A stretch of DNA of 64,000 bases, from contig PBLQ01000001.1 in assembly GCA_002721815.1 (NCBI GenBank), forward strand, positions 1 to 64,000, in the 5' to 3' direction. This document shows positions 1 through 64,000 of the stretch, in pieces (position 1 is the stretch's first letter; each line of letters begins with the position of its first letter). The translations under genes and the position numbers were made by a program. This stretch comes from Myxococcales bacterium (GTDB lineage: Bacteria; Myxococcota; UBA727; GCA-2721815). The notes beneath the pieces were generated by a model. It ran no database searches, was not told where the DNA came from, and worked only from the letters and a program-made list of their open reading frames with translations.

Positions 1-2
1 TT

Positions 3-371
3 GGCACCCTGCGTAACCTCCCCAACGATACGACAGCGCAAAAGAATGATTTGTTGCATTCCTGCATCACCTGGAGTGGCGTAGACGGCAATGGTGGCGA
101 TGGCAACATCACCAGCGTGGACTGTTACAACCAAGGATTTGCAGGGACTTTGATGGATACTGACGGACTGGAGACCATCAGCAAATTTAAAATCCGCAAC
201 AATAACGTGCACGGCCAGGTGCCCGAAGCCATTTGCAACATGGGCATCAGCACCAACAATTACAGCAGCAGCAACACCTTTGACATCACCGACAATGAAC
301 TGTGCCCCGTCTTTCCATCTTGCATAACTGGCAACGACACGGCAGATCAAGACACATCATCTTGCCCATGA
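3..371 (+). CDS. Leucine-rich repeat protein, C-terminal fragment
   Basis: The reading frame is open from base 3 through the left edge, so this is the 3' end of a longer gene; it stops at TGA 369-371. The translated fragment has a plant-LRR-cap-like segment (HSCITWSGVDGNGG...ITSVDCYNQGF.G.L) followed by a repeat resembling the LRR consensus (ISKFKIRNNNVHGQVPEAI) and a second weaker one (FDITDNELCPVFPSCI). Paired cysteines near the end suggest a capped, exported solenoid. The cap and LxxLxLxxNxxxGxxP pattern are known from plant-type LRR proteins that also occur in some bacteria; a ligand or surface-binding role is inference. It is convergent with the EGF-repeat lipoprotein, 50 bases away. The start, signal peptide and total repeat number lie outside the window. 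Confidence 0.75.
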   Translation, partial: GTLRNLPNDTTAQKNDLLHSCITWSGVDGNGGDGNITSVDCYNQGFAGTLMDTDGLETISKFKIRNNNVHGQVPEAICNMGISTNNYSSSNTFDITDNELCPVFPSCITGNDTADQDTSSCP

Positions 372-376
372 TGGCC

Positions 377-396
377 ATGGATCCACATGGATCCAC
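377..396. repeat. Tandem 10-bp duplication between convergent genes
   Basis: The 10-mer ATGGATCCAC occurs twice head to tail (377-386 and 387-396). Each copy contains the self-complementary TGGATCCA. It lies in the 50-base gap between two convergent stop codons. It has no T-tract, so it is not an obvious rho-independent terminator. Confidence 0.5.
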
Positions 397-421
397 GCTG
401 GCTGGTTAAACGAGCAAATGA

Positions 422-3106
422 CTATTGAGGGCACACATTACCTGTAAACTGACAACCGTAGTTACTCCAAGTTTCGGTTGAAGAGTTCCAAGTGGCAAAA
501 CCCTCATAACCCTGGGTGCAATCACACACACATACCCCCGGAAGCTCCCGGGTCATGTAATCAGGACAAGGCACCTCTGTTTGCGTACAAGTCCCATTGG
601 CCTCACAGGTTCGGGAGTGACCCGCCACATATGGACATTGGTATTGGTTATTACACTCCGCACAGGCGCCCAAAGAGTCGTTCCAATAAGGCGTGGCCCC
701 TGAGCAGGCACTGTCGCAATCGGTTCCGTTGGCGTTTAAGGTAAAACCGTCGTTACAAGAACACGTGAAAGAACCGACATTATTCGTACAATTCTGGGCG
801 CATCCGTCGGTATTGGCGGTGCACTCATCGATATCTACGCAGGGGGATTCGATACCGCCACCGCTGTAACCTGTATCACAAGAACAGGTATAGCTGTTTG
901 CTGTGGGCGTAGAACAAGTCCCCCCCGGGCCGCAATCTGCCGAAGCACATTCATCGATATCCACACAGGGCGTTTCAACTCCCCCTCCGGAATAGCCCTG
1001 CGCACAGGTACAAGTGTAACTGTTCACATTAGGTGTTGAACAGGTGCCCCCAGGACCACAATTGGCCGAAGCGCATTCATCGATATCATTGCACACATGT
1101 CCGCCCGTGGTGTTGGAACACGTATATCCGCCACCACAACCATGAGTACCCAATGCGCATTCATTCACATCTACACAACTGTAACTTCCTGTGGTGTTTG
1201 CACACGTGTACCCACCGCCACAACTGTGTGCCCCTGAAGCACACTCATCGATATCTTCACCACAAGTTGCGCCAGTGAAGCCGCTGCCACAATCACAGGT
1301 AAAACCAGCAATGCCATCCACACATGCACCACCATTCTGGCAAGGGTTGTTCTCGCACTCATCAATTTCTTCACACGAAAAGCCACTTTCAAAGTTGATA
1401 CACTCATATCCGTTTTCACAATCATCCGTGCCCTGTAAACATTCGTTAATGTCATTACAGGCATAATCACCGTTGGTGTTTGTGCAAGCATAACCAGCAC
1501 CACAAATGTTCACGTCCAAATCGCATTCGTTGATATCGAGGCACTCAAAACCCCCCGGGGTATTGTTGCAGTTATACCCCACACCGCAGTTATCTGTCCC
1601 CAAGGCGCACTCGTCAATGTCATCGGCGCAGGTCAAACCAGTGAAGCCATCAGAACAGCTGCACACAAAACCATCGATGCCATCAACGCACGTACCACTA
1701 TTTAAGCACGGGCTCGCAGCACAATCATCAATGTCTTCGCAGGAAAAACCGCCATCAAAATTAATGCAGCTATACCCGGAACCGCAATCGTGGGTTCCCA
1801 AAAGGCACTCGTTGGCATCACTGCAAGTATAACTTCCTGGGGTGTTGTCACAGAGGTAACCCTCGCCACAAACATCAACGTCAGAAACACACTCGTTGAT
1901 GTCATTACAATCAAAGCTGCCCGTAGTGTTCGCACACGCAAAGCCCGCCAAACAATTATCGGTACCCAAGGTGCATTCATCAATATCAGTGGCACAAGTG
2001 GCCCCTTCAAATCCATCGGCACAATCACACGTGTAGCCATTGTCACCATCAATGCACACACCACCATTCAAGCACGAACCGATGGTACAATCATCAACGT
2101 TGTCACTGCATGAAGCACCTGAAAAACCTTCTGAACAAGTACAAGTAAAGCTGTTGACCCCATCGGTGCATGTTCCATTGTTTTGGCAAGGGTTGGGGTC
2201 GCAGTCATTAATATTCGTTTCACATAGGGCGCCTTCAAAGCCCGCCGTGCAAGCACAGGTCACAGTGTCATCGTTTTCACTGCACGTCCCGTTGTTATTA
2301 CAAGGATTGGGGTCACAGCCATCCACATCTGTTTGACAATTGTCCCCGGCGTACCCGTCAGGGCAAGTACAGGTATAACTGTCGATCCCATCTACGCATT
2401 CGCCCCCATTGAGGCAGGGGGTGCTGGCGCAATCATCGACATTCGTCTCGCAATTGGTGCCCGCAAACCCAGTGGGGCAAGTGCAGGTATAACTGTCTAC
2501 ACCATCGGTGCAGACCCCAGCATTTAAACAAGGTTCGTCTTCGCAGTCATCAATATTGGTTTCACAGTCATCGCCGGTGTAGCCTGCCGCACACTCGCAA
2601 TCAAAGCCGCCGGGTTCGTTCACACAAACCTGATGGGTCCCGCACACACTGGACACTGAAGCGCACTCATCCACATCCACGCAGGAGCTGCCTTGTAATT
2701 GGTACCCCAGTTCGCAAACGCACTCCATAAGATCGTCCACCACCTCACAAACGCTATTTTCTTCGCAATCTAAATCGCATGGGCCGCACACCCCTTCAGC
2801 GTCACAATAGGGGTTTTCGGCCGTGCAATCGGCCGCCGTGAGACACTCAGGCCCTCCCGCATCCATCACGGGGCCCATAGGAGAATGGCCCGCATCCATC
2901 GCTGAATTCACCAAATCACCGCCTGCGTCCACGATCGGTCCTGGGGGTGGGTTATTTGAACCAGCATCAGCCAACACACCACTTTGATTGCCACCCAGGT
3001 CAAGGCCAGCATCAATGGCATCCGCGAGTTCTTGAGTGGGAATGGGTGAGCGCCCACAACTTAAGGCCAAGGTAAAAACAGACCAACAGATTAAATGACG
3101 ATTCAT
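422..3106 (-). CDS. Large EGF-like calcium-binding repeat lipoprotein
   Basis: The protein has about 894 residues. A hydrophobic N-terminus ends in a lipobox-like ALSC at residues 14-17, so it is probably lipidated and exported. Residues about 30-90 form a linker with five DAG motifs. About 20 EGF-type modules follow. Many carry the calcium-binding start D-(I/V/N)-(D/N)-E/D-C and a consensus for Asp/Asn hydroxylation-type repeats. Eleven modules have six cysteines; eight are shortened to four. The C-terminal ~95 residues are cysteine-rich but not clearly EGF. ATG at 3106 is preferred over the adjacent GTG at 3109 because it sits 7 bases from AGGTG. The role is probably surface adhesion or cell-cell contact, by analogy with EGF proteins; this is inference. 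The gene stands alone, downstream of pbpC on the same strand after a 287-base gap. Confidence 0.9.
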   Translation of the reverse strand: MNRHLICWSVFTLALSCGRSPIPTQELADAIDAGLDLGGNQSGVLADAGSNNPPPGPIVDAGGDLVNSAMDAGHSPMGPVMDAGGPECLTAADCTAENPYCDAEGVCGPCDLDCEENSVCEVVDDLMECVCELGYQLQGSSCVDVDECASVSSVCGTHQVCVNEPGGFDCECAAGYTGDDCETNIDDCEDEPCLNAGVCTDGVDSYTCTCPTGFAGTNCETNVDDCASTPCLNGGECVDGIDSYTCTCPDGYAGDNCQTDVDGCDPNPCNNNGTCSENDDTVTCACTAGFEGALCETNINDCDPNPCQNNGTCTDGVNSFTCTCSEGFSGASCSDNVDDCTIGSCLNGGVCIDGDNGYTCDCADGFEGATCATDIDECTLGTDNCLAGFACANTTGSFDCNDINECVSDVDVCGEGYLCDNTPGSYTCSDANECLLGTHDCGSGYSCINFDGGFSCEDIDDCAASPCLNSGTCVDGIDGFVCSCSDGFTGLTCADDIDECALGTDNCGVGYNCNNTPGGFECLDINECDLDVNICGAGYACTNTNGDYACNDINECLQGTDDCENGYECINFESGFSCEEIDECENNPCQNGGACVDGIAGFTCDCGSGFTGATCGEDIDECASGAHSCGGGYTCANTTGSYSCVDVNECALGTHGCGGGYTCSNTTGGHVCNDIDECASANCGPGGTCSTPNVNSYTCTCAQGYSGGGVETPCVDIDECASADCGPGGTCSTPTANSYTCSCDTGYSGGGIESPCVDIDECTANTDGCAQNCTNNVGSFTCSCNDGFTLNANGTDCDSACSGATPYWNDSLGACAECNNQYQCPYVAGHSRTCEANGTCTQTEVPCPDYMTRELPGVCVCDCTQGYEGFATWNSSTETWSNYGCQFTGNVCPQ
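1091..2107 (-). repeat. Higher-order tetrad repeat of EGF modules
   Basis: Within the EGF lipoprotein, a block of one six-cysteine module followed by three four-cysteine modules is repeated. Block A is at 1739-2107 and block B at 1373-1738. A third block at 1091-1372 keeps only one six- and two four-cysteine modules. Blocks A and B align in register: both have ...LGTDNC in the first short module, a DV..CG.GY.C pattern in the second, and GY.CINF..GFSC in the third. This points to duplication of a whole ~122-residue block rather than of single modules. Confidence 0.8.
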
Positions 3107-3119
3107 CACAATTCACCTC

Positions 3120-3188
3120 TGGCGCGACTCAGGCGCCAACTTCATTATGGGGCCCCAAGCGGCCCGCATGGTTTGTCAGTGACAAACC
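3120..3188 (-). promoter_or_regulatory. Cluster of dyads upstream of the EGF lipoprotein gene
   Basis: The 287-base gap between pbpC and the EGF gene contains a perfect 19-base palindrome, GGTTTGTCA-G-TGACAAACC (3170-3188), which is a good operator candidate. A GC-rich hairpin, TGGCGC-7-GCGCCA (3120-3138), lies directly upstream of the ribosome binding site on the minus strand. GGGGCCCC lies between them. No convincing -35/-10 pair was found. The rest of the gap (about 3190-3393) shows nothing recognisable. Confidence 0.4.
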
Positions 3189-3393
3189 TTATTGTATTCA
3201 GTGGGTTATCTCACCTTGCCCACACGACGTGCGATCCAACATGTAGCATAAAACCCCATGGCGCCCCAAGAGCATCACCCTTAAATCACTTAAATTCAAA
3301 GAAGACCGGCCGAGATGAGGATGAAAAGGCCCCAACCTCCACCAGAACACGTTCGTGCAGAAGCAACGCCATCGCGCCTATAAGGTAGAACCT

Positions 3394-5754
3394 TTAACGC
3401 ACCTTGATCTGCCGACGAGCGGAAGCCCCGGTTTCATCGGTCACCACCAGCTGATGAATACCTGGTTTGGGTGCCCACCAAATCCGCTCCGATGGGGATG
3501 CGGTCCCCAAATACCGTCCGTCAATAAACCAACTCAAGGTGGTGCCTCTGAGGGTTTCGGCCGCAAAGGGAATCTCCTGGTCTTGGGGTGACAATCCCGG
3601 AATGAGCAGATGGGTTTCGCCCACACGGGGAGACAAGATCACGGGTGGTGAGCGATCGGTGGTGGATTCACAACCTGGCATCAATTGCGGCGCCACCGGC
3701 AGACGCTGATTGGTATCGCCCAACCAACGTTTGAGCGACGCCGGCCACTGCACAAAAGTTTCTTCATGGTAAGAACGACCCGCACGACACGTGGGCGTTA
3801 GCCTTAACCCCGTCTCGTCATCGATGTGGGCCTTGATGTGATAGGGGCACTGTGTGGTGGGGACACTGTGTTTCAAAGCAAAAGCATCCACCAAATGCTG
3901 ACAGCCCGGTCCAGGTACATGCCCAGATAAACCACACACCTGTACCTCCACGATGTCCATGGTGGGCTGATCGGCTTGTGCTTCTTTGGGCGTTTCTAAT
4001 GCATCGAACATATCGAATAAAATAGGCGCAGCGGTTTGCCCGCCCACCAAATGTGAACTGGCTTGTTGATCGAAATTACCCAGCCATACCACAACAGTGT
4101 ACTGCTCGTTGAACCCAGCCGACCAAGCATCCCGATGCCCAAAACTGGTGCCCGTTTTCCAAAAGATATGCGGCGGAATCCCCGTCATTTTTCGACGCGA
4201 CGGAAAGTCGGGGCGATCTTTGATGCCCAACGCGCGACGCGTTAAATAGGCAGCACCCGGATCGAAAATTTTATAACCGGTGTCTGTGGCCATGGTTTCT
4301 TCTTTAAATATTTGCAGTGGTTGATAGGTGCCATTTCGTGCGATGGTGCCGTATACCGATGCCAACTCCAAGGGGCTTAACTCCAGCCCGCCAATGGCCG
4401 CACTCAACCCATAAAAACCCGGTTTCGTTTGGAGGCTTTCCACGCCCATGCTGCGCAAGGTCCCCAAAAAGTGCTCCACGTTAATTCGGTGGAGCAACCG
4501 AACAAAAGGGACGTTGAGAGACTGAGACAATGCACTCTCCAAAGACACCATACCTTGAAAGTTTCCGGAGTAATTTTTTGGTGCATACCCAGCATAGGTG
4601 GCGGGGATGTCCAAAATAATGGTTTGGGGCAGTACCAACCCTTGATCGATGGCCATGGCATAAATCAACGGTTTGAGCGTGGAGCCAGGAGATCTGGGAA
4701 CCGTAAATCCCTGAATCTCTCCCGCGTGCGCTTTGTCATTAAAATCAATATTGCCCACCAAAGCACGAACTTTACCGCTCTCATTTTCCACCACCACCAT
4801 CACGCCATTGTAAATGCCCTTCCTGTGGAGGCTTTTTTGCTCTCCTAAGAAAATATGCTGCGCCATGCGCTGAATGCCTCGGTCAAGATGTGTATCCACT
4901 GCTAACGCTTTTTTCTGAGCGCTCAGCCAATAAGCCGAATGGGGAATTTCTCTAGGCAAGGGCAGCAGTTTCGCTGGCACGGAGGTATGCTTGATGGTTT
5001 TCAACATATCCGTTGCTGTGACTTTCTGTTGGGCATGCCCTAGGGGAAGCACATTCCATTCTGCCAATGCGGATGCGATGGTGTCCCGTGCGTGTTTCAA
5101 GCGTTGCACGTTGGCGCGCCTGGGATACCGTTCCTGGGGGCGCTGTGGCACGGCCAACAAAGTGGCGATCTCAGCCGGGCTCAAGTCCTGAGCCCCATGG
5201 CCGAAGTAAGACCACGACGCGGCCTGCACCCCTTCAAGGTTTTTACCAAATGAAACATATTGTATGTATTTTTCGAGAATCTCATTTTTGGAAAAATGCA
5301 TCTCAAGTTGAAACGCCCGCACCATTTCGGTGATCTTCGCGGTCAGGGTGCGCGGCCTGGGCTCCAATACCCGGACCAACTGCATGGTCAACGTGGAGGC
5401 ACCGGTTTTCACTTGTCCGTGGTAGCCATTCACTGCAACTGCTCGAACCAGGGCAATGGGGTCCACGCCCAGGTGCCACCAAAATCGTTTGTCCTCGTAA
5501 CGCACCAAGGCATTCAAGTAGTCTGGGTCCACCTCGTCTAATTTGGTGGCAATGCGCCATTTATCATCAGAAGAAAGAAAGACGTGGGCCGGGACATCAT
5601 CTTCAAAAGAAATGATTTTAGAACCTGACGCTGATAATCTTTCGGGCAGAGGTAAAGCCCACAATACCCATAAAAGGCACACCCCCGTCCCGCCCATTGA
5701 CAACAGAACGATTATCCAGTTTTTGGAACTTCTCTGATGAGACCCTGAAGACAT
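3394..5754 (-). CDS. pbpC: Penicillin-binding protein 1C
   Basis: This is a bifunctional class A-type peptidoglycan synthase of 786 residues. One N-terminal membrane helix (about 12-34) anchors it in the inner membrane. The glycosyltransferase domain contains YEDKRFWWHLGVD, with catalytic Glu87, and GASTLTMQLVR. The transpeptidase domain has SxxK (S358-TLK), SxN (S412-LN) and KTGTS (533-537). The C-terminal ~100 residues form the beta-rich domain typical of PBP1C. All catalytic motifs are intact. ATG at 5754 is preceded by AAAGG; the stop of the alpha-2-macroglobulin gene is 22 bases upstream, so the two are probably co-transcribed. This pairing is the known yfhM-pbpC arrangement, thought to link wall repair with defence against host or rival proteases. 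Confidence 0.95.
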   Translation of the reverse strand: MSSGSHQRSSKNWIIVLLSMGGTGVCLLWVLWALPLPERLSASGSKIISFEDDVPAHVFLSSDDKWRIATKLDEVDPDYLNALVRYEDKRFWWHLGVDPIALVRAVAVNGYHGQVKTGASTLTMQLVRVLEPRPRTLTAKITEMVRAFQLEMHFSKNEILEKYIQYVSFGKNLEGVQAASWSYFGHGAQDLSPAEIATLLAVPQRPQERYPRRANVQRLKHARDTIASALAEWNVLPLGHAQQKVTATDMLKTIKHTSVPAKLLPLPREIPHSAYWLSAQKKALAVDTHLDRGIQRMAQHIFLGEQKSLHRKGIYNGVMVVVENESGKVRALVGNIDFNDKAHAGEIQGFTVPRSPGSTLKPLIYAMAIDQGLVLPQTIILDIPATYAGYAPKNYSGNFQGMVSLESALSQSLNVPFVRLLHRINVEHFLGTLRSMGVESLQTKPGFYGLSAAIGGLELSPLELASVYGTIARNGTYQPLQIFKEETMATDTGYKIFDPGAAYLTRRALGIKDRPDFPSRRKMTGIPPHIFWKTGTSFGHRDAWSAGFNEQYTVVVWLGNFDQQASSHLVGGQTAAPILFDMFDALETPKEAQADQPTMDIVEVQVCGLSGHVPGPGCQHLVDAFALKHSVPTTQCPYHIKAHIDDETGLRLTPTCRAGRSYHEETFVQWPASLKRWLGDTNQRLPVAPQLMPGCESTTDRSPPVILSPRVGETHLLIPGLSPQDQEIPFAAETLRGTTLSWFIDGRYLGTASPSERIWWAPKPGIHQLVVTDETGASARRQIKVR

Positions 5755-5776
5755 GAATACCTTTATTGGGTTTGGC

Positions 5777-8700
5777 TTAATTCAAAAATTCTTCCCATGG
5801 TCCGGGAATGACCACGTTCTTACCGGGCTCCCGTGCCCAGATTTCTGGATCGTACATGGCTTCCGCCTCCACTGGAGGCATCACAAATTGCCCGGAGGTC
5901 ACCGACCGTACCGCGTACAAAAACGTACGTCGTTGTTGGGCGTCGAGCTTGCCGAACAACTCAATACGGTCGTCACGAATGTTCATGTAATCGGTGGACC
6001 ATTTTTTACGATCATTATACCAAGAAGTGGCTTGGCTACGCCCCAAACGAGGGTTCTCGATTTCCCAACCCGATGGAATGCGATCCACCAAAGCAATATT
6101 TTGAATGGCATCATTGGTGGTGTTGGCGATTTCGACCTGAATATAAACCACTTTACCGAAAGCTACTGATCCGTCTGTGAGGTCCAATTGCTTCCCTTCA
6201 GAATTGTGAAAGGTCCGCTTGAGTGAGAGTCCATTGCCCCCAAATTCATATACTGCATCCTTTTTGATGCCCTCGCTGCTCAAGACGAGATACACCGGGG
6301 AATCTCCTTTATCATTCAGCTTTAAGGAAAGTGTTTTGTACTCGCTGGCCCTGGCCACATGCCAAATTCGCTCTGCGGTTTTGGTGAGGTTCGACTGTTT
6401 GAACTTTTTCCCATCTGCGAGCAAATCGGGTGCTTTGAACTGCTCGGCACCAGCATTCACGTATTTTGCCAGTCCAGTGGTGCCCCAAACCAGCTCTTGG
6501 GTGGTATACCAAGAACTTCGGTTCCCTCGTAAGTTGTTCGCCACCAGATCGGCCAAACGCTGCCCCGCCTTATCGGACTTAAACAGGTCCGCAAAAACAT
6601 TCAGCATAAAACCTCTGCGCCGACGGTCAGAATAAAAGGACCAGGAGTTACGTCGTTTTTTCTCAACGGAAGAGACGTCTGGATTTTTCAAATCCCCTTC
6701 GTAGCGCCGATCCCCCGCCAAATACAACGCAGCTTGCATCATGTACAAATATTCCTTTTCTTGTGATTTTAACTTCCGTCCCTGAAGATCCGCCACCAGA
6801 TTCTGCAAACGCCCTTTTCGCCCCTGGCCATTGAGCGCTACGAGATAGTGAAAATAGGGTTCTGCATCGCGGTAGTATCGGTAAGAACGCGCGTTGCGAT
6901 TCAAATTGCCATAACGATTGGTCAGCTCGTTCCCCATATACTCTAAAGCATCATCGATGCGATCTTTCTCCACGGGATAGCCCAATTTCTGTGCATCCAT
7001 GAGCATGTGCGTGGCGTAGGCCGTTCCCCAATGGGTGGGCGAGTGACCCCCGGGCCAATAGGCAAATCCGCCACTGGGGGTCTGCATGGAAAGGACCCGG
7101 TTGATACCGTGCATGACCATGTCCTCAACGTCTTTGCCTTTAGATAAGGTGGGATTAGAACGAATATAGTTCCCCATGGCCAATAAGGGGCGGGTCGAAG
7201 AGGTTGTTTGTTCGATACAACCATAGGGATAACGAATGAGGTGGGTGAGGTGATCGAAGACATCAGCATAAGGATTACTGGTCACCCACACTTCTGTTTT
7301 TTCAGTGGTGGGCAGCCAATCGCCGATAAGGGGTTTTAAATCGGTCTCTCCCTCCTGCAGTTCGATGCGCTGAACCATTCTGTTTTTGGGTTTGGCAATC
7401 CCAAATGGCACGTCTAATTTTTCCTTTGAAACCAATTTGCCCGCTGAAGCTTCGACCCACAAACTGGCCGCACCCAACAATTGCTCCGCCGTGACCTCGA
7501 ATACCACGGTCCCATTTTCACCGTTTTTCAACGTAATGGATTTACTTCCCGTGCCCTTAACGGTCACTGGGGCCAAATCTTTTTTCCACGCTTTCATTTC
7601 CAAACCAGGAATCGGGAGTTGTTTGGACTTCATTTTCACGGTGACCTTTTGTTTGTTACCAGACAGATTGGTCACAAACACCGGTACCTCTGCCTTGTCA
7701 CCACGAATCAAAAACCGCGGTAAGGTGGTTTGCAAGACCAAAGGATCACGTACCAACACTTCGGCTTCCCCCTGCCCCATCTGGGTTGAAGAAGCAGTGA
7801 CCACCATCACACGCAAAGCACCTCGGTACTGAGGGACATCAAAAGACACCGTGGCCTTGCCGTTTTCATCAATGCTCACGGGACCCGACCAAAGCGCCAC
7901 CGGCTTCACGGGTTGTACCCGGCCTTGTGCTTTTGCCTCTTCGTCACCACCCGTGGACAACGCTGTATCGGTGCTTTGTTGCAGCATGTTCCAACCGATG
8001 GTCTCGAAGGTTTTCACCTCTAACCGGTGCTTCTTAAAAATGGCAGGAAAGGGATCGGGGGTTTTAAACCGTGTTAATGATAAAATCCCTTCGTCCACCA
8101 CCGCCACCGTCGCAATAGAGGGTTTGTCGCTTTTGGGGATCTCGATTTTCACATCCAATCGGGAGTTTGAGCGCACCTCTTTGGGCACGGTGATTTTGAG
8201 GTCTTGGGTGAATTGCGCGGGTCGCATTCGAACAGATTGTACACCATAAGCACGGTCCGGCAAAAATGATTGCGCCGACTCCAAATGAGGATCTTTCATC
8301 AAGAACGCACTCACATAAACATTGGCGTAAAATTGGGGCACTTCAAAGGACCAGCTGTTTTCACCGGCAGTGACTTTTGTGATTTGGCTTTCCAATACCC
8401 GGTCGGTTTCCACCGTCCATAAAACATCGCCCGAAAAAGGCGCCTTCACCGTGACTGTCACCTTTTCGTCCACGCCAATCGTTTTGGGTGTCTGAATTTG
8501 AAGCGAGGTGGGCTGTAAAGGCCTTGGCGTTTGGTCTCGTGAACTTTCATCAGGTCGCCAATAATAACGGTTGTCCTCTCCCTCGACCTTAACATCTGTT
8601 TGGGCCTGCCCCGCTTTAACACGAATCAAATAAGCCGCTGCATTTTGGTCGGGGGTTAGCTTGGTTTTAAAGCGGCCGTTGTCGACTTTAATTTTGCCCT

Positions 8701-11449
8701 GATGGGCCACGGAGGCACGCAAATGTCGCATCCAACGGGTTTCACCGGTGTCATCATCACGGGTTCGCTCCCAACGGGTTTGCATGGATAACAGTTCGTA
8801 TTTGACTTCTTGAACATCTGCCACCACGTTCCCATCCCAGTCCACCACTGCCCCGGTCACCTCAAAAGCTTTTCCTTCTTCCACTTTTTCCACCCCGGTT
8901 TTCAAACCCAAATAATAATTTTCTGGATGCACCGACCATGACGTTTTGTTTTGGGTGGTGCGACCGCTGCCAGCCTCAAACACCGCTGCGTTCACGGTCA
9001 CCTGACCCGTGCCTGCGAATTGAACCACACCTTTGAGCGAAGGGCAGGCCACAGCCGCTTTGCCACTCTTATCCAAAACGCTTTCAGTTTTACCCAAAAC
9101 CATGGGCTTGGGCTGATCGTAATCGGGGAACCATACCCCGTAGTTAAAGTCTTTGTTTTTCTCTGGCTTGAATTGTCCCGGTCTGATGTCACAGGATACC
9201 TCTACCGGACTTCCGTCAGCGCTCCCGCCAAACAAATACTGGGCCCCTACATTCACTGCCAATTCTTCGGTCACCAATGCCTGATTGCGAACTGGGTCGA
9301 CCTTCACCTTCATACGTTCGGGTACAAATTCTTCAACATTAAAATAATAATCGGCAATCTGCTTATCGGCCACGAATGCCTGAACTTGGTAACGGCCTGT
9401 GTTGGCAAAGGCTGCGAATTTAAAATCGGTCGTCACCAGGCCATTCACATCAATCTTCAAGACGCGCTTGCGCACCACTTTGCGCTTGGGGTCATAAAGC
9501 TTAAGCGTAACGGGCATCCCCTGCTTGGGCGCCACATGGGCTTTGGTTCTTAACAACGCGGCCACATGGGCGGTTTCACCCGGCCGATAAACCCCACGGT
9601 CACTGTAGATGAAACCGGAATAGGCTTTTCCACCTTTATAGGACATCCCATGCACATCGTCATCAGCGGCACTCAGCTCCAGGTCTGCAAATTTCAGATA
9701 GGTGAGATCGTTCCCTTTTTGCGCCACCACCACCAAAGGCTGGGTTTTATCCAGAGCGTCTTCGGCCACAGGCGCCAGCGAACAATATCCCGAGCTGCTG
9801 GTCTGGCAATCTGACACCAACGCGCCACTGGGCTTCAACAAACGCACTTGAGCGGAAGAGACGGGTTGGTTGCTTTGCATGTCCAACACCCACAGGGACA
9901 AATCGCCCCCTCGAGCGCGCTTGGCCACTAAGTTGAGATCAGTGGTAATAAAACGACGGGTGTCATTCACGTGCCCCTTCCCTTTTTGGGCGACTTTAAT
10001 TTCCAACAAGCCCTTTGGGGGACTTTGCTCGATTTGAGTTAGATCTAAAGATGTCGTTTTCCACGCGTCATCTTCAAAAGGAACATTGAGGGTTTTGCGA
10101 TAAATCACATTGGAGGTTCTGGCATCAGTTTTTTCGTCATTGTTACTGAGCCAGAAAACCAAATTTTCCTGGGGGACATGGCGAACAGTGACTTCTATTT
10201 CTTTGACGTTGATGTGACGTAATGGCAAGTCCTTCCAAGTCTTACGAGGTAGATAGCGCCCTTGCGTCGTAAATCGAATCTTGGGCGAGATGGGTGGTAC
10301 TTCAAGTGTTTGGGTGTAGTCTGCATTCAGAGCACCTCCGTCCAAGGAGGTCACACCCGCCTTAATGGACATGACCAAAGGACCTTGTTTAAAATCACCA
10401 AAAATTCGAAAGCCCCCTCCGTTTTTAGCGATGGAAAACTTTGTCACAGGGTCGAAAGAAATTCCGGCGGCGGCGCTTTCGGGGCTAAACATACACCGCT
10501 CGGAGGCGTAAAACCCGGAGTGAATTTCATAGTCGTAATACCATCTGGTTCGCTTGAACGATTTGTCCCGGCAGTTGATTTGAATGTAGCGCGCACCTTC
10601 GCTTTCTCGGAGGTAGGTATGAACTATCTCGATGGGCTTTTGCTGCGGAATGTTCCATTGGTGGGTGGTTTCTTGGGTGCTGACTTTTCGATCCAATGAA
10701 GACGTCAAGCCGCTTGCCATCACAAATACGAGTTGGTTCCCCGGTACAATTTGCGGGTGGCGCAAGCGGATCTTTACCTTGTAAGGACCTTCGGGCTGGT
10801 ATTTAATATCAGAAATATTTTGGCCGTTGGCCGTGGCTGAACCAAAACGACTGACATCACCCAAAGATACAGGACCACTAAATACTAATTTTAAATCTGC
10901 TTGGGTTTTGGCCTTGTTGGCCCCTAAGAATTCCACGCGCTTGAGGCTGAATGACGGTGTTGTGAATGAAAATGCCCTTGGCTTTTTGTCTTTGGTTTCA
11001 AAAACTTTATCGCCGATGCTCACTTCAGACAATAAAATGCGGTACGTGGTATCAGGCTTAAAGCCTTCTTCAGGGCTAAAGTTGATCATACGATTACGCC
11101 GGGTCCAACTGCCTGGGATCTGAGGCTCGATGGACACCTCAGTGTCTGATGACAAAGCGGTGCCTGATCCACCTAGACGACGCTTGAACACCAAACTCAC
11201 CGTGGGCTGGGCTTGTCGCAAAGCATCCACACTTTTTGCATCTAACCGAATGTTGAGGTCATCAATGGTGGAGGCTTTGGGGGGTGAGGCGATATCCAAG
11301 GCTTCTGCCAGGGCTTCTTCCATTGCATCGTCAGATTGGGGATCGTCGGTAGATGATTTCTTTTCCGAAGGACAACCGGCCATCAAAAGGGCAAACAGGG
11401 CTGCGAATGCAAATAACCGGTTTTGGCGAACGAATAATTGAAATGTCAT
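5777..11449 (-). CDS. Bacterial alpha-2-macroglobulin lipoprotein
   Basis: The protein has 1890 residues, somewhat longer than the E. coli type I protein YfhM. It carries a lipoprotein signal ending LMAGC (Cys26). Extended beta-rich macroglobulin domains follow, including the recognisable GFIYSDRGVYRPGET region. The thioester motif CIEQ is at residues 1411-1414 (codons 7208-7219), inside a helical TED-like domain (GGFAYWPGG, GTAYATHML). The family traps attacking proteases: cleavage of a bait region exposes the thioester, which covalently bonds the protease. The protein probably sits in the periplasm, tethered to a membrane. ATG at 11449 follows GAGG by 6 bases. It is first in an operon with pbpC. 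A 160-base gap separates it from the GMC gene; that gap contains an 8-bp inverted repeat TTTGCCTT/AAGGCAAA with a long loop, but no clear promoter. Confidence 0.95.
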   Translation of the reverse strand: MTFQLFVRQNRLFAFAALFALLMAGCPSEKKSSTDDPQSDDAMEEALAEALDIASPPKASTIDDLNIRLDAKSVDALRQAQPTVSLVFKRRLGGSGTALSSDTEVSIEPQIPGSWTRRNRMINFSPEEGFKPDTTYRILLSEVSIGDKVFETKDKKPRAFSFTTPSFSLKRVEFLGANKAKTQADLKLVFSGPVSLGDVSRFGSATANGQNISDIKYQPEGPYKVKIRLRHPQIVPGNQLVFVMASGLTSSLDRKVSTQETTHQWNIPQQKPIEIVHTYLRESEGARYIQINCRDKSFKRTRWYYDYEIHSGFYASERCMFSPESAAAGISFDPVTKFSIAKNGGGFRIFGDFKQGPLVMSIKAGVTSLDGGALNADYTQTLEVPPISPKIRFTTQGRYLPRKTWKDLPLRHINVKEIEVTVRHVPQENLVFWLSNNDEKTDARTSNVIYRKTLNVPFEDDAWKTTSLDLTQIEQSPPKGLLEIKVAQKGKGHVNDTRRFITTDLNLVAKRARGGDLSLWVLDMQSNQPVSSAQVRLLKPSGALVSDCQTSSSGYCSLAPVAEDALDKTQPLVVVAQKGNDLTYLKFADLELSAADDDVHGMSYKGGKAYSGFIYSDRGVYRPGETAHVAALLRTKAHVAPKQGMPVTLKLYDPKRKVVRKRVLKIDVNGLVTTDFKFAAFANTGRYQVQAFVADKQIADYYFNVEEFVPERMKVKVDPVRNQALVTEELAVNVGAQYLFGGSADGSPVEVSCDIRPGQFKPEKNKDFNYGVWFPDYDQPKPMVLGKTESVLDKSGKAAVACPSLKGVVQFAGTGQVTVNAAVFEAGSGRTTQNKTSWSVHPENYYLGLKTGVEKVEEGKAFEVTGAVVDWDGNVVADVQEVKYELLSMQTRWERTRDDDTGETRWMRHLRASVAHQGKIKVDNGRFKTKLTPDQNAAAYLIRVKAGQAQTDVKVEGEDNRYYWRPDESSRDQTPRPLQPTSLQIQTPKTIGVDEKVTVTVKAPFSGDVLWTVETDRVLESQITKVTAGENSWSFEVPQFYANVYVSAFLMKDPHLESAQSFLPDRAYGVQSVRMRPAQFTQDLKITVPKEVRSNSRLDVKIEIPKSDKPSIATVAVVDEGILSLTRFKTPDPFPAIFKKHRLEVKTFETIGWNMLQQSTDTALSTGGDEEAKAQGRVQPVKPVALWSGPVSIDENGKATVSFDVPQYRGALRVMVVTASSTQMGQGEAEVLVRDPLVLQTTLPRFLIRGDKAEVPVFVTNLSGNKQKVTVKMKSKQLPIPGLEMKAWKKDLAPVTVKGTGSKSITLKNGENGTVVFEVTAEQLLGAASLWVEASAGKLVSKEKLDVPFGIAKPKNRMVQRIELQEGETDLKPLIGDWLPTTEKTEVWVTSNPYADVFDHLTHLIRYPYGCIEQTTSSTRPLLAMGNYIRSNPTLSKGKDVEDMVMHGINRVLSMQTPSGGFAYWPGGHSPTHWGTAYATHMLMDAQKLGYPVEKDRIDDALEYMGNELTNRYGNLNRNARSYRYYRDAEPYFHYLVALNGQGRKGRLQNLVADLQGRKLKSQEKEYLYMMQAALYLAGDRRYEGDLKNPDVSSVEKKRRNSWSFYSDRRRRGFMLNVFADLFKSDKAGQRLADLVANNLRGNRSSWYTTQELVWGTTGLAKYVNAGAEQFKAPDLLADGKKFKQSNLTKTAERIWHVARASEYKTLSLKLNDKGDSPVYLVLSSEGIKKDAVYEFGGNGLSLKRTFHNSEGKQLDLTDGSVAFGKVVYIQVEIANTTNDAIQNIALVDRIPSGWEIENPRLGRSQATSWYNDRKKWSTDYMNIRDDRIELFGKLDAQQRRTFLYAVRSVTSGQFVMPPVEAEAMYDPEIWAREPGKNVVIPGPWEEFLN

Positions 11450-11609
11450 AGGAGGCCTCGTGTCAGATTAATTTTGCCTTCCTAACCTAGTGGTTTTCGG
11501 GTTTTTCCTCAAACCTGAAAGGCAAATAGTTTCAGCTCCCGGAAGGCACTAAGAAGCTGTTTAGAAGGAGTTTTTGATGCAGAGGAACCCGTGTGGGGCA
11601 TTTATATTC

Positions 11610-13151
11610 TTAGAGGGTGGCCGATAGGATTTTTTCGGAGGCCAGATGAGCTAAGGTATAGATGGTTTGGCTGGGGTTGACCCCTAAAGAAGTGGGAAAC
11701 ACTGAGCCGTCAGCCACAAAAAGATTGTCCAACTCACGATAACGGAAATCCGGATCCACCACGGACCTTTTCGCATTGGCCCCCATGGCACATCCGCCCA
11801 TTTGATGGGCCGAGAAAATCGCATGTTCTAATGGACCGTATTTCGCCGTTTGAAGCTGCGCCCGTTCTGCATCGGAATGCATGTGAATAGAATCAAAGTG
11901 AAATGACATGGCTTTTTGTGCACCGGCCTTTAAGGTCAATTGTGCCAACACATCATGAGAAGCTTTGAAAGCCTCTTTGAGTTTATCAATAATGGGGTAG
12001 GCAATACCGATACGACCATCGTTCCTCAGTTTGACCTCGCCACCTTGGTCTTCATCTAAAAACCCGTCCGCATGAATGGCCAACATAATTCCCACATGGG
12101 ACAACTGAGACATCAATTCAACAGTGGGGCTGCCAAAGTCTTTGAACGCAACACTGGACAAAGCGGGGTGAATGGGCGCGGACTCAATGAAAAATCCAAT
12201 CCCATTTTTTCTTTCAATGAATTCATGGCTGCTTGCCGATTGGGGTGCCCCGTAAAACCCATTCACTGGTTCTTCGTACAAACCACTCATGCCAATCACT
12301 GGATGCAAAAACAGCCCTTGCCCCACGAGGCCATTCACGTTGAGACCTGATTTGAGCAAAAGCGCCGGTCCGTTAATGGCCCCCGCACTGAGCACCACCG
12401 TTTTAGGTCGAATGCGCAAAGTGGTTGCAGTGGGCATATTGCTTTTCACGGGCTGTATCTGTGCCACCACTTCTTTAATTTTTCCTTGATCGTGAACCAA
12501 CGCCTGAACGGGAGCCTCTGCAAAAAGTTGCATGCCGCCTTTGAGCGCATCTTGGATGGTGGTCACCAACATGCCCTGTTTACGGTCCACCGGGCAGCCA
12601 AAACCGCAATAACCACTGTTGAGACATTCGCGCACGTTACGTCGGAGTGGATCCACCTCGTAGCCCATGGCCTGAGCCCCGGCAATTAGCTTTTGGTTGT
12701 TGGCGTTCGCCCACCCCAAAGGCCACGTTTTGATGCTTAAACGTTTCTCAGTTGCCTGATAAAAAGGCATCAACCTTTCTGTGGTCAGTTCGGACAAACC
12801 AAATCGGTCACGCCATGTTGCCAGAACTTTTTCCGGCACCCGAAAACAACTGGTCCAATTCACCGTGGTCCCGCCCCCCACGTTTCGGCCTTGCATGATG
12901 GTGATGGCCTGGTCGTCGGTAGCACGGGTCCCTCGCTCTTGATACAGATTCTGAAAAGCCGCTTCTTCGTGCAGGGCGAATTCTTTTCTCGTGAAGTAAG
13001 GCCCTGCTTCGAGCATCACCACGCTGTTTCCGGCCGCCACTAAATTCGCGGCAACCGTGCCACCTCCAGCACCCGATCCGATGATGCACACATCACAATC
13101 TACCTTGCGATCTTCGGTGATATCTTTAGCGGTAAAAACCCGTCCCGTCAC
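11610..13151 (-). CDS. GMC-family FAD oxidoreductase
   Basis: This is a 513-residue flavoprotein dehydrogenase or oxidase of the glucose-methanol-choline family. It has the N-terminal FAD-binding GSGAGGGTVAANL, the family signature around GRNVGGGTTVNW, and a C-terminal GCAMG...FVADGSVFPTSLGVNPS motif containing the active-site region and the FAD-contacting end. It resembles long-chain alcohol oxidase or gluconate-dehydrogenase-type large subunits; the substrate cannot be told. I place the start at GTG 13151, which overlaps the TGA of the preceding gene (GTGA) and has GGAGG 8 bases upstream. A longer frame to 13268 exists but would overlap the small-subunit gene. The enzyme has no signal peptide of its own; the adjacent Tat-signal protein suggests export as a complex. 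Confidence 0.88.
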   Translation of the reverse strand: MTGRVFTAKDITEDRKVDCDVCIIGSGAGGGTVAANLVAAGNSVVMLEAGPYFTRKEFALHEEAAFQNLYQERGTRATDDQAITIMQGRNVGGGTTVNWTSCFRVPEKVLATWRDRFGLSELTTERLMPFYQATEKRLSIKTWPLGWANANNQKLIAGAQAMGYEVDPLRRNVRECLNSGYCGFGCPVDRKQGMLVTTIQDALKGGMQLFAEAPVQALVHDQGKIKEVVAQIQPVKSNMPTATTLRIRPKTVVLSAGAINGPALLLKSGLNVNGLVGQGLFLHPVIGMSGLYEEPVNGFYGAPQSASSHEFIERKNGIGFFIESAPIHPALSSVAFKDFGSPTVELMSQLSHVGIMLAIHADGFLDEDQGGEVKLRNDGRIGIAYPIIDKLKEAFKASHDVLAQLTLKAGAQKAMSFHFDSIHMHSDAERAQLQTAKYGPLEHAIFSAHQMGGCAMGANAKRSVVDPDFRYRELDNLFVADGSVFPTSLGVNPSQTIYTLAHLASEKILSATL

Positions 13152-13723
13152 GGCGTGGCCTCCGTGCCTGGTTCGTCTGGCAGCTGCCCCGGTGATGCCA
13201 CTTTGGAATAATCGGGCGGTCCAGGGTAACCCACCGCTGCATAGGTTTTGGGATGCGAAAAATAACAACTTTTGATTAAGCCCGTTAAGGCCACGTACCC
13301 GGTTCGACGCACCGCCAATCGACTGGTTTTCCAGTTGCGAAGCGTTTGTTCTTGTTCTGTGGCAGACGAGACAGAAAAAGGCCGAAAGCGACCATCTAGT
13401 ACCAAACCCAAAACAGGGTTTTCAATCACCTGAAGCGCCTGAGCCAATTCAGCCCCATCGGCAGGGTGCAACAAGGCCAACAAATCATCCACCCGTTGGG
13501 CCACCTGAATGTCGCCGGTGCTTGGAAACCCTTTTGATACCGGCAGTACGTGAGGAATAATCGCCATCAGCGTCGCATAATTTTGTGGCGTTAAAATTTT
13601 AAGTCCTTGGGGTGGAACGGGAATGTCTTGACCGGGCTGCAACGAAAGCCCGACCCCCGAGACAGCCAACAAGCCGCCACCGACCAAGCCTTTTTTGAGT
13701 AAGGAACGTCGCGTACTGACCAT
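13148..13723 (-). CDS. Tat-exported small subunit, gluconate 2-dehydrogenase subunit 3-like
   Basis: The 191-residue protein begins with a twin-arginine-like leader, STRRSLLKKGLVGGG, and a hydrophobic stretch. A helical domain follows, including TLMAIIPHVLP, DDLLALLHP and TGYVALTGLIKSCYFSHP. This matches the pattern of the small, non-catalytic subunit that accompanies GMC dehydrogenases. In such systems the small subunit carries the Tat signal and the flavoprotein is exported with it. ATG at 13723 is 2 bases after the prfC stop and is preceded by AGGGTG; the stop overlaps the GMC start. Family assignment is from pattern and neighbour, so moderate. No cytochrome subunit gene follows. Confidence 0.75.
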   Translation of the reverse strand: MVSTRRSLLKKGLVGGGLLAVSGVGLSLQPGQDIPVPPQGLKILTPQNYATLMAIIPHVLPVSKGFPSTGDIQVAQRVDDLLALLHPADGAELAQALQVIENPVLGLVLDGRFRPFSVSSATEQEQTLRNWKTSRLAVRRTGYVALTGLIKSCYFSHPKTYAAVGYPGPPDYSKVASPGQLPDEPGTEATP

Positions 13724-13725
13724 GC

Positions 13726-15342
13726 TCACCCTGCCGACTTTTTGCTGCGACCTGGTTGTACTGCTGCCACAAATTCCCAGTCTTCGTTGTTTTGTTCGAT
13801 ACGTTGTCGGGTCCACCGAGACTCAAACAATAACAATGGCCGACCTTCAACGTCATATACACACTCCACGCTGCCACGTGTGATCACCTTTTTCGGGTCA
13901 AAATCATCGGCAAAAACCCAACGGGCCTCGCTATAAGGCAAACGTTCCCATTGTACATCTACACTGTATTCGTGTTTCAGTCGGTATTGAACCACTTCCA
14001 GCTGCAACCAGCCCACCGCGCCTAAAATGGGGTCCACCACTTCGTCATGGCGATCGCGAAATAATTGAACTGCACCTTCTTCACACAATTGTTCAATGCC
14101 TTTTTTCATTTGTTTGCGCTTCATGGGGTCATTCAATCGCGCCCGAACAAAAAATTCTGGCGAAAAATAAGGAATGCCTTCAAAGGGCTGCCCTTTCTTC
14201 CCTTCCCAAAGGGTGTCGCCCAAACGCAACATGCCAGAGTCCCACAAACCAATGATGTCACCGCCGTATGCTTCTTCCACAGTCTTGCGATCTGATGCGA
14301 AGAAAGTCATGGCCCGGTCTAAATTGAGCTGCCGTCCCGTACGAACCAATTGTGCTTTCATGCCGCGCTCAAACTTGCCCGAACAAATACGCACAAAGGC
14401 CACCCGGTCTCTGTGTCGCGGATCCATGTTAGCTTGAATTTTAAAAACAAAACCCGTGAACTCTGAATGGGTCGCATCTAACACGCCCTCTTGGGTTTTT
14501 CGTGGTCTTGGCGAAGGGCACAAAGACAAGAACCGTTGCAAAAATGGTTCAATCCCGAAATTGTTCATGGCACTGCCAAAAAAGACCGGCGAAAGCTTGC
14601 CCGCTAAAAAGTCTTCTTGAGAAAAAGGATTGCCCGCGGCATCCAAAAGCTCCATGGATTCACGAAGTTCTTCGGTGGCTTCTTCACCTAATTCACCTTG
14701 AAGCTTATCGCTGTCCATGGGCAGGTGATGGGCCTCGGCTTTTTTTCCTTGGACTTCTGATTTATCGAAACGAATAAAATTTTCGTTTTCGCGATCGTAA
14801 ACGCCTTGAAAGTAGTTGCCCTGCCCAATGGGCCAAGTCATAGGACACGTTGGGATTTGCAATACATTTTCGATTTCGTCGAGGATGTCCAAGGGCGCTA
14901 AACCGGGCCGGTCCAGCTTGTTCACGAAGGTCACAATGGGAATCCCACGCAAACGACACACGTCGAACAATTTAATGGTTTGCGGCTCAACCCCTTTGGC
15001 ATGATCCACCAACATCACCGCACAATCTGCTGCAGCCAAAGTTCGATAGGTATCTTCACTGAAATCGTTATGACCGGGTGTGTCCAAAAGATTGATCCGG
15101 TGCCCCTCAAAATCGATTTGCATCACCGAGGTGGCTACCGAAATGCCACGCTCTTTTTCCATGGCCATCCAATCAGAAGTGGCTGACTTTTTGTTTTTTC
15201 GGGCTTTGACTTCACCCGCCACTTGAATGGCGCCACCGTATAACAATACTTTCTCAGTGAGGGTGGTTTTACCGGCATCTGGGTGGGAGATGATGGCGAA
15301 GGTACGACGGCGCGCAATTTCATCTAAAGTTGGTTCTGCCAT
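13726..15342 (-). CDS. prfC: Peptide chain release factor 3
   Basis: This is a 538-residue translational GTPase that recycles release factors RF1/RF2 from the ribosome after termination. It shows G1 SHPDAGKTTLTE, the switch region with DTPGHNDFSEDT (G3) and NKLDR (G4), all in the N-terminal third. The elongation-factor-like domain II and the RF3 C-terminal domain follow, and the length is normal for the family. It acts in the cytoplasm. It starts at ATG 15342, 16 bases after the upstream MATE stop, and is followed with 2 bases spacing by the Tat small-subunit gene. A housekeeping factor is therefore probably co-transcribed with an exported oxidoreductase. Confidence 0.97.
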   Translation of the reverse strand: MAEPTLDEIARRRTFAIISHPDAGKTTLTEKVLLYGGAIQVAGEVKARKNKKSATSDWMAMEKERGISVATSVMQIDFEGHRINLLDTPGHNDFSEDTYRTLAAADCAVMLVDHAKGVEPQTIKLFDVCRLRGIPIVTFVNKLDRPGLAPLDILDEIENVLQIPTCPMTWPIGQGNYFQGVYDRENENFIRFDKSEVQGKKAEAHHLPMDSDKLQGELGEEATEELRESMELLDAAGNPFSQEDFLAGKLSPVFFGSAMNNFGIEPFLQRFLSLCPSPRPRKTQEGVLDATHSEFTGFVFKIQANMDPRHRDRVAFVRICSGKFERGMKAQLVRTGRQLNLDRAMTFFASDRKTVEEAYGGDIIGLWDSGMLRLGDTLWEGKKGQPFEGIPYFSPEFFVRARLNDPMKRKQMKKGIEQLCEEGAVQLFRDRHDEVVDPILGAVGWLQLEVVQYRLKHEYSVDVQWERLPYSEARWVFADDFDPKKVITRGSVECVYDVEGRPLLLFESRWTRQRIEQNNEDWEFVAAVQPGRSKKSAG

Positions 15343-15358
15343 CTAATTCATCCTCACT

Positions 15359-16708
15359 TTAAGCCAAGACCCGTTGACGCAACTTAGGAACAAAAGCCCC
15401 CAAGGACACCAAACGTAAAATATAAAATACCATCAGGGCTGCCCACAATCCGTGGTTTTGCCAGTGCTCGGTGGCCCAAGTGGCCAATCCGAAATATAGG
15501 AAAGCAGAAAAAACCATGCTCCACAACATGGCCCGGGTTTGGGTGGCCCCAATAAATACGCCATCGAGGCCGTAACACCAGACACAGATCAGCGGTGATA
15601 TAATGACCCAAAACCCGTGGCGAGTGGCCACTTCCATCACCTCGGGCAAAGAGGTCATCATTTGGATAAATAAGGGATATGCCGCGGCGTAAAGCACCGT
15701 AAAAGCAGCCGCCACCAGACCAGAAAAAATCATCACCCATTTGATGGTTTGGTCCACGTGGCGGAGGTCTTTTTTGCCAAAGCCCTCACCCACCAAGGAT
15801 TCTGCAGCATGGGCAAATCCATCCAAAGCAAATGACAGCAGGTATTGTAAGTTCATCAATATGGCATTGGCGGCTAAAATGGCGGTACCCATATGGGCCC
15901 CCATAGCGGTGAAATAGGCCAAAGCCCCCATGAGCAAGGTGGTTCTTACGAAAAGATGGCTGTTGACCCTCACCATCTGTGCCCAAGACACCCCGCTCAC
16001 TTTTTGTTTGAGTTGGGCCAACGACAAATCGGGCAAACAATGCTTTTCCATCAACCACCAGCCCAAGCCTGCGCTGCACACTTGGGCCAATACGGTGGCA
16101 TAAGCCACCCCTTCGACCCCCCATTCAAAACCCCAAACAAAGATGAGATCCAAAACGATGTTCAGGCCATTGGTCAACACCTGTAACACCAAGGTCAACA
16201 TGGGCTTTTGCATCCCCATGAGGGTCCCCATGACGACGTAATTAAATAATACGACCGGTGCACCCAAGATCCGGGCCCAATAATAAAAACGAGCTTGGTC
16301 TTCCACTTCGGTCTGTGCCTGCAAAACAAAAAATGCAAACTTTTCAATAGGCCACGCAAACAGCCACAACACCAAAGCAATTCCCAACGCCAACTGAACG
16401 GCCTGAATCAAAATGGCTTTTATTTCATCTACATCTCGGCGCCCAAAGGCTTGAGCCACAAAACCAGTGGTGCCCATTCGCAGGAAACCAACCGCCCAAT
16501 AGACGAAATCGAAGATCAACGCGCCCAACGCCACCCCACCCAAATAGATCGGGCTGTCCATGTGCCCCACCACGGCCGCATCCACCATGCCTAATAATGG
16601 AATGGAGCAATTGCTCAAAATGACTGGCCAAGCCAAAAACCAGACACGTTTTTGTATTTTGTCAGAATTACTGGACGAATCACCGTCAGATAAATCAGAA
16701 TTGGACAC
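15359..16708 (-). CDS. MATE-family efflux transporter (DinF-like)
   Basis: The protein has 449 residues with about twelve hydrophobic helices in the two-bundle MATE layout. The N-terminal motif VWFLAWPVILSNCSIPLLGM and VVGHM are typical of the DinF/NorM branch. It is an inner-membrane cation-coupled exporter of drugs or metabolites; the substrate is unknown. The start appears to be GTG 16708; no strong ribosome binding site is visible and no better start precedes the first helix. The gene follows the TetR regulator by 20 bases on the same strand, so it is probably controlled by it. The N-terminal Ser/Asp-rich tail (SNSDLSDGDSSSNSDK) is a small oddity. Confidence 0.9.
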   Translation of the reverse strand: MSNSDLSDGDSSSNSDKIQKRVWFLAWPVILSNCSIPLLGMVDAAVVGHMDSPIYLGGVALGALIFDFVYWAVGFLRMGTTGFVAQAFGRRDVDEIKAILIQAVQLALGIALVLWLFAWPIEKFAFFVLQAQTEVEDQARFYYWARILGAPVVLFNYVVMGTLMGMQKPMLTLVLQVLTNGLNIVLDLIFVWGFEWGVEGVAYATVLAQVCSAGLGWWLMEKHCLPDLSLAQLKQKVSGVSWAQMVRVNSHLFVRTTLLMGALAYFTAMGAHMGTAILAANAILMNLQYLLSFALDGFAHAAESLVGEGFGKKDLRHVDQTIKWVMIFSGLVAAAFTVLYAAAYPLFIQMMTSLPEVMEVATRHGFWVIISPLICVWCYGLDGVFIGATQTRAMLWSMVFSAFLYFGLATWATEHWQNHGLWAALMVFYILRLVSLGAFVPKLRQRVLA

Positions 16709-16728
16709 TGGTGGTACTCAGTTGGTGT

Positions 16729-17307
16729 TTAATCCCATTCGGGTTCGAAGTTGGCAGAGGTATTTTCGGCTGCGTCACCGGATTTTTGTAAGAAAGGCAG
16801 CAATTTTTGGGCCGCTTCGCTCGGTGGGGTGGGCTGCCACAACAAAGATGAGAGATGGCGAAGCACCACATCGGCACCGAGCTCAGCTTTCTCGGCATTT
16901 CCGTGCCAAACCTTATCTTCTAAGAAGTTTTGTAAAGCGACCTTGGCTGGCCCCCACCATTGTCCATCTTTTTCGAACAATAACCGAGCCCAGCTTTCTC
17001 TTTGGACCGGCGCCTCCACCGCTAAGCCCTCGTAAAGCATCTCAATTCCACGCGTGGCCGCGGTTAAAGAAATTTCGTCTTCAATGGCAGCCATTTTGAG
17101 TTCGTGAGCCACCACGCCCAAGCTCTCCTGGCCCAACCAGGCAAAAAACTCGTTCACCAGGCGTTTTTTGGAGCCGAATTTCTCGTAAACCGTTTGCCGG
17201 GATAAATTGGCCTGATTGGCCACGTCTTCCATGGTCATTTTCTTGAGCCCATAGAGGCTTTGGCACCTTTTTACCGATACCAAAATCTTTTCTTTTGTTT
17301 TATCCAT
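16729..17307 (-). CDS. TetR-family transcriptional regulator
   Basis: The protein has about 192 residues. The N-terminal helix-turn-helix reads MTMEDVANQANLSRQTVYEKF, the typical TetR DNA-binding segment. The C-terminal ligand-binding region is helical and unrecognised. Two ATGs are adjacent (17310 and 17307); the second is 7 bases after AAGG and is preferred. Its neighbour downstream is the MATE transporter, the usual arrangement for a local repressor of an efflux pump. The 50-base gap to the divergent secreted-protein gene would hold both promoters and any operator, but no clear palindrome is visible there. Confidence 0.9.
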   Translation of the reverse strand: MDKTKEKILVSVKRCQSLYGLKKMTMEDVANQANLSRQTVYEKFGSKKRLVNEFFAWLGQESLGVVAHELKMAAIEDEISLTAATRGIEMLYEGLAVEAPVQRESWARLLFEKDGQWWGPAKVALQNFLEDKVWHGNAEKAELGADVVLRHLSSLLWQPTPPSEAAQKLLPFLQKSGDAAENTSANFEPEWD

Positions 17308-17357
17308 CATTAGACCTTTTGGTGAGGGGGAATTTCGAGAAAGGGCGGAATGTATCA

Positions 17358-17984
17358 ATGACTCAAGTTTTTACAAAAAAACATAAAAAATCAAGTTGTC
17401 TCGCCCCATTCCTGCTTTTCCTGGCTCTTACCGCTCCGTCTTTCGCTCAAGAAACAACAAAAGAGCTTTCTGGAGCTCCTAATCACCTATTAAATAAAGA
17501 TAAAAAATCAGAAACGTTGGGTTTACCGGTTGGTCTTTTCGGCGTGTACCACCAGCGGCAACCTGCCCACTTGAAGGCAAAAAACGACGCACAACTTCAG
17601 GAATTATTGGACAGCTTGGCTTTTTATATTCGTCCCTTCGCTGAGCCTCGATTGGAAAGGCTCTTCAAATCTTTCAAGGTCATCGAAATCAAAAGCGACA
17701 CCCGGCAACTGGGCATTAAAGTGGACACTTTCGATAATTTTGTCTGGACGCCGGTGGACGGTCGCTGGCAAGAATTCAAAAATACCCCGAGAGGCGACTT
17801 TAAATTACGACGTTGGGTTAAAAACGGCATCCTCCATTCTGAAGCCAACCAAAACGGTCCCATCAAACAGAACCGATACTACCTCTCAGATGATGGCCAA
17901 ACCTTGCGCTTGGAAGTCACCGTCACGTCCGAGTATCTGCCCCGTCCCCTGGAGCTGGCTTATCGGTATCAAAGGGTGAAATGA
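17358..17984 (+). CDS. Secreted hypothetical protein
   Basis: The 208-residue product has a Sec signal peptide: a basic N-terminus, a hydrophobic core LAPFLLFLALTAPSFA, and cleavage after SFA. The mature part is rich in predicted beta strands and ends with a pattern (DDGQTLRLEVTVTSEYLPRPLELAYRY) that recalls lipocalin-like periplasmic proteins measuring a 'strength of signal' barrel. I do not recognise the family with confidence. ATG at 17358 is chosen because the signal peptide begins there. It is divergent from the TetR gene, so the two may share regulation. Confidence 0.7.
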   Translation: MTQVFTKKHKKSSCLAPFLLFLALTAPSFAQETTKELSGAPNHLLNKDKKSETLGLPVGLFGVYHQRQPAHLKAKNDAQLQELLDSLAFYIRPFAEPRLERLFKSFKVIEIKSDTRQLGIKVDTFDNFVWTPVDGRWQEFKNTPRGDFKLRRWVKNGILHSEANQNGPIKQNRYYLSDDGQTLRLEVTVTSEYLPRPLELAYRYQRVK

Positions 17985-18024
17985 GCTCGTTTTCCATTTC
18001 ACCGATGGTTATCGAAGACACTCA

Positions 18025-18040
18025 TCAGTGCGGGCACTGA
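18025..18040. other. Short dyad in the gap before the nitronate monooxygenase gene
   Basis: TCAGTGCGGGCACTGA forms a perfect short hairpin (six paired bases with a four-base loop) 40 bases after the preceding stop. There is no T-tract, so it is not a standard terminator. It could be a transcript-end hairpin or an operator. Confidence 0.3.
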
Positions 18041-18062
18041 GGCATTGAGGGTGGCAAACGGT

Positions 18063-18090
18063 TTGGTTCAACCCTAAAATAGGTTATTAT
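18063..18090 (+). promoter_or_regulatory. Possible sigma-70 promoter for the nitronate monooxygenase gene
   Basis: TTGGTT (18063-18068) and TATTAT (18085-18090) are separated by 16 bases and lie 38 bases upstream of the start codon. The match is fair, not strong. It is flanked by AACC...GGTT, a weak dyad. Confidence 0.35.
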
Positions 18091-18128
18091 ATCGGTTTGA
18101 ATGACGATTTACCCATGGAAACCCAAAC

Positions 18129-19112
18129 ATGAATGACAATACCCGCCAATTTTTAGAACATACAGGCATTGAGCTGCCGCTTATCTGCGGGGCCATGTAC
18201 CCTTGCTCCAACCCCGAACTCATCGCTGCCGTTTCCGATGCGGGGGGCATTGGCATCATTCAACCCATCTCCATGCAATACGTGCACGGGCACGATCTGC
18301 GCGAGGGCATTCGCTACATGAAGACCCTCACAGACAAACCCATCGGCTTTAACGCCATCGTCGAAAAATCCTCTGACATCTATATGAATCGAATGAAAAA
18401 ATGGATCGATATTGCCCTTGAAGAAGGCGTGCGTTTTTTCATCACGGCCTTGGGCAATCCACGTTTTGTGTGCGAAAAAGTGCATGCCATGGGGGGCGTG
18501 GTTTATCACGATGTCACCGAACGTAAATGGGCCCAAAAAGCCATTGACGAGGGCGTCGATGGCCTCATTTGTGTCAACAGCAATGCGGGCGGTCATGCAG
18601 GCGCACTCAAACCTCAAGAGCTCTTTGACTCCATGAGTGATCTGGGTGTGCCTTTGGTATGCGCCGGAGGCGTGGGCGATGAACAACAATTCTTAGACAT
18701 GATCAACATCGGTTACGGCGGTGTGCAATTGGGCACCCGATTCATCGCCACCCAAGAATGTAAAGCCCACAATGACTACAAAAGCGCCATCTGTGACGCA
18801 AAGGCCGACGATATTGTATTAACCGAACGTATCTCGGGCGTTCCTGTCGCCATTATAAAAACGCCTTTTATTGAAAAAACCGGCACCGAAGCTGGCTGGC
18901 TCATGAAAAAAATTCTGCGTCACCGAAAACTCAAACATTACGGTCGCATGTACTATTCAGTGAAGAGCCTGTTCGAACTCAAAAAAGCCTCGCTGCAAGG
19001 GATGAATTATAAAGATTTCTTCCAGGCGGGAAAAAGCGTTTCAGGAATTCACGAAGTAGAATCAGCCAAGGATGTGGTCGCGCGTTTCGCTCAAGCCTAC
19101 GGAACGCCTTAG
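18129..19112 (+). CDS. Nitronate monooxygenase / 2-nitropropane dioxygenase family protein
   Basis: This is a 327-residue FMN-dependent TIM-barrel enzyme. It has the N-terminal PLICGAMYPCSNPELIAAVSDAGGIG, the central GGHAG loop, AGGVGD, and the FMN-phosphate-binding GVQLGTRFIATQECKAH. These identify the NMO family, which oxidises alkyl nitronates and related compounds; the physiological substrate is unclear. It is cytoplasmic, with no signal peptide. ATG at 18129 begins the conserved domain. It is flanked by an upstream gap of 144 bases and is convergent with the next gene (3-base gap), so it is probably a single-gene transcript. It could instead be an enoyl-ACP reductase II-like member of the same superfamily. 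Confidence 0.9.
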   Translation: MNDNTRQFLEHTGIELPLICGAMYPCSNPELIAAVSDAGGIGIIQPISMQYVHGHDLREGIRYMKTLTDKPIGFNAIVEKSSDIYMNRMKKWIDIALEEGVRFFITALGNPRFVCEKVHAMGGVVYHDVTERKWAQKAIDEGVDGLICVNSNAGGHAGALKPQELFDSMSDLGVPLVCAGGVGDEQQFLDMINIGYGGVQLGTRFIATQECKAHNDYKSAICDAKADDIVLTERISGVPVAIIKTPFIEKTGTEAGWLMKKILRHRKLKHYGRMYYSVKSLFELKKASLQGMNYKDFFQAGKSVSGIHEVESAKDVVARFAQAYGTP

Positions 19113-19115
19113 CCT

Positions 19116-20180
19116 TTAATCGTCATCGTCTTCATCACCGAAACCGTCGATGAGGCTGTTGCCTAAGCAAAGCCAGATGGGCAAGCACACTCCAATGTCC
19201 ACCGCCGTAAAACGCTCGGACGTGCAACACACCTCACCGTCGAAAAGTTCGCAATCGAAAGACCGTGTACACACCGAAAAGCCTTGGGTATCCCAAAAGC
19301 CTTGTTCAGTTTCCATGCTCATCCCGCCGTCCAAGAGGTCGCCTGCTAAGCCCCCATCGGTCACCGACGAGGTTGGAGGGGCCGTTCCAGCATCGTGGCT
19401 TACAACCCCACTGGAAGTACCGGCATCCATTGGGTCTTCAGGGGACATGACCACGCCCGCATCCATCGGATCAGGTGTTGGCCCCACAGGCACACCGGCG
19501 TCGACTAAGTTAGAGGCTGCCACCGAACCTGCATCGGGCATGGTGAAGACCCCACCATCGAGCCCACCAGCGGAAAAGCCACCAAAGGAAGCGGAGCCGC
19601 CATCCCCTTCACCACCAAAATCAAAAGAGAAGTTACAATTTTCTTCGGCCCGACAGTCAGTGCCTCTCAAGGTCATGCAGCAGGTGTCTCCACCCAAAGC
19701 AGCGCTACAGTCATCATCGTCATCACAACCAATGCTCCGGGTGGTGATGGGACATGATCCCATTCCGCCATTTTCACCAGGCTCACCGCAGAATCCAACC
19801 CCACAAAAAACGCAACAGGGCGTTCCTGGCACACAAGTGGTGCCGTCACAAACCACACCTTCTTCGGCGGAGCCGCTGTACATCTCCAAAGACGCAAAAT
19901 CTAAAATGGCTAAAATAGGGTTATCAGCCTCGGGCCATTCCTCGGGCAAACAAGAGAGGACCCCACCGTCCACATATAGACCTTCGAGCGGGCCGCCATC
20001 GCCGATCAGGGTCGACCATGCCTCATTAAAGTCAAAATTGTCTTCTTGACCCGCATCGATCATGACAGCAGGTGGCTCTGGGGTCTCATCTCGAGGACTG
20101 GTTTGATTGGACTGTACCGTCGGTTCGCCTTGGCAACCCAACACAACCATAAAAGGTAAAAACCACAACCACTTTGTCAC
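19116..20180 (-). CDS. DAG-rich, cysteine-rich lipoprotein
   Basis: The 354-residue protein has a compact lipoprotein signal ending VVLGC (Cys16). I place the start at GTG 20180, which follows GGAG by 5 bases; the upstream ATG at 20207 has no such site and would lengthen the signal peptide. The middle has two cysteine clusters (CCVFCGVGFC and CDDDDDCSAALGGDTCC) and a C-terminal cluster. Between them lies a low-complexity stretch with about six DAG and several DGG motifs. It ends in an acidic tail, DEDDDD. No catalytic family is recognised. It is last in a run of four same-strand envelope genes (20180-23482). The cysteine clusters suggest a disulfide-stabilised surface protein. Confidence 0.75.
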   Translation of the reverse strand: MTKWLWFLPFMVVLGCQGEPTVQSNQTSPRDETPEPPAVMIDAGQEDNFDFNEAWSTLIGDGGPLEGLYVDGGVLSCLPEEWPEADNPILAILDFASLEMYSGSAEEGVVCDGTTCVPGTPCCVFCGVGFCGEPGENGGMGSCPITTRSIGCDDDDDCSAALGGDTCCMTLRGTDCRAEENCNFSFDFGGEGDGGSASFGGFSAGGLDGGVFTMPDAGSVAASNLVDAGVPVGPTPDPMDAGVVMSPEDPMDAGTSSGVVSHDAGTAPPTSSVTDGGLAGDLLDGGMSMETEQGFWDTQGFSVCTRSFDCELFDGEVCCTSERFTAVDIGVCLPIWLCLGNSLIDGFGDEDDDD

Positions 20181-20211
20181 ACCATCTCCTGCAAACAGAA
20201 TTCTCATCCCA

Positions 20212-21246
20212 CTACTCTACACCATCCGGTGAGGTGGGTGCGAGCTTAATCCCCAGTTGAGGGTAAGTTCCTGGGGCAAAAGTACCATTTTCTTGTAGGC
20301 TTCGTAAATCGGGCAACTGGCGCGAAGCCCCGTGTTTAAAAAGGATTTTTTCCCGCCAGTTGTGTATTTGATCCCGGTTGTGCTGCATGGCGCCGGAAAT
20401 GGCCCCATAAGCCCCTCCAGAATACCACCCCAAACCAATCACCGCCAAGGCACCGGCCACCACGTAGTCCTGCGTGTATGCGCTGTAACCCGCACCGGCC
20501 AATAAAACCCCGCTCCACAACATGGACGTGAAACCCGTTTGCCATTGGCCCAAGTAGAAATGGCCCAAACCAGGAATGGCCGATAACAGCCCGGCCATCA
20601 GCGGACTTTTCCCCTTAGGCAATGCCTCTGGCGCAATGGCCGAATGCAACCCTTGGGCTTGTTCGTGTAAGGGACCTTCACTGGCAATCAATCCGCCAAG
20701 CACCATGCGCGCCAATTCTATTTCGCCTGCGTCCAAATGCCCCCATGCCAAAAACCATTGGGCATGGGCACGTAACAAAGCAGGTGCACTCTCGTCTTCT
20801 GCTATCAATCGAAACCTGGGTTTTGCCGCAAAACTTTGCTCCGCGGTCAAATAGGCCAGCCCCGCAGAAAACAAAGCTTGCCACCTGAGGCCTGACGCCT
20901 GCGCTCTTTGTGCCACCTCGTCCCATTGAACGGCGGCCGCTTCGAACTGGCCTCCCCGATACAAAGCTTCACCAATGGCACAAGCAGCGCGTGCGGCCGC
21001 GTCCCCCTGGCCTTTCACTTGGAACAGGTAACGGCGGTATTCTGTGATCGCACGATAAAAATCACCATCGGCAAAAAGGTGATCGGCAAATTCGATATGC
21101 GACGTCCCCCCACCAACATTTTCTTTGGCTGGCATGGGGCTCGCCTCTAACGTCACCGGCGTGGGCGCTTCTTGGGCTTGTGTGTTCATGGGGAGGGATG
21201 AAAGAAAAAACACCAGCCACAGAACACGTTGGGGAAAAGAACTCAT
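20212..21246 (-). CDS. Secreted TPR protein with C-terminal membrane helices
   Basis: The product has 344 residues from ATG 21246. A signal peptide (SFPQRVLWLVFFLSSLPMNTQA) is followed by TPR-like helical repeats at roughly residues 50-200 (DFYRAITEYRRYLFQ, GQFEAAAVQWDEVAQ). Two hydrophobic helices follow (about 225-285) with the sequence GLLSAIPGLGHFYLGQWQTG, which resembles TM2/DUF5683-type segments. The start ATG overlaps the TGA of the YidD-like gene (ATGA), so translation is coupled. An envelope assembly role together with that neighbour is inferred from context; no enzyme motif is present. Confidence 0.8.
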   Translation of the reverse strand: MSSFPQRVLWLVFFLSSLPMNTQAQEAPTPVTLEASPMPAKENVGGGTSHIEFADHLFADGDFYRAITEYRRYLFQVKGQGDAAARAACAIGEALYRGGQFEAAAVQWDEVAQRAQASGLRWQALFSAGLAYLTAEQSFAAKPRFRLIAEDESAPALLRAHAQWFLAWGHLDAGEIELARMVLGGLIASEGPLHEQAQGLHSAIAPEALPKGKSPLMAGLLSAIPGLGHFYLGQWQTGFTSMLWSGVLLAGAGYSAYTQDYVVAGALAVIGLGWYSGGAYGAISGAMQHNRDQIHNWREKILFKHGASRQLPDLRSLQENGTFAPGTYPQLGIKLAPTSPDGVE

Positions 21247-21806
21247 GGAGATTGTCCTTCTGTCGCGATGGGCGACAACAACAGCAGTTGCTCTGGCCGT
21301 ACCGGTTGAAATCCAGTGAACCGTTCGGGCTGCCAAATGATGTAATTTTCCACAGGGTCAAAAAAGCGTCGTTGATGACCCGAGCCAATCTCCGGCAACC
21401 ATCTCACGCTCGAGGAGCGACCGCTGCGAATCAAACGTTCCAAGCCCATGAGAATGCCAACCGGACCAAAACGCCCCACTGCCTGGTTGGCAAAATGGGA
21501 ACAAGTGGGTGCATGGGCACATCGCGGTCCATCCACTTTGGTGAGGAAATTACGATAATACAATGCGGCCAAATACAGAGGGTTCGACGACAGCCGGGTG
21601 GCTTTACGCCATGCTTTTTTTACGGTATTTTTTTTTGGTGCGTCCAAGGCACGCGCCGGCAACGGGCTCGCGCCTTGCCCGGGCGTATGGGCAGCATTGC
21701 CAACAAAAGGGTGTTTCAGGCCTGCAGTAAACGGTGCAAAATCCTTCGCCCCAGCGTTTTGTCCGAAAAAAGCAATCACCAACAACAATGTCATGCGTAC
21801 AAGCAT
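21243..21806 (-). CDS. YidD-like protein with N-terminal signal peptide
   Basis: The 187-residue protein starts with a signal peptide (MLVRMTLLLVIAFFGQNAGA). A YidD/DUF37-type core lies in the middle (about residues 78-125), with the invariant-looking GPRCAHAPTCSHFANQAV and the following RFGPVGILMGLERLIRSG. Standard YidD is a small (~85-residue) protein that helps YidC insert inner-membrane proteins and lies near rnpA/yidC. This version is longer, exported, lies far from such genes, and has lost the family's C-terminal KCHP-type motif. It overlaps its upstream neighbour by one base (TAATG) and its downstream neighbour by ATGA, so the three genes are tightly coupled. The function may differ from that of classical YidD. 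Confidence 0.8.
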   Translation of the reverse strand: MLVRMTLLLVIAFFGQNAGAKDFAPFTAGLKHPFVGNAAHTPGQGASPLPARALDAPKKNTVKKAWRKATRLSSNPLYLAALYYRNFLTKVDGPRCAHAPTCSHFANQAVGRFGPVGILMGLERLIRSGRSSSVRWLPEIGSGHQRRFFDPVENYIIWQPERFTGFQPVRPEQLLLLSPIATEGQSP

Positions 21807-23482
21807 TAAGGGTGCGCTCCATGTTCGTGATCGTGATGATCTTCTTTTTGAGCTTGCAGCCGTGCTGCGATTAAGCTTCTTACCGCAACGTTGGAGCTCT
21901 TTTGCGCGATTAACTCCAATTCAATTTTATCGGCACGGCTTAACTCTTTGGGTGACATCCCCAACAGCGTTTTTATATCTACCGTGGCCAATCGGTCTGA
22001 TTTTTTCAGGCCGTTCAATGCGGCCTCCCACGCCTCGGCTTCATTCTCGTAGGTTCGAGCGAGCAACCCCTGCATCACGGGGTCTTTAAGCCAAGCCTTG
22101 CCTTTGGTATTGATTTCGTTACGCGCCCATGCCTTGGCGTCGTCCAACAACGCCCGTCGAACTGCCAATACCCAAGCGCCTCTTTTGGCATTCAAGCCTT
22201 GTGGCCAAACCTTTTTCGCCTCTTTTAATAGATATTGGCTTTCTTTACGCAACGCATTCTTGGCACTTGCGTCTTTCATTGCGAGACCCAACTGCTTTTT
22301 CAATTCCGCTTCCATGACGTATACTTCACCCATGTCTAAACCAAGCTCAGGGGCTTTTTGCGAGGCTTCTTTAAATAATTTTTTGTTTTGGGTGGCCACA
22401 CACCACTGCAACCACAAGCGCAGCACTGACGACCTCAAGTGGGGTGGAACACGATTCACCCGAGGCATCTCCTGCTCTTTGATGGTCTCAATTTTGGTTT
22501 GCCCTTTGGCACGCAACACCTTTTCTTCCGCACGAAAATAAGGCGACAAGGCCAACTGCGCCACACGCGCGTCAAATGTTTTTCGGTCTTTGAGCGCCAA
22601 TGCGGTCTGCGCTTCGAGATAGTTGAGTTGCCCCAATAAAGTGGGAGAAAGGGCAGCGCGTTGATCTTCATTGAAATCTAAAAGCTTCTTGGCGTTTTGC
22701 CATTTTTGTTGACCGATCCAAGCCTGTACGCGCTCGAAGCGTAAGAGCGTGGCTTCACCCGTGGGTGCAGGAAGCGCGGTGATGGCCTCCTCGTGGGCCC
22801 CCCATTTGTTGAGGGTCTTGGCTTTCATCCATCGCGCACGTGCACTGTTATTTTTCTTATTCAGCGTTTGGGTCAGATGCCCCAAATACCGATCGTCGTG
22901 CTGACCAAGCACGTCCAATGTCATGGCTTTCATCAAGGCCACATTTTCGGTTTCCGGTTGATCCGTTTTCAAAAAAGCGATGATCTTTTCAGATTGATGA
23001 ACCAAACCTGCCTTTGCCAGCACATAGGCTCGTGCCACCTGACCCAGCAGATTTTCTTTGCCACCCTCGCCCGATAAGCTGATGAGACCCACGGCATCCA
23101 CCAACCGCTCTTTATAGTTGGTACTCGACCAGTCCAAGCAGTAGCTCACGGCCAGCAAACTCAATGCGGTGTTTTTTTCAGGCACCGCAATGGTTTCTTG
23201 GTGATACAACCAAGCTTCTCTTTTGAGTGCTTCCGCATCTCCCCCCACTTGTTCGTGCCACAGTTGGAGCCACTGGCCCAAATGACCTTTGCTGGGTTTT
23301 TCAAGTTTGGGTAAATTCTTCACCACCTCCCGCCCCCAAAGGGCATTGGCCATGTTGGGAAAAGGGGGCCGCACCAACTTTTCAGGCTTCTTGGGCGCCA
23401 CTGGTGCTTGAGGGGATTGGGTGGGGCCATTGCAGGCCACCAAGAACAAACAAATTGTCGAAAGCCAGATGATGTATTTCAA
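21806..23482 (-). CDS. Helical-repeat lipoprotein with His-rich tail
   Basis: The 558-residue protein has a lipobox FLVAC (Cys17) after a short hydrophobic leader and a Pro/Lys-rich linker. The rest is almost entirely helical with TPR-like repeats (e.g. LLRFERVQAWIGQQKWQNAKKLLDF, LGQLNYLEAQTALAL), suggesting a protein-binding scaffold. The C-terminus, HHDHEHGAHP, could bind metal. The start is TTG 23482, placed 6 bases after GTAGGA; there is no ATG nearby. It is the first gene of the group that includes the YidD-like and TPR proteins. No known family is recognised; a periplasmic or outer-membrane assembly role is only contextual. Confidence 0.75.
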   Translation of the reverse strand: MKYIIWLSTICLFLVACNGPTQSPQAPVAPKKPEKLVRPPFPNMANALWGREVVKNLPKLEKPSKGHLGQWLQLWHEQVGGDAEALKREAWLYHQETIAVPEKNTALSLLAVSYCLDWSSTNYKERLVDAVGLISLSGEGGKENLLGQVARAYVLAKAGLVHQSEKIIAFLKTDQPETENVALMKAMTLDVLGQHDDRYLGHLTQTLNKKNNSARARWMKAKTLNKWGAHEEAITALPAPTGEATLLRFERVQAWIGQQKWQNAKKLLDFNEDQRAALSPTLLGQLNYLEAQTALALKDRKTFDARVAQLALSPYFRAEEKVLRAKGQTKIETIKEQEMPRVNRVPPHLRSSVLRLWLQWCVATQNKKLFKEASQKAPELGLDMGEVYVMEAELKKQLGLAMKDASAKNALRKESQYLLKEAKKVWPQGLNAKRGAWVLAVRRALLDDAKAWARNEINTKGKAWLKDPVMQGLLARTYENEAEAWEAALNGLKKSDRLATVDIKTLLGMSPKELSRADKIELELIAQKSSNVAVRSLIAARLQAQKEDHHDHEHGAHP

Positions 23483-23616
23483 AGCGTGTCCTACACAAAG
23501 GGTTTTGCATCCAGGAGCCTAGAGACTTTCCTTGGGTTTTAAAAGCCGGTTTCCCCTACAAAACAGGTGCATTAAGTCCCCATTTTAGGATAGGAAAGAA
23601 AAAACAGGGAGGCCCC

Positions 23617-24693
23617 ATGTCTGTAAGGGAAAATCTGGTTGCTGTGATCATGGCCGGTGGCATTGGAAGCCGTTTTTGGCCCGCTTCTACCCCCGAAAAC
23701 CCCAAGCAATTTTTACAATTCTTCGGAGATCGGTCACTTTTACAAAAAAGTTACGATCGTATAGCCGCATTAATCCCTCCGGAGCGGGTTCTCATTCTGA
23801 CCCAAGAGCGCTTTCGTGGGCTTGTGAAGAGCCAACTTCCTGATATTCCTAATGAAAATATTATTGGAGAGCCCATTCGACGCGATACCGCAGCACCGGT
23901 GGCACTGAGCGCATTGTGGACCCATGAAAAGTGGGGCTCTCAGGTTTTGGCGGTTTTGACCTCTGATCATCTCATCGGAACCGATGAAGATTTTCAAAAA
24001 GCCCTCATCTCAGCGGGCGAAGCAGCCATGCAATCCGATTGTCTGTACACCTTTGGCATTCCGCCCAGTTATCCGGCCACGGGCTATGGCTACCTGGAGA
24101 CGGGTGAACCGCTGCAAGAAAACGAAGGCATCGCGCATTTCGGACTAGAACGATTCGTAGAAAAGCCCGATCTCGCCACCGCAAAAAGATATTGCGAGGC
24201 CGGACACTTTCTGTGGAACAGTGGCATGTTTGTGTGGCGCAATGATGTGATTTTGAAAGAATTCGAAAAGCAACTGCCCGATCATCTCAAACACCTCCAA
24301 TCCGCTTGCGCCGGCGGCAAAACCCTAACGCCCGAATCGCTGCTTGAAAGCTTCGAACCCTTACAAAGTATTTCAGTGGACTTTGGCATCATGGAAAACG
24401 CCGCCGATGTTCGCTGCGTTAAAGCCAACTTCTCTTGGAGTGATGTGGGTGGGTGGCGCGCCCTTTTCGATCACATGGCCGCTGACACTGACGGGAATAT
24501 CGCTCAACAAGCCCAAACCTTTGCCCACGAAGCCACCGGCAACCTGGTGTTCTCCTCCCATGACGGGGAAGAGGTGGGACTGCTTGGGGTAGACAACCTC
24601 GTGGTGGTACGATCGCAAGGTCAAACGCTCATCGCCCACAAAGACAAAGTCGAAGACCTCAAAAAACTATTGGCCAAACGGGATACCCAGTGA
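23617..24693 (+). CDS. manC: Mannose-1-phosphate guanylyltransferase
   Basis: The enzyme has 358 residues and makes GDP-mannose from GTP and mannose-1-phosphate, supplying polysaccharide or glycan synthesis. It has the nucleotidyltransferase signature AGGIGSRFWP...PKQFL, the EPIRRDTAAPVALSA region and the sugar-phosphate-binding VEKP. It lacks the C-terminal phosphomannose isomerase domain, so it is the short monofunctional form. ATG at 23617 follows AGGGAGG by 4-5 bases. It is first in a five-gene run; its TGA overlaps the next start (GTGA), so an Mla-like transporter is translationally coupled to it. The 134-base upstream region, shared with the divergent lipoprotein, has no clear promoter. 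Confidence 0.93.
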   Translation: MSVRENLVAVIMAGGIGSRFWPASTPENPKQFLQFFGDRSLLQKSYDRIAALIPPERVLILTQERFRGLVKSQLPDIPNENIIGEPIRRDTAAPVALSALWTHEKWGSQVLAVLTSDHLIGTDEDFQKALISAGEAAMQSDCLYTFGIPPSYPATGYGYLETGEPLQENEGIAHFGLERFVEKPDLATAKRYCEAGHFLWNSGMFVWRNDVILKEFEKQLPDHLKHLQSACAGGKTLTPESLLESFEPLQSISVDFGIMENAADVRCVKANFSWSDVGGWRALFDHMAADTDGNIAQQAQTFAHEATGNLVFSSHDGEEVGLLGVDNLVVVRSQGQTLIAHKDKVEDLKKLLAKRDTQ

Positions 24694-25382
24694 CCGGTAT
24701 TCCAACCATTGGACTTCATTTGCAACAGTTTGAAGTTCGTGGCCGCAGCGACTTTCAGCTGGGCCCTCTAACGGCAGAAATTGTACCGGGCAGTTTCGTG
24801 GGTGTTTTGGGCGCCGCCCAATCGGGCAAATCATTGTTGCTCGCCAGTCTGTGCGGATTGGTTGCCCATAAAGGAAAAAAAGAATTCTCAAACGCCCAAT
24901 CACAAGATGGCGTGAACATACAACTCATCTTTCAAGAAGGCGGCCTGCTCGAAGAACAAACCGTACAAGCCAATCTCAGTTTGGCACAGGGTGCTTTTGG
25001 CGCTGTGGATCTTCAAATCCAAAATGCCCTACTCTCACGCTTGGGCATTGAGCAGGCAAACTCACTCCTCCCCCGTGAATTAAGTGGCGGTATGCGAAAA
25101 CGTGTTTTGCTGGCCAGAGCTCTACTGTGTGAGCCGCAAATATTGCTCATTGACAATGTGGCCGCAGGCTTGGATCCGAACAACGCACAAAAACTTTTGG
25201 AGTTGGTTTTGGAATTCAAACGGGAACAGGGGTTCACCTTATTGTGGGTGACTCACGAGCCCGGGCCCATGTTGTCCCATTTGGATCAAGTCATGATCTT
25301 ACAGGAAGGCCAGCTTTTGTTCATGGGCCACCAAGACACGCTCCCAGAAACGGAACACTTTCAATCCTACCTCCAGGTCTAA
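24690..25382 (+). CDS. MlaF-like ABC ATPase with degenerate Walker B
   Basis: The 230-residue nucleotide-binding protein has Walker A GAAQSGKS (41-48), a Q-loop FQEGG (Gln82), the signature LSGGMRKR (131-138), Walker B ILLIDN (151-156) and the H-loop His189. The residue after the Walker B aspartate is Asn156, where active ABC ATPases have the catalytic glutamate; the codon is AAT at 25155-25157. The LSGGMRKR form is the one seen in MlaF. The start is GTG 24690, overlapping the manC stop. It lies next to two MlaE-like permeases and a second ATPase with the opposite defect, so it is probably the non-hydrolysing half of a heterodimer. Confidence 0.88.
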   Translation: MTGIPTIGLHLQQFEVRGRSDFQLGPLTAEIVPGSFVGVLGAAQSGKSLLLASLCGLVAHKGKKEFSNAQSQDGVNIQLIFQEGGLLEEQTVQANLSLAQGAFGAVDLQIQNALLSRLGIEQANSLLPRELSGGMRKRVLLARALLCEPQILLIDNVAAGLDPNNAQKLLELVLEFKREQGFTLLWVTHEPGPMLSHLDQVMILQEGQLLFMGHQDTLPETEHFQSYLQV

Positions 25383-25386
25383 GCCC

Positions 25387-26151
25387 ATGAACACCATATT
25401 TCACAACAAACTCGTGGCCATCGGCAAACACACCCTTAACCCGGTGGGGTTTGTGGCCTACGCGTTGTTGTGCCTTTTACGTGGCCAAGTGGACCTGAGA
25501 GAATTCATCCGACACCTCTATCGATTTATTTACGGTGTTTTCCCTATCGTTCTCATGGCCTGCATTGGCGTGGGTGGCGTTGTGGCCCTTCAAGGCCTTG
25601 AATATGTGGCGCGCTACAATGCATCCGAGGTCTTTGGATGGGCTGCTGGTCTTTCAGCGTTTCGCGATGTGGCGCCCCTTTTACTCAGTTTTGTTTTGGC
25701 CAATGCGGTGGGTGCACGAAACACCGCAGAGTTGTTGGCTTGGCGAGCGCAGGCCGGTGAAGTGAGCTTTAAAGCTTTAGGCATTCACACTTTTCGCATC
25801 ATCGAAGGGCCGCGTCTGTTTGCGCTGACCGTTGCCGCATTGCTTTTGTACCCCATCGCGGTGGTGGCCACGTTGGTTTCCGCAATTGTTTTTGCAGGCA
25901 TGGTGGGCGACCAAAATGTCTATGCCAGCTTTTATAGCATTTACCACTATGTCCCCTTGGCAATTTTAGGGGCAGGCTTGCTGCGGCTGGGCTGCTTTGG
26001 TTTTCTGATCGGCGTGTTTTCGGTTTATTTTGCGCGCACCCAACGTTTTGATCCATTGAGCGTCGGCAAAGGTGTGGGCCGTGCGGCCGCCATCAGCACC
26101 CTTCTGATTTGCATTCTCAACTTTGTGCTCACCGCCCTGGAGACCCTATGA
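25387..26151 (+). CDS. MlaE-like ABC permease, first subunit
   Basis: The 254-residue inner-membrane protein has about five or six hydrophobic helices. It aligns by pattern with MlaE: the segment NAVGARNTAELLAWRAQAGE followed by KALGIHTFRIIEGPRLFAL corresponds to the MlaE GRSGsgmAtELGtMrvteQidAL...PR region, but with key residues changed. MlaE forms a homodimer that, with MlaF and an MCE protein, moves phospholipids. It starts at ATG 25387, four bases after the ATPase stop, and overlaps the next gene by ATGA. The presence of a second, different MlaE-like gene suggests a heterodimer here. The cargo is unknown. Confidence 0.85.
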   Translation: MNTIFHNKLVAIGKHTLNPVGFVAYALLCLLRGQVDLREFIRHLYRFIYGVFPIVLMACIGVGGVVALQGLEYVARYNASEVFGWAAGLSAFRDVAPLLLSFVLANAVGARNTAELLAWRAQAGEVSFKALGIHTFRIIEGPRLFALTVAALLLYPIAVVATLVSAIVFAGMVGDQNVYASFYSIYHYVPLAILGAGLLRLGCFGFLIGVFSVYFARTQRFDPLSVGKGVGRAAAISTLLICILNFVLTALETL

Positions 26152-26879
26152 GTTCCCTTGCCCAAAAAGTTTGGCGCACCGCCCTGCGTGCACAACTCAA
26201 TCCAAAGTTATTGGGCGAAAAATCTTTTTGGCAACGGCTCAGCCAAGTGGGCAACGGCGCCTTTTGGATTGTGGCCGGTGTAACTTTTTTTGCCGGTGCG
26301 GCCTTTTGCCAACAAGCAGCGTTTCAGGCGCAAGCCCTTTTAGGAGATCAAAGCTTCATTGGGCCCGAATATATTGTGCTCGCCTTTAAATCTTTTGGCC
26401 CCTTGGTGGTGGCCTTGGCACTGATGTCTAAAGTCGGCTCGGCCTTTGCAGCAGAACTTGCACTCATGCGACAAAATCAAAGCTTGGACGCCTTGGTCCT
26501 GTACAAACAAAACCCCGGCGCCCGCTGGTGTGCCCCAATGGGGTTGGCCCTCACTTTCGGTGCAGTGGGGCTGGGTCTGCTGTCCACCGTGGTATGGGAA
26601 CTGGCAGGCATGGTGGTCATGTATGGCTTTCACGGAATTATGCCGCAAAGCTTTTTTCGCCCCGATGCCATTTCTCGTGAACTCGTGCTGCTGTGCTGCA
26701 TCAAAAACGCCGCGTTTGGGCAATCCATTTATTGGGTTTCATTGCGGTCGGGCTTGTTCGTGGGCCATGGAACCACCGCCACCGGGTTTTCCCCCACCCA
26801 AGCCATGGTTCGTGGGGTGTTACTCATCTTATTTGTGAACCTGTTCATCGATTTTGTTTGGCTGCGGTTGGGGTTTTAA
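26148..26879 (+). CDS. MlaE-like ABC permease, second subunit
   Basis: The 243-residue membrane protein is similar in layout to the preceding permease but clearly not a recent copy. The segment SKVGSAFAAELALMRQNQSLDAL is close to the MlaE consensus and closer to it than the first subunit. Hydrophobic helices follow (LALTFGAVGLGLLSTVVWELAG and the C-terminal LLILFVNLFIDFVWL). ATG at 26148 overlaps the upstream TGA, and the stop is directly followed by the ATG of the second ATPase (TAAATG), so all subunits should be made together. It is probably the partner of the first permease in one transporter. Confidence 0.85.
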   Translation: MSSLAQKVWRTALRAQLNPKLLGEKSFWQRLSQVGNGAFWIVAGVTFFAGAAFCQQAAFQAQALLGDQSFIGPEYIVLAFKSFGPLVVALALMSKVGSAFAAELALMRQNQSLDALVLYKQNPGARWCAPMGLALTFGAVGLGLLSTVVWELAGMVVMYGFHGIMPQSFFRPDAISRELVLLCCIKNAAFGQSIYWVSLRSGLFVGHGTTATGFSPTQAMVRGVLLILFVNLFIDFVWLRLGF

Positions 26880-27596
26880 ATGCGTTGGGTGATTGAACAA
26901 CTGCACTGCCGGGTGAATGATCGCACGCTTCTCGATAACTTTAATGCCGAGTTTGATTTCAGTGCGCCCATCGCCATCGTAGGTGCATCCGGTGCGGGCA
27001 AAAGCATCAGCATCCAATGTGCATTGGGTTTGTTTCCTTTTCAAAAAGGGCGCATTACGTTTCACGCCCACGGTGAAGCCATCGAACTTTCTCCCGATAG
27101 TCCCGCCCATCTGTGGACCCAACTCCGAAAAGACATCATGTTTGTGCCGCAGTTCCCCAATCTGTTCGACGACTTCAACGTCCAAAACAACCTGCTCTTT
27201 CCTTTCCGCAAACGGACGCAAGCGAAAGCTGTACTGGAGAGTGAGCATTTTAAATTACGCGTTGAAGAGCTCGGCCTGCAGCCCCTGCTACAGCAGTTCC
27301 CAACATCGTTGACCCCTGGACAACGCAAACGAGTGGCCATCGGGCGCGCGCTTTTACAAAACCCCAAAGTGTTGATGCTCGATGAGCCTACTACCGATTT
27401 GGACCCCGCGGCCCGACAGCAAATGACCGAACTATTGGCTGATCTACAAAATAAAGGACAAGGTATGGGACTCATCACGCACGATCAACAACTGCTGAAC
27501 GCCATGACCCTCAAAATTAAAGTCATTCAAATGGGGCAAATTATATGGGAGGGTTCAGTTAACGATTATAAAATACGGGAATCCTCACTTTGCTGA
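26880..27596 (+). CDS. MlaF-like ABC ATPase with degenerate signature motif
   Basis: The 238-residue ATPase has Walker A GASGAGKS (35-42), Q-loop Gln91, Walker B VLMLDEP with catalytic Glu169, and H-loop His201. Its signature motif reads LTPGQRKR (144-151) instead of LSGGQ. It therefore keeps hydrolysis residues but has an altered signature, the reverse of the first ATPase. Paired with that subunit, its Walker motifs would face the normal LSGGM, forming one active site, while the other site would be doubly degenerate. The start is ATG 26880, immediately after the permease stop. It is convergent with the DUF1552 gene, 20 bases away; no terminator hairpin is visible. Confidence 0.88.
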   Translation: MRWVIEQLHCRVNDRTLLDNFNAEFDFSAPIAIVGASGAGKSISIQCALGLFPFQKGRITFHAHGEAIELSPDSPAHLWTQLRKDIMFVPQFPNLFDDFNVQNNLLFPFRKRTQAKAVLESEHFKLRVEELGLQPLLQQFPTSLTPGQRKRVAIGRALLQNPKVLMLDEPTTDLDPAARQQMTELLADLQNKGQGMGLITHDQQLLNAMTLKIKVIQMGQIIWEGSVNDYKIRESSLC

Positions 27597-27616
27597 CACG
27601 ACTGTTCCTGTCTCCG

Positions 27617-29119
27617 CTAGGTCAATAATTCTTGTAACGGCCCTTGATGAAATCTATTCACACCCTCTTTCCCAAAGTCATTCAAATTTTGTTCGGCGCA
27701 ATACCCCAATGTGTTGAAAAAATTCGAAACCTGTCTTCGTCCTATTTCGTAATTAATGTGAGGATAAATTAAAGTCCTCCCGCCAGTACGCAACCCTAAT
27801 GCGCCTCCCCCCATCACCAGCAAGGGCCAATCACTTCCCGTGGAATGATGCTGTTCTCCATTGTCGGACATGAATACGATGATTGTGTGATCCAACATTG
27901 TACCGTTACCTTCCGGAATTAAATCCAAAGCCTTTGCCAGGTTAATGGTCAGCTCTAAATGCTGGTGGGTCACTGCGTGAATATCCTGGACGAGATCAGA
28001 ATCGTAACTTGATTTATGATGCAGCTCATGACGCGCTACACTTTGATTGATGGATGGATAAAGAACATTAAAATGGGCAGTCCCCGTACCAGACCCAATA
28101 ACCACCACGTTGGTCAGGCCACTTTTAAGAGCACTTTCCGCCAAGTGAAACTGGGCTCGGAGTCGATCTAATTTCAGATCATACCCATTGAGTTGCGACG
28201 TGTAGTAGTTGGGCGACGTGGCACTGCCTGGGGCCGTTGGCAAAGGAGGCAAATGGGTCAGCAAATCATTTCTTTTGCTGAGCAGGACACTCTGCCTTTC
28301 CTTTAAGTTCGTCAACGCTTGATAATACCCCTCCAACTTAGCTCTCTCTGCGGAGCCAATAGAGAATAAACTGAGGGATGCGTCCACATCAGCCATACCA
28401 AATTCTAACATTTTAGTTCGGGCGGCAAAATCAGCCTCCCCCAAAGAAGTCGCAGAGCCGAACAAAGAATCAAATGCTAAAACAGGATCTAATATCAATG
28501 CTGCTGCCTTACCGACGTCGTAGGCACAAGTATCATAATTCAACGATTGAGACGTACCACTGATTCCCAGCCGAATGGCGTCAAACGGGCTCGCTTGTCG
28601 TACCTTCGGCAATTGAGCTAAAAATGCGTCGATGGTACGACCTCCAGGGCTACCAGTAGAAGAACGGCTACAACCCAACGCACCGTGATGAGCCGTATGA
28701 CCACCGCCGGTGATCAAACTGGACAACCCTAAAACAACGGCAGACTTATGAATCAAATCATGACCATCACCCAACAATGACAAACCGGGCGCCGTTGAAA
28801 AATCTGTTTCATAAACAAGGGGCGCCGAAGTCGTTGGGTACGCTTGATGAAACCACCTGGCATCCGCTGCCACATTCAGAGCAGCCCGACCTTCCTGCGA
28901 AAGAAAATTGACGGGCTCGGCTCCGTTCCCCTCCAAAACAAAAACGAATCGTCGAGGCACAAAACTTAAGGCCTCCGCTGCGAACACGAAAGGGTTCGAA
29001 GTAGGATCTAAAAGTGTTAAACCCGCACCAACACCAAGATAACGTAAAAAACGACGGCGCGAAAAATCTGTTTTTGACGTTTTCAAATAAGGAAGTCTCG
29101 AACGAAATAACATGCTCAT
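27617..29119 (-). CDS. DUF1552 domain protein with Tat signal
   Basis: The 500-residue protein starts with a twin-arginine signal, DFSRRRFLRYLGVGAG. The body matches DUF1552: FVFVLEGNG near the start, GGHTAHHGALGC...GSPGGRTIDAFLA in the middle, FMSDNGEQHHS and YPHINYEIGRRQVSNFFNTLG near the end. Its fold resembles the sulfatase/alkaline-phosphatase-like DUF1501 group, but the reaction is unknown. It has an excellent ribosome binding site, AAGGAGGT, before ATG 29119, and its ATG overlaps the stop of the CxxCH/DUF1588 gene. DUF1552 is regularly encoded next to such proteins in Planctomycetes and Myxococcota. It is probably exported folded to the periplasm. Confidence 0.93.
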   Translation of the reverse strand: MSMLFRSRLPYLKTSKTDFSRRRFLRYLGVGAGLTLLDPTSNPFVFAAEALSFVPRRFVFVLEGNGAEPVNFLSQEGRAALNVAADARWFHQAYPTTSAPLVYETDFSTAPGLSLLGDGHDLIHKSAVVLGLSSLITGGGHTAHHGALGCSRSSTGSPGGRTIDAFLAQLPKVRQASPFDAIRLGISGTSQSLNYDTCAYDVGKAAALILDPVLAFDSLFGSATSLGEADFAARTKMLEFGMADVDASLSLFSIGSAERAKLEGYYQALTNLKERQSVLLSKRNDLLTHLPPLPTAPGSATSPNYYTSQLNGYDLKLDRLRAQFHLAESALKSGLTNVVVIGSGTGTAHFNVLYPSINQSVARHELHHKSSYDSDLVQDIHAVTHQHLELTINLAKALDLIPEGNGTMLDHTIIVFMSDNGEQHHSTGSDWPLLVMGGGALGLRTGGRTLIYPHINYEIGRRQVSNFFNTLGYCAEQNLNDFGKEGVNRFHQGPLQELLT

Positions 29120-32064
29120 GGCGGACCTCCTTCTTCAAAGTTAGAGTCGCGATACAAAAAAACGTCACTATTAACCAGCGCCTTTAACGCAGCTTTGAAT
29201 GAACCAGCTTCGTCATATGCCTGCTCCATTGCCTCTAAAGCGCAAGCGTCTGCGAGGGTTTCATCTCGCCCCATAAAATAGCGAAAAGCTTGGCGTAAAA
29301 AGCAACGCTTTGCGTGAGAGGAGTTTGCGAGCAATAAACTTAATTCGATAGCGCCATTTACTGTGATATCCTCATCTTCTCCAGGAAAACCTTTGAGAAC
29401 AACGCCATCGCCAAACCGTTCATCCTGATGGTTGCTCGCTCGCAACAAGCCTGCGTGATTGTATGCCTCAAAAGGCTTACCCAAGGCGTTCATTTTGGAG
29501 TGGCATGCCAGACAGGTGATATAGGGCTGTTCGGCTGAATGATTGGTGAGCCCACCGTCCGGCAATGGGAGCAGCCCTTCAATGCTCTCTTCTATTCGCT
29601 GTCTTGCAGATTTACCAGGGTGACGGGCAATTAATTGTGCTTCGACAGTTACAAATTCAAGCGGAGGTACCATTTCGCACAAAAGGTTTTCCTGAACCCA
29701 TTTACCCCTATAAATAGCACTTGGACCATCTTCAAAATTGCCCCCATGGGCTGCCAACCACGCTGGATGTGTGAGCACCCCGCTACGTTGGTTTGCGGGA
29801 AGATCCACCCAACGCCCTTCTGTTGTGGTAGGGACGTCGATTTCATGGTTGTACATAAGGTTCGCACTGGTCAAAGTATCTGCGCCTCTAACGCCACATC
29901 TCCTGGGCTCAACCAACATCTCCACACAAATGGGATAAGGCTGGCAAGTCCAGTCATCGGGTTGTCCATCATCATCCAAACAAGCATCACCAAGACAAAT
30001 ATCTCCGATACAAGCCCCCGATGTGGCACCTGTTTGGTTGTCCGCACAAACCCCCAGGGTAACATCACAATGAAAAATTGCACAGTCCTCATCGTCGGTA
30101 CAACTTTCTGGGAGAGGTGGGTTATCATTGAGCATTGCCACATTGGAGGCGATGTACCAATTATGATTGGCAGTTAATAAATTTTGATAAACTTGCGTAT
30201 CCTCTATCACAATGCGTGCAATGGTATCGTCGAGCTGCTCTTTCAAAAGCGCTTCGTCACCCCCATCAGAACGACGAGCGTAAACCAAATTTTCGTACGT
30301 GAAAGCGATAGGATGGTATCGACTATGGGTTTGCCCCTCCTCCCAATAGATCGAAGTGGCCTGTGGCGTATCTTTAAAAATCAAACCTACTTTGTCATAA
30401 TCTAGCCATTCTCTAAAAAAATCCTGAACCTTAGAGTTCAACCAGTATTCCCCCCTGGCACTACGCCTTTTCAGGCTGTGATCCAACCGCAAATCTTCTC
30501 TTGGGGCGTATGGCTCTTCCAACCCAGCATCTGTTCGTGTGGGCGGTCCATCAATGCCACCAAAATACAAATTAATAATTTCGTTACGGGTTTGAGAGTT
30601 TTGAATATCTCCGTTGGCCACGGCTATTTGAATTTCAGGCCAATAACCATTTGGTGGTGCAGTATATTTTTCGTCCACATAAAGCCCCGAGGCTCCTGGA
30701 GGGAAAGAGCTGAATAACGCGCCCAAAGCACGGCCGAGCTCTTCGCTGGTCAAAACCCGTCTTTCATCGCTCATGTCTGCTGGATCACCTATTTCGGTTT
30801 TGTACAGTGCACCGACAGTTAACCAAATAGCTGATGCGAATAACTGCAGTGTTCTTTTGCGTGAAGCATCCGAATCAGAACCAATCTCCATTAAAAGTAA
30901 TTCTTCGAGGTGTGCACGCGCTCTAAAGTACTCATCTGTACGAGGTGTGCGAAACAAGGCTGCCTTTTCTAAAAACCGGTCAACAAAATAACTTTTACAT
31001 TCATCCGTGAGTTCATGAACATCGCTGTCGAACATACAATGAAGTGAGTCATCGTTATACGGGTCGTATGCTCTAACCCCTAAGTCACCTTGATGGACAT
31101 CTGGATCTTTTTGGGCCCAATTCGTTCCCGCTTCGGGGATGACCATTAAATACAACCCTAAAACTGCTTCATCGATTGAAACCCCCTTTGCATAGGTGCT
31201 GTACGGAAAATGCTCGGACGCATCGAAAGGGTTATTGCGTGCCACCGAGCCCCAGGTCGTTTCCGTGAATGGCTTTCCAACCGCATGGGTCCATTCTTTG
31301 CGCTCAAGTCGCCGGATTCTTGGTGGGGATGATCCCTCATCGCCATTACACTGAAATAGAGAAGCCTGATTTAAAGTGTTTGGACCTGGGTCCCAAGCAC
31401 CCACGCCGGGCTCACAGTCCAAACTGGCACCGTGAGCAATCCAATCGTGCACCAACTGTAACATATCTTCAGAAATCATGGATGCCCCTAATGGCATGGG
31501 GTCTCCCAGACTCCCATTAAGAGGTAAATCACCGGAGAGTTTTTTGTACAGAAGGCTGTTCTCTGGATCGCCAGGCACAACCAATGTCTCACCATATTGA
31601 TTCGAAGTGACATTGACCAAGCTGGCTTCCCATGCACCTTGAAGCAAATTCAAACCACCATTAAGAATCGCCGCTGGGCGGTGACAAATAATACAATTTG
31701 CGGCCTGAAAAACTTGTTCGTATATGTCACAAATCGTGATGGCAGCACCCGCATCCCCTTCATCAAAATCACCCGCATCTGAAAAACTATGGCCTGCATC
31801 ACTTCTCACCATTAACTCATCACCACCATCCGGCAGGCAGGGATGTGCAGGCCCAGAGTCGCTTACCAATTGCACGTGCCCGTCAGGGAGCTCACTAGAA
31901 AATCCTGCATCCCAAATAAATGGTTTATGGGAAACATTCTCAGTCCCTGGCTCGCGCCGCTCTTTCGCAACATTTTCACTGAAACCTGGCTCTTCTTTAA
32001 AGCAGCCGGCAGGCAAGATCACCACGATAAAAAATACGAATAAACCTGTAACCCTGACCAGCAT
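29116..32064 (-). CDS. Cytochrome-like DUF1588/DUF1585-type lipoprotein
   Basis: The product has 982 residues from ATG 32064. The lipoprotein signal ends LPAGC (Cys21), followed by a linker with several DAG motifs. A c-type heme site CIICH (124-128) starts a planctomycete-cytochrome-like domain. The C-terminal part has the DUF1588-like RSGVLTHPAWLAAH...YRGKWVQENLLCE and the DUF1585-like CLACHSKMNALGKPFEAYNH, giving a second CxxCH. An ~80-residue cysteine-rich insertion (CTDDEDCAIFHCDVTLGVC...) lies before DUF1588. It is probably an envelope redox protein partnered with DUF1552. A ribosome binding site is weak; the start is chosen by signal-peptide fit, and a TTG at 32115 is the alternative. 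Confidence 0.88.
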   Translation of the reverse strand: MLVRVTGLFVFFIVVILPAGCFKEEPGFSENVAKERREPGTENVSHKPFIWDAGFSSELPDGHVQLVSDSGPAHPCLPDGGDELMVRSDAGHSFSDAGDFDEGDAGAAITICDIYEQVFQAANCIICHRPAAILNGGLNLLQGAWEASLVNVTSNQYGETLVVPGDPENSLLYKKLSGDLPLNGSLGDPMPLGASMISEDMLQLVHDWIAHGASLDCEPGVGAWDPGPNTLNQASLFQCNGDEGSSPPRIRRLERKEWTHAVGKPFTETTWGSVARNNPFDASEHFPYSTYAKGVSIDEAVLGLYLMVIPEAGTNWAQKDPDVHQGDLGVRAYDPYNDDSLHCMFDSDVHELTDECKSYFVDRFLEKAALFRTPRTDEYFRARAHLEELLLMEIGSDSDASRKRTLQLFASAIWLTVGALYKTEIGDPADMSDERRVLTSEELGRALGALFSSFPPGASGLYVDEKYTAPPNGYWPEIQIAVANGDIQNSQTRNEIINLYFGGIDGPPTRTDAGLEEPYAPREDLRLDHSLKRRSARGEYWLNSKVQDFFREWLDYDKVGLIFKDTPQATSIYWEEGQTHSRYHPIAFTYENLVYARRSDGGDEALLKEQLDDTIARIVIEDTQVYQNLLTANHNWYIASNVAMLNDNPPLPESCTDDEDCAIFHCDVTLGVCADNQTGATSGACIGDICLGDACLDDDGQPDDWTCQPYPICVEMLVEPRRCGVRGADTLTSANLMYNHEIDVPTTTEGRWVDLPANQRSGVLTHPAWLAAHGGNFEDGPSAIYRGKWVQENLLCEMVPPLEFVTVEAQLIARHPGKSARQRIEESIEGLLPLPDGGLTNHSAEQPYITCLACHSKMNALGKPFEAYNHAGLLRASNHQDERFGDGVVLKGFPGEDEDITVNGAIELSLLLANSSHAKRCFLRQAFRYFMGRDETLADACALEAMEQAYDEAGSFKAALKALVNSDVFLYRDSNFEEGGPP

Positions 32065-32107
32065 GGAGCAACTATAGCACTTGGATACCTTGCTTGTCAT
32101 GGCGTGA

Positions 32108-32131
32108 AGGCACAAGTGATGGTTTGTGCCT
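32108..32131 (-). promoter_or_regulatory. Hairpin upstream of the cytochrome-like lipoprotein gene
   Basis: AGGCACAA and TTGTGCCT form a perfect 8-bp stem with an 8-base loop. It lies 44 bases upstream of the lipoprotein start and 30 bases past the protease stop on the minus strand. No U-tract follows, so it could be an operator or a leader hairpin rather than a terminator. Confidence 0.4.
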
Positions 32132-32160
32132 AGATGCTCAAAAGATCTCGCAATAATCGT

Positions 32161-33426
32161 CTATAGAATATCATCTAACAAGGCCGCTTCCCGCTCCAAC
32201 AAACTCGGGTGCGAGTAATACACCGTCGCATAAAGCGGATGAGGCAAAGGATGCGAAAGATTCTCTACGTGGAGCTTGCGCAACGCTGAACACAGTTCGT
32301 CAGGCCCCCCCACCGCGTTTTTAGCGAAAGCATCTGCTTCGTATTCGTTTTTGCGTGAGAGAATGTTACTCAAGGGTGAAAACCAATATGTGAAAGCCCC
32401 AGCGGCCACAGATAAAATTAAAATCACCGGGCCCAACCGGCCTTGTGAGGCCACACCGAAACCCAATTGTTCATAAAACCAAACGCTTTGGGTCAAAAAA
32501 GAAATGAACCAAAAACCACCCGCCCCCATCACCGCAGACAACGCCAAGCTTTTTGGGATGTGGCCGCATTTGTAATGACCGATCTCATGGGCCAATACTG
32601 CCTCGAGTTCTTCAGTGGTCATTTGCTCAATGAGCGTATCGAATAAGACGATGCGGCGAAAACGCCCAAATCCAGTAAAGAAAGCATTGGAATGACCTGA
32701 GCGTTTACTGCCATCGATGACTTCAATGGTTTTCGCTGCAAAACCGGTGCGTTCGCCCAATGCCATTAACCGGGTTTTCAGTTCGCCTTCGGGCAAAGGC
32801 TCAAGCTTGTTAAATAGCGGTAAGATTAATATCGGCCACAAGACCATCATAAGAAGCTGAAAAGCAAAGAACGCACCGAAGGCCACCAACCACCAAGTTT
32901 GGGGCAAGATGGACTTCAACACACCATGCAGCCACAGCAAGCCTCCAATAATTCCCAGCATGAGCATGAAGCCCACGAGAAGGCTTTTGATTTGATCCGT
33001 CATCCAGAGTTTCTGAGTCGACTTGTTGAAACCAAAGCGCTCTTCCAATCGAAACTGTTGAAACCACTCAAAGGGCAAACTTGGTATGCCCAAAAGGATT
33101 AACACCGCCACCACACCAAGTGCTTCACGCCAAGGCCCTGCTTGTGCTCCCCCGGACCAAGCCCCGTAACACCAAGGTAAAAAAACAATCAAAACCAATA
33201 GACCCAAGCCGGTGTTATACAGGTTCGTCCACACTCCAAAATCACTTTTTGCTAAACTGTAGTCAGTGGACTTATGCCATGTAGACTCATCCATTAACCC
33301 ATCTAAACGATGCGGCGGCTTGCTCCGCAAAGCGGCAACATGCATCGCATTGAGCCGGTTAAGGGCCAGCTTGGCCCCCATACACAGCAACATGGTGACC
33401 GTGATGACTGATAGGGCAAGACTCAT
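32161..33426 (-). CDS. M48-family membrane metallopeptidase (Ste24/CAAX protease 1-like)
   Basis: The 421-residue protein has several membrane helices in the N-terminal half and a zinc-protease motif HEIGH in VLAHEIGHYKCGHIPKS. A later NEYEADAFA supplies the third zinc ligand (Glu). The arrangement, with EERFGFNKST and RSGHSNAFFTGFGRFRRIVLFDTLIE, matches Ste24-type proteases, which in bacteria act in membrane-protein quality control. All metal ligands are present. ATG 33426 follows AAAGGAG by 9 bases and begins a hydrophobic helix; the longer open frame to 33489 lacks such a site. It is divergent from the SGNH gene. Confidence 0.93.
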   Translation of the reverse strand: MSLALSVITVTMLLCMGAKLALNRLNAMHVAALRSKPPHRLDGLMDESTWHKSTDYSLAKSDFGVWTNLYNTGLGLLVLIVFLPWCYGAWSGGAQAGPWREALGVVAVLILLGIPSLPFEWFQQFRLEERFGFNKSTQKLWMTDQIKSLLVGFMLMLGIIGGLLWLHGVLKSILPQTWWLVAFGAFFAFQLLMMVLWPILILPLFNKLEPLPEGELKTRLMALGERTGFAAKTIEVIDGSKRSGHSNAFFTGFGRFRRIVLFDTLIEQMTTEELEAVLAHEIGHYKCGHIPKSLALSAVMGAGGFWFISFLTQSVWFYEQLGFGVASQGRLGPVILILSVAAGAFTYWFSPLSNILSRKNEYEADAFAKNAVGGPDELCSALRKLHVENLSHPLPHPLYATVYYSHPSLLEREAALLDDIL

Positions 33427-33528
33427 GGGAAACACTCCTTTCAAGAAAGAAAATGTATGGACAAAGGGCCCATCGAGCAAGGGTTTCACCTCAGTTACCT
33501 GTTTATCGAAGCCATTTCGCGCCAGTGA

Positions 33529-33562
33529 GGCCCTTTGACAATAAAGGGCCCCCTAATATAAA
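33529..33562 (+). promoter_or_regulatory. Strong sigma-70-like promoter with overlapping dyad
   Basis: TTGACA (33535-33540) and TATAAA (33557-33562) are separated by 16 bases, the best promoter match seen in the window. A perfect dyad, GGCCCTTT-6-AAAGGGCC (33529-33550), overlaps the -35 box and spacer, as an operator would. The predicted transcript start is about 3-4 bases before the GTG of the SGNH gene. Confidence 0.55.
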
Positions 33563-33572
33563 AACCGATATC

Positions 33573-34739
33573 GTGAAATTTGTTCAAACCATTGCCATCA
33601 ACATCACCATCTTCATCGGAATTCTCATTTTCTTGGAACTCGGTGCAGGCGTTATTTTTGCAATCAAAGGCGTTGTCGCCCCTGGTGATACCGGCGCTGT
33701 TCCTTCGCGTTACCTGCAAGGCAGTCATGCCGGCCATGAACCATGGATTAAAGATTACGTGGCGGAGGATCGGAAAGCACGGGCCAAATACCGGATTGGC
33801 CTGTGGGAGCCTCAACCCCACACATCCAGCACCATCAACGTTCGCAACAACATGCGCGGCCCTTTCCCTCAACCCGCTTCAACACGGAAAAAGGTTTTTG
33901 TATTTGGTGGCTCCACGGTCTGGGGAACCGGTGTAAAGGATTCTTTTACGATCCCGGCACTGCTCGATGCGGCAGATATCGAGGATGAGTATTCATTTTT
34001 TAACTTTGGTGTCCCAGCTTACGTGTCCTCTCAAGAAGTCTTACGGTTGTCACGACTGCTCATTGATGGACATAAACCGGATGTTGTTATTTTCTACCAC
34101 GGGGCAAACGATCTTAGCGCAGGTGCGGTTGAACAGCCTGGCTACGAACAATTTTACCAGCGCCATGAACACGGTATCGAAGGGCGCAAAGGTCCATTCA
34201 TCCAAAAACTATTGATGCAATCGAACCTCGGTAATTTACTCACCGCCGTAACTTCAAGAATTAAAAGTACGTCTAACCAAGAACAGCTTGCTCCCATTGC
34301 GCTAAACAAAGATGACACTGCTGCCTTAGTGCAGTCGGTGACAAACCTCATGAATAATGTTTCATTTGTGAGAAAGCTGGGAGATGCCTACGGTTTTCAA
34401 GTCTTTCATTATCTCCAACCATGTCTGTTGTCTGGGATCGAAGTGAATGCGGGACATGTCAGTGCTTTTGAGCGCCAAACTTATCAATCACAAGATACAC
34501 GACTGCGTGCATTTTTCGCATCTGGTTACGAGCAACTTAGAAGGCAAGAGGGACTCATCGACTTGTCTGATATCTTTGTTCAAAAACAAGTCAGTGGTGT
34601 CTATTGGGATAACATTCACTTGGGGCCTGAAGGCAATCGGCTGGTGGCCGAAGCGATTTTGGCGCCGCTTCAAAACACCCATCGCAACGATGCCCTTTCC
34701 CCATCCGAAGAGCCGAATCAAGAGTCCCTACCCAAATAG
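33573..34739 (+). CDS. Membrane-anchored SGNH/GDSL-like hydrolase
   Basis: The 388-residue protein has one N-terminal membrane helix (FVQTIAINITIFIGILIFLE) and an extracytoplasmic SGNH domain. Block I is FGGSTVWGTG (Ser nucleophile in GGS rather than GDS), block III contains YHGANDL, and block V is WDNIHLGPEGN with the Asp-His pair. SGNH enzymes are esterases or acyltransferases; a role on envelope glycans or lipids is likely but unspecific. The start is taken as GTG 33573, right before the membrane helix; no ribosome binding site is visible. An upstream in-frame extension to 33453 is possible but would span the promoter. It is convergent with the giant TSP3 gene (6 bases). Confidence 0.82.
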   Translation: MKFVQTIAINITIFIGILIFLELGAGVIFAIKGVVAPGDTGAVPSRYLQGSHAGHEPWIKDYVAEDRKARAKYRIGLWEPQPHTSSTINVRNNMRGPFPQPASTRKKVFVFGGSTVWGTGVKDSFTIPALLDAADIEDEYSFFNFGVPAYVSSQEVLRLSRLLIDGHKPDVVIFYHGANDLSAGAVEQPGYEQFYQRHEHGIEGRKGPFIQKLLMQSNLGNLLTAVTSRIKSTSNQEQLAPIALNKDDTAALVQSVTNLMNNVSFVRKLGDAYGFQVFHYLQPCLLSGIEVNAGHVSAFERQTYQSQDTRLRAFFASGYEQLRRQEGLIDLSDIFVQKQVSGVYWDNIHLGPEGNRLVAEAILAPLQNTHRNDALSPSEEPNQESLPK

Positions 34740-34745
34740 CGCCTA

Positions 34746-37700
34746 TTAGTCGCTGGCATCGGGGCTTGATGCACCCGCGTCCGAGTCAGCATGCGGTCCC
34801 GCATCCAGCACAGAAGGTGTTTCAGCCTCGTCTTGACCCATGGGCCGAACGCAACGTGCGGCCCCCAAACTGGTTGTGTTCATGGTGTGCACCACCATAG
34901 CGCCCCATTCAATGCGCCAGGCTTGGGTGTCAGGGTTGGCAGCCACGAGCGTACCGCTCCATAAGGACACATTATCGGGGTGAGGCATTAATGCTGCCAG
35001 TTCATTTTCAGATTCTTCACCGTACACCCTCAGAGCCATCGCATCATGAACACCAGGCAACACCCAATCTTCAAAACCGCCCCAATTCAAGTTTTCGCAA
35101 TAAACCGAGGCCTCTGTCCAGGTCATGCGAGTGGCTTCTTCAGAGCCGTTGGTATTGACCTCACAAACCTCGCCCGCGTAACCGGAGACACAGCCTTGAA
35201 ACATCACATTGTGAGACTCAAATACCACCACTGGCTCCTCTACGCTGGAGGGCAATGTGCGATTCACAGACTTATAAACGCAGTGCGTGCCGGCCGTTGG
35301 TCCTTGGAATGCATCGCTTTCTCGCACGCAACGCAATGCATAATCACCCAGCATAGATTGCGCCAAGGCGAACACCGCGCCAGTCCCTTGATCTTGTACC
35401 CAAACCCAGGTGTCCATATTGTTCAAATAAGTGTTACTGGAGTAATGTCCTAAAAGGTCACCCATGGGGAAGGCTGTCGTATCCAGTGCCCCTAGAGGCT
35501 CAGTATAAGTCAACAAACCATTGAGGGTATGAACATTTGGCAGCCGCCAATCATCGTAGCCGCCCAGGTTCATGTTTTCACAATACCCAGTCGCTGCTGG
35601 ATAAGCGTAAGGCATTAATGAACCAGAAGCGCAATCCATACCGCTGAGCCCTGAAGGACAACCGGACCACATCAAGCCCGTATAGGTATCGTTAATTAAT
35701 CTTTCCTCTTCAGACAGCCCTTGGCTGATAACGAACCGTTCACCCGTTTGTGTCAAAGCGCTGAGTTCGAAAGCGGCACCTACTATTTCACAGCTTCGAG
35801 CTTCACAATGCGGATCGTTGGGCTGTTGACATAAATCTTCTGAGTCATCCACGCCATCATTATCGTCATCGTCATCTTCATCGGCGTCACGACAGCCGTC
35901 TCCATCTAAATCCGTTGAAGGTTGGGAAGACCAAGAGGTGAAGCCGGCGTAACACGCATCATCTTCATTGGGTACGCCATCGTCATCCACATCCGGGTCA
36001 CAGACGTCTCCCAGGCCATCGCCATCGTGATCGTTTTGAGCGCCATTCGCAGCAAAGGGGCAATTATCATCATCGTCAGGGATGTCGTCATTGTCACTGT
36101 CGTTATCTTCCACCCCATCCAGGCATCCATCGGAATCGACATCGTTCTCCGCCGTTGGTGTCCAGTTAATCTCTCCCATGGGGCACAAATCATCATCATT
36201 AGGAATAGAGTCGTTATCTTGATCCTGGTCGCATGCATTCCCTTGGCCATCGTCATCTCGGTCATCTTGATCTGTATTGGCCACAACCAAACAGTTGTCC
36301 GTATCATCTGGGACAGAATCATTATCGTCATCATCATCTTCATCAATATCACGACAGCCATCTTGGTCTACGTCAATGGTGTCATCCGACAACCAGCCTT
36401 TTATTCCTTTCGGGCAGTTATCATCTTCATCCACGATACCGTCATTGTCATCATCAAGATCTTCTCCATCGTCTTTACAGCCATCTGCATCGTAATCACT
36501 GAATTCGAAGGAGGACCAACCGATTTCTCCTTGAGGACAAGCATCTAACTCGTCGTCCACTTCATCGTTATCGTCATCGCCATCACAGGCATCCCCCGCC
36601 CCATCACCGTCACGATCTAACTGTTCTGTGTTCGCCACTTCTAAACAGTTGTCCGTGTCATCATCGACGGTATCGTTATCATCATCGTTGTCTTCAATTG
36701 TGTCGTGGCAACCATCTGCATCTGCATCATCAGGTCCACCGCCATCCCAATCGAGTAGGCCTTGCGGGCAATTATCGATTTCGTCTTCAATACCGTCATC
36801 ATCGTCATCGAGGTCGCAGGCGTCACCGGCCCCATCACCATCCGTATCTATTTGAACGTTGTTGGCAGCTAAAGGACAGTTGTCGGGACCCGCCTCGCAA
36901 ACGCCAAGCACTGCATTTTCCCCATCACAGATTTCGTCGTTATCGTCGTCTAGATCCTCTTCTGAGTCATCCAAACATCCATCATCATCGTTATCTAAAT
37001 CAACATCGATTTCGGGATCGATGGGCCAATCAAGGATACCTTTGGCGCACAAATCGTCCACATCGAGAACACCATCGTTATCATCGTCCGGGTCTTCGGC
37101 ATTAGAATCTAAACAACCGTCCTGGTCGTAATCCGTTAGCGGGTTGGAAAACCACCCGACCACGCCCTGTGGGCACAAGTCATCTTCTTCAAAGATCCCA
37201 TCGTTATCACTGTCGAAATCACAAGCATCACCATCAGCGTCAAAATCTACATTGCTTTGTAACGGGTTCGCCACCAAAGGACAGTTGTCTTGGTTGTCAG
37301 GGACCGCATCATTGTCATCGTCAGGGTCTTCGTCTGAATCGTCCTTGCAGCCATCACCATCGTTGTCTGTGGTTTCGTTCGCTGTCCAATCAATAATGCC
37401 CTGGGCGCAATCATCATTTCCATCTTCAACGCCGTCATTGTCATCATCGTCATCGCACACATCTCCCAAGGCGTCATAATCGTTATTTTCTTGGGTTTCA
37501 TTCGGCGTCTGTGGACAGTTATCTTCGGTATCCAATAAGGCGTCATTATCATCATCTAGGTCTTCTTCGGGGCGATCGTACAGCCGAAACGGGACATCAG
37601 CCACCGTATTTTCAAGGCGGCCTCGTGCATCTCCCGCAAAGCCATCGGTATACTGGTTGGACAATGTCACCGCCACTGCCCCAAACACGGTGCCAGGATC

Positions 37701-40700
37701 AGCCCAAACCGTCTGTAATAAAATATCGCCTTCAGCGGAAACTGCCGCCTGACCAAGAACCTCTATCACCACACCCAAATCATATTCATTGTGCACCCAC
37801 GGATGCTCAGACATGGAGACATCGAAATAAGTATCTTCAGGGGCCAAGCCAATATCTTCGACGTAGAGCTTATTACCCTCGTTCATGTTAAAATCCCATC
37901 CAGTCTCTGAGCTGGGCTTCTCCTCAAAACGATATAATGTGGCTCTGAGCAGCAACGGGACCTGAACGTCGAAACCACTCATACGGTAGCTGATAATTTC
38001 GGCATGCGCGCTGGGATCCATGGTTTGAAAGAAAATATCACCCTCAACCAAGTCCAAACTGCTGTCTTGGGTGATCAAGTCATTTTTTTGGTCCAAAATA
38101 AAGTTAACCAATTTTTGGTCTCGACAGCCATCGCCATCACCATCGAACACCGCCGTTGCGGCCCAGTTGACCAAACCCACGGGGCAATCATCCACCTCGT
38201 CCGGCACCCCGTCACTGTCATCATCATCGTCACATGCGTTCCCTAAGTCATCAACCACATGGTCTCTGTTTTTCTGATCTTTATTGGGCGTATAAGCGCA
38301 ATTGTCCGAGACGTCTGGGATGTCATCGTTGTCATCATCGAGATCTTCTTCCTCATCGTGGCAACCGTCTAAATCCACATCATTCTCTTCCATGGATTCC
38401 CAGTCCATCAAACCCTTTGGGCATAGGTCTTCGGCGTCTGGCCGCAAATCGCCATCGTCGTCATCATCTTCAAATTCATCGTTACAGCCATCCAGGTCGT
38501 AATCGGTTTCACCATTAGAGGTCCACCCGAACAGACCGCTGGAGCAGTTATCTTCCACATCAGGAAGAGAATCGTTATCATCGTCTAAATCCTCATCACT
38601 GTCATCCTTACAACCATCACCGTCATTATCGGTGGTTCCATTGGAGTACCACGCAGTTTCACCCAACGGGCAATCATCGGCGGCATCTTCAATCTCATCA
38701 TCATCATCGTCACTGTCTTCATCGATGTCTCGGCAACCATCACCATCGTAATCTTCTTCGCCATTGGAGACCCAACCCGGGATTCCTTGCTGACATTTAT
38801 CAACGGCATCGGTAATACCATCATCATCATCATCCAGATCTTCGAACAAGTCGTCTTTACATCCATCACTGTCGTAGTCGGTGGTAACGTCCGAAGTCCA
38901 ATTCTTCGCGCCATAAGGGCACCCATCGATCACATCTGGTACCCCGTCGTTATCGTCATCAAGATCCTCACCGTCATCGAAGCAGCCATCGGCATCGTAA
39001 TCAGTGGTGGTGAAAGGCGTCCAATCGGTGTGGCCCAAAGGACAGTCATCTTCATCATCCTCCCAAGTATCGTTGTCGTCATCGTCATCACACGGGTTAC
39101 CGTCACCATCTCCATCGGTATCTACCAAATTGGTATCACTAAGATAAGGGCAGTTATCTGCAGGGGTTTCAATGAAATCTTGATCGCATTCATGAAAGCA
39201 CGATTGGCGATATCCGAACTCATTGACGTAATGGCCCGCATTTTCGCAAGACTGGCTGCAAAAACTAAGGCATTGACCAGTGTCGGTTTGACACGAGGAA
39301 CCACGCTCATCACATCCCCCACAGCCAAACCCACCGCACATTTTATTTTCACAAGCGCCATCTAAAATGTCCGCCGTGCATCCGTCTGAAAACCCATTGG
39401 CGCTGAACTCAAAGGTCGAGCCATGGCTAACGCTGCTCCCAATCACTTCAACTTTTGTCGCCACCAAACCTGAACGACTGGGCGAGCAGTACCCCAACCA
39501 ATACGAAGATAAAGCGTGTTGCTGAATCCGAAACGCTGTGAGTGCCATTTCCCTGGCCAGAATAAGATCGGTGTCTAACTCAATGATGCGATGGGGCGCG
39601 AACCAAGCAGGAAAATCAGCGCTGCCACTCACAGTAGGCACCTTGAGCACCCAGACCTTGGTCTCATCGTTCATTATTGCGGTTGTCTCTGATTCTGAAT
39701 GCAGGCCCGTGGTGTCGCTTCCTGAGGTGATCATGACGACGTGGCGATCGACCAATGGTCCGTTGTCGTTTTGTTCCTGAAATGCCGTCACCGCGAAATC
39801 TAAAGACGTTGAAGCGGCCAACAGCGCTCCGTACACATTCCTCCCTGTGGCATCGATGGGTGGCGGCTGGCTGATCAGATTATCCAAAACCGGGTTATAA
39901 TCGACCAAGTCTCGGTAGGCCAAAGTGAAAGGTTGGGCCACGTAAGGAGGGTCATCACGGGAAATGGTGGTGATCTCAACGCTCACCAAGGCACCCATGG
40001 CGTGAAACTTTTGGAGCATGTGCTTCGTCGCCTCTACGAGAGATTGTCGTCGCTCCATTTCTTCAAAGGAAAAGTCTAGGATGAGGGAAACGAAAATACG
40101 ATCGGGCTGCTTGCGAATCAGTTTGGCAACGGGCCAATTAATGCTCTGGTTATTTTCCACAAAACGAAAGTTATTCTTTGCCAAATCCGTCACTGGCGTG
40201 CCCTTTTGGTCTGCCACTTGAACCTGAATGCCCACTCCGGAGGTCGAATCTGTTTTGTCGCCATGGGCCACAACGGCGCGAGCGGTGGTCCGATCCCCCA
40301 TCACCGCGTACTCTGTGCCATCTCCGACGATGAGGTCGGTCAAGCGACTGATCTTCTGGGTTAAGACGAGGCCAGTGGAAACCCCGCCCAACAACTCAAA
40401 ATCGCCTGCCTCGTTTTTTGCAAATAAGCTGGCATTCACATCTTCACCCACGTGAGTGATACTCACCTCAGCCGGTGCAGCCAAATTGATATCGGTGGGC
40501 TCGAATCTAAAGAGCGACGAGTAGGTTGCCGAGGTCTCCTCAAGCGTATGCTCACTGGCCAACACGTGGATGTGAATCCCTTCGCTCAATGCGCCGGCGG
40601 GAATCTCGAGACGAAAACCGGAAACCACCAAAACCCCGCCATTTTCATCCACAAAGGAGCCGATGGGCCCCACGCCCCCATCTTCAGATGTCGCCTCTAC

Positions 40701-41042
40701 CACGACACCCGCATCGGCGGAGTGGTTTGTATGGCCTGAGGGGTTTCCCGCGTCTTCTCGTAACAATGCCGGTATTCCCGCATCAACGGTCTGACTCACA
40801 GCCCCTGCATCTGGGGCCGGTGGTGTCGGAACACAGATGTCTTGTCCTTCGGAAAGAACGCAAGTCAGGCCCGGATCACAACTGAGATCGGCTTTACAAG
40901 GCTGGCCTTCTTTTCCCGGGAAAACGGTGTTCTCTGGAGGCGGTTGCTCCTCTTCCGCCGGTGGACAACCCAAACACACCCACAAACAGGGCAGTAAAGC
41001 CATTAAGCATCTGTTTTTCAATGATTTTTCATTATTTAGCAC
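34746..41042 (-). CDS. Giant TSP3-repeat lipoprotein with VWA-like and DUF1566 domains
   Basis: The 2098-residue lipoprotein has a signal ending VCLGC (Cys26). In order: a small cysteine motif (PCKADLSCDPGLTC), a DAG linker, a ZU5-like beta domain (GGVLVVSGFRLEIPAGALSE), a von Willebrand A-like region (FVSLILDFSFEEMERRQSL), a cysteine-rich knot, a long run of calcium-binding TSP3 repeats split by a ~180-residue beta-type insertion, and two C-terminal DUF1566/Lcl-like domains (GYDDWRLPNVHTL and GFEDWVLPGVHDA). It ends in another DAG-rich tail. This is the architecture of a calcium-dependent surface adhesin or scaffold; function is inferred. The GTG start at 41042 is uncertain; it follows AGG at a long distance. 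The SGNH lipoprotein gene lies just upstream on the same strand. Confidence 0.9.
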   Translation of the reverse strand: MLNNEKSLKNRCLMALLPCLWVCLGCPPAEEEQPPPENTVFPGKEGQPCKADLSCDPGLTCVLSEGQDICVPTPPAPDAGAVSQTVDAGIPALLREDAGNPSGHTNHSADAGVVVEATSEDGGVGPIGSFVDENGGVLVVSGFRLEIPAGALSEGIHIHVLASEHTLEETSATYSSLFRFEPTDINLAAPAEVSITHVGEDVNASLFAKNEAGDFELLGGVSTGLVLTQKISRLTDLIVGDGTEYAVMGDRTTARAVVAHGDKTDSTSGVGIQVQVADQKGTPVTDLAKNNFRFVENNQSINWPVAKLIRKQPDRIFVSLILDFSFEEMERRQSLVEATKHMLQKFHAMGALVSVEITTISRDDPPYVAQPFTLAYRDLVDYNPVLDNLISQPPPIDATGRNVYGALLAASTSLDFAVTAFQEQNDNGPLVDRHVVMITSGSDTTGLHSESETTAIMNDETKVWVLKVPTVSGSADFPAWFAPHRIIELDTDLILAREMALTAFRIQQHALSSYWLGYCSPSRSGLVATKVEVIGSSVSHGSTFEFSANGFSDGCTADILDGACENKMCGGFGCGGCDERGSSCQTDTGQCLSFCSQSCENAGHYVNEFGYRQSCFHECDQDFIETPADNCPYLSDTNLVDTDGDGDGNPCDDDDDNDTWEDDEDDCPLGHTDWTPFTTTDYDADGCFDDGEDLDDDNDGVPDVIDGCPYGAKNWTSDVTTDYDSDGCKDDLFEDLDDDDDGITDAVDKCQQGIPGWVSNGEEDYDGDGCRDIDEDSDDDDDEIEDAADDCPLGETAWYSNGTTDNDGDGCKDDSDEDLDDDNDSLPDVEDNCSSGLFGWTSNGETDYDLDGCNDEFEDDDDDGDLRPDAEDLCPKGLMDWESMEENDVDLDGCHDEEEDLDDDNDDIPDVSDNCAYTPNKDQKNRDHVVDDLGNACDDDDDSDGVPDEVDDCPVGLVNWAATAVFDGDGDGCRDQKLVNFILDQKNDLITQDSSLDLVEGDIFFQTMDPSAHAEIISYRMSGFDVQVPLLLRATLYRFEEKPSSETGWDFNMNEGNKLYVEDIGLAPEDTYFDVSMSEHPWVHNEYDLGVVIEVLGQAAVSAEGDILLQTVWADPGTVFGAVAVTLSNQYTDGFAGDARGRLENTVADVPFRLYDRPEEDLDDDNDALLDTEDNCPQTPNETQENNDYDALGDVCDDDDDNDGVEDGNDDCAQGIIDWTANETTDNDGDGCKDDSDEDPDDDNDAVPDNQDNCPLVANPLQSNVDFDADGDACDFDSDNDGIFEEDDLCPQGVVGWFSNPLTDYDQDGCLDSNAEDPDDDNDGVLDVDDLCAKGILDWPIDPEIDVDLDNDDDGCLDDSEEDLDDDNDEICDGENAVLGVCEAGPDNCPLAANNVQIDTDGDGAGDACDLDDDDDGIEDEIDNCPQGLLDWDGGGPDDADADGCHDTIEDNDDDNDTVDDDTDNCLEVANTEQLDRDGDGAGDACDGDDDNDEVDDELDACPQGEIGWSSFEFSDYDADGCKDDGEDLDDDNDGIVDEDDNCPKGIKGWLSDDTIDVDQDGCRDIDEDDDDDNDSVPDDTDNCLVVANTDQDDRDDDGQGNACDQDQDNDSIPNDDDLCPMGEINWTPTAENDVDSDGCLDGVEDNDSDNDDIPDDDDNCPFAANGAQNDHDGDGLGDVCDPDVDDDGVPNEDDACYAGFTSWSSQPSTDLDGDGCRDADEDDDDDNDGVDDSEDLCQQPNDPHCEARSCEIVGAAFELSALTQTGERFVISQGLSEEERLINDTYTGLMWSGCPSGLSGMDCASGSLMPYAYPAATGYCENMNLGGYDDWRLPNVHTLNGLLTYTEPLGALDTTAFPMGDLLGHYSSNTYLNNMDTWVWVQDQGTGAVFALAQSMLGDYALRCVRESDAFQGPTAGTHCVYKSVNRTLPSSVEEPVVVFESHNVMFQGCVSGYAGEVCEVNTNGSEEATRMTWTEASVYCENLNWGGFEDWVLPGVHDAMALRVYGEESENELAALMPHPDNVSLWSGTLVAANPDTQAWRIEWGAMVVHTMNTTSLGAARCVRPMGQDEAETPSVLDAGPHADSDAGASSPDASD
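35824..39156 (-). repeat. Thrombospondin type 3 repeat array of two alternating unit types
   Basis: The array encodes acidic Asp-rich units. One type is the classic TSP3 unit (NCP..AN..Q.D.DGDG.GDACD), about eight copies. The other is a longer unit beginning C-P-x-G-x-x-x-W and containing DYD.DGC.D..ED.DDDND, about fifteen copies. The types alternate irregularly. At about 37575-38118 the array is interrupted by a non-repetitive segment beginning LVNFILDQKNDLITQ. The DNA shows GAT/GAC-rich codon repetition (ATC/GTC on the plus strand), which creates spurious open frames on the other strand. Confidence 0.85.
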
Positions 41043-41171
41043 GTTGATTCAAACCTAGCAGCGCTCATTGAAAGTCGTTTTCACAATTCCTCTTCAATTT
41101 TAGCAGAAAACCGTGCTTCGCCCTATTTTTGTGCCGGCAAAATTCCAATGGAGCCACAAGGGGCAAACGCC

Positions 41172-42653
41172 CTAAAACGGGTCATCACAACTTTCGTCGC
41201 CCATGGCGCATTCCAGAGCCACCAAGAGATACGAGCCACTTTGAGCCCCGTCCCCAGAGACATAGGAATCAGCAACCAATCGATAAGTCCCAGGAGCTAA
41301 AGTCCCCTCCAATTGCCGATGCGCCCGTGCCAAGCAAGCATCCCCATCAAAAGGGGCCTCAAGCAAGTGAATGTCCACATCCCCCCCTGGGTCACTGAAA
41401 ATCAACAACCGCATGGCTGTAGGCGCCGAAAGATTGAACTCGTACACCACCTCTGGGCCTGATTCATCAATGTCTCTATCACAGGCATCGTAGGTATTAA
41501 TTTCAGAAGTGGTTGAATCCGCGGTGTTCCCTACGTGATAAAAAGGAAAACCGTCGATACCAATGGGTTGCTCGTGATCGCCTAAATTAGGAATAAGCGG
41601 TAGTGACTCAGCGGGGCTGGCGCCATCCTGCCAATCCTGAAAATAATCCGCCATCCATTTTAATGTCGTTTCATTGCGACGGTTGGTGCCATAAGCCATC
41701 CCCGAATCGGTGAAATCACAAGGGTTCGAAGCGAGCGTGCTGGCATGAACGCCGTCACCCACCAAGCCATCGTCACTTAAAACAGCCAGCGCATTATATT
41801 GGTCAATAAACGGAACTTGGTGCTTTTGGGCAAGTCCCCGAATGATGCCGTTATAGGTGGGTACCCATTGGCCAGCCATGAGCGAATCGGCGCGATGACG
41901 AATGGTATGCAGAACCGGAAGGATATTTTGAGCCATCAATGACTCGGTCAAGGCGTTGAGGTTGTCGTAAAAACCCCACATGGCACTGGCGTGGGTAAGC
42001 CCCATATTCATGTCGTTGGTCCCATATTCAACCAGAGCCATTTGTGGGTCGATGGCCTCAATCTCTTGCGTCAGCGGCGAGGGCGTTCCGCTGATAGCCC
42101 ATCCCGCGGTACGACCAGACATCACCGCCAAAGAGGCTCGATCAAACGGGCTCCCCCCTCCCGCATCTCCAGCAGAAAAATGCGTTATGGCTTCGGCCTG
42201 GGCCTCACTCATCAGTGAAATAATTTCTGGGTTATCTAAACAATGTAGAACACCCGGCCCAGCGAAAGTAGACGCACCTACCTTCATAAAGACGGGATCT
42301 GGTTTCTCCTCAACCGTGTTCATGATGTTTTTCCAGTGGGCCATCTGTCCATCACTGAAAGGTAAATAAAGAGCGTCTGAGGGGTAGCGTCTTTGGACTT
42401 CTCCTGCGAAAACGGGCCAATTGTCCTCAATAAGACCTCCATCGACAACAGGTTCAAAGCGTGATCCGCCACCGTCTGTGCTGTGGTCGACCGCAACTTC
42501 ACTAACATCTTCCCCAGCAAGTGTTTGACCTGCGTCTGTTAAACTCGGCGCCGATGCAGGTGCATCGTCATTCACCACCAGGGGCGACCAATCTCCACCC
42601 GGCCCCCCACAGCCTGCGAACATCACCACCAAACACATACGAAACAGCATCAT
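41172..42653 (-). CDS. SGNH-hydrolase lipoprotein with C-terminal PPC-like domain
   Basis: The 493-residue protein has a short lipoprotein signal ending MFAGC (Cys15) and a linker with DAG and DGG motifs. The SGNH domain shows KVGASTFAGP (block I, Ser), VEYGTNDM (block III, Asn) and GDGVHAS (block V, Asp-His). The C-terminal ~90 residues contain VYEFNLSAPTAMRLLIFSDP and LEGTLAPGTYRLVADSY, typical of a prepeptidase (PPC) beta domain. It may act on surface glycans or esters. ATG at 42653 or 42650; the second is 7 bases after GGAGG. It precedes the giant TSP3 gene, with 129 bases between them that show no clear promoter or terminator. Confidence 0.87.
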   Translation of the reverse strand: MMLFRMCLVVMFAGCGGPGGDWSPLVVNDDAPASAPSLTDAGQTLAGEDVSEVAVDHSTDGGGSRFEPVVDGGLIEDNWPVFAGEVQRRYPSDALYLPFSDGQMAHWKNIMNTVEEKPDPVFMKVGASTFAGPGVLHCLDNPEIISLMSEAQAEAITHFSAGDAGGGSPFDRASLAVMSGRTAGWAISGTPSPLTQEIEAIDPQMALVEYGTNDMNMGLTHASAMWGFYDNLNALTESLMAQNILPVLHTIRHRADSLMAGQWVPTYNGIIRGLAQKHQVPFIDQYNALAVLSDDGLVGDGVHASTLASNPCDFTDSGMAYGTNRRNETTLKWMADYFQDWQDGASPAESLPLIPNLGDHEQPIGIDGFPFYHVGNTADSTTSEINTYDACDRDIDESGPEVVYEFNLSAPTAMRLLIFSDPGGDVDIHLLEAPFDGDACLARAHRQLEGTLAPGTYRLVADSYVSGDGAQSGSYLLVALECAMGDESCDDPF

Positions 42654-42668
42654 GTGACCTCCGAAGAA

Positions 42669-42684
42669 GTGACCATTTAGTCAC
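42669..42684 (-). promoter_or_regulatory. Dyad upstream of the SGNH lipoprotein gene
   Basis: GTGAC-6-GTCAC is a perfect inverted repeat just upstream of the ribosome binding site. Its arms recall a CRP site, but the TGTGA/TCAC half-sites are 8 rather than 6 bases apart. It may bind another regulator. Confidence 0.3.
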
Positions 42685-42710
42685 ATCATTTTTCCCGCGC
42701 CATCGGAAAG

Positions 42711-42738
42711 TTGACCGTTATTTTTACCCTTTTTTAAT
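42711..42738 (+). promoter_or_regulatory. Probable sigma-70 promoter for the orphan MCE gene
   Basis: TTGACC (42711-42716) and TTTAAT (42733-42738) are separated by 16 bases, each one base off consensus. It lies about 80 bases upstream of the MCE start codon, in the divergent gap with the SGNH lipoprotein gene. Confidence 0.45.
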
Positions 42739-42817
42739 CAGCCACTTACAGACTATTTCCGCAAACTTATTCGATGATTTAATGTGCTTTTTCCCAGCAC
42801 AAGGGTTACAAGAAATC

Positions 42818-43843
42818 ATGGATGAAGAAAAAACATATTGGCGGGGGGGCTTTTTTGTTTGTTTATCGCTCTTGGCAGCCACAGCATTGTGGTGGATCAC
42901 CGGGCCAGGCCAAATGGGAGACGGTACGCCATTGCGCATTCAATACAATTTTACAGGCCCCATAAAAGCCGGTGCATTGGCCCGCTTGTCCGGCCTTTCT
43001 GTGGGGCGGGTTCAAGACGTTCAATTTGTGGGACAAGCCGATGCCCCCGAAGGGCCCATGGTGGAACTCACCGCCACCTTACAACCCGATGTTTTCAAAA
43101 TCCTTTCTGACGAAACCCGTTTTTATGTAACCACCATGGGTGTTCTAGGGGAGTACTACCTCGACATTGAGCCTCGAGAAGGTAAACGCGCCTTGAAGCC
43201 CGGCGAAAAGGTTCGCGGCGTGGATCTGCCAAGGTCCGATTTGCTTTTGGCAAGAGCAGCAGGTTTTATGGAGGTGCTCGATGTCCTTTTGGTAGACAAC
43301 CGTAAAGAACTCATCGCTGCCATCGAACAAATGACCCAACTCGTTCAACAAGGCCATCAACTTTTAGAAGACCCCGACGGCAATCAACTGATGGACAATC
43401 TCAATCAGGTTTTATTGAGAAGCCGCACGGTGATCGATGCGTTGGCCGTCGCACTTGGGGATGGAAAATCAACTCAAGAAACCCTGAAGTCTCTGCCCGT
43501 CGTCTTAAAGAAAGTACGTGAATGGGAGAAAAATAAAGGGGAGGAATTCGGGACGATCATGTCGCAAACGACCCAAATGCTCGATCATGCAGACGAACTT
43601 TGGAAAGCCTTTGAAAAATCCAACCTAACAATGCCACAAGGCGCGGTGGCGTTGGCACAACAAACCGATCAAACCCTTCAACGCCTCGAAAGTGTTGCTC
43701 GCCGAGCAGAAACACTTTTGAAGGCCGTAGAGAATAAAGAAGGAGCGGCAGGGCAGCTTTGGCATGATGCCGACTTTGCCAAGGATTTAAAAGCGCTGAT
43801 CACAGTGCTGCGGCACAACCCCAAAAGCCTGCTGTTTAAATAA
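42818..43843 (+). CDS. Orphan MCE (MlaD-like) protein
   Basis: The 341-residue protein has an N-terminal membrane helix (GGFFVCLSLLAATALWWI) and one MCE domain (about 40-125). The signature region is IQYNFTGPIKAGALARLSGL followed by SVGRVQDVQF, and the conserved GVLGEYYLDIEP closes it. The rest is long helices, probably coiled. MCE proteins bind lipids in the periplasm and work with MlaE/MlaF. No permease or ATPase is adjacent. ATG 42818 starts right before the helix; a poorer longer frame exists. It is convergent with the DinG-like gene (8-base overlap). It could serve the heteromeric transporter at 24690-27596, but that is speculation. Confidence 0.85.
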   Translation: MDEEKTYWRGGFFVCLSLLAATALWWITGPGQMGDGTPLRIQYNFTGPIKAGALARLSGLSVGRVQDVQFVGQADAPEGPMVELTATLQPDVFKILSDETRFYVTTMGVLGEYYLDIEPREGKRALKPGEKVRGVDLPRSDLLLARAAGFMEVLDVLLVDNRKELIAAIEQMTQLVQQGHQLLEDPDGNQLMDNLNQVLLRSRTVIDALAVALGDGKSTQETLKSLPVVLKKVREWEKNKGEEFGTIMSQTTQMLDHADELWKAFEKSNLTMPQGAVALAQQTDQTLQRLESVARRAETLLKAVENKEGAAGQLWHDADFAKDLKALITVLRHNPKSLLFK

Positions 43844-45932
43844 GTTGATCCTGTGGCAAGGGTAAATCCAAAGCCGGCGAAACCACTTCATACCAAAACG
43901 ACTGACACTCTTGCATTGAGCGCAATGCTTTAAAGGGTGGCAAGGAGCGCTTGAGGGTTTTCCCGTATCCTTTAGATGACAAACGACCATCCATAATGGC
44001 AACAATACCGGCATCCTCAGCGTGTCGCATCAATCGACCCGCACCTTGCTTTAAGATTTGTGCAGCCTGAGGCAACGCTAATTCGTTAAAGGGCGATCGG
44101 TTTTGGCGACGCAACCATTGGCTTTTCGCCCGTTGTAATGGTTCCACTGGAGGTTTAAATGGCAATCGGTCCATGACCACCAAACGCAAGGCTTTCCCTT
44201 GAACGTCCACGCCCATCCAAAATGAATGTGTGGCCATCAACACCACCGGTCCCTGCTCACTTTCTTGTTTAAATAATGACAGCAAGGTCATCTTGGGCTT
44301 TTCGCCTTGGACCAATACACGGATTCCGCGTAGTAAAAAGCGATGGGACAACCGGTCTTTAGCTGCCGACATGGCCCTATAAGAGGTGAACAGCAAGAAA
44401 GCCCCTCCAGAAGACAAATCGATCAGGTCCATCACCTCGTCATCGTAACGGTATATAAAATCGGGATGGTCGGGTGCAGGCATCCCCTCTGGACAATACA
44501 AGCCACAACGCCCCTGAAAATCAAAGGGTGATTGGTACAGCTCTGTTTGCAGTTCAGTGGAAGGCGTCTCAGGATGAAACAACCCCACTCGTCGACAAAA
44601 AGGTGCCAGTTTGTTGGCAACAGAAATAGACGCGCTGGTGAGAACGAACGCCCGAGGTGAATTCCAAAATGCATTTTGTAACACTTGGGAGACATCCACG
44701 GGGGCACATATTAAATTAATGTGATCGTCTTCCGGTTGACCGTAAGAGACAAAGCCCAATTCCAAACCTTTATCAGACAATGTAAAGTCCATTTCGGACC
44801 AAATACGTGCCGCTCGCTTTTCAAGATTCCCTATTTCCACCGTGAGCAGTTCGTCGTCGGCAGCAACATTGTTTTGCATTTCTTTAATGGCATCCATGAC
44901 GCCTTTAAAGGCGGTTTGAAAATCATGATGAAAATCTCGACGCTGAAAATCCTCGTAAACATCGGCCAAAAGCTGTCCTTCTGGTTGATGGCTGTCGGGC
45001 GACCAGGGATGCAGCATGGTCCAAAAACTGAGCTGCATGGACTCAAAAAAACCAGCCAAAGAGGTCTGCGTGGTGGCCCCCAATAGGGCTTTGTGTTTTT
45101 CACACTCGCGATGCAATCGACCAAAACCTTGTGATGAGATTTGAAACCCAAATTGTCGAGATGCGATTTCTTCAAGCAAATGAGCCTCGTCAATAATCCA
45201 AGCATCCACATCTGGAAGGATTTGTCCGAAACTCTGCTCTTCCCAAGAATCGTGACCAGGCTTTTGGCTTTGCATCCGCAGCATTCGATCCGCGCAGAGC
45301 AAGGCGTGGTTCACAATCACCCAATCCGCTTCTTGAGCTCGGTCTCTCAGGCGGGTCACAAAACAGCCTTTGTAATCAGGGCACTTCCTGCCCAAGCAGG
45401 TCTCTGAACGTGCGTCGAGTTCCCGCCACAAAAAAGAGTTCTCAGACATAAAGGGTGCTTCGGCTTTATCTCCCGTATCTGTCACCTCAGACCATGAAAT
45501 CAACTGTGCCATTTCATCCACCCCTCCCTCTTCCATGAGGGGCAATCCCGGTGCGTGGGTGGCCAAACGATGCTGGCACAGGTAATTGGAGCGCCCTTTC
45601 ATCAGCACCACATTGGGCGGCTGCTCTCCAGCCGCACTGAGGGCAGCAAAGAAATCAGGTAAATCCTTTTGAAAAAGCTGGTCTTGCAAAGCCAAAGTGC
45701 CTGTCGAAATTAACACCCGCTTCTCAGCGCAGTAGGCCGCGGCCAAATAAGCCAAGCTTTTTCCGGTGCCCGTCCCAGCTTCCACCACCAGCTGTCCAGA
45801 CCCCGAACGCAATTGGGCCATGATGTTCAAAGCCAAATTGAGCTGGTCTTCCCGGAGCTGAAAGCGGGGAAAATAGGCTTTTAAAGGCCCATCAGGGGCA
45901 AAAAGCGCCCTTAGTCGTTCTGTGGCATCCAA
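43836..45932 (-). CDS. DinG/YoaA-like ATP-dependent DNA helicase
   Basis: This superfamily 2 (XPD-type) helicase has about 698 residues. Walker A is VEAGTGTGKSLAY; the DEAH box is IIDEAHLLEE. Cysteines in YLCQHRL and CLGRKCPDYKGC are placed like the four ligands of the XPD/DinG iron-sulfur cluster. The helicase C-terminal motifs include VLMATHSFWMGVDVQG and the final GAGRLMR. It unwinds damaged or structured DNA in the cytoplasm. I choose TTG 45932, which follows CAGGAG by 6 bases; an upstream TTG at 45965 has no site. It is divergent from the FHA activator gene. Confidence 0.93.
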   Translation of the reverse strand: MDATERLRALFAPDGPLKAYFPRFQLREDQLNLALNIMAQLRSGSGQLVVEAGTGTGKSLAYLAAAYCAEKRVLISTGTLALQDQLFQKDLPDFFAALSAAGEQPPNVVLMKGRSNYLCQHRLATHAPGLPLMEEGGVDEMAQLISWSEVTDTGDKAEAPFMSENSFLWRELDARSETCLGRKCPDYKGCFVTRLRDRAQEADWVIVNHALLCADRMLRMQSQKPGHDSWEEQSFGQILPDVDAWIIDEAHLLEEIASRQFGFQISSQGFGRLHRECEKHKALLGATTQTSLAGFFESMQLSFWTMLHPWSPDSHQPEGQLLADVYEDFQRRDFHHDFQTAFKGVMDAIKEMQNNVAADDELLTVEIGNLEKRAARIWSEMDFTLSDKGLELGFVSYGQPEDDHINLICAPVDVSQVLQNAFWNSPRAFVLTSASISVANKLAPFCRRVGLFHPETPSTELQTELYQSPFDFQGRCGLYCPEGMPAPDHPDFIYRYDDEVMDLIDLSSGGAFLLFTSYRAMSAAKDRLSHRFLLRGIRVLVQGEKPKMTLLSLFKQESEQGPVVLMATHSFWMGVDVQGKALRLVVMDRLPFKPPVEPLQRAKSQWLRRQNRSPFNELALPQAAQILKQGAGRLMRHAEDAGIVAIMDGRLSSKGYGKTLKRSLPPFKALRSMQECQSFWYEVVSPALDLPLPQDQLI

Positions 45933-46024
45933 ATGTTTCTCCTGGTCAACATGTTGCACACACAAAGCTTTTTCTTGCTGCGTTTTCGTGTAAGATACGG
46001 CTGCACCGCTGTAAAGGAGCGACT

Positions 46025-47380
46025 ATGTCCGAAAATGCGATAACCCGGGGAGCCACGGTGGTGGTGGGCAGCGCTGGCACACTGGCAGTCACCCGTCCCA
46101 CTTTCAAACTGGTGCCCCGTGTTGGACCCCCTGAGGTGTTTGACCAATGGAAGGTTCGAATCGGTTCAGGTCCAGGCAACGATTGGGTCCTCAAAGACAA
46201 CACCGTTTCGGCCACCCACGCCGAAATCACCGTGACGGACAAAGGCTTTCGCATCAAAGACACTGGAAGTACCAATGGGACCTTCATCGATGGCATTCGT
46301 GTCATGGACGCCATCTTAGCCCCCGGAAAAAAAGTATCTTTCGGCAATTTTGAAACGGAATTTCATGTTTTAGAAGACACGGTCAGTGAGAAAATATTTG
46401 AAAGCGAAGAATACCACGGAGCCGTGGGCCGTTCCGCGCACATGCGCACCTTGTTTTCACGCATTCAAAAAGTAGCCACCACACCCGCAACCGTGCTCAT
46501 TCAAGGTGAAACCGGTACGGGCAAAGAAGTCGTCGCTTGGGCCATCTACGAAGCAAGCAATCGGAAAGACGAAAACTTCGTGGTCATCGACTGCTCTGCC
46601 ATCCCCAAAAATCTGATTGAGTCCGAGCTTTTTGGGCACGAAAAAGGGGCCTTCACCGGGGCGGTGAGTCAACGCAAAGGGGCTTTCGAGCGGGCCCATG
46701 GCGGCACCCTGTTTTTGGACGAATTGGGTGAACTGGAATTAGAGCTCCAACCCAAACTGCTGCGCGCACTCGAACAACGAAAAATCCAACGGGTGGGCGG
46801 TGATAAACCCATCGATGTCGATGTGCGCATCATCGCTGCTACCAATCGCGATTTGCAGCGCCACGTGGCCCAAGGTTCTTTTCGTGAAGATCTCTATTAC
46901 CGCTTGGCGGTGGTGAATCTTGATTTACCCCCCCTGCGAGAGCGCCTCGAAGACTTGGATGTTCTGGTCAACCATTTCCTGCATCAAATGGGTAAAGCGG
47001 CAGAAGACCTGCCCGAGGGCTCCATGGATATTTTTAGGCAACACACCTGGCCAGGTAATTGTCGTGAGTTGCGCAATGCCGTGGAACGCGCCGTGGTTCT
47101 TGGGGAAGCCGTACCGCAACCCACACCACGGCAATCCGCCGCAAGCAGTGCCGAATCTGGCCCACAAACGGTGGTGCACAACATTGATATGCAAACGGCT
47201 TACAAAGCGCAAAAAGCTGAGGTCATTGCAGACTTCGAAGAAAAATATGCACGCTTGTTACTCAAAGCACATCAAGGCAATGTTTCGGCCGCAGCGCGAC
47301 AAGCCGGCATCGATCGCATGAGTTTGCACAAAATCTTAAGTCGTTATGATCTCGATCCTCACCAACTGGCGCGAGGCTAA
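46025..47380 (+). CDS. FHA-domain sigma-54-dependent activator
   Basis: The 451-residue regulator has an N-terminal FHA domain (IGSGPGNDWVLKDNTVSATH...DTGSTNGTF) that should bind phosphothreonine. An AAA+ sigma-54 interaction domain follows, with Walker A GETGTGKE, the sigma-54 contact loop GAFTGA, Walker B GTLFLDELGEL and the arginine region FREDLYYRL. The C-terminal Fis-type HTH is NVSAAARQAGIDRMSLHKIL. Such proteins link Ser/Thr kinases to sigma-54 promoters and are common in myxobacteria. ATG 46025 follows AAAGGAG. It heads a same-strand run through the LpoA-like and FliH/SctL-like genes and may control them; no -24/-12 promoter was found in the small gaps. Confidence 0.95.
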   Translation: MSENAITRGATVVVGSAGTLAVTRPTFKLVPRVGPPEVFDQWKVRIGSGPGNDWVLKDNTVSATHAEITVTDKGFRIKDTGSTNGTFIDGIRVMDAILAPGKKVSFGNFETEFHVLEDTVSEKIFESEEYHGAVGRSAHMRTLFSRIQKVATTPATVLIQGETGTGKEVVAWAIYEASNRKDENFVVIDCSAIPKNLIESELFGHEKGAFTGAVSQRKGAFERAHGGTLFLDELGELELELQPKLLRALEQRKIQRVGGDKPIDVDVRIIAATNRDLQRHVAQGSFREDLYYRLAVVNLDLPPLRERLEDLDVLVNHFLHQMGKAAEDLPEGSMDIFRQHTWPGNCRELRNAVERAVVLGEAVPQPTPRQSAASSAESGPQTVVHNIDMQTAYKAQKAEVIADFEEKYARLLLKAHQGNVSAAARQAGIDRMSLHKILSRYDLDPHQLARG

Positions 47381-47397
47381 AAATGAGAGGTATGCAT

Positions 47398-49521
47398 ATG
47401 AAGCGGTCCTTGTGGATCATGGTGTTGGCCTTCACCCTGGGTGTGACCTCAGGCTGTGCTTTACTCCAAAGTTACCGCCCATCCAGCCGCATGGTCACCG
47501 TTAACGGGGTAGAAATTTCAGCCGAACAGGCCGGACACGACCTGTTCAAAGAAGCCATGGACTCCCGCCAAGGAAAAAACGATGAAACGGCCAAACACCT
47601 CCTGGCCCAAGTCATCAAAAAATATCATGATACCACCGCCGCCCATTTGGCATACGTGGAGCTGGGCCGACTCTTTTTGGACCACCAACAACCAGAGAAA
47701 GCACAAAGAATTCTTGAGGTTTTCTTGGTCAAGCACCCATACACCCCCGCTGCAGATGAAGCGCGCTACCTGTTGGCACTCTCCCAAATGGCGCAAGGAA
47801 ACACAGATTCTGCGGCCCCGCAGCTCGACACCATTGTTGAAAAAGCAGGTGGGGATGCTGAGAGCAAAAGCAAAGCGCTCGAACTGGCCGAAGAACTGGA
47901 AGAAAAATCTCAAAATGCACAAGCCGTCCGTTACTACGCGCAGGCCCACCGCTTCAGCGATGACCTACAGGAACAAAAAACAATCGCCCAGAAGTTTGAA
48001 AGCCTGCTTGAAGATAACGTGGGTTTTACCGACGTGCGAAGACTCTACGAAACAGAACGCTCCCCGCCCGTTTTGCGTGAACTTCTCTCCATGAAAATGG
48101 CCAAAATCCATCTTCATTTGCAAGATCAAATACTCGCCCAACAAGTCATGGACCAATACATGCGCGAGTTCCCCCAAGGGCGTTTTGCTTCAGACATCAA
48201 AAGCATTCAGAAAGGACTGGCCAAGCAAGGAAAGGTCAAAGTGGGGCGCATTGGCTTGTTGTTACCCATGTCCGGCTCATTGAAAGCGTATGGTGAACGA
48301 ATTCTGACGGCCGTACAAATGGGTCTGGGTATGGACACCGTGCCTTTTGACGGGAAAAAACTCATTCAAACCAAAGGCGCCATCACCCTCATTACCCTCA
48401 ACACCCGAGGCGACGCCCAAAGGGCATTGGCCGCCATGGATCAGCTGGTGAACAAATACCAAGTCATGGGGGTGATTGGCGATCCGGCACCTGACACCGC
48501 TTTGCCCGTGGCCTTACGTGCGCAGGCCTATCAAGTCCCCCTCATTTCCTTGTCCCACCGTTCTAATCTGCCATTGCTGGGGCCGTATGTATTCCGTTTG
48601 GGCCTCACCCCTGAGAAACAAGCACAAAGCTTGGCCAACATTTCTATGGATATCCTTGGGCATCGTCGCTTTGCCATTGTCTACCCAAGGCACCAGTACG
48701 GATTGAACATGATGCATGCCTTTTGGAACGCTGTTCAATCCCGTCAAGGTGAGGTCACAGCCATCGAAGATTATGGCTTCGGGCAAACCACATTCACCTC
48801 CGAAGCAAAAAAACTGGTGGGGCGCTATTTTATTGAAAGCCGAAAAGAATATCTGGACTGCCGAAAAGCGGCTTTCGAAGTGGAAGACAGCTACCGGCGC
48901 AAAAAGGCGTTCGAACGGTGCAAAGATCAAGTGCCACCCATCGTTGATTTCGATGCCGTGCTCATCCCCGATCAAGCCCGAACGGTCTCATATGTTGTAC
49001 CCGCATTGGTGGCCGAAGATGTGCCCGTTTCACAAGATCGTCGCACCATGAACATTTATCGAAAAACCACCGGCGATGTGGCAGCACGACCCATTCAGCT
49101 CTTGGGTGGCTCCACCTGGAACAACGATAAGTTAGCGCAACGGCTCAGTAAAAATGGTGAGGGCGCCCTTTTTGTTGATGGGTTTTCCAGCACCGATGCA
49201 CGACCGATGGTCCAAAAATTTGTAGAGACATTCAAAGGCCACGTGGGCTCCGCGCCCTCTCGCTTGGATGCACAAGCCTATGATACCGCGCGCCTCTTTC
49301 ATCATGTTTTGGAGGGCAAAGGGAACACGGGTGTGACCAATCGCGCCACCTTGCAACAGGCCATCTTGACCGTCCAAGGCCTTGAAGGCGTTACGGGTGA
49401 CATTGTTTTTGACGCCAATGGCGAATCACAGAACCCGTTGCTGCTCTTTCAATTCGCCAAAGGTGTCATTCAGCCCACCAGTCCTGAAACATTGGTAACG
49501 CCAGAAGAAGGGGGTGGCTGA
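47398..49521 (+). CDS. LpoA-like lipoprotein, TPR plus periplasmic-binding-protein fold
   Basis: The 707-residue lipoprotein has a signal ending VTSGC (Cys20). The N-terminal half is TPR-like (AHLAYVELGRLFLDHQQPEKA and similar). The C-terminal half begins VKVGRIGLLLPMSGSLKAYGERI and has the type I periplasmic-binding fold of amino-acid receptors and of LpoA. LpoA is the outer-membrane activator of penicillin-binding protein 1A in E. coli. ATG 47398 is preferred over ATGs at 47383 and 47392 because AGAGG is 7 bases upstream. Its stop overlaps the next start (TGATG), so it is coupled to a FliH/SctL-like gene, an unusual neighbour for LpoA. An alternative is a binding-protein-like sensor. Confidence 0.85.
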   Translation: MKRSLWIMVLAFTLGVTSGCALLQSYRPSSRMVTVNGVEISAEQAGHDLFKEAMDSRQGKNDETAKHLLAQVIKKYHDTTAAHLAYVELGRLFLDHQQPEKAQRILEVFLVKHPYTPAADEARYLLALSQMAQGNTDSAAPQLDTIVEKAGGDAESKSKALELAEELEEKSQNAQAVRYYAQAHRFSDDLQEQKTIAQKFESLLEDNVGFTDVRRLYETERSPPVLRELLSMKMAKIHLHLQDQILAQQVMDQYMREFPQGRFASDIKSIQKGLAKQGKVKVGRIGLLLPMSGSLKAYGERILTAVQMGLGMDTVPFDGKKLIQTKGAITLITLNTRGDAQRALAAMDQLVNKYQVMGVIGDPAPDTALPVALRAQAYQVPLISLSHRSNLPLLGPYVFRLGLTPEKQAQSLANISMDILGHRRFAIVYPRHQYGLNMMHAFWNAVQSRQGEVTAIEDYGFGQTTFTSEAKKLVGRYFIESRKEYLDCRKAAFEVEDSYRRKKAFERCKDQVPPIVDFDAVLIPDQARTVSYVVPALVAEDVPVSQDRRTMNIYRKTTGDVAARPIQLLGGSTWNNDKLAQRLSKNGEGALFVDGFSSTDARPMVQKFVETFKGHVGSAPSRLDAQAYDTARLFHHVLEGKGNTGVTNRATLQQAILTVQGLEGVTGDIVFDANGESQNPLLLFQFAKGVIQPTSPETLVTPEEGGG

Positions 49522-50081
49522 TGTCAGAAGACAAACCCGGACCTGTACATGAAGAGGCTGCGTTTATCTTGGATAAAGCACGTGGTTTGGTGCGCGACAT
49601 GTTGGCCGAAGCCGATCATGAAGTGGCCGCACAGATCGAAGCCGCATCCCAAAAGGGGCAAAATGAGGGCCGCGCTGCGCTCGACGACAAACAAGCACTG
49701 GTGCAAGATTTAGAAAACCGCATTCACGCTGAACTGTCAGAACAAGGCGTATCGGCAGCACTCTCGCTTTCGAAAGCTTTGCTGCTCACTGAACAAACAG
49801 AAAACAAAGAATTTGTCGTAGAGTTGGTGGCCAATGCGCTTGCCAGTGTGAAGGACGCCGATCGGGTATGGTTACGCGTCAACCCTTTAGATGCCCCCAC
49901 GCTCAAAACCCATAAAGGTCGGTTGATCAACGTCTTGGGCCGGGCCAGCGATATCGACATTCGGGTAGACCGCTCTGTGAAACAAGGCGGCGTGCTTATT
50001 CAAACAGGAGCTGGTGCGGTGGATGCCCAACTCGACACCCAACTGGAAGAGATCGGTCGCATCTTAGGCGTGGACCCATAG
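49521..50081 (+). CDS. FliH/SctL-like stator protein, first copy
   Basis: The 186-residue cytoplasmic protein has a helical, coiled-coil-like N-terminal half rich in Ala, Glu and Lys. A C-terminal domain follows with VWLRVNPLDAPTLKT, DIDIRVDRSVKQGGVLIQTG and GAVDAQLDTQLEEIGRIL. This is the FliH/HrpE/YscL pattern, seen also in V-type ATPase E subunits. The family is the peripheral stalk holding the export ATPase of flagella and type III secretion. No export ATPase or other secretion gene is in the window. ATG 49521 overlaps the preceding stop. Confidence 0.75.
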   Translation: MSEDKPGPVHEEAAFILDKARGLVRDMLAEADHEVAAQIEAASQKGQNEGRAALDDKQALVQDLENRIHAELSEQGVSAALSLSKALLLTEQTENKEFVVELVANALASVKDADRVWLRVNPLDAPTLKTHKGRLINVLGRASDIDIRVDRSVKQGGVLIQTGAGAVDAQLDTQLEEIGRILGVDP

Positions 50082-50090
50082 GATTGCCAC

Positions 50091-50894
50091 ATGGCGAAAG
50101 TAATTAAACGCGGCGGCGGTACGCAAAAGCCCTCTAGCTCCTCTCCGGCACCAAGACAAACTGCCAAGCGCACGGGCAAGGTGATCGATCGCCAGGTTTA
50201 TCAAGCTCAACAAGATGCCCAGGAAATCATCACGGCCGGAGAAAACGAAAAAAGACAACGGGAAGAGGCTGGTGTGCAATCAGCACAACAAGCCTATGAA
50301 GAACACTTCGTCCAGGCCCAAGCCAGCACCGAGGCTGAACTCGCCGGCAAACTAATTCAAATCTTTCAACAAAGGCGGTTATTGGTGGCCACCGCCCTCG
50401 AAGATGTACAAACCCTGAGCGTGGAAATTATCCACAAAATTTTGGGTGCCCCCCTTCAACTGGGACAAGCCGTCATCACACAGCAAACGCAAGAGGAAGA
50501 GGCGACACTGCTGGGCCGTCGCACCCTGTCCGTTGGTATCCCGGCCGAGGTCCATCAAAAATTGAAGTCGTTGGCCCCTGACTTTTTGGACGCCTTGACC
50601 CAGTGCCCTGATATCGAGCTCTCAGATACGGAAGGGCAAACCTCTTTGGGATGGGTCGCAGTGAACCAACTGCGTTTTGCCATAGATGCCCGTGATTTGC
50701 TTTCTCAGCTCGGCGAATCTTTGGGGATGGTGCTGCCCGATTTAAACCCTCCGGAGCCTGCATCCAGTACCGCCCCAGCACTTTTGGAAGATGAGGGCGA
50801 AGACAGCGTGGTCGAAAAAACCATGGCCATAAGCCTTGAAGAACTCAAATCCATGGCTGAGGCGGCTAAAAAGCGGAAAAAGAGCGAAGATTGA
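50091..50894 (+). CDS. FliH/SctL-like protein, second copy
   Basis: The 267-residue protein has a basic, Ser/Pro-rich N-terminus, a long charged helix (YQAQQDAQEIITAGENEKRQ onward) and a C-terminal domain with LSVEIIHKILGAPLQ, LSVGIPAEVHQKLKS and WVAVNQLRFAIDARDLLSQL. The last part mirrors the FliH/SctL end. It then has an extra acidic tail ending in AAKKRKKSED. It is weaker as a family member than its neighbour, with moderate confidence. ATG 50091 follows AGGA, which overlaps the previous stop codon. Two such proteins in tandem could form the asymmetric pair that FliH makes as a dimer. The tail is not found in standard FliH. Confidence 0.65.
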   Translation: MAKVIKRGGGTQKPSSSSPAPRQTAKRTGKVIDRQVYQAQQDAQEIITAGENEKRQREEAGVQSAQQAYEEHFVQAQASTEAELAGKLIQIFQQRRLLVATALEDVQTLSVEIIHKILGAPLQLGQAVITQQTQEEEATLLGRRTLSVGIPAEVHQKLKSLAPDFLDALTQCPDIELSDTEGQTSLGWVAVNQLRFAIDARDLLSQLGESLGMVLPDLNPPEPASSTAPALLEDEGEDSVVEKTMAISLEELKSMAEAAKKRKKSED

Positions 50895-50956
50895 AAGGGT
50901 TGCGTCGTTCAAATTAGTCCTTTATGCTCGCGCGGTTATCTTTACAGGATGGTTAA

Positions 50957-51697
50957 ATGACCCACTCAAAGCGGCCCAAACACATCGCAATTATCATGGA
51001 CGGCAATGGTCGATGGGCAAAGGCCCAAAGCGAGCCGCGTCTTTATGGGCACCGTGCGGGTGCCAAAGTGGTGCGTGAAATAACCACCCACGCGGCCAAA
51101 TCCGGCATTGCATACCTCACGCTTTATGCCTTTTCCCATGAGAACTGGAAACGTCCCACTGAAGAAGTGGAAGGCTTAATGAAGCTGTTGTGGGAATACC
51201 TCAAGCAAGAAAAAGCAACGCTTTTAAAAAACCGCATCCAACTTTCCAGCATCGGTAACGCCCAACGTCTGCCGCTCACCGTTCGCACCTTGTTGGCTTC
51301 AGTACAAAAGGCCACCCAAGGACTGAACGGAATGCGCCTGACCTTGGCCCTCTCCTACGGCGGTCAAGATGAGATCACCCGAGCCATGCAAAAGATTGGG
51401 CAAAAGATTGCAGCGGGCCATATTCAGCCTGAAGATATCAATCCGCAAATGATCGAGCAGAATTTGGATACTCACGATATGCCACCACCCGATTTAATTA
51501 TTCGGACCAGTGGTGAACAGCGCCTGTCGAATTTTCTTCCCTGGCAAAGTGCCTACTCCGAGTTCTATTTCACCGATGTCCCTTGGCCGGCCTTTACCGT
51601 GGACGAATTTGAAAAAGCCATCGCCACCTATAACCTGCGCGATCGACGCTACGGCCAAGCAAGTGCTTCTCACATCCAATTGGTTCAAGGTCAGTAA
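50957..51697 (+). CDS. uppS: Undecaprenyl diphosphate synthase
   Basis: This is a 246-residue cis-prenyltransferase that makes the C55 lipid carrier used for peptidoglycan and O-antigen. It has the catalytic IIMDGNGRW (Asp15), GHRAGAK, YAFSHENWKRP, LSYGGQDEI, and the C-terminal PDLIIRTSGEQRLSNFLPWQ with SEFYFTDVPWP. All substrate-binding residues of the family appear present and the length is typical. ATG 50957 follows AGGA by 7 bases. It is a 3-base gap from cdsA, the usual neighbour. Confidence 0.97.
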   Translation: MTHSKRPKHIAIIMDGNGRWAKAQSEPRLYGHRAGAKVVREITTHAAKSGIAYLTLYAFSHENWKRPTEEVEGLMKLLWEYLKQEKATLLKNRIQLSSIGNAQRLPLTVRTLLASVQKATQGLNGMRLTLALSYGGQDEITRAMQKIGQKIAAGHIQPEDINPQMIEQNLDTHDMPPPDLIIRTSGEQRLSNFLPWQSAYSEFYFTDVPWPAFTVDEFEKAIATYNLRDRRYGQASASHIQLVQGQ

Positions 51698-51700
51698 ACA

Positions 51701-52555
51701 GTGAGTAATCTGACCCTAAGGATTCTCAGCGCGCTGGTGTTGGCCCCCTTGGTTCTGCTGTGCTTACATGCCGGTGGCCTCTACACCCAAATATTGCTTA
51801 CTGTGGTCACAGCTGCCGCCATGTGGGAATGGGGATGTATGTTTCTCCCCAAAGATGTGGCAACCCGCATCTTTGTTGTAGTCCTTACCTCGCTGTGCGC
51901 CTTTGTTTTAATGGGGACAAACTCTTTTCTGTTGGGCTTCCTTTGTGTGTTTTGGACTTTCATGCTGCTCTTCTTGTCTTTCCTCTTGCCCGTAGGACCC
52001 AAGTGGGAAGGGTTTGACAGCATCACCCGAGCGGCATTCGGATTGTTTTACGCGGTCATTCCCATTGCGTCTTTCGCATGGCTTCGTGCGAAAGGGGACG
52101 TGGACTTCCCTCAATCTGGAGGCGACTGGGTTTATTTGGGGTTGCTGTGCACCTGGGTCGACGATTCATTCGCGTATTTTGCTGGACGTGCCTTTGGGAA
52201 GCACCCCTTCTTTCCATCCGTTAGCCCCAAGAAAACTTGGGAAGGTTTTTATGGAGGAATGCTTGGTGCGGTCCTCATTCCTTTGGCCGTTTTGTACTGG
52301 CTCATTCCAGCGACGGGTTGGCCCTTTTTTCAGGGTCTCATCTACGTGGACATCCTGTGGGTCGCTGTACCCATCTCAGTACTCGGCCCCTTAGGTGACC
52401 TTCTCGAAAGCAAAATTAAGCGCGAGTTCTCAGTCAAAGATTCTGGCAACCTCATTCCCGGTCATGGCGGGATGCTCGACCGTGCGGATGCCCTGCTGCT
52501 CACCTTGCCATGGGTCCTCACTTACGCTGAAGTGATTCGCCCTCTGCTGAAATAA
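51701..52555 (+). CDS. cdsA: Phosphatidate cytidylyltransferase
   Basis: This is a 284-residue, multi-helix inner-membrane enzyme making CDP-diacylglycerol from phosphatidate and CTP, the branch point of phospholipid synthesis. The family signature is visible near the C-terminus (SVKDSGNLIPGHGGMLDRAD), with the conserved Asp pair, and the KKTWEGFYGG loop precedes it. The start is GTG 51701, 3 bases after the uppS stop. The gene is convergent with the small lipoprotein gene at 52571 (15 bases). Further isoprenoid or outer-membrane genes often found after cdsA are absent. Confidence 0.96.
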   Translation: MSNLTLRILSALVLAPLVLLCLHAGGLYTQILLTVVTAAAMWEWGCMFLPKDVATRIFVVVLTSLCAFVLMGTNSFLLGFLCVFWTFMLLFLSFLLPVGPKWEGFDSITRAAFGLFYAVIPIASFAWLRAKGDVDFPQSGGDWVYLGLLCTWVDDSFAYFAGRAFGKHPFFPSVSPKKTWEGFYGGMLGAVLIPLAVLYWLIPATGWPFFQGLIYVDILWVAVPISVLGPLGDLLESKIKREFSVKDSGNLIPGHGGMLDRADALLLTLPWVLTYAEVIRPLLK

Positions 52556-52570
52556 ATCATACCGTCAGGC

Positions 52571-53026
52571 TTAGTTTTCGGGCCCACAGTAAAAAACGGG
52601 ATCGGAGCCCTGTTCTGCGTCCTGGGCACGCAAACAATTCAGGTTTTCTTTGCGGCCACAATAGTAGCTGTTGCCCTCTTCCTCACAGCCCACACCCGCT
52701 TGATCACAAAACATGGTGTCTTCATCGCTACCAATAGACACACACACCCTGGGTGCAATACAATCACGTTCACTCCCATGTACCTCCGTACAGTTCGCCA
52801 CACTGTTGCAATCCGTACATTCGTTGGGAACGTTACGGGCGCAATCGGCATTGCTCTCACAAACGAGCAGGGGTTGGCACAAGCCATAGATGCACACCGT
52901 ATCGGTGGGGCAAGCGGCCACTTCGTCACATGGTGTGAAACGATAATCGTCTTCGCCGTCTGTGGTGGTAGATGGACAAGCCAAAACACCCATGGCGATG
53001 CTAAGAAGTATACCTGTGCGTATCAT
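52571..53026 (-). CDS. Small cysteine-rich lipoprotein
   Basis: The 151-residue protein has a lipoprotein signal ending GVLAC (Cys17) and about sixteen further cysteines, several in CxxC-like spacing (DEVAACPTDTVCIYGLC, CTDCNSVANC). It is likely disulfide-rich and surface-exposed. No known domain is recognised. ATG 53026 follows TAGGAGT by 8 bases. It is the last gene of the alr-mla operon, 11 bases after the OmpA-like gene, and may be an accessory outer-membrane part. Confidence 0.75.
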   Translation of the reverse strand: MIRTGILLSIAMGVLACPSTTTDGEDDYRFTPCDEVAACPTDTVCIYGLCQPLLVCESNADCARNVPNECTDCNSVANCTEVHGSERDCIAPRVCVSIGSDEDTMFCDQAGVGCEEEGNSYYCGRKENLNCLRAQDAEQGSDPVFYCGPEN

Positions 53027-53037
53027 TTTAGAAACTC

Positions 53038-53868
53038 CTATTGGAAGGGAGAAGGTTGTTGCAAGACGTCTTGCCAAAGGATGATCAGCTCTACTCTGGG
53101 TCCTCTTTGACTTTGTTCGTCGATTTCAAAATAGGTTTGTTGCACCAGCTCTGCGGCGACCCCCGCCTTCAACATGGCTGCGGCGATGGGCTTTACCCGT
53201 TTTTGCGCTAAACCCATTCGCCTGTCTTTATCCGCCGCCTCGTCTTTTTTAACATAAACGTTGAGATGAACTTTGGACACGTGCTGCACTTGACCCAACA
53301 AGCTATCGCTAATTTCTTCTAATAAATTTTGGTCTTTATCTTTCAGCTGGTGTGAGCGATCTTTAAAACTGAACGCCTCCGAACGAAACACACGAACCCC
53401 GTCAATGGTGTTGGCATAAATTTGCGCGCCTTCAGGGCACCCGTCTTGATCAAACTCACCATCAATATCTTCTCGCTGTAAGGGGCAAGAATCCAAGTGA
53501 TCGGCAATCAGGTCGCCATCGGCATCCTCCATGGGGCAGCCGTCCGGGACCAGCCCTGCACGACGCGGACATGCATCTTGGTAATCCACCACCCGATCGC
53601 CATCGGCATCGGGATCTGGGCACCCATCCAGATCATACACATTATTGGGTGTTTCTGGAAACATCGGGCAAAGATCGGCTGCATCATCAATACCGTCGCC
53701 ATCTTGATCTTGACCCGTGCATTTCACTGGCACAGTTGTGAAACCTTCCATGCGCCTGGCCCGCTGGCACATGGAGTCCACGGGCACCAACACATTGTCC
53801 CGATGTTGGCAGGCCATTTCAAAAAACAGGCCCAAGAGCAAAACGATAGTTAAACGATAGGTGGGCAT
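53038..53868 (-). CDS. OmpA-like lipoprotein with TSP3 repeats
   Basis: The 276-residue lipoprotein has a signal ending FEMAC (Cys20). Residues about 50-140 hold four or five calcium-binding TSP3-type repeats (QDQDGDGIDDAADLCP, PDADGDRVVDYQDACP). The C-terminal ~110 residues resemble an OmpA peptidoglycan-binding domain, with DKDRRMGLAQKRVKPIAAAM near the position of the usual NxxLSxxRA motif. It is probably an outer-membrane lipoprotein that contacts the wall. It lies 6 bases after the MCE gene in the Mla operon, suggesting a link between lipid transport and wall anchoring. Confidence 0.82.
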   Translation of the reverse strand: MPTYRLTIVLLLGLFFEMACQHRDNVLVPVDSMCQRARRMEGFTTVPVKCTGQDQDGDGIDDAADLCPMFPETPNNVYDLDGCPDPDADGDRVVDYQDACPRRAGLVPDGCPMEDADGDLIADHLDSCPLQREDIDGEFDQDGCPEGAQIYANTIDGVRVFRSEAFSFKDRSHQLKDKDQNLLEEISDSLLGQVQHVSKVHLNVYVKKDEAADKDRRMGLAQKRVKPIAAAMLKAGVAAELVQQTYFEIDEQSQRGPRVELIILWQDVLQQPSPFQ

Positions 53869-53874
53869 GCGGGC

Positions 53875-55518
53875 TTAAAAGGAAGGAATGAACGGTAAAA
53901 CGTTACTGAGATCAGTGTCTTGAAACATAATGCCGGCACCGATGAAATAGTCAAAACCGTAACGATCCACCGCTGGGTTGTATCCTTGGTTCAGCACGTC
54001 ATCCACACCGGCTGTGACGTATACACCGGGATAAGGCTCAGCCCGCAACAAAGTCCGCCAACGGGGTAAGGCACTGATCATGGAACCTTCGGGCTCATTC
54101 GCCGGTCCGCCGAAATCAAAAACATCCGACCGTAATTCCAAGCGGCGCTCCCAAAAAACCAGGTTGGCACCCAAGCCTCCGGAGTTCTCAATCAAACCCG
54201 CACGCAGCTCCAAAAACCCCAAGAATTCTTTGGCAAACATGGCAGTGAAACGAACACTGTTATCGTTCTCATAAACGGTGGTCCGCGCCCCTTCTTCATC
54301 AACGGCTGTTCGTACCAAACGCTCTTTGCCCCCCCAATCGTTGACCATTTCAATGAAATAATATTTCCCTGGCCGTGGTCGTATGCGCAACCCCAAATTG
54401 CCACGAGCTTTGGAACGTTGAAAATTATACCAAGACCCCAAATCCACGTGGGTTTCTAATGAGGTGAGCATTTTCACCGTTTCCGACGCGCTTTCAACCG
54501 CATCGGTGAGTTTCTCCGCCATTTCCTCATCGGCCAGGAGCTTTCCAACTGTCCCCTCGCCGCGGTCTACTTCTTCAAGGATATTCGCAACCGCTTTCAT
54601 GGATCGATTTAAATCTTGAACCGTGGTTCCTAACTCAGCCAGCGTTTTGGGCCCTTCTCCTTCTTCGCCTTCACCTTGAAACTGCGCGGATAAATCTTTG
54701 AGCGCCCCAGACACTTCAGAGAGGTTTTCTGAAATTTCACGAACCGCCTCGACCGCAGTAACAATATCACCCGGCTTCCCTGACGCAGAGTCGCCAAACA
54801 TCATCTGTACTTCAGATGAAATGTCGCGAAGGTTGGTGACCACATCTTTAATGGCACGATTGTTGGCAACCACCATCTCATCCACGTGGCCCACTGCTGA
54901 ATCAATGGTGCGTGCCACTTTGCGAATCTCGTTCACCATCAATTCGTAGAGCTCATCGAGGGGCGGGTTTTCTCCATCACCTTTCATGAACTTGTTCAAT
55001 GAATCGGTAATGCCGCGAACGTCCGATGTGATACCACCAATATCACTGTCTACTTTCTTGGTGATGCTTTTGATGTCTTGAGCGATGAGTTCAATCTCAT
55101 CTAAAATGGCGTCCGTACCGGTTTTGGATTGAACGTTCTTTATCCATCCCCCCGGTGACAACACGGGTTTGTCTTTGTTTCCCGGCGCCAGATACAATAC
55201 GTTGGCTCCCATAAGGCCCGCGGTTTCTTTGCTCAACTGTGCGTCTTGATACAAGGTCAATGCCTTGGTGATGCGCATGGTGACTTTGGCCCGCAAGTTG
55301 TCCAACTCAATGTTTTCAATCTCACCCACGGGCATCCCCGAAAGTTGCAATTTACTTTTGGCGTTTAATCCGGATGCATCGTCCAGGTATGCATAGTAAA
55401 CATCGCTGTTTTGGGTGTTGAGCTCGCTTTTTCGTGATGACATCACGAAGTAAAACGAAACGGCAAAACCCAGCAACACCACCAAGCCGGTTAACAATGC
55501 ATTGAAACGATCATCCAC
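53875..55518 (-). CDS. mlaD: MlaD-type MCE protein with C-terminal beta-rich extension
   Basis: The 547-residue protein has an N-terminal membrane helix (FNALLTGLVVLLGFAVSFYFVM) and one MCE domain (about 38-115, with GLNAKSKLQLSGMPVGEIENIEL). A very long helical region follows (about 140-350, coiled-coil-like). The last ~190 residues are short beta strands (NLGLRIRPRPGKYYFIEMVND...) and the chain ends in Phe. That pattern resembles the C-terminal part of an outer-membrane barrel, so one chain could span from the inner membrane to the outer membrane. E. coli MlaD is far shorter (~180 residues). It is the lipid-binding partner of the adjacent mlaE and mlaF. Confidence 0.88.
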   Translation of the reverse strand: MDDRFNALLTGLVVLLGFAVSFYFVMSSRKSELNTQNSDVYYAYLDDASGLNAKSKLQLSGMPVGEIENIELDNLRAKVTMRITKALTLYQDAQLSKETAGLMGANVLYLAPGNKDKPVLSPGGWIKNVQSKTGTDAILDEIELIAQDIKSITKKVDSDIGGITSDVRGITDSLNKFMKGDGENPPLDELYELMVNEIRKVARTIDSAVGHVDEMVVANNRAIKDVVTNLRDISSEVQMMFGDSASGKPGDIVTAVEAVREISENLSEVSGALKDLSAQFQGEGEEGEGPKTLAELGTTVQDLNRSMKAVANILEEVDRGEGTVGKLLADEEMAEKLTDAVESASETVKMLTSLETHVDLGSWYNFQRSKARGNLGLRIRPRPGKYYFIEMVNDWGGKERLVRTAVDEEGARTTVYENDNSVRFTAMFAKEFLGFLELRAGLIENSGGLGANLVFWERRLELRSDVFDFGGPANEPEGSMISALPRWRTLLRAEPYPGVYVTAGVDDVLNQGYNPAVDRYGFDYFIGAGIMFQDTDLSNVLPFIPSF

Positions 55519-55590
55519 TGAGCTAAAAACTCCTTAAAATTGATTACTTGCTTGTATCTGCTCCAAGCATCAGGCGCAAATAAATGCCGG

Positions 55591-56382
55591 TCACTGGTTC
55601 TTCTGACGCCATTTCTCCAAAAACTGATGGACGTAGGGGTGCGGGCAGTTCAAGATGTCTTCTCGCTTGCCACGCACCACGATTTCCCCTTTGTAAATAA
55701 ACAGCAATTGGTCGGCAATGTGAAAAGCCGAAGCAATATCGTGGGAAATTACCACGCTGGTCACGCCCAATTCGGACTTGGCATGCAAGATGAGCTGGTC
55801 CACTTGGTCGGTGGTGATGGGGTCTAAACCGGTGGTGGGTTCATCATAGAGCAACAATTTAGGCTCTAGGGCCACGGCACGGGCCAGTGCCACCCGCTTG
55901 CGCATACCACCCGACAGCTCGGAGGGATATTTGGAATTCACTTCCGCCGGGTTGAGCGAAAAGAGTTTGAGTTTGTGTTCCACCTTTGCGCGAATGTCTT
56001 CTTCACTGACTTTAAGGTGTTCCCGCATGGGAAAAGCCACGTTGTCGAAAATATTCATGGAGTCGAAAAGAGCACCCTCTTGAAAGACCTTGCCAATTTT
56101 ACGGCGATAGTTTTGCAAATGTTTGTCACGCATGGGGACCAAATCTTCGCCGTCAACAATGATCTCTCCACTGTCAGGCTTGAGTAAACCCGCCAAATGT
56201 TTGAGCAGTACACTTTTGCCCATACCCGATCCCCCCAAAATCACACACACTGAACCCTGGGGAATTTGTAAGTCGATGCCCTTGAGCACTTGTTGCTGAC
56301 CAAAACTTTTCTTCAGGTCGCGGACCTGGATCAACATGGGCGCCAAATTCTCTTGCGCCACGGTGGCCGTGTTGTCCGTCAT
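55591..56382 (-). CDS. mlaF: Mla-system ABC ATPase
   Basis: The 263-residue ATPase has Walker A GGSGMGKS, Q-loop VFQEGALFDSMNIFDNVAFPM, signature LSGGMRKR, Walker B LLLYDEPTTGLDP with catalytic Glu, and H-loop SHD. It is complete and canonical, unlike the two divergent ATPases at 24690-27596. It drives phospholipid transport with MlaE and MlaD at the inner membrane. Its ATG overlaps the mlaE stop (ATGA), and a 72-base gap separates it from the MCE gene. Confidence 0.95.
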   Translation of the reverse strand: MTDNTATVAQENLAPMLIQVRDLKKSFGQQQVLKGIDLQIPQGSVCVILGGSGMGKSVLLKHLAGLLKPDSGEIIVDGEDLVPMRDKHLQNYRRKIGKVFQEGALFDSMNIFDNVAFPMREHLKVSEEDIRAKVEHKLKLFSLNPAEVNSKYPSELSGGMRKRVALARAVALEPKLLLYDEPTTGLDPITTDQVDQLILHAKSELGVTSVVISHDIASAFHIADQLLFIYKGEIVVRGKREDILNCPHPYVHQFLEKWRQKNQ

Positions 56383-57245
56383 GGCCCCACCTGCGGAAAA
56401 GAATCGAAATAAATATAGCCGTACAAAAAGGGATGTAGCAACTCGGTAATCAGATAGGTGCCCACCAAGATGCTTACCGACGAAATCACAACCGCTTCCG
56501 TCGCTGCCAATCCCACACCACGCGCGCCACCTTTGGCATTAAAACCCTTGTAGCAACTCACCAATGCAATGGTGCCACCAAAAAACACCGCTTTGATAAA
56601 GCCTTCAAAAAAGTCGGGCGGATCCAATCCATACCAAGTTTCCGCTAGAAAAATTCCGGGGTCTACACCTTCACGCGCCACCCCCATAATGTAAGCCCCC
56701 ACAAAGCCGGCCCCGTCAAAAATAGCGCATAGAAATGGCAACATGAGCATCGCCGCCAACACCCGAGGTACCACCAGGTAATGAATGGGGGAAACAGCCA
56801 TCATTTCTAAGGCATCGATCTGTTCGGTCACCCGCATGGTGCCCAACTCGGTGGCCATTCCGGAGCCAGAACGTCCCGCGACCATCATTCCTGTGAGGAC
56901 CGGTGCGAGTTCACGGGCCAATGCCAACATGGTGGCGGGGCCAACCAAAGATTCCGCTCCAAAGCGTCGGAACGCAATGAGTGTTTGCAACCCAAAGACC
57001 AATCCCGTGAAGAACCCGGTAAAAATAACGATAAACAGCGTTCCGAAACCGATTTCACGCATGTGGCGAAAGAACTCTTTGGCCCGGTAAGGGCCTCGAA
57101 ACATCTGGATCAAAGTGGCCCAACCAAACAGCAGCACCCGTCCAAACTCTCGAACGAAGCCGATGGATAAATGACCCACCCCCACCACGGGGGCAAGAAA
57201 CCGCCACAATGACGCGGTCTTTTCTTGGGGGGCTGATTCATTCAT
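56379..57245 (-). CDS. mlaE: Mla-system ABC permease
   Basis: The 288-residue permease has about six membrane helices. The MlaE core is clear: GRSGSGMATELGTMRVTEQI followed by DALEMMAVSPIHYLVVPRVLA. It forms the membrane channel for lipid movement between inner and outer membranes, together with mlaF and the MCE protein downstream. ATG 57245 has only a weak ribosome binding site; alr ends 23 bases upstream, so the Mla genes are probably in one operon with alanine racemase. Confidence 0.95.
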   Translation of the reverse strand: MNESAPQEKTASLWRFLAPVVGVGHLSIGFVREFGRVLLFGWATLIQMFRGPYRAKEFFRHMREIGFGTLFIVIFTGFFTGLVFGLQTLIAFRRFGAESLVGPATMLALARELAPVLTGMMVAGRSGSGMATELGTMRVTEQIDALEMMAVSPIHYLVVPRVLAAMLMLPFLCAIFDGAGFVGAYIMGVAREGVDPGIFLAETWYGLDPPDFFEGFIKAVFFGGTIALVSCYKGFNAKGGARGVGLAATEAVVISSVSILVGTYLITELLHPFLYGYIYFDSFPQVGP

Positions 57246-57268
57246 TGGGTTGACAGCTCATTCTTTCT

Positions 57269-58510
57269 CTAAGCCAAAGGTGGTGGCACGGGCTGATGAT
57301 CATCGCCCCATACCCGAGGCACACGCGCGGTGATGCCGGTGAGAATTTCGTAAGGGATGGTTTGTGCCAAGCGAGCCCAATGGGCTGGGGTCGCTTGCTC
57401 ATGCTCGTCGCCCAGCAAAGTCACGCTCTGTCCCAAGGCCACCGCATCAGCATCGTTGGCATCGACCCAATCAGTGACATCCACCATAAACAAATCCATA
57501 CAAACCCGACCCAAAATTGGCGCACTCTTTCCATTCACAAAGACTTGACCTCGGTCGGATAAAAGGCGCGGCACACCGTCGCCATACCCAGCTCCAATCA
57601 CAGCAATCTCCGTGTCTTTTTGGCAAATGTGGGTCCCGCCATAACTCACCGGCTGCCCTTGTTTGACCCTTTTTCGAGCCACAATGGGTGCCCGCCAATG
57701 CAATAAAAGCTGAAGCGGCGTGACCTTCATCTCTGCTCGACTCTCGACCCCGTAGAGCATTAGGCCGGGCCTGACATCCAGTTTAATCCGGAATTGATGT
57801 TCTTTGAGTCCAGGGGGATATTTGCCGTAACCCCTTAAAATACCGGAGCTATTTGAAACGGAAATGCGCTGTGGAACCACCCCTTCACTCACGAAATGGC
57901 GAACCACTTCGGCAAACCGTTTGAGTTGTGCGTCACATTGGTCTTGGGCGTGTGTTTCGTCGGCCCTGGCAAAATGGGTGGCGAGCGCCTGCAACTGGAT
58001 GTGAGGGTTTTGTTTGAAAAATTGAACATAGGGCCCAAAAGCTGCCTCGAGTCCGGCTTCCCAGTAAACCCCCAAACGGGCCATGGCCGTATCAATGCCC
58101 AGATGCACGGAGCAGTCGCTCTGTCCCGCCACCGACCGAAGGGTTTCTAACTCCTCCAAGTGCGTGATGATGGGGGTCAACTCGTATTTGAGCAATGCAT
58201 CTGCTTGGGCGAGCCAAGACGCCCCACCAAAAAGTATGATTTCGCCTTTGCAGCCGTGTCGACGGAGGGTCACACCTTCGCTTAAAGTGGCCACCCCAAA
58301 AGAAGTGATGCCAAGGGTTGCCAATTCATCAGCCATTTCGAGCATTCCGTGCCCGTAAGCATTGCTCTTGATCATGGCCACCACGTTGGCCCCCGGTGCA
58401 TTGGAGCGTACACAGGCCAAATTATGGGCCAAAGCCGCCCGAGACAACTGCGCGTAGGTGGGAAAAGCGTTGCGCCCCAAGTTGGGGTGTGAATGGGGGT
58501 TCGAAACCAT
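57269..58510 (-). CDS. alr: Alanine racemase
   Basis: This is a 413-residue PLP enzyme converting L- to D-alanine for peptidoglycan. The PLP-binding motif is VVAMIKSNAYGHG (Lys48). The region IGAGYGDGVPRLLSDRG holds the catalytic tyrosine, and RVCMDLFMVDVTD is also typical. All key residues are present, and the length is a little above the usual 360-380. ATG 58510 is preceded by AAGGCAGG. It starts an operon with the Mla genes and is divergent from the alcohol dehydrogenase. A 14-base dyad next to the ribosome binding site may influence translation. Confidence 0.96.
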   Translation of the reverse strand: MVSNPHSHPNLGRNAFPTYAQLSRAALAHNLACVRSNAPGANVVAMIKSNAYGHGMLEMADELATLGITSFGVATLSEGVTLRRHGCKGEIILFGGASWLAQADALLKYELTPIITHLEELETLRSVAGQSDCSVHLGIDTAMARLGVYWEAGLEAAFGPYVQFFKQNPHIQLQALATHFARADETHAQDQCDAQLKRFAEVVRHFVSEGVVPQRISVSNSSGILRGYGKYPPGLKEHQFRIKLDVRPGLMLYGVESRAEMKVTPLQLLLHWRAPIVARKRVKQGQPVSYGGTHICQKDTEIAVIGAGYGDGVPRLLSDRGQVFVNGKSAPILGRVCMDLFMVDVTDWVDANDADAVALGQSVTLLGDEHEQATPAHWARLAQTIPYEILTGITARVPRVWGDDHQPVPPPLA

Positions 58511-58516
58511 AAACCT

Positions 58517-58530
58517 GCCTTAAAAAAGGC
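58517..58530. other. AT-centred hairpin overlapping the alr leader
   Basis: GCCTT-AAAA-AAGGC is a perfect 5-bp hairpin. On the plus strand it is followed by ATTTTT; on the minus strand it sits directly upstream of the alr ribosome binding site, where AAGGC forms one arm. It is weak as a terminator and could instead be a leader element. Confidence 0.3.
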
Positions 58531-58566
58531 ATTTTTAAACGCCTGGGCCGTAAAATTCAAGGCGTT

Positions 58567-58581
58567 TGGACTTTGAGTCCA
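58567..58581. promoter_or_regulatory. Palindrome between alr and the alcohol dehydrogenase gene
   Basis: TGGACT-TTG-AGTCCA is a perfect 15-base dyad in the 107-base divergent gap. A possible promoter, TTGAGT-16-TATGCT (58573-58600), overlaps its right arm and reads toward the dehydrogenase gene. Operator function is inferred only. Confidence 0.35.
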
Positions 58582-58617
58582 GCGCGTTTCTCGCTATGCT
58601 TTTTTCAGGACAAATTC

Positions 58618-59793
58618 ATGCCAGAAAATCTAGCCCCCACTCCCTATCGGCCCTTCGAACACGCCCTGCCCACCCAAGTCTGGTCGGGGCCCGGGTCCAG
58701 CTTTCAGCTTCAGAAAAACCCGATTTTGCAGAAGGCACAACGGGTGGTGCTCATCACCGATGCTGGCCTTCAAAAGACCGAAAATTATTCCCCCTTGCTT
58801 GAAAGTCTCGGGGAAAAATGTGCTTGGGTGGAATCCGAAGTTTCAGCAGACTCTGACGTGCACTTGGTCAATGCCATGGCCTCTCGAATCCGCAAAGACA
58901 ACATTGATACCCTCGTTGCCCTGGGCGGTGGCTCCGTCATGGACACTGCAAAAGCAGTGGCCGTGGTGGTTCAAAAAGGCGGTAGCATTGAGGACCACGT
59001 GGGGTTCAAACGAATCGGTGAGCCCTTAATGCCGCTCATCTGCATTCCAACCACGGCGGGAACTGGCTCCGAATGTACCCAATTCGCCGTGATCAAAAAC
59101 CACCAAGACAATAAGAAACTCATTTTTGTCGATGATGCGCTTTGTCCAGCGGGCGCCATTCTCGATCCAAAATGGATTACCTCCGTTCCCAAACATACTC
59201 AAAAGCTCACTGGCGTAGATGCGCTCACCCACGCCGTGGAAGCCATCGCGGCCAAAACCTGCAACCCCATTGGCGAAGCCCTCGCGTTACGTGCCGCCAA
59301 CATGATCGTGTCACAAAGGGCACTGCTAAACCTTCTCGAAGACGACAACGATATTCACGCCGCTGAGCAAATGCTGCTCGCCGCCAACTTGGCCGGGCAA
59401 GCCATTTCCACCTGCATGCTCGGTGCTTGTCACGCCATGGCCCATGCCTTGGGCGCATTACATGGCATTCCCCATGGACAAGCCAATGGAATTTGCTTGG
59501 CCACCGTGATGAAACTCAACCAAGAAAAAGCCCAAACGGCCTACGCCCAATTGGGCACGGTGCTGGGTGGAACTGGCGATGCACCCACCCTGGCCCAATA
59601 CGCCATTGAGCGCGTCTCCTGGTTTATCCACGAAGAGGTGGGCATTCCCACCACACTTTCAGAAGTGGGCATCGAACCAAGTCATGTGAATGCACTGGCC
59701 GATGAAGCATTGAGCGATATGGATTTATTAACCAACCCCGTGCGCATCAAAACCCACGAAGAAATGGCAGCGCTTTTCAAACAACTGCTTTAG
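58618..59793 (+). CDS. Iron-containing alcohol dehydrogenase
   Basis: This is a 391-residue group III NAD(P)-dependent alcohol dehydrogenase. It has the nucleotide-binding GGGSVMDTAK, PTTAGTGSE and the metal-binding pattern GVDALTHAVEA with later HAMAHALG and PHGQANG, giving Asp and three His ligands. The substrate could be a short-chain alcohol or aldehyde, such as butanol or lactaldehyde; it cannot be told. ATG 58618 follows CAGGA by 8 bases; an in-frame start at 58573 is unlikely. It is divergent from alr and convergent with the MFS transporter (4-base overlap). Confidence 0.94.
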   Translation: MPENLAPTPYRPFEHALPTQVWSGPGSSFQLQKNPILQKAQRVVLITDAGLQKTENYSPLLESLGEKCAWVESEVSADSDVHLVNAMASRIRKDNIDTLVALGGGSVMDTAKAVAVVVQKGGSIEDHVGFKRIGEPLMPLICIPTTAGTGSECTQFAVIKNHQDNKKLIFVDDALCPAGAILDPKWITSVPKHTQKLTGVDALTHAVEAIAAKTCNPIGEALALRAANMIVSQRALLNLLEDDNDIHAAEQMLLAANLAGQAISTCMLGACHAMAHALGALHGIPHGQANGICLATVMKLNQEKAQTAYAQLGTVLGGTGDAPTLAQYAIERVSWFIHEEVGIPTTLSEVGIEPSHVNALADEALSDMDLLTNPVRIKTHEEMAALFKQLL

Positions 59794-61019
59794 GACGCCT
59801 TCAACGCTGGGGTGTCTTCATGCTTTCGGATGGTCGCGACTGCCATCATGCACAACACACTCGCGGTTATGGCCACATAACCCACCACGTCGAACCCTTC
59901 ATAAAGTCCCTCGGCGGTTTCCGTTAAAATCCAGCCAGACACACTCGCGGCGCAGGCCACACTGATTTGCTGGATGGCCCCTAAAAAGCTCAAATGGCTC
60001 CCGCGACTCTCCATGGATGCTGCGGAGGTGGCGGCCGCCATAAAAGGCACCATGCGACCCGATACAAAAACCATAAAAAGGGTGGTGATAAAAATGACCC
60101 AGATAAAAGAGCTGGGCGTGAGGTTGGTGTACAAATAAATGGGGATCAATGAAACCAATGCAACCACGCGATAGATTCGCGTGCTGCCATGACGGTCCAC
60201 GAGCTTACCCACATATGGGGTCATGGCGGAAGTGAACAGGCCCCCAATAAAATACATGAGGGGAATGTCTTTTTCGGAAAACTGCACATTGGCCACCAGG
60301 TAGGGATTGAAAAAAGCGATCACCGAAAAACCGGCAAACATTTGAAGCACCATCATTCCGTAGCAATGCAGATGGTTTCGATTTCCCAACAACGCTTTGG
60401 TCTTTTTCAGCACCGATATGGCCTCATCTTTAATATGAGCGCCTAAGGATGGAACGGTGCCCATGGCGATGAGCCAGACCACCGCTGCAAACCCAGAAAA
60501 CATCATAAAAGGGGCCCGCCAAGAAAACACATTGGCCAACAACAAGCCCCCCGGAACGGTGAGCACCGAAGAGATAGGGAAAGCGCTCAATATTTTTCCG
60601 GAGGCAGCACCGCGCCGTTCAAAAGGCAAGGCATCCCCCACAATGGAAAAATTGATGGCCGTTAAGACACCACCAAATATTCCAGTGCAGGCCCTCGCCA
60701 CCAAGAGCAAATCAAAATTAGGCGCAAGCGCTGTAAATGCAGTGGACGCCACAAAGCCCCCAAGAAAAAACAGCAAGGCTTTTTTTCGATCAAACCGATC
60801 TAAAAAGAAAGATGCCAACAAGCCCGAGCAACCCGCGGACACGGTGTAGGCAGAAATCAACAATGAAATCTTCAATGGGGATAAGTCAAAAACCCGCATC
60901 AGCTGTGGCAAAATGGCCACCACCATGGAGGTGTCCGACATGAACGACAAATGAACTCCCACCAAAGTCCACACCAAACGTTGTTCATTTTTGGGATTTA
61001 AATTAGTCAATAAGTACAA
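59790..61019 (-). CDS. MFS transporter
   Basis: The 409-residue protein has twelve predicted membrane helices in the major facilitator layout, with a loop-2 motif LDRFDRKKALLFFLG near the family A-motif (GxLaDrxGrkxxl) and MTPYVGKLVDRHGSTRIYR in the second half. It is probably an exporter of the drug or sugar type; the substrate is unknown. The start is uncertain: TTG 61019 lacks a ribosome binding site and overlaps the radA end, and later TTG or GTG codons are possible. Its stop overlaps that of the dehydrogenase gene. Confidence 0.85.
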   Translation of the reverse strand: MYLLTNLNPKNEQRLVWTLVGVHLSFMSDTSMVVAILPQLMRVFDLSPLKISLLISAYTVSAGCSGLLASFFLDRFDRKKALLFFLGGFVASTAFTALAPNFDLLLVARACTGIFGGVLTAINFSIVGDALPFERRGAASGKILSAFPISSVLTVPGGLLLANVFSWRAPFMMFSGFAAVVWLIAMGTVPSLGAHIKDEAISVLKKTKALLGNRNHLHCYGMMVLQMFAGFSVIAFFNPYLVANVQFSEKDIPLMYFIGGLFTSAMTPYVGKLVDRHGSTRIYRVVALVSLIPIYLYTNLTPSSFIWVIFITTLFMVFVSGRMVPFMAAATSAASMESRGSHLSFLGAIQQISVACAASVSGWILTETAEGLYEGFDVVGYVAITASVLCMMAVATIRKHEDTPALKAS

Positions 61020-62383
61020 ACACGATCTAATGCATCTTGAAGCGTCGCCACGGAAATCAACTCAACCCCGTCAGGCACATCCACTTTTTTGGCATTGGAC
61101 TTGGGCAGTAAGACCTGCTTAAAACCCATCTTTGCCGCTTCGTTTAACCGCGCCTCCATGCGGGGGACACCGCGAATCTCTCCCGAAAGTCCCACTTCAC
61201 CCACCGCAATCATTTGCGCTGGCAGGGCTCTATTTTGCAATGAGGATGCAATGGCTAAGCAAACGGGCAAATCTGCAGCGGGCTCATTGAGGTTTACGCC
61301 CCCAGCCACGTTTACAAAGAGATCTTGCCCGGCCAGCGAAAGACCCGCAGTGCGCTCGAGTACCGCAGCCAACAAGGACAACCGTGTGGTGTCAACGCCC
61401 AAAGCTGTGCGCTTGGGGTGTGCAAACGCGGTGGTCACACACAATCCTTGCACTTCCACCAAAACGGGTCGAGAGCCCTCCATGCTCGCCATCACCATAG
61501 AGCCTGGACTGCCTTCGTTGCGTTCGGCTAAGAAAAAAGCCGAAGGATTGGGAACCTCTACCAAGCCGGCGCCTTGCATATCAAACACGCCCAACTCGTT
61601 GGTGGAGCCAAAACGGTTTTTGTGGGCTCTTAATATGCGGTACGAACCATGTCGCGTGCCTTCAAAATAAAGCACGGTATCCACCATATGCTCGAGCATT
61701 TTGGGGCCCGCAATGTTGCCATCTTTGGTCACATGACCCACCACAAAAGTGGACAGGCCCTGCCCCTTGGACAAATGCATCACACGAGCAGTGACCTCTC
61801 GGATTTGGGCCACGGTACCAGGTGCGCTCTCCAAAGCCGGGACATACACCGTCTGCACCGAATCCACGATCAACACCTGTGGTTTGATTTTCTGAATCTC
61901 TTTTTCCACCACATCCATATTGGTTTCGGACAATAAATAGAGATCGTCGTGTAAAGCATCGAGGCGATCGGCACGCAAACGGGTTTGCGACAAAGACTCT
62001 TCGGCCGATACGTAAAGAACCGGCAACCCTTTTTGGGCCAACCGATGCGCCACGGTGAGCAACAGTGTGCTCTTGCCAATACCGGGTTCACCGCCCAACA
62101 ACACCAATGAACCTGGCACCACCCCGCCACCGAGCACGCGATCTAATTCAGGCAACGCCAAAGAAATACGCACAGCGTCTTCTGAATTCACTTCGGTGAT
62201 GCGCTGGGCCTGACCCGCTTTGCGTGGACCTTGCGACCCCCTGCCTCTTGCGCGAGGCGCCTCGGCCACCACCGCTTCTTCTTGAAGCGTGTTCCAACTG
62301 TCACAACCCGGGCATTTACCCATCCAACGCGATGCCACATAACCACAATCTTGACACCGGTAGACTGATTTTGATTTAGCCAT
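61007..62383 (-). CDS. radA: DNA repair protein RadA
   Basis: The 458-residue protein acts in recombinational repair and branch migration. It has the N-terminal zinc finger (CQDCGYVASRWMGKCPGC), Walker A GGEPGIGKST, the RadA-specific KNRFGSTNELGVFDM, and a Lon-protease-like C-terminal domain. All motifs are intact. ATG 62383 is chosen because it starts MAKSKS, the usual RadA beginning; a GTG at 62398 is upstream. The gene follows the FKBP gene closely (2 bases between stop and start) and the MFS gene begins before its end. Confidence 0.97.
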   Translation of the reverse strand: MAKSKSVYRCQDCGYVASRWMGKCPGCDSWNTLQEEAVVAEAPRARGRGSQGPRKAGQAQRITEVNSEDAVRISLALPELDRVLGGGVVPGSLVLLGGEPGIGKSTLLLTVAHRLAQKGLPVLYVSAEESLSQTRLRADRLDALHDDLYLLSETNMDVVEKEIQKIKPQVLIVDSVQTVYVPALESAPGTVAQIREVTARVMHLSKGQGLSTFVVGHVTKDGNIAGPKMLEHMVDTVLYFEGTRHGSYRILRAHKNRFGSTNELGVFDMQGAGLVEVPNPSAFFLAERNEGSPGSMVMASMEGSRPVLVEVQGLCVTTAFAHPKRTALGVDTTRLSLLAAVLERTAGLSLAGQDLFVNVAGGVNLNEPAADLPVCLAIASSLQNRALPAQMIAVGEVGLSGEIRGVPRMEARLNEAAKMGFKQVLLPKSNAKKVDVPDGVELISVATLQDALDRVCTY

Positions 62384-62385
62384 CG

Positions 62386-62889
62386 TTAATCGCAGCACTT
62401 TTCAGAGCTACAGCAAGACGACTCCACTTGGACTTGGCCCTGAGCGATCTCTGTTTGAGATGCATCACGAATTTCACCAACGGTAACGAAAAAGTTGAGT
62501 GTTTGCCCTGCGAGCATATGATTAAAATCGACCACCACCTCATCTGGATTCACTTCAGTGATACGCCCGTGGCGCACCAGTCCATCAGGGTCTTGTGCAC
62601 TGATTTCATCACCAAGCGTAAAGGTGGATCCCTCAGGAAATCTGTCTTTCGGTGCGCTTTGCACCAACTCTTCGTGCCGAACCCCGTAACCATCTTCTGG
62701 GGCGACCTTAACTTCTTTTTTGTCACCCTGCTCGAGGTTTTCCAACTCATTTTCCAAACCAGGAATAATGTTTTGATGCCCGTGGAGGTACATCAAGGGT
62801 TGGTTTTCATCGGAAGCATCTACCACGATGCCATCGTCAAGTTTTAAAACATATGCCAATGCCACAACTTTGTTCTTGGTAATTTTCAT
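62386..62889 (-). CDS. SlyD-like FKBP-type peptidyl-prolyl isomerase
   Basis: The 167-residue protein speeds proline isomerisation and acts as a chaperone. It has the FKBP core split by an insert-in-flap domain (HGHQNIIPGLENELENL, DGYGVRHEELVQ), with NHMLAGQTL in the second half. The C-terminus, SSCCSSEKCCD, is cysteine-rich and may bind metal, as in SlyD. ATG 62889 follows AAAGGAAA by 7 bases. It lies upstream of radA and divergent from rlmE. Confidence 0.93.
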   Translation of the reverse strand: MKITKNKVVALAYVLKLDDGIVVDASDENQPLMYLHGHQNIIPGLENELENLEQGDKKEVKVAPEDGYGVRHEELVQSAPKDRFPEGSTFTLGDEISAQDPDGLVRHGRITEVNPDEVVVDFNHMLAGQTLNFFVTVGEIRDASQTEIAQGQVQVESSCCSSEKCCD

Positions 62890-63057
62890 GGGGTTTCCTT
62901 TCACCCAGGAGCCACTTTACGTGATTCACACTGGTTATCCTTAACACATTCTTTCGGAATCCCAAGCTGCAAATGGCGTTTTAAAAGCCTTTTAGCCCTT
63001 GAGTTTATTAAGCTTTTTAAGGCGTTAGGACTTTAGGTAAAAATCACCGGTCCCCCT

Positions 63058-63087
63058 TTGATTCCGGTGCGCCACTCTGCTCATAAT
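63058..63087 (+). promoter_or_regulatory. Probable sigma-70 promoter of rlmE
   Basis: TTGATT (63058-63063) and CATAAT (63082-63087) are separated by 18 bases, 41 bases before the start codon. A perfect CACCGG/CCGGTG dyad lies around the -35 box. The remaining 239-base gap back to the FKBP gene shows a shared motif with the alr region (see findings). Confidence 0.45.
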
Positions 63088-63128
63088 GAGGTCGTCTCAT
63101 CCCTCTACGAAACGCCTAGGAAACGGTC

Positions 63129-63818
63129 GTGCAGAAAAAAAAGAACAACAAAAAGAGCGCTGCTTTTTTGAATAAAGGCAACTCCCGTTACGACCGGCAC
63201 GATTCTTACTACCGGCGGGCGAAAAAGGATGGTTACGTCGCACGTTCCATTTACAAGCTCGAAGAAATCGATGACGCTCTCAAGCTCGTCAAACGGGGTG
63301 ATTGCGTTTTGGACTTGGGATGCGCTCCTGGATCCTGGTTGCAATATGTGGTGCACAAAGTGGGCTCTGACAAGGGAGCGGTCGTGGGCATCGATTTACT
63401 CGAAGTGGCTTTGGCGTTTGGAAAGCATGTCAAAATCATCCAAGGCGATGCGTTTGAAATAGACCCCCATGAACTCAGACCCAGCCACGCCTCAGAGGAT
63501 GCCACAGGGCCCTATTTTGACGTGGTGCTCTCGGACATGGCCCCAAATACCACCGGCATTAAAAGTGTCGACCAAGATCGTTCTTTGGCTTTGTGCGAAC
63601 ATGCTTTGTACTTGGCCGTCAAAATGCTCAAACCCGGTGGTAATTTTTGCGTCAAAATACTTGAAGGTGGCGGCATTCAAAACTACGTGAAAATTGCACG
63701 TAATGCTTTTGACACGGTCAAAATTAAACGTCCGAAAGGCACCCGTGTGGGAAGCATGGAAACCTACGTGGTGGGTCTGAACCTAAAACCCGGGATTGAC
63801 CCCGACACGCTGTGGTAA
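63129..63818 (+). CDS. rlmE: 23S rRNA 2'-O-ribose methyltransferase
   Basis: This is a 229-residue SAM-dependent methyltransferase (FtsJ/RrmJ) modifying U2552 of 23S rRNA. It shows the SAM site VLDLGCAPGSWLQ and the K-D-K-E catalytic tetrad: Lys43 (IYKLEE), Asp136 (LSDMAP), Lys176 (CVKIL) and Glu211 (SMETY). All are present. GTG 63129 follows AGGA by 8 bases. It is divergent from the FKBP gene and is followed at 63824 by a membrane-protein gene. Confidence 0.96.
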   Translation: MQKKKNNKKSAAFLNKGNSRYDRHDSYYRRAKKDGYVARSIYKLEEIDDALKLVKRGDCVLDLGCAPGSWLQYVVHKVGSDKGAVVGIDLLEVALAFGKHVKIIQGDAFEIDPHELRPSHASEDATGPYFDVVLSDMAPNTTGIKSVDQDRSLALCEHALYLAVKMLKPGGNFCVKILEGGGIQNYVKIARNAFDTVKIKRPKGTRVGSMETYVVGLNLKPGIDPDTLW

Positions 63819-63823
63819 AAAAC

Positions 63824-64000
63824 ATGATCATGATCTTTTGCGGCTTTATCTTTTTGCTGGGGCTCACCATGAGCATCCGAGGCTGGATTTACACCATCAA
63901 ACCTGAAGGCGCCATCGCTCGAAAACGACAACAAAAAAACCTTCGGCTTGGGTTTACCAGTGATATGAAAATTTTCGGACGTAAAATACGTCGACTGGGC
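63824..64000 (+). CDS. Membrane protein, N-terminal fragment
   Basis: An open frame starts at ATG 63824, 5 bases after the rlmE stop, and runs off the right edge with no stop in 59 codons. It begins with a membrane helix (IMIFCGFIFLLGLTMSI) followed by a basic stretch (ARKRQQKNLRLG). The family cannot be told from this part. It is probably in the rlmE operon. An alternative ATG is at 63830. Confidence 0.6.
   Translation, partial: MIMIFCGFIFLLGLTMSIRGWIYTIKPEGAIARKRQQKNLRLGFTSDMKIFGRKIRRLG

Follow-up and report, generated by a model that had tools for sequence, protein, structure and literature searches.

A Myxococcota Mla/MCE-type gene cluster with two different permeases and two different ATPases, predicted to form one complete ATP site

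Why some ABC transporters retain a dead ATP site has long been debated, and the question has been studied mainly in exporters of the TAP and PatAB kind, which are ABCB-type proteins with fused membrane and ATPase domains. The locus described here raises it in another setting: do four neighbouring genes for MlaE-like permeases and MlaF-like ATPases encode a single heteromeric transporter in which only one ATP site is complete? The genes lie in a 64,000-nucleotide stretch of a Myxococcales genome (the window) and are as follows.

24690–25382, + strand: N1, MlaF-like ATPase, degenerate catalytic side (GTG start, 230 aa; Pfam ABC_tran, 1.1e-18)
25387–26151, + strand: E1, MlaE-family permease, first half of a putative heterodimeric membrane domain (254 aa; PF02405, 5.6e-29)
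26148–26879, + strand: E2, MlaE-family permease, putative second half (243 aa; PF02405, 6.2e-31)
26880–27596, + strand: N2, MlaF-like ATPase, intact catalytic side with a degenerate signature (238 aa; ABC_tran, 5.1e-23)

The Pfam assignments confirm the original prediction of two different MlaE-like permeases and two different MlaF-like ATPases. E1 and E2 score 101.7 and 108.1 bits against a PF02405 cut-off of 22.5, which places both in the MlaE/YrbE permease family, and the presence of such permeases and MlaF-like ATPases in one operon is characteristic of MCE-type (Mla/Mce/TGD) transporters. The two members of each pair are well separated: N1 and N2 of the window are 23% identical, and BLASTP gave no significant full-length match between E1 and E2. 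Searches of PDB sequences with N1 and N2 returned general ABC ATPases only. The genes had been described as adjacent and overlapping; they are adjacent, but only E1 and E2 overlap (by 4 nt, ATGA), with a gap of 4 nt between N1 and E1 and with E2 and N2 abutting. Promoter and terminator scans gave nothing beyond chance.

Both ATPases of the window have a Walker A motif, a Q-loop Gln and an H-loop His. In N1 the motifs are Walker A GAAQSGKS (residues 41–48), LSGGM (131–135), LLIDN (152–156) and the H-loop WVTHE (186–190); in N2 they are GASGAGKS (35–42), LTPGQ (144–148), LMLDE (165–169) and LITHD (198–202). These positions bear out the earlier reading that N1 carries Asn156 where a Walker B Glu is expected, alongside a normal LSGGM signature, and that N2 combines Glu169 with the altered signature LTPGQ. 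Since N1 of the window retains the H-loop His, only the Glu and the signature of its partner are lost in this genome. In the trees the longest branches belong to the two window ATPases, making them the most divergent members.

The distribution of the cluster was assessed with E1. The comparison set contains no second genome of the GTDB family to which the window belongs; in the same class, E1 is found in four genomes of another family at 38–41% identity. Of the 195 genomes of the phylum, 99 contain a protein that matches E1 at E <= 1e-12, though a few of the weakest matches (for example in G010) are ordinary MlaE proteins; by profile score the E1-type proteins (about 200–350 bits) are largely separate from ordinary MlaE, which reaches about 190 bits. 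A scan of an 84,980-species collection gave 80 loci, nearly all from genomes named as Myxococcota or deltaproteobacterial MAGs and including the genera Myxococcus, Corallococcus, Pyxidicoccus and Archangium; its patterns were built from a narrow E1 alignment of Myxococcota sequences, which makes it a weak test for absence elsewhere. One record, L152, is named Comamonas sp. KCTC 72670 and has an operon about 88–95% identical to that of Myxococcus sp. CA023, probably through a wrong name or contamination of the record.

Genomes from across the Myxococcota, Myxococcus among them, have the gene order N1-E1-E2-N2. Among the 64 loci with all four genes, the genes share a strand in 63 and all gaps are shorter than 150 nt in 55. 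The four-gene order, which had been proposed as something to seek in related genomes, is thus found there, and the ATPase pair co-occurs.

The gene neighbourhood adds a fifth component. Flanking frames of the relatives were compared all-against-all on 22 loci, and in most relatives the gene directly downstream of N2 encodes an MCE/MlaD protein. No MCE gene adjoins the cluster in the window genome; the closest window gene to the operon-encoded proteins is a lone gene 15 kb away rather than the MCE gene of an ordinary Mla-type set.

42818–43843, + strand: likely MCE/MlaD partner (341 aa; PF02470 above cut-off), ortholog of the MCE proteins encoded next to N2 in relatives

This protein matches the operon MCE of L046 at 206 bits, versus 34 bits for the next MCE protein of its own genome. 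Its predicted model has an N-terminal membrane helix, an MCE β-domain mostly at pLDDT 75–90 and a helical tail of about 200 residues at low confidence, and the best solved matches in a fold search were Mce1 needle proteins (8fed_B) and MlaD (5uw8). An MCE-domain protein is thus associated with the cluster, adjacent in most relatives and as an unlinked ortholog in the window, where the gene has apparently split off from the operon. The gene at 42818–43843 likely belongs to the N1-E1-E2-N2 system, in the window genome by orthology only, and the span first proposed for the system (24690–27596) leaves it out. Ten relatives (L086, L093, L095, L098, L101, L105, L107, L108, L118 and L148) have a tandem pair of MCE genes near the cluster, in several cases on the opposite strand.

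The upstream side of the cluster bears on the substrate. In the window, manC (23617–24693) overlaps N1 by 4 nt, which makes co-transcription likely in this genome, and the transporter had been described as coupled to manC. The neighbouring gene hints at an exporter of glycolipid or polysaccharide linked to GDP-mannose. However, a search of 86 loci gave no manC homologue in their flanks; the upstream genes of relatives vary (UbiB-type kinase, TPR and MopE proteins), and the conserved partner is the MCE protein instead. A GDP-mannose-linked exporter is very unlikely given these flanks, and the coupling to manC does not extend to the relatives: the link is local and says little about the substrate.

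To place the window motifs in context, 74 N1 and 69 N2 proteins were surveyed, with both proteins readable at 61 paired loci. N1 invariably has the Walker A GK[ST] and an [S/A]GG signature (74/74 each), with the D-loop LDP in all. Its catalytic position is Asp in 40 proteins, Glu in 31, Gly in two and Asn in one, the window protein, and the H-loop His is kept in nine of the 74; the N1 proteins of relatives accordingly range from those with both Glu and His to those with one or neither. N2 shows the opposite pattern. The Walker B Glu and the H-loop His are present in 69/69 and LSGG in 0/69, the signature being replaced by LGDG, LSDG, LGPG, VGPG, LTPG, LSPS and other variants. Canonical motifs in both proteins of close relatives, which would have pointed to error or decay, were not found: in addition to the missing LSGG of N2, N1 lacks the Glu and/or the His at 59 of the 61 paired loci. 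The N1/N2 split thus occurs phylum-wide in Myxococcota.

In ABC dimers each ATP is sandwiched by one subunit's Walker motifs and its partner's signature (PMC9541285; PMC7367683). Given this shared geometry, all of the losses fall on the site formed by the catalytic residues of N1 and the signature of N2, and the other site is complete. An N1/N2 heterodimer would carry exactly one complete ATP site at 61/61 paired loci; if the proteins are heterodimeric, every one of these loci has the arrangement of a degenerate-site ABC protein, with Glu or His lost on one side and the signature on the other, in one composite site. The split is one-sided at every paired locus and its polarity is never reversed, while 11 of 11 ordinary Mla-type ATPases of the same phylum in the comparison set have consensus residues at these motifs, so the pattern goes beyond chance.

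Our preferred reading, to which we give a probability of roughly 85% from sequence and model evidence, is that the cluster encodes a heterotetrameric Mla/MCE lipid transporter in which one ATP site is consensus and the other degenerate, with an MCE protein as periplasmic conduit. The motif logic favours the heterodimer because only the catalytic residues of N2 together with the signature of N1 make a complete site, and the prediction of an Mla-derived heterodimeric transporter with one active ATP site is to this extent supported. Weighing on the other side are the retained H-loop His of the window N1, the long branches of both window ATPases, the unlinked MCE gene of the window and the part that shared species history plays in the N1/N2 distance correlation. 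In such a machine the membrane domain would consist of E1 and E2 and the motor of N1 and N2, while the protein encoded at 42818–43843, as a ring carrying a helical tail, would provide the periplasmic conduit. The Walker A, Walker B Glu and H-loop His of N2 would face the LSGGM of N1 in the sole fully equipped hydrolysing site; the Walker A and impaired catalytic residues of N1 would face the altered signature of N2 in a degenerate site that may bind ATP but turn it over slowly, if at all. Each cycle would then consume one ATP and leave the second to clamp the dimer, as in TAP, PatAB and TM287/288, and the stroke would have a fixed left–right asymmetry to suit the two unlike permease halves. 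The assembly of the heterodimer, hydrolysis at a single site, a lipid substrate and the ring or tunnel form of the MCE protein are all inferred here.

The same genes could instead encode a pair of independent homomeric transporters with interleaved genes, one combining N1 with a first permease and one combining N2 with the second. Each ATPase gene does adjoin a permease gene, and the canonical Mla system is homomeric (PMC7790496), but an N2 homodimer would be without a signature in both of its sites and so have no complete site at any of the 61 loci, and an N1 homodimer would have one at only two (L055 and L088), the Glu and/or His being absent from the rest. All four genes are, moreover, kept together. 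We regard the homomeric pair as highly improbable.

The evolutionary record of the pair bears on the role of N1 in the proposed heterodimer. N1 and N2 form clades with support values of 92 and 100, and their branching orders closely mirror one another; E1 and E2 (97 and 91) are likewise mirrored. The N1 and N2 distances correlate at 0.91 (permutation p 0.0002), a value to which shared species history contributes. These trees fit one old duplication each of the ATPase and the permease, followed by apparent inheritance as a set. At least four changes of the Glu state and four of the His state are required on the N1 tree; there are none in N2. The loss of Glu or His in most genomes, together with the somewhat faster evolution of N1 than of N2, would suit an N1 that is a decaying or regulatory pseudo-ATPase, with an N2 homodimer doing all of the work. 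This is hardly plausible, as Walker A and the [S/A]GG signature are retained throughout the N1 proteins and N2, without LSGG everywhere, needs the signature of N1. The dN/dS of N1 lies between 0.03 and 0.19 in eleven species pairs (a twelfth pair, which has no synonymous differences, yielded no ratio), and N1 is, on these ratios, under purifying selection. The AF2 model of N1 is also an intact, well folded ATPase domain (pLDDT 88.8), and its solved matches in a fold search are ATPase domains including MceG (8fed_H) and MlaF (6xgy_A). Where a single genome represents its family, one might suspect an error of sequencing or assembly, or motif variation by chance in that genome, but the same split in more than 60 independent assemblies leaves a negligible chance of this, and error was rejected.

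The heterotetramer would be one of several related systems in its own genome, which has seven MlaE-family and five MCE-domain genes. An ordinary set in the window (53875–57245, − strand) comprises one MlaE, one consensus ATPase and one MCE protein, and is followed by an OmpA-family protein (53038–53868). A second set, on contig C37 (L049:3591–6852), has two MlaE genes, one ATPase and one MCE gene. It resembles the N1-E1-E2-N2 system in combining two different MlaE proteins with an MCE protein in one cluster, and differs in that its single ATPase is consensus (LSGGQ, DEP and THD). Further genomes of the order contain sets related to it (L030, L040 and L048).

Among characterized systems, mycobacterial Mce1 is similar in its heterodimeric MlaE-family permeases (YrbE1A/YrbE1B) and in the long helical needle of its MCE proteins, whose chains are the best matches to the window MCE model; it differs in having an MceG homodimer (PMC9882608), in contrast to the two diverged ATPases with complementary losses found here. 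The E. coli complex MlaFEDB, the founding member of type VIII, shares the MlaE and MlaF families, an MCE partner and the LSGGM signature typical of Mla- and TGD-like ATPases (PMC7367683). It has the composition MlaF2E2D6B2 with identical copies of MlaE and MlaF (PMC7790496), each a homodimer (PMC10094684), whereas the present cluster has two diverged ATPases and two diverged permeases; no MlaB gene was seen among the genes adjacent to the cluster. The statement that MlaE and MlaF are normally homodimers consequently stands for the ATPase, as in MlaF and MceG, and is too broad for the permease, in view of YrbE1A/YrbE1B and the contig C37 set. Veillonella MlaEFD, a minimal Mla set with one MlaE and one MlaF gene, is comparable in its helical-extended MlaD, which has been proposed to act as a transenvelope bridge (PMC10665443).

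The closest parallels to the motif split lie outside the MCE systems. In PatAB, TmrAB, TM287/288 and TAP, the Walker B Glu and/or the H-loop His is lost in one ATPase domain and the signature in the other, at the same composite site; in PatAB these are a Walker B D and an H-loop Q in PatA and SAGQ in PatB (PMC9541285). Unlike the fused ABCB-type exporters such as TAP and PatAB, this system has MlaE-type permeases, separate ATPase genes and an MCE partner. A literature search, with subscription papers and preprints outside its scope, turned up no Mla or MCE system whose two ATPases differ, in agreement with the earlier view that no example had been described. The new part is the presence of two different ATPases in an MCE system.

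We consider it likely that the cluster represents a distinct, anciently duplicated class of Myxococcota MCE transporter, heterodimeric in permease and motor and with one working ATP site. The degenerate-site design of ABC proteins would in that event have arisen independently in the MlaE (type VIII) fold, and separate lineages would each have eroded the same site. The cluster would then offer an independent case of dead-site asymmetry in a different membrane fold, and the window genome a series of one permease with one ATPase, two with one and two with two. The presence of the cluster in Myxococcus, a genus with a genetically tractable model, makes the asymmetry directly testable, and the system bears on lipid movement between membranes in myxobacteria.

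Two further arrangements were observed in this genome. On contig C3 (L003:1411–2806 and L050:2182–3580), directly downstream of two Opp-type permease genes, an MlaE gene is followed by an ATPase with a degraded Walker B (YYILAEP) and signature (LTAQK); this pair is possibly another unusual ABC arrangement. At 47383–52555 (+ strand) of the window, genes for TPR/LppC-like and FliH-domain proteins adjoin those for an undecaprenyl diphosphate synthase and a CdsA-type cytidylyltransferase, an odd setting for a FliH-domain gene.
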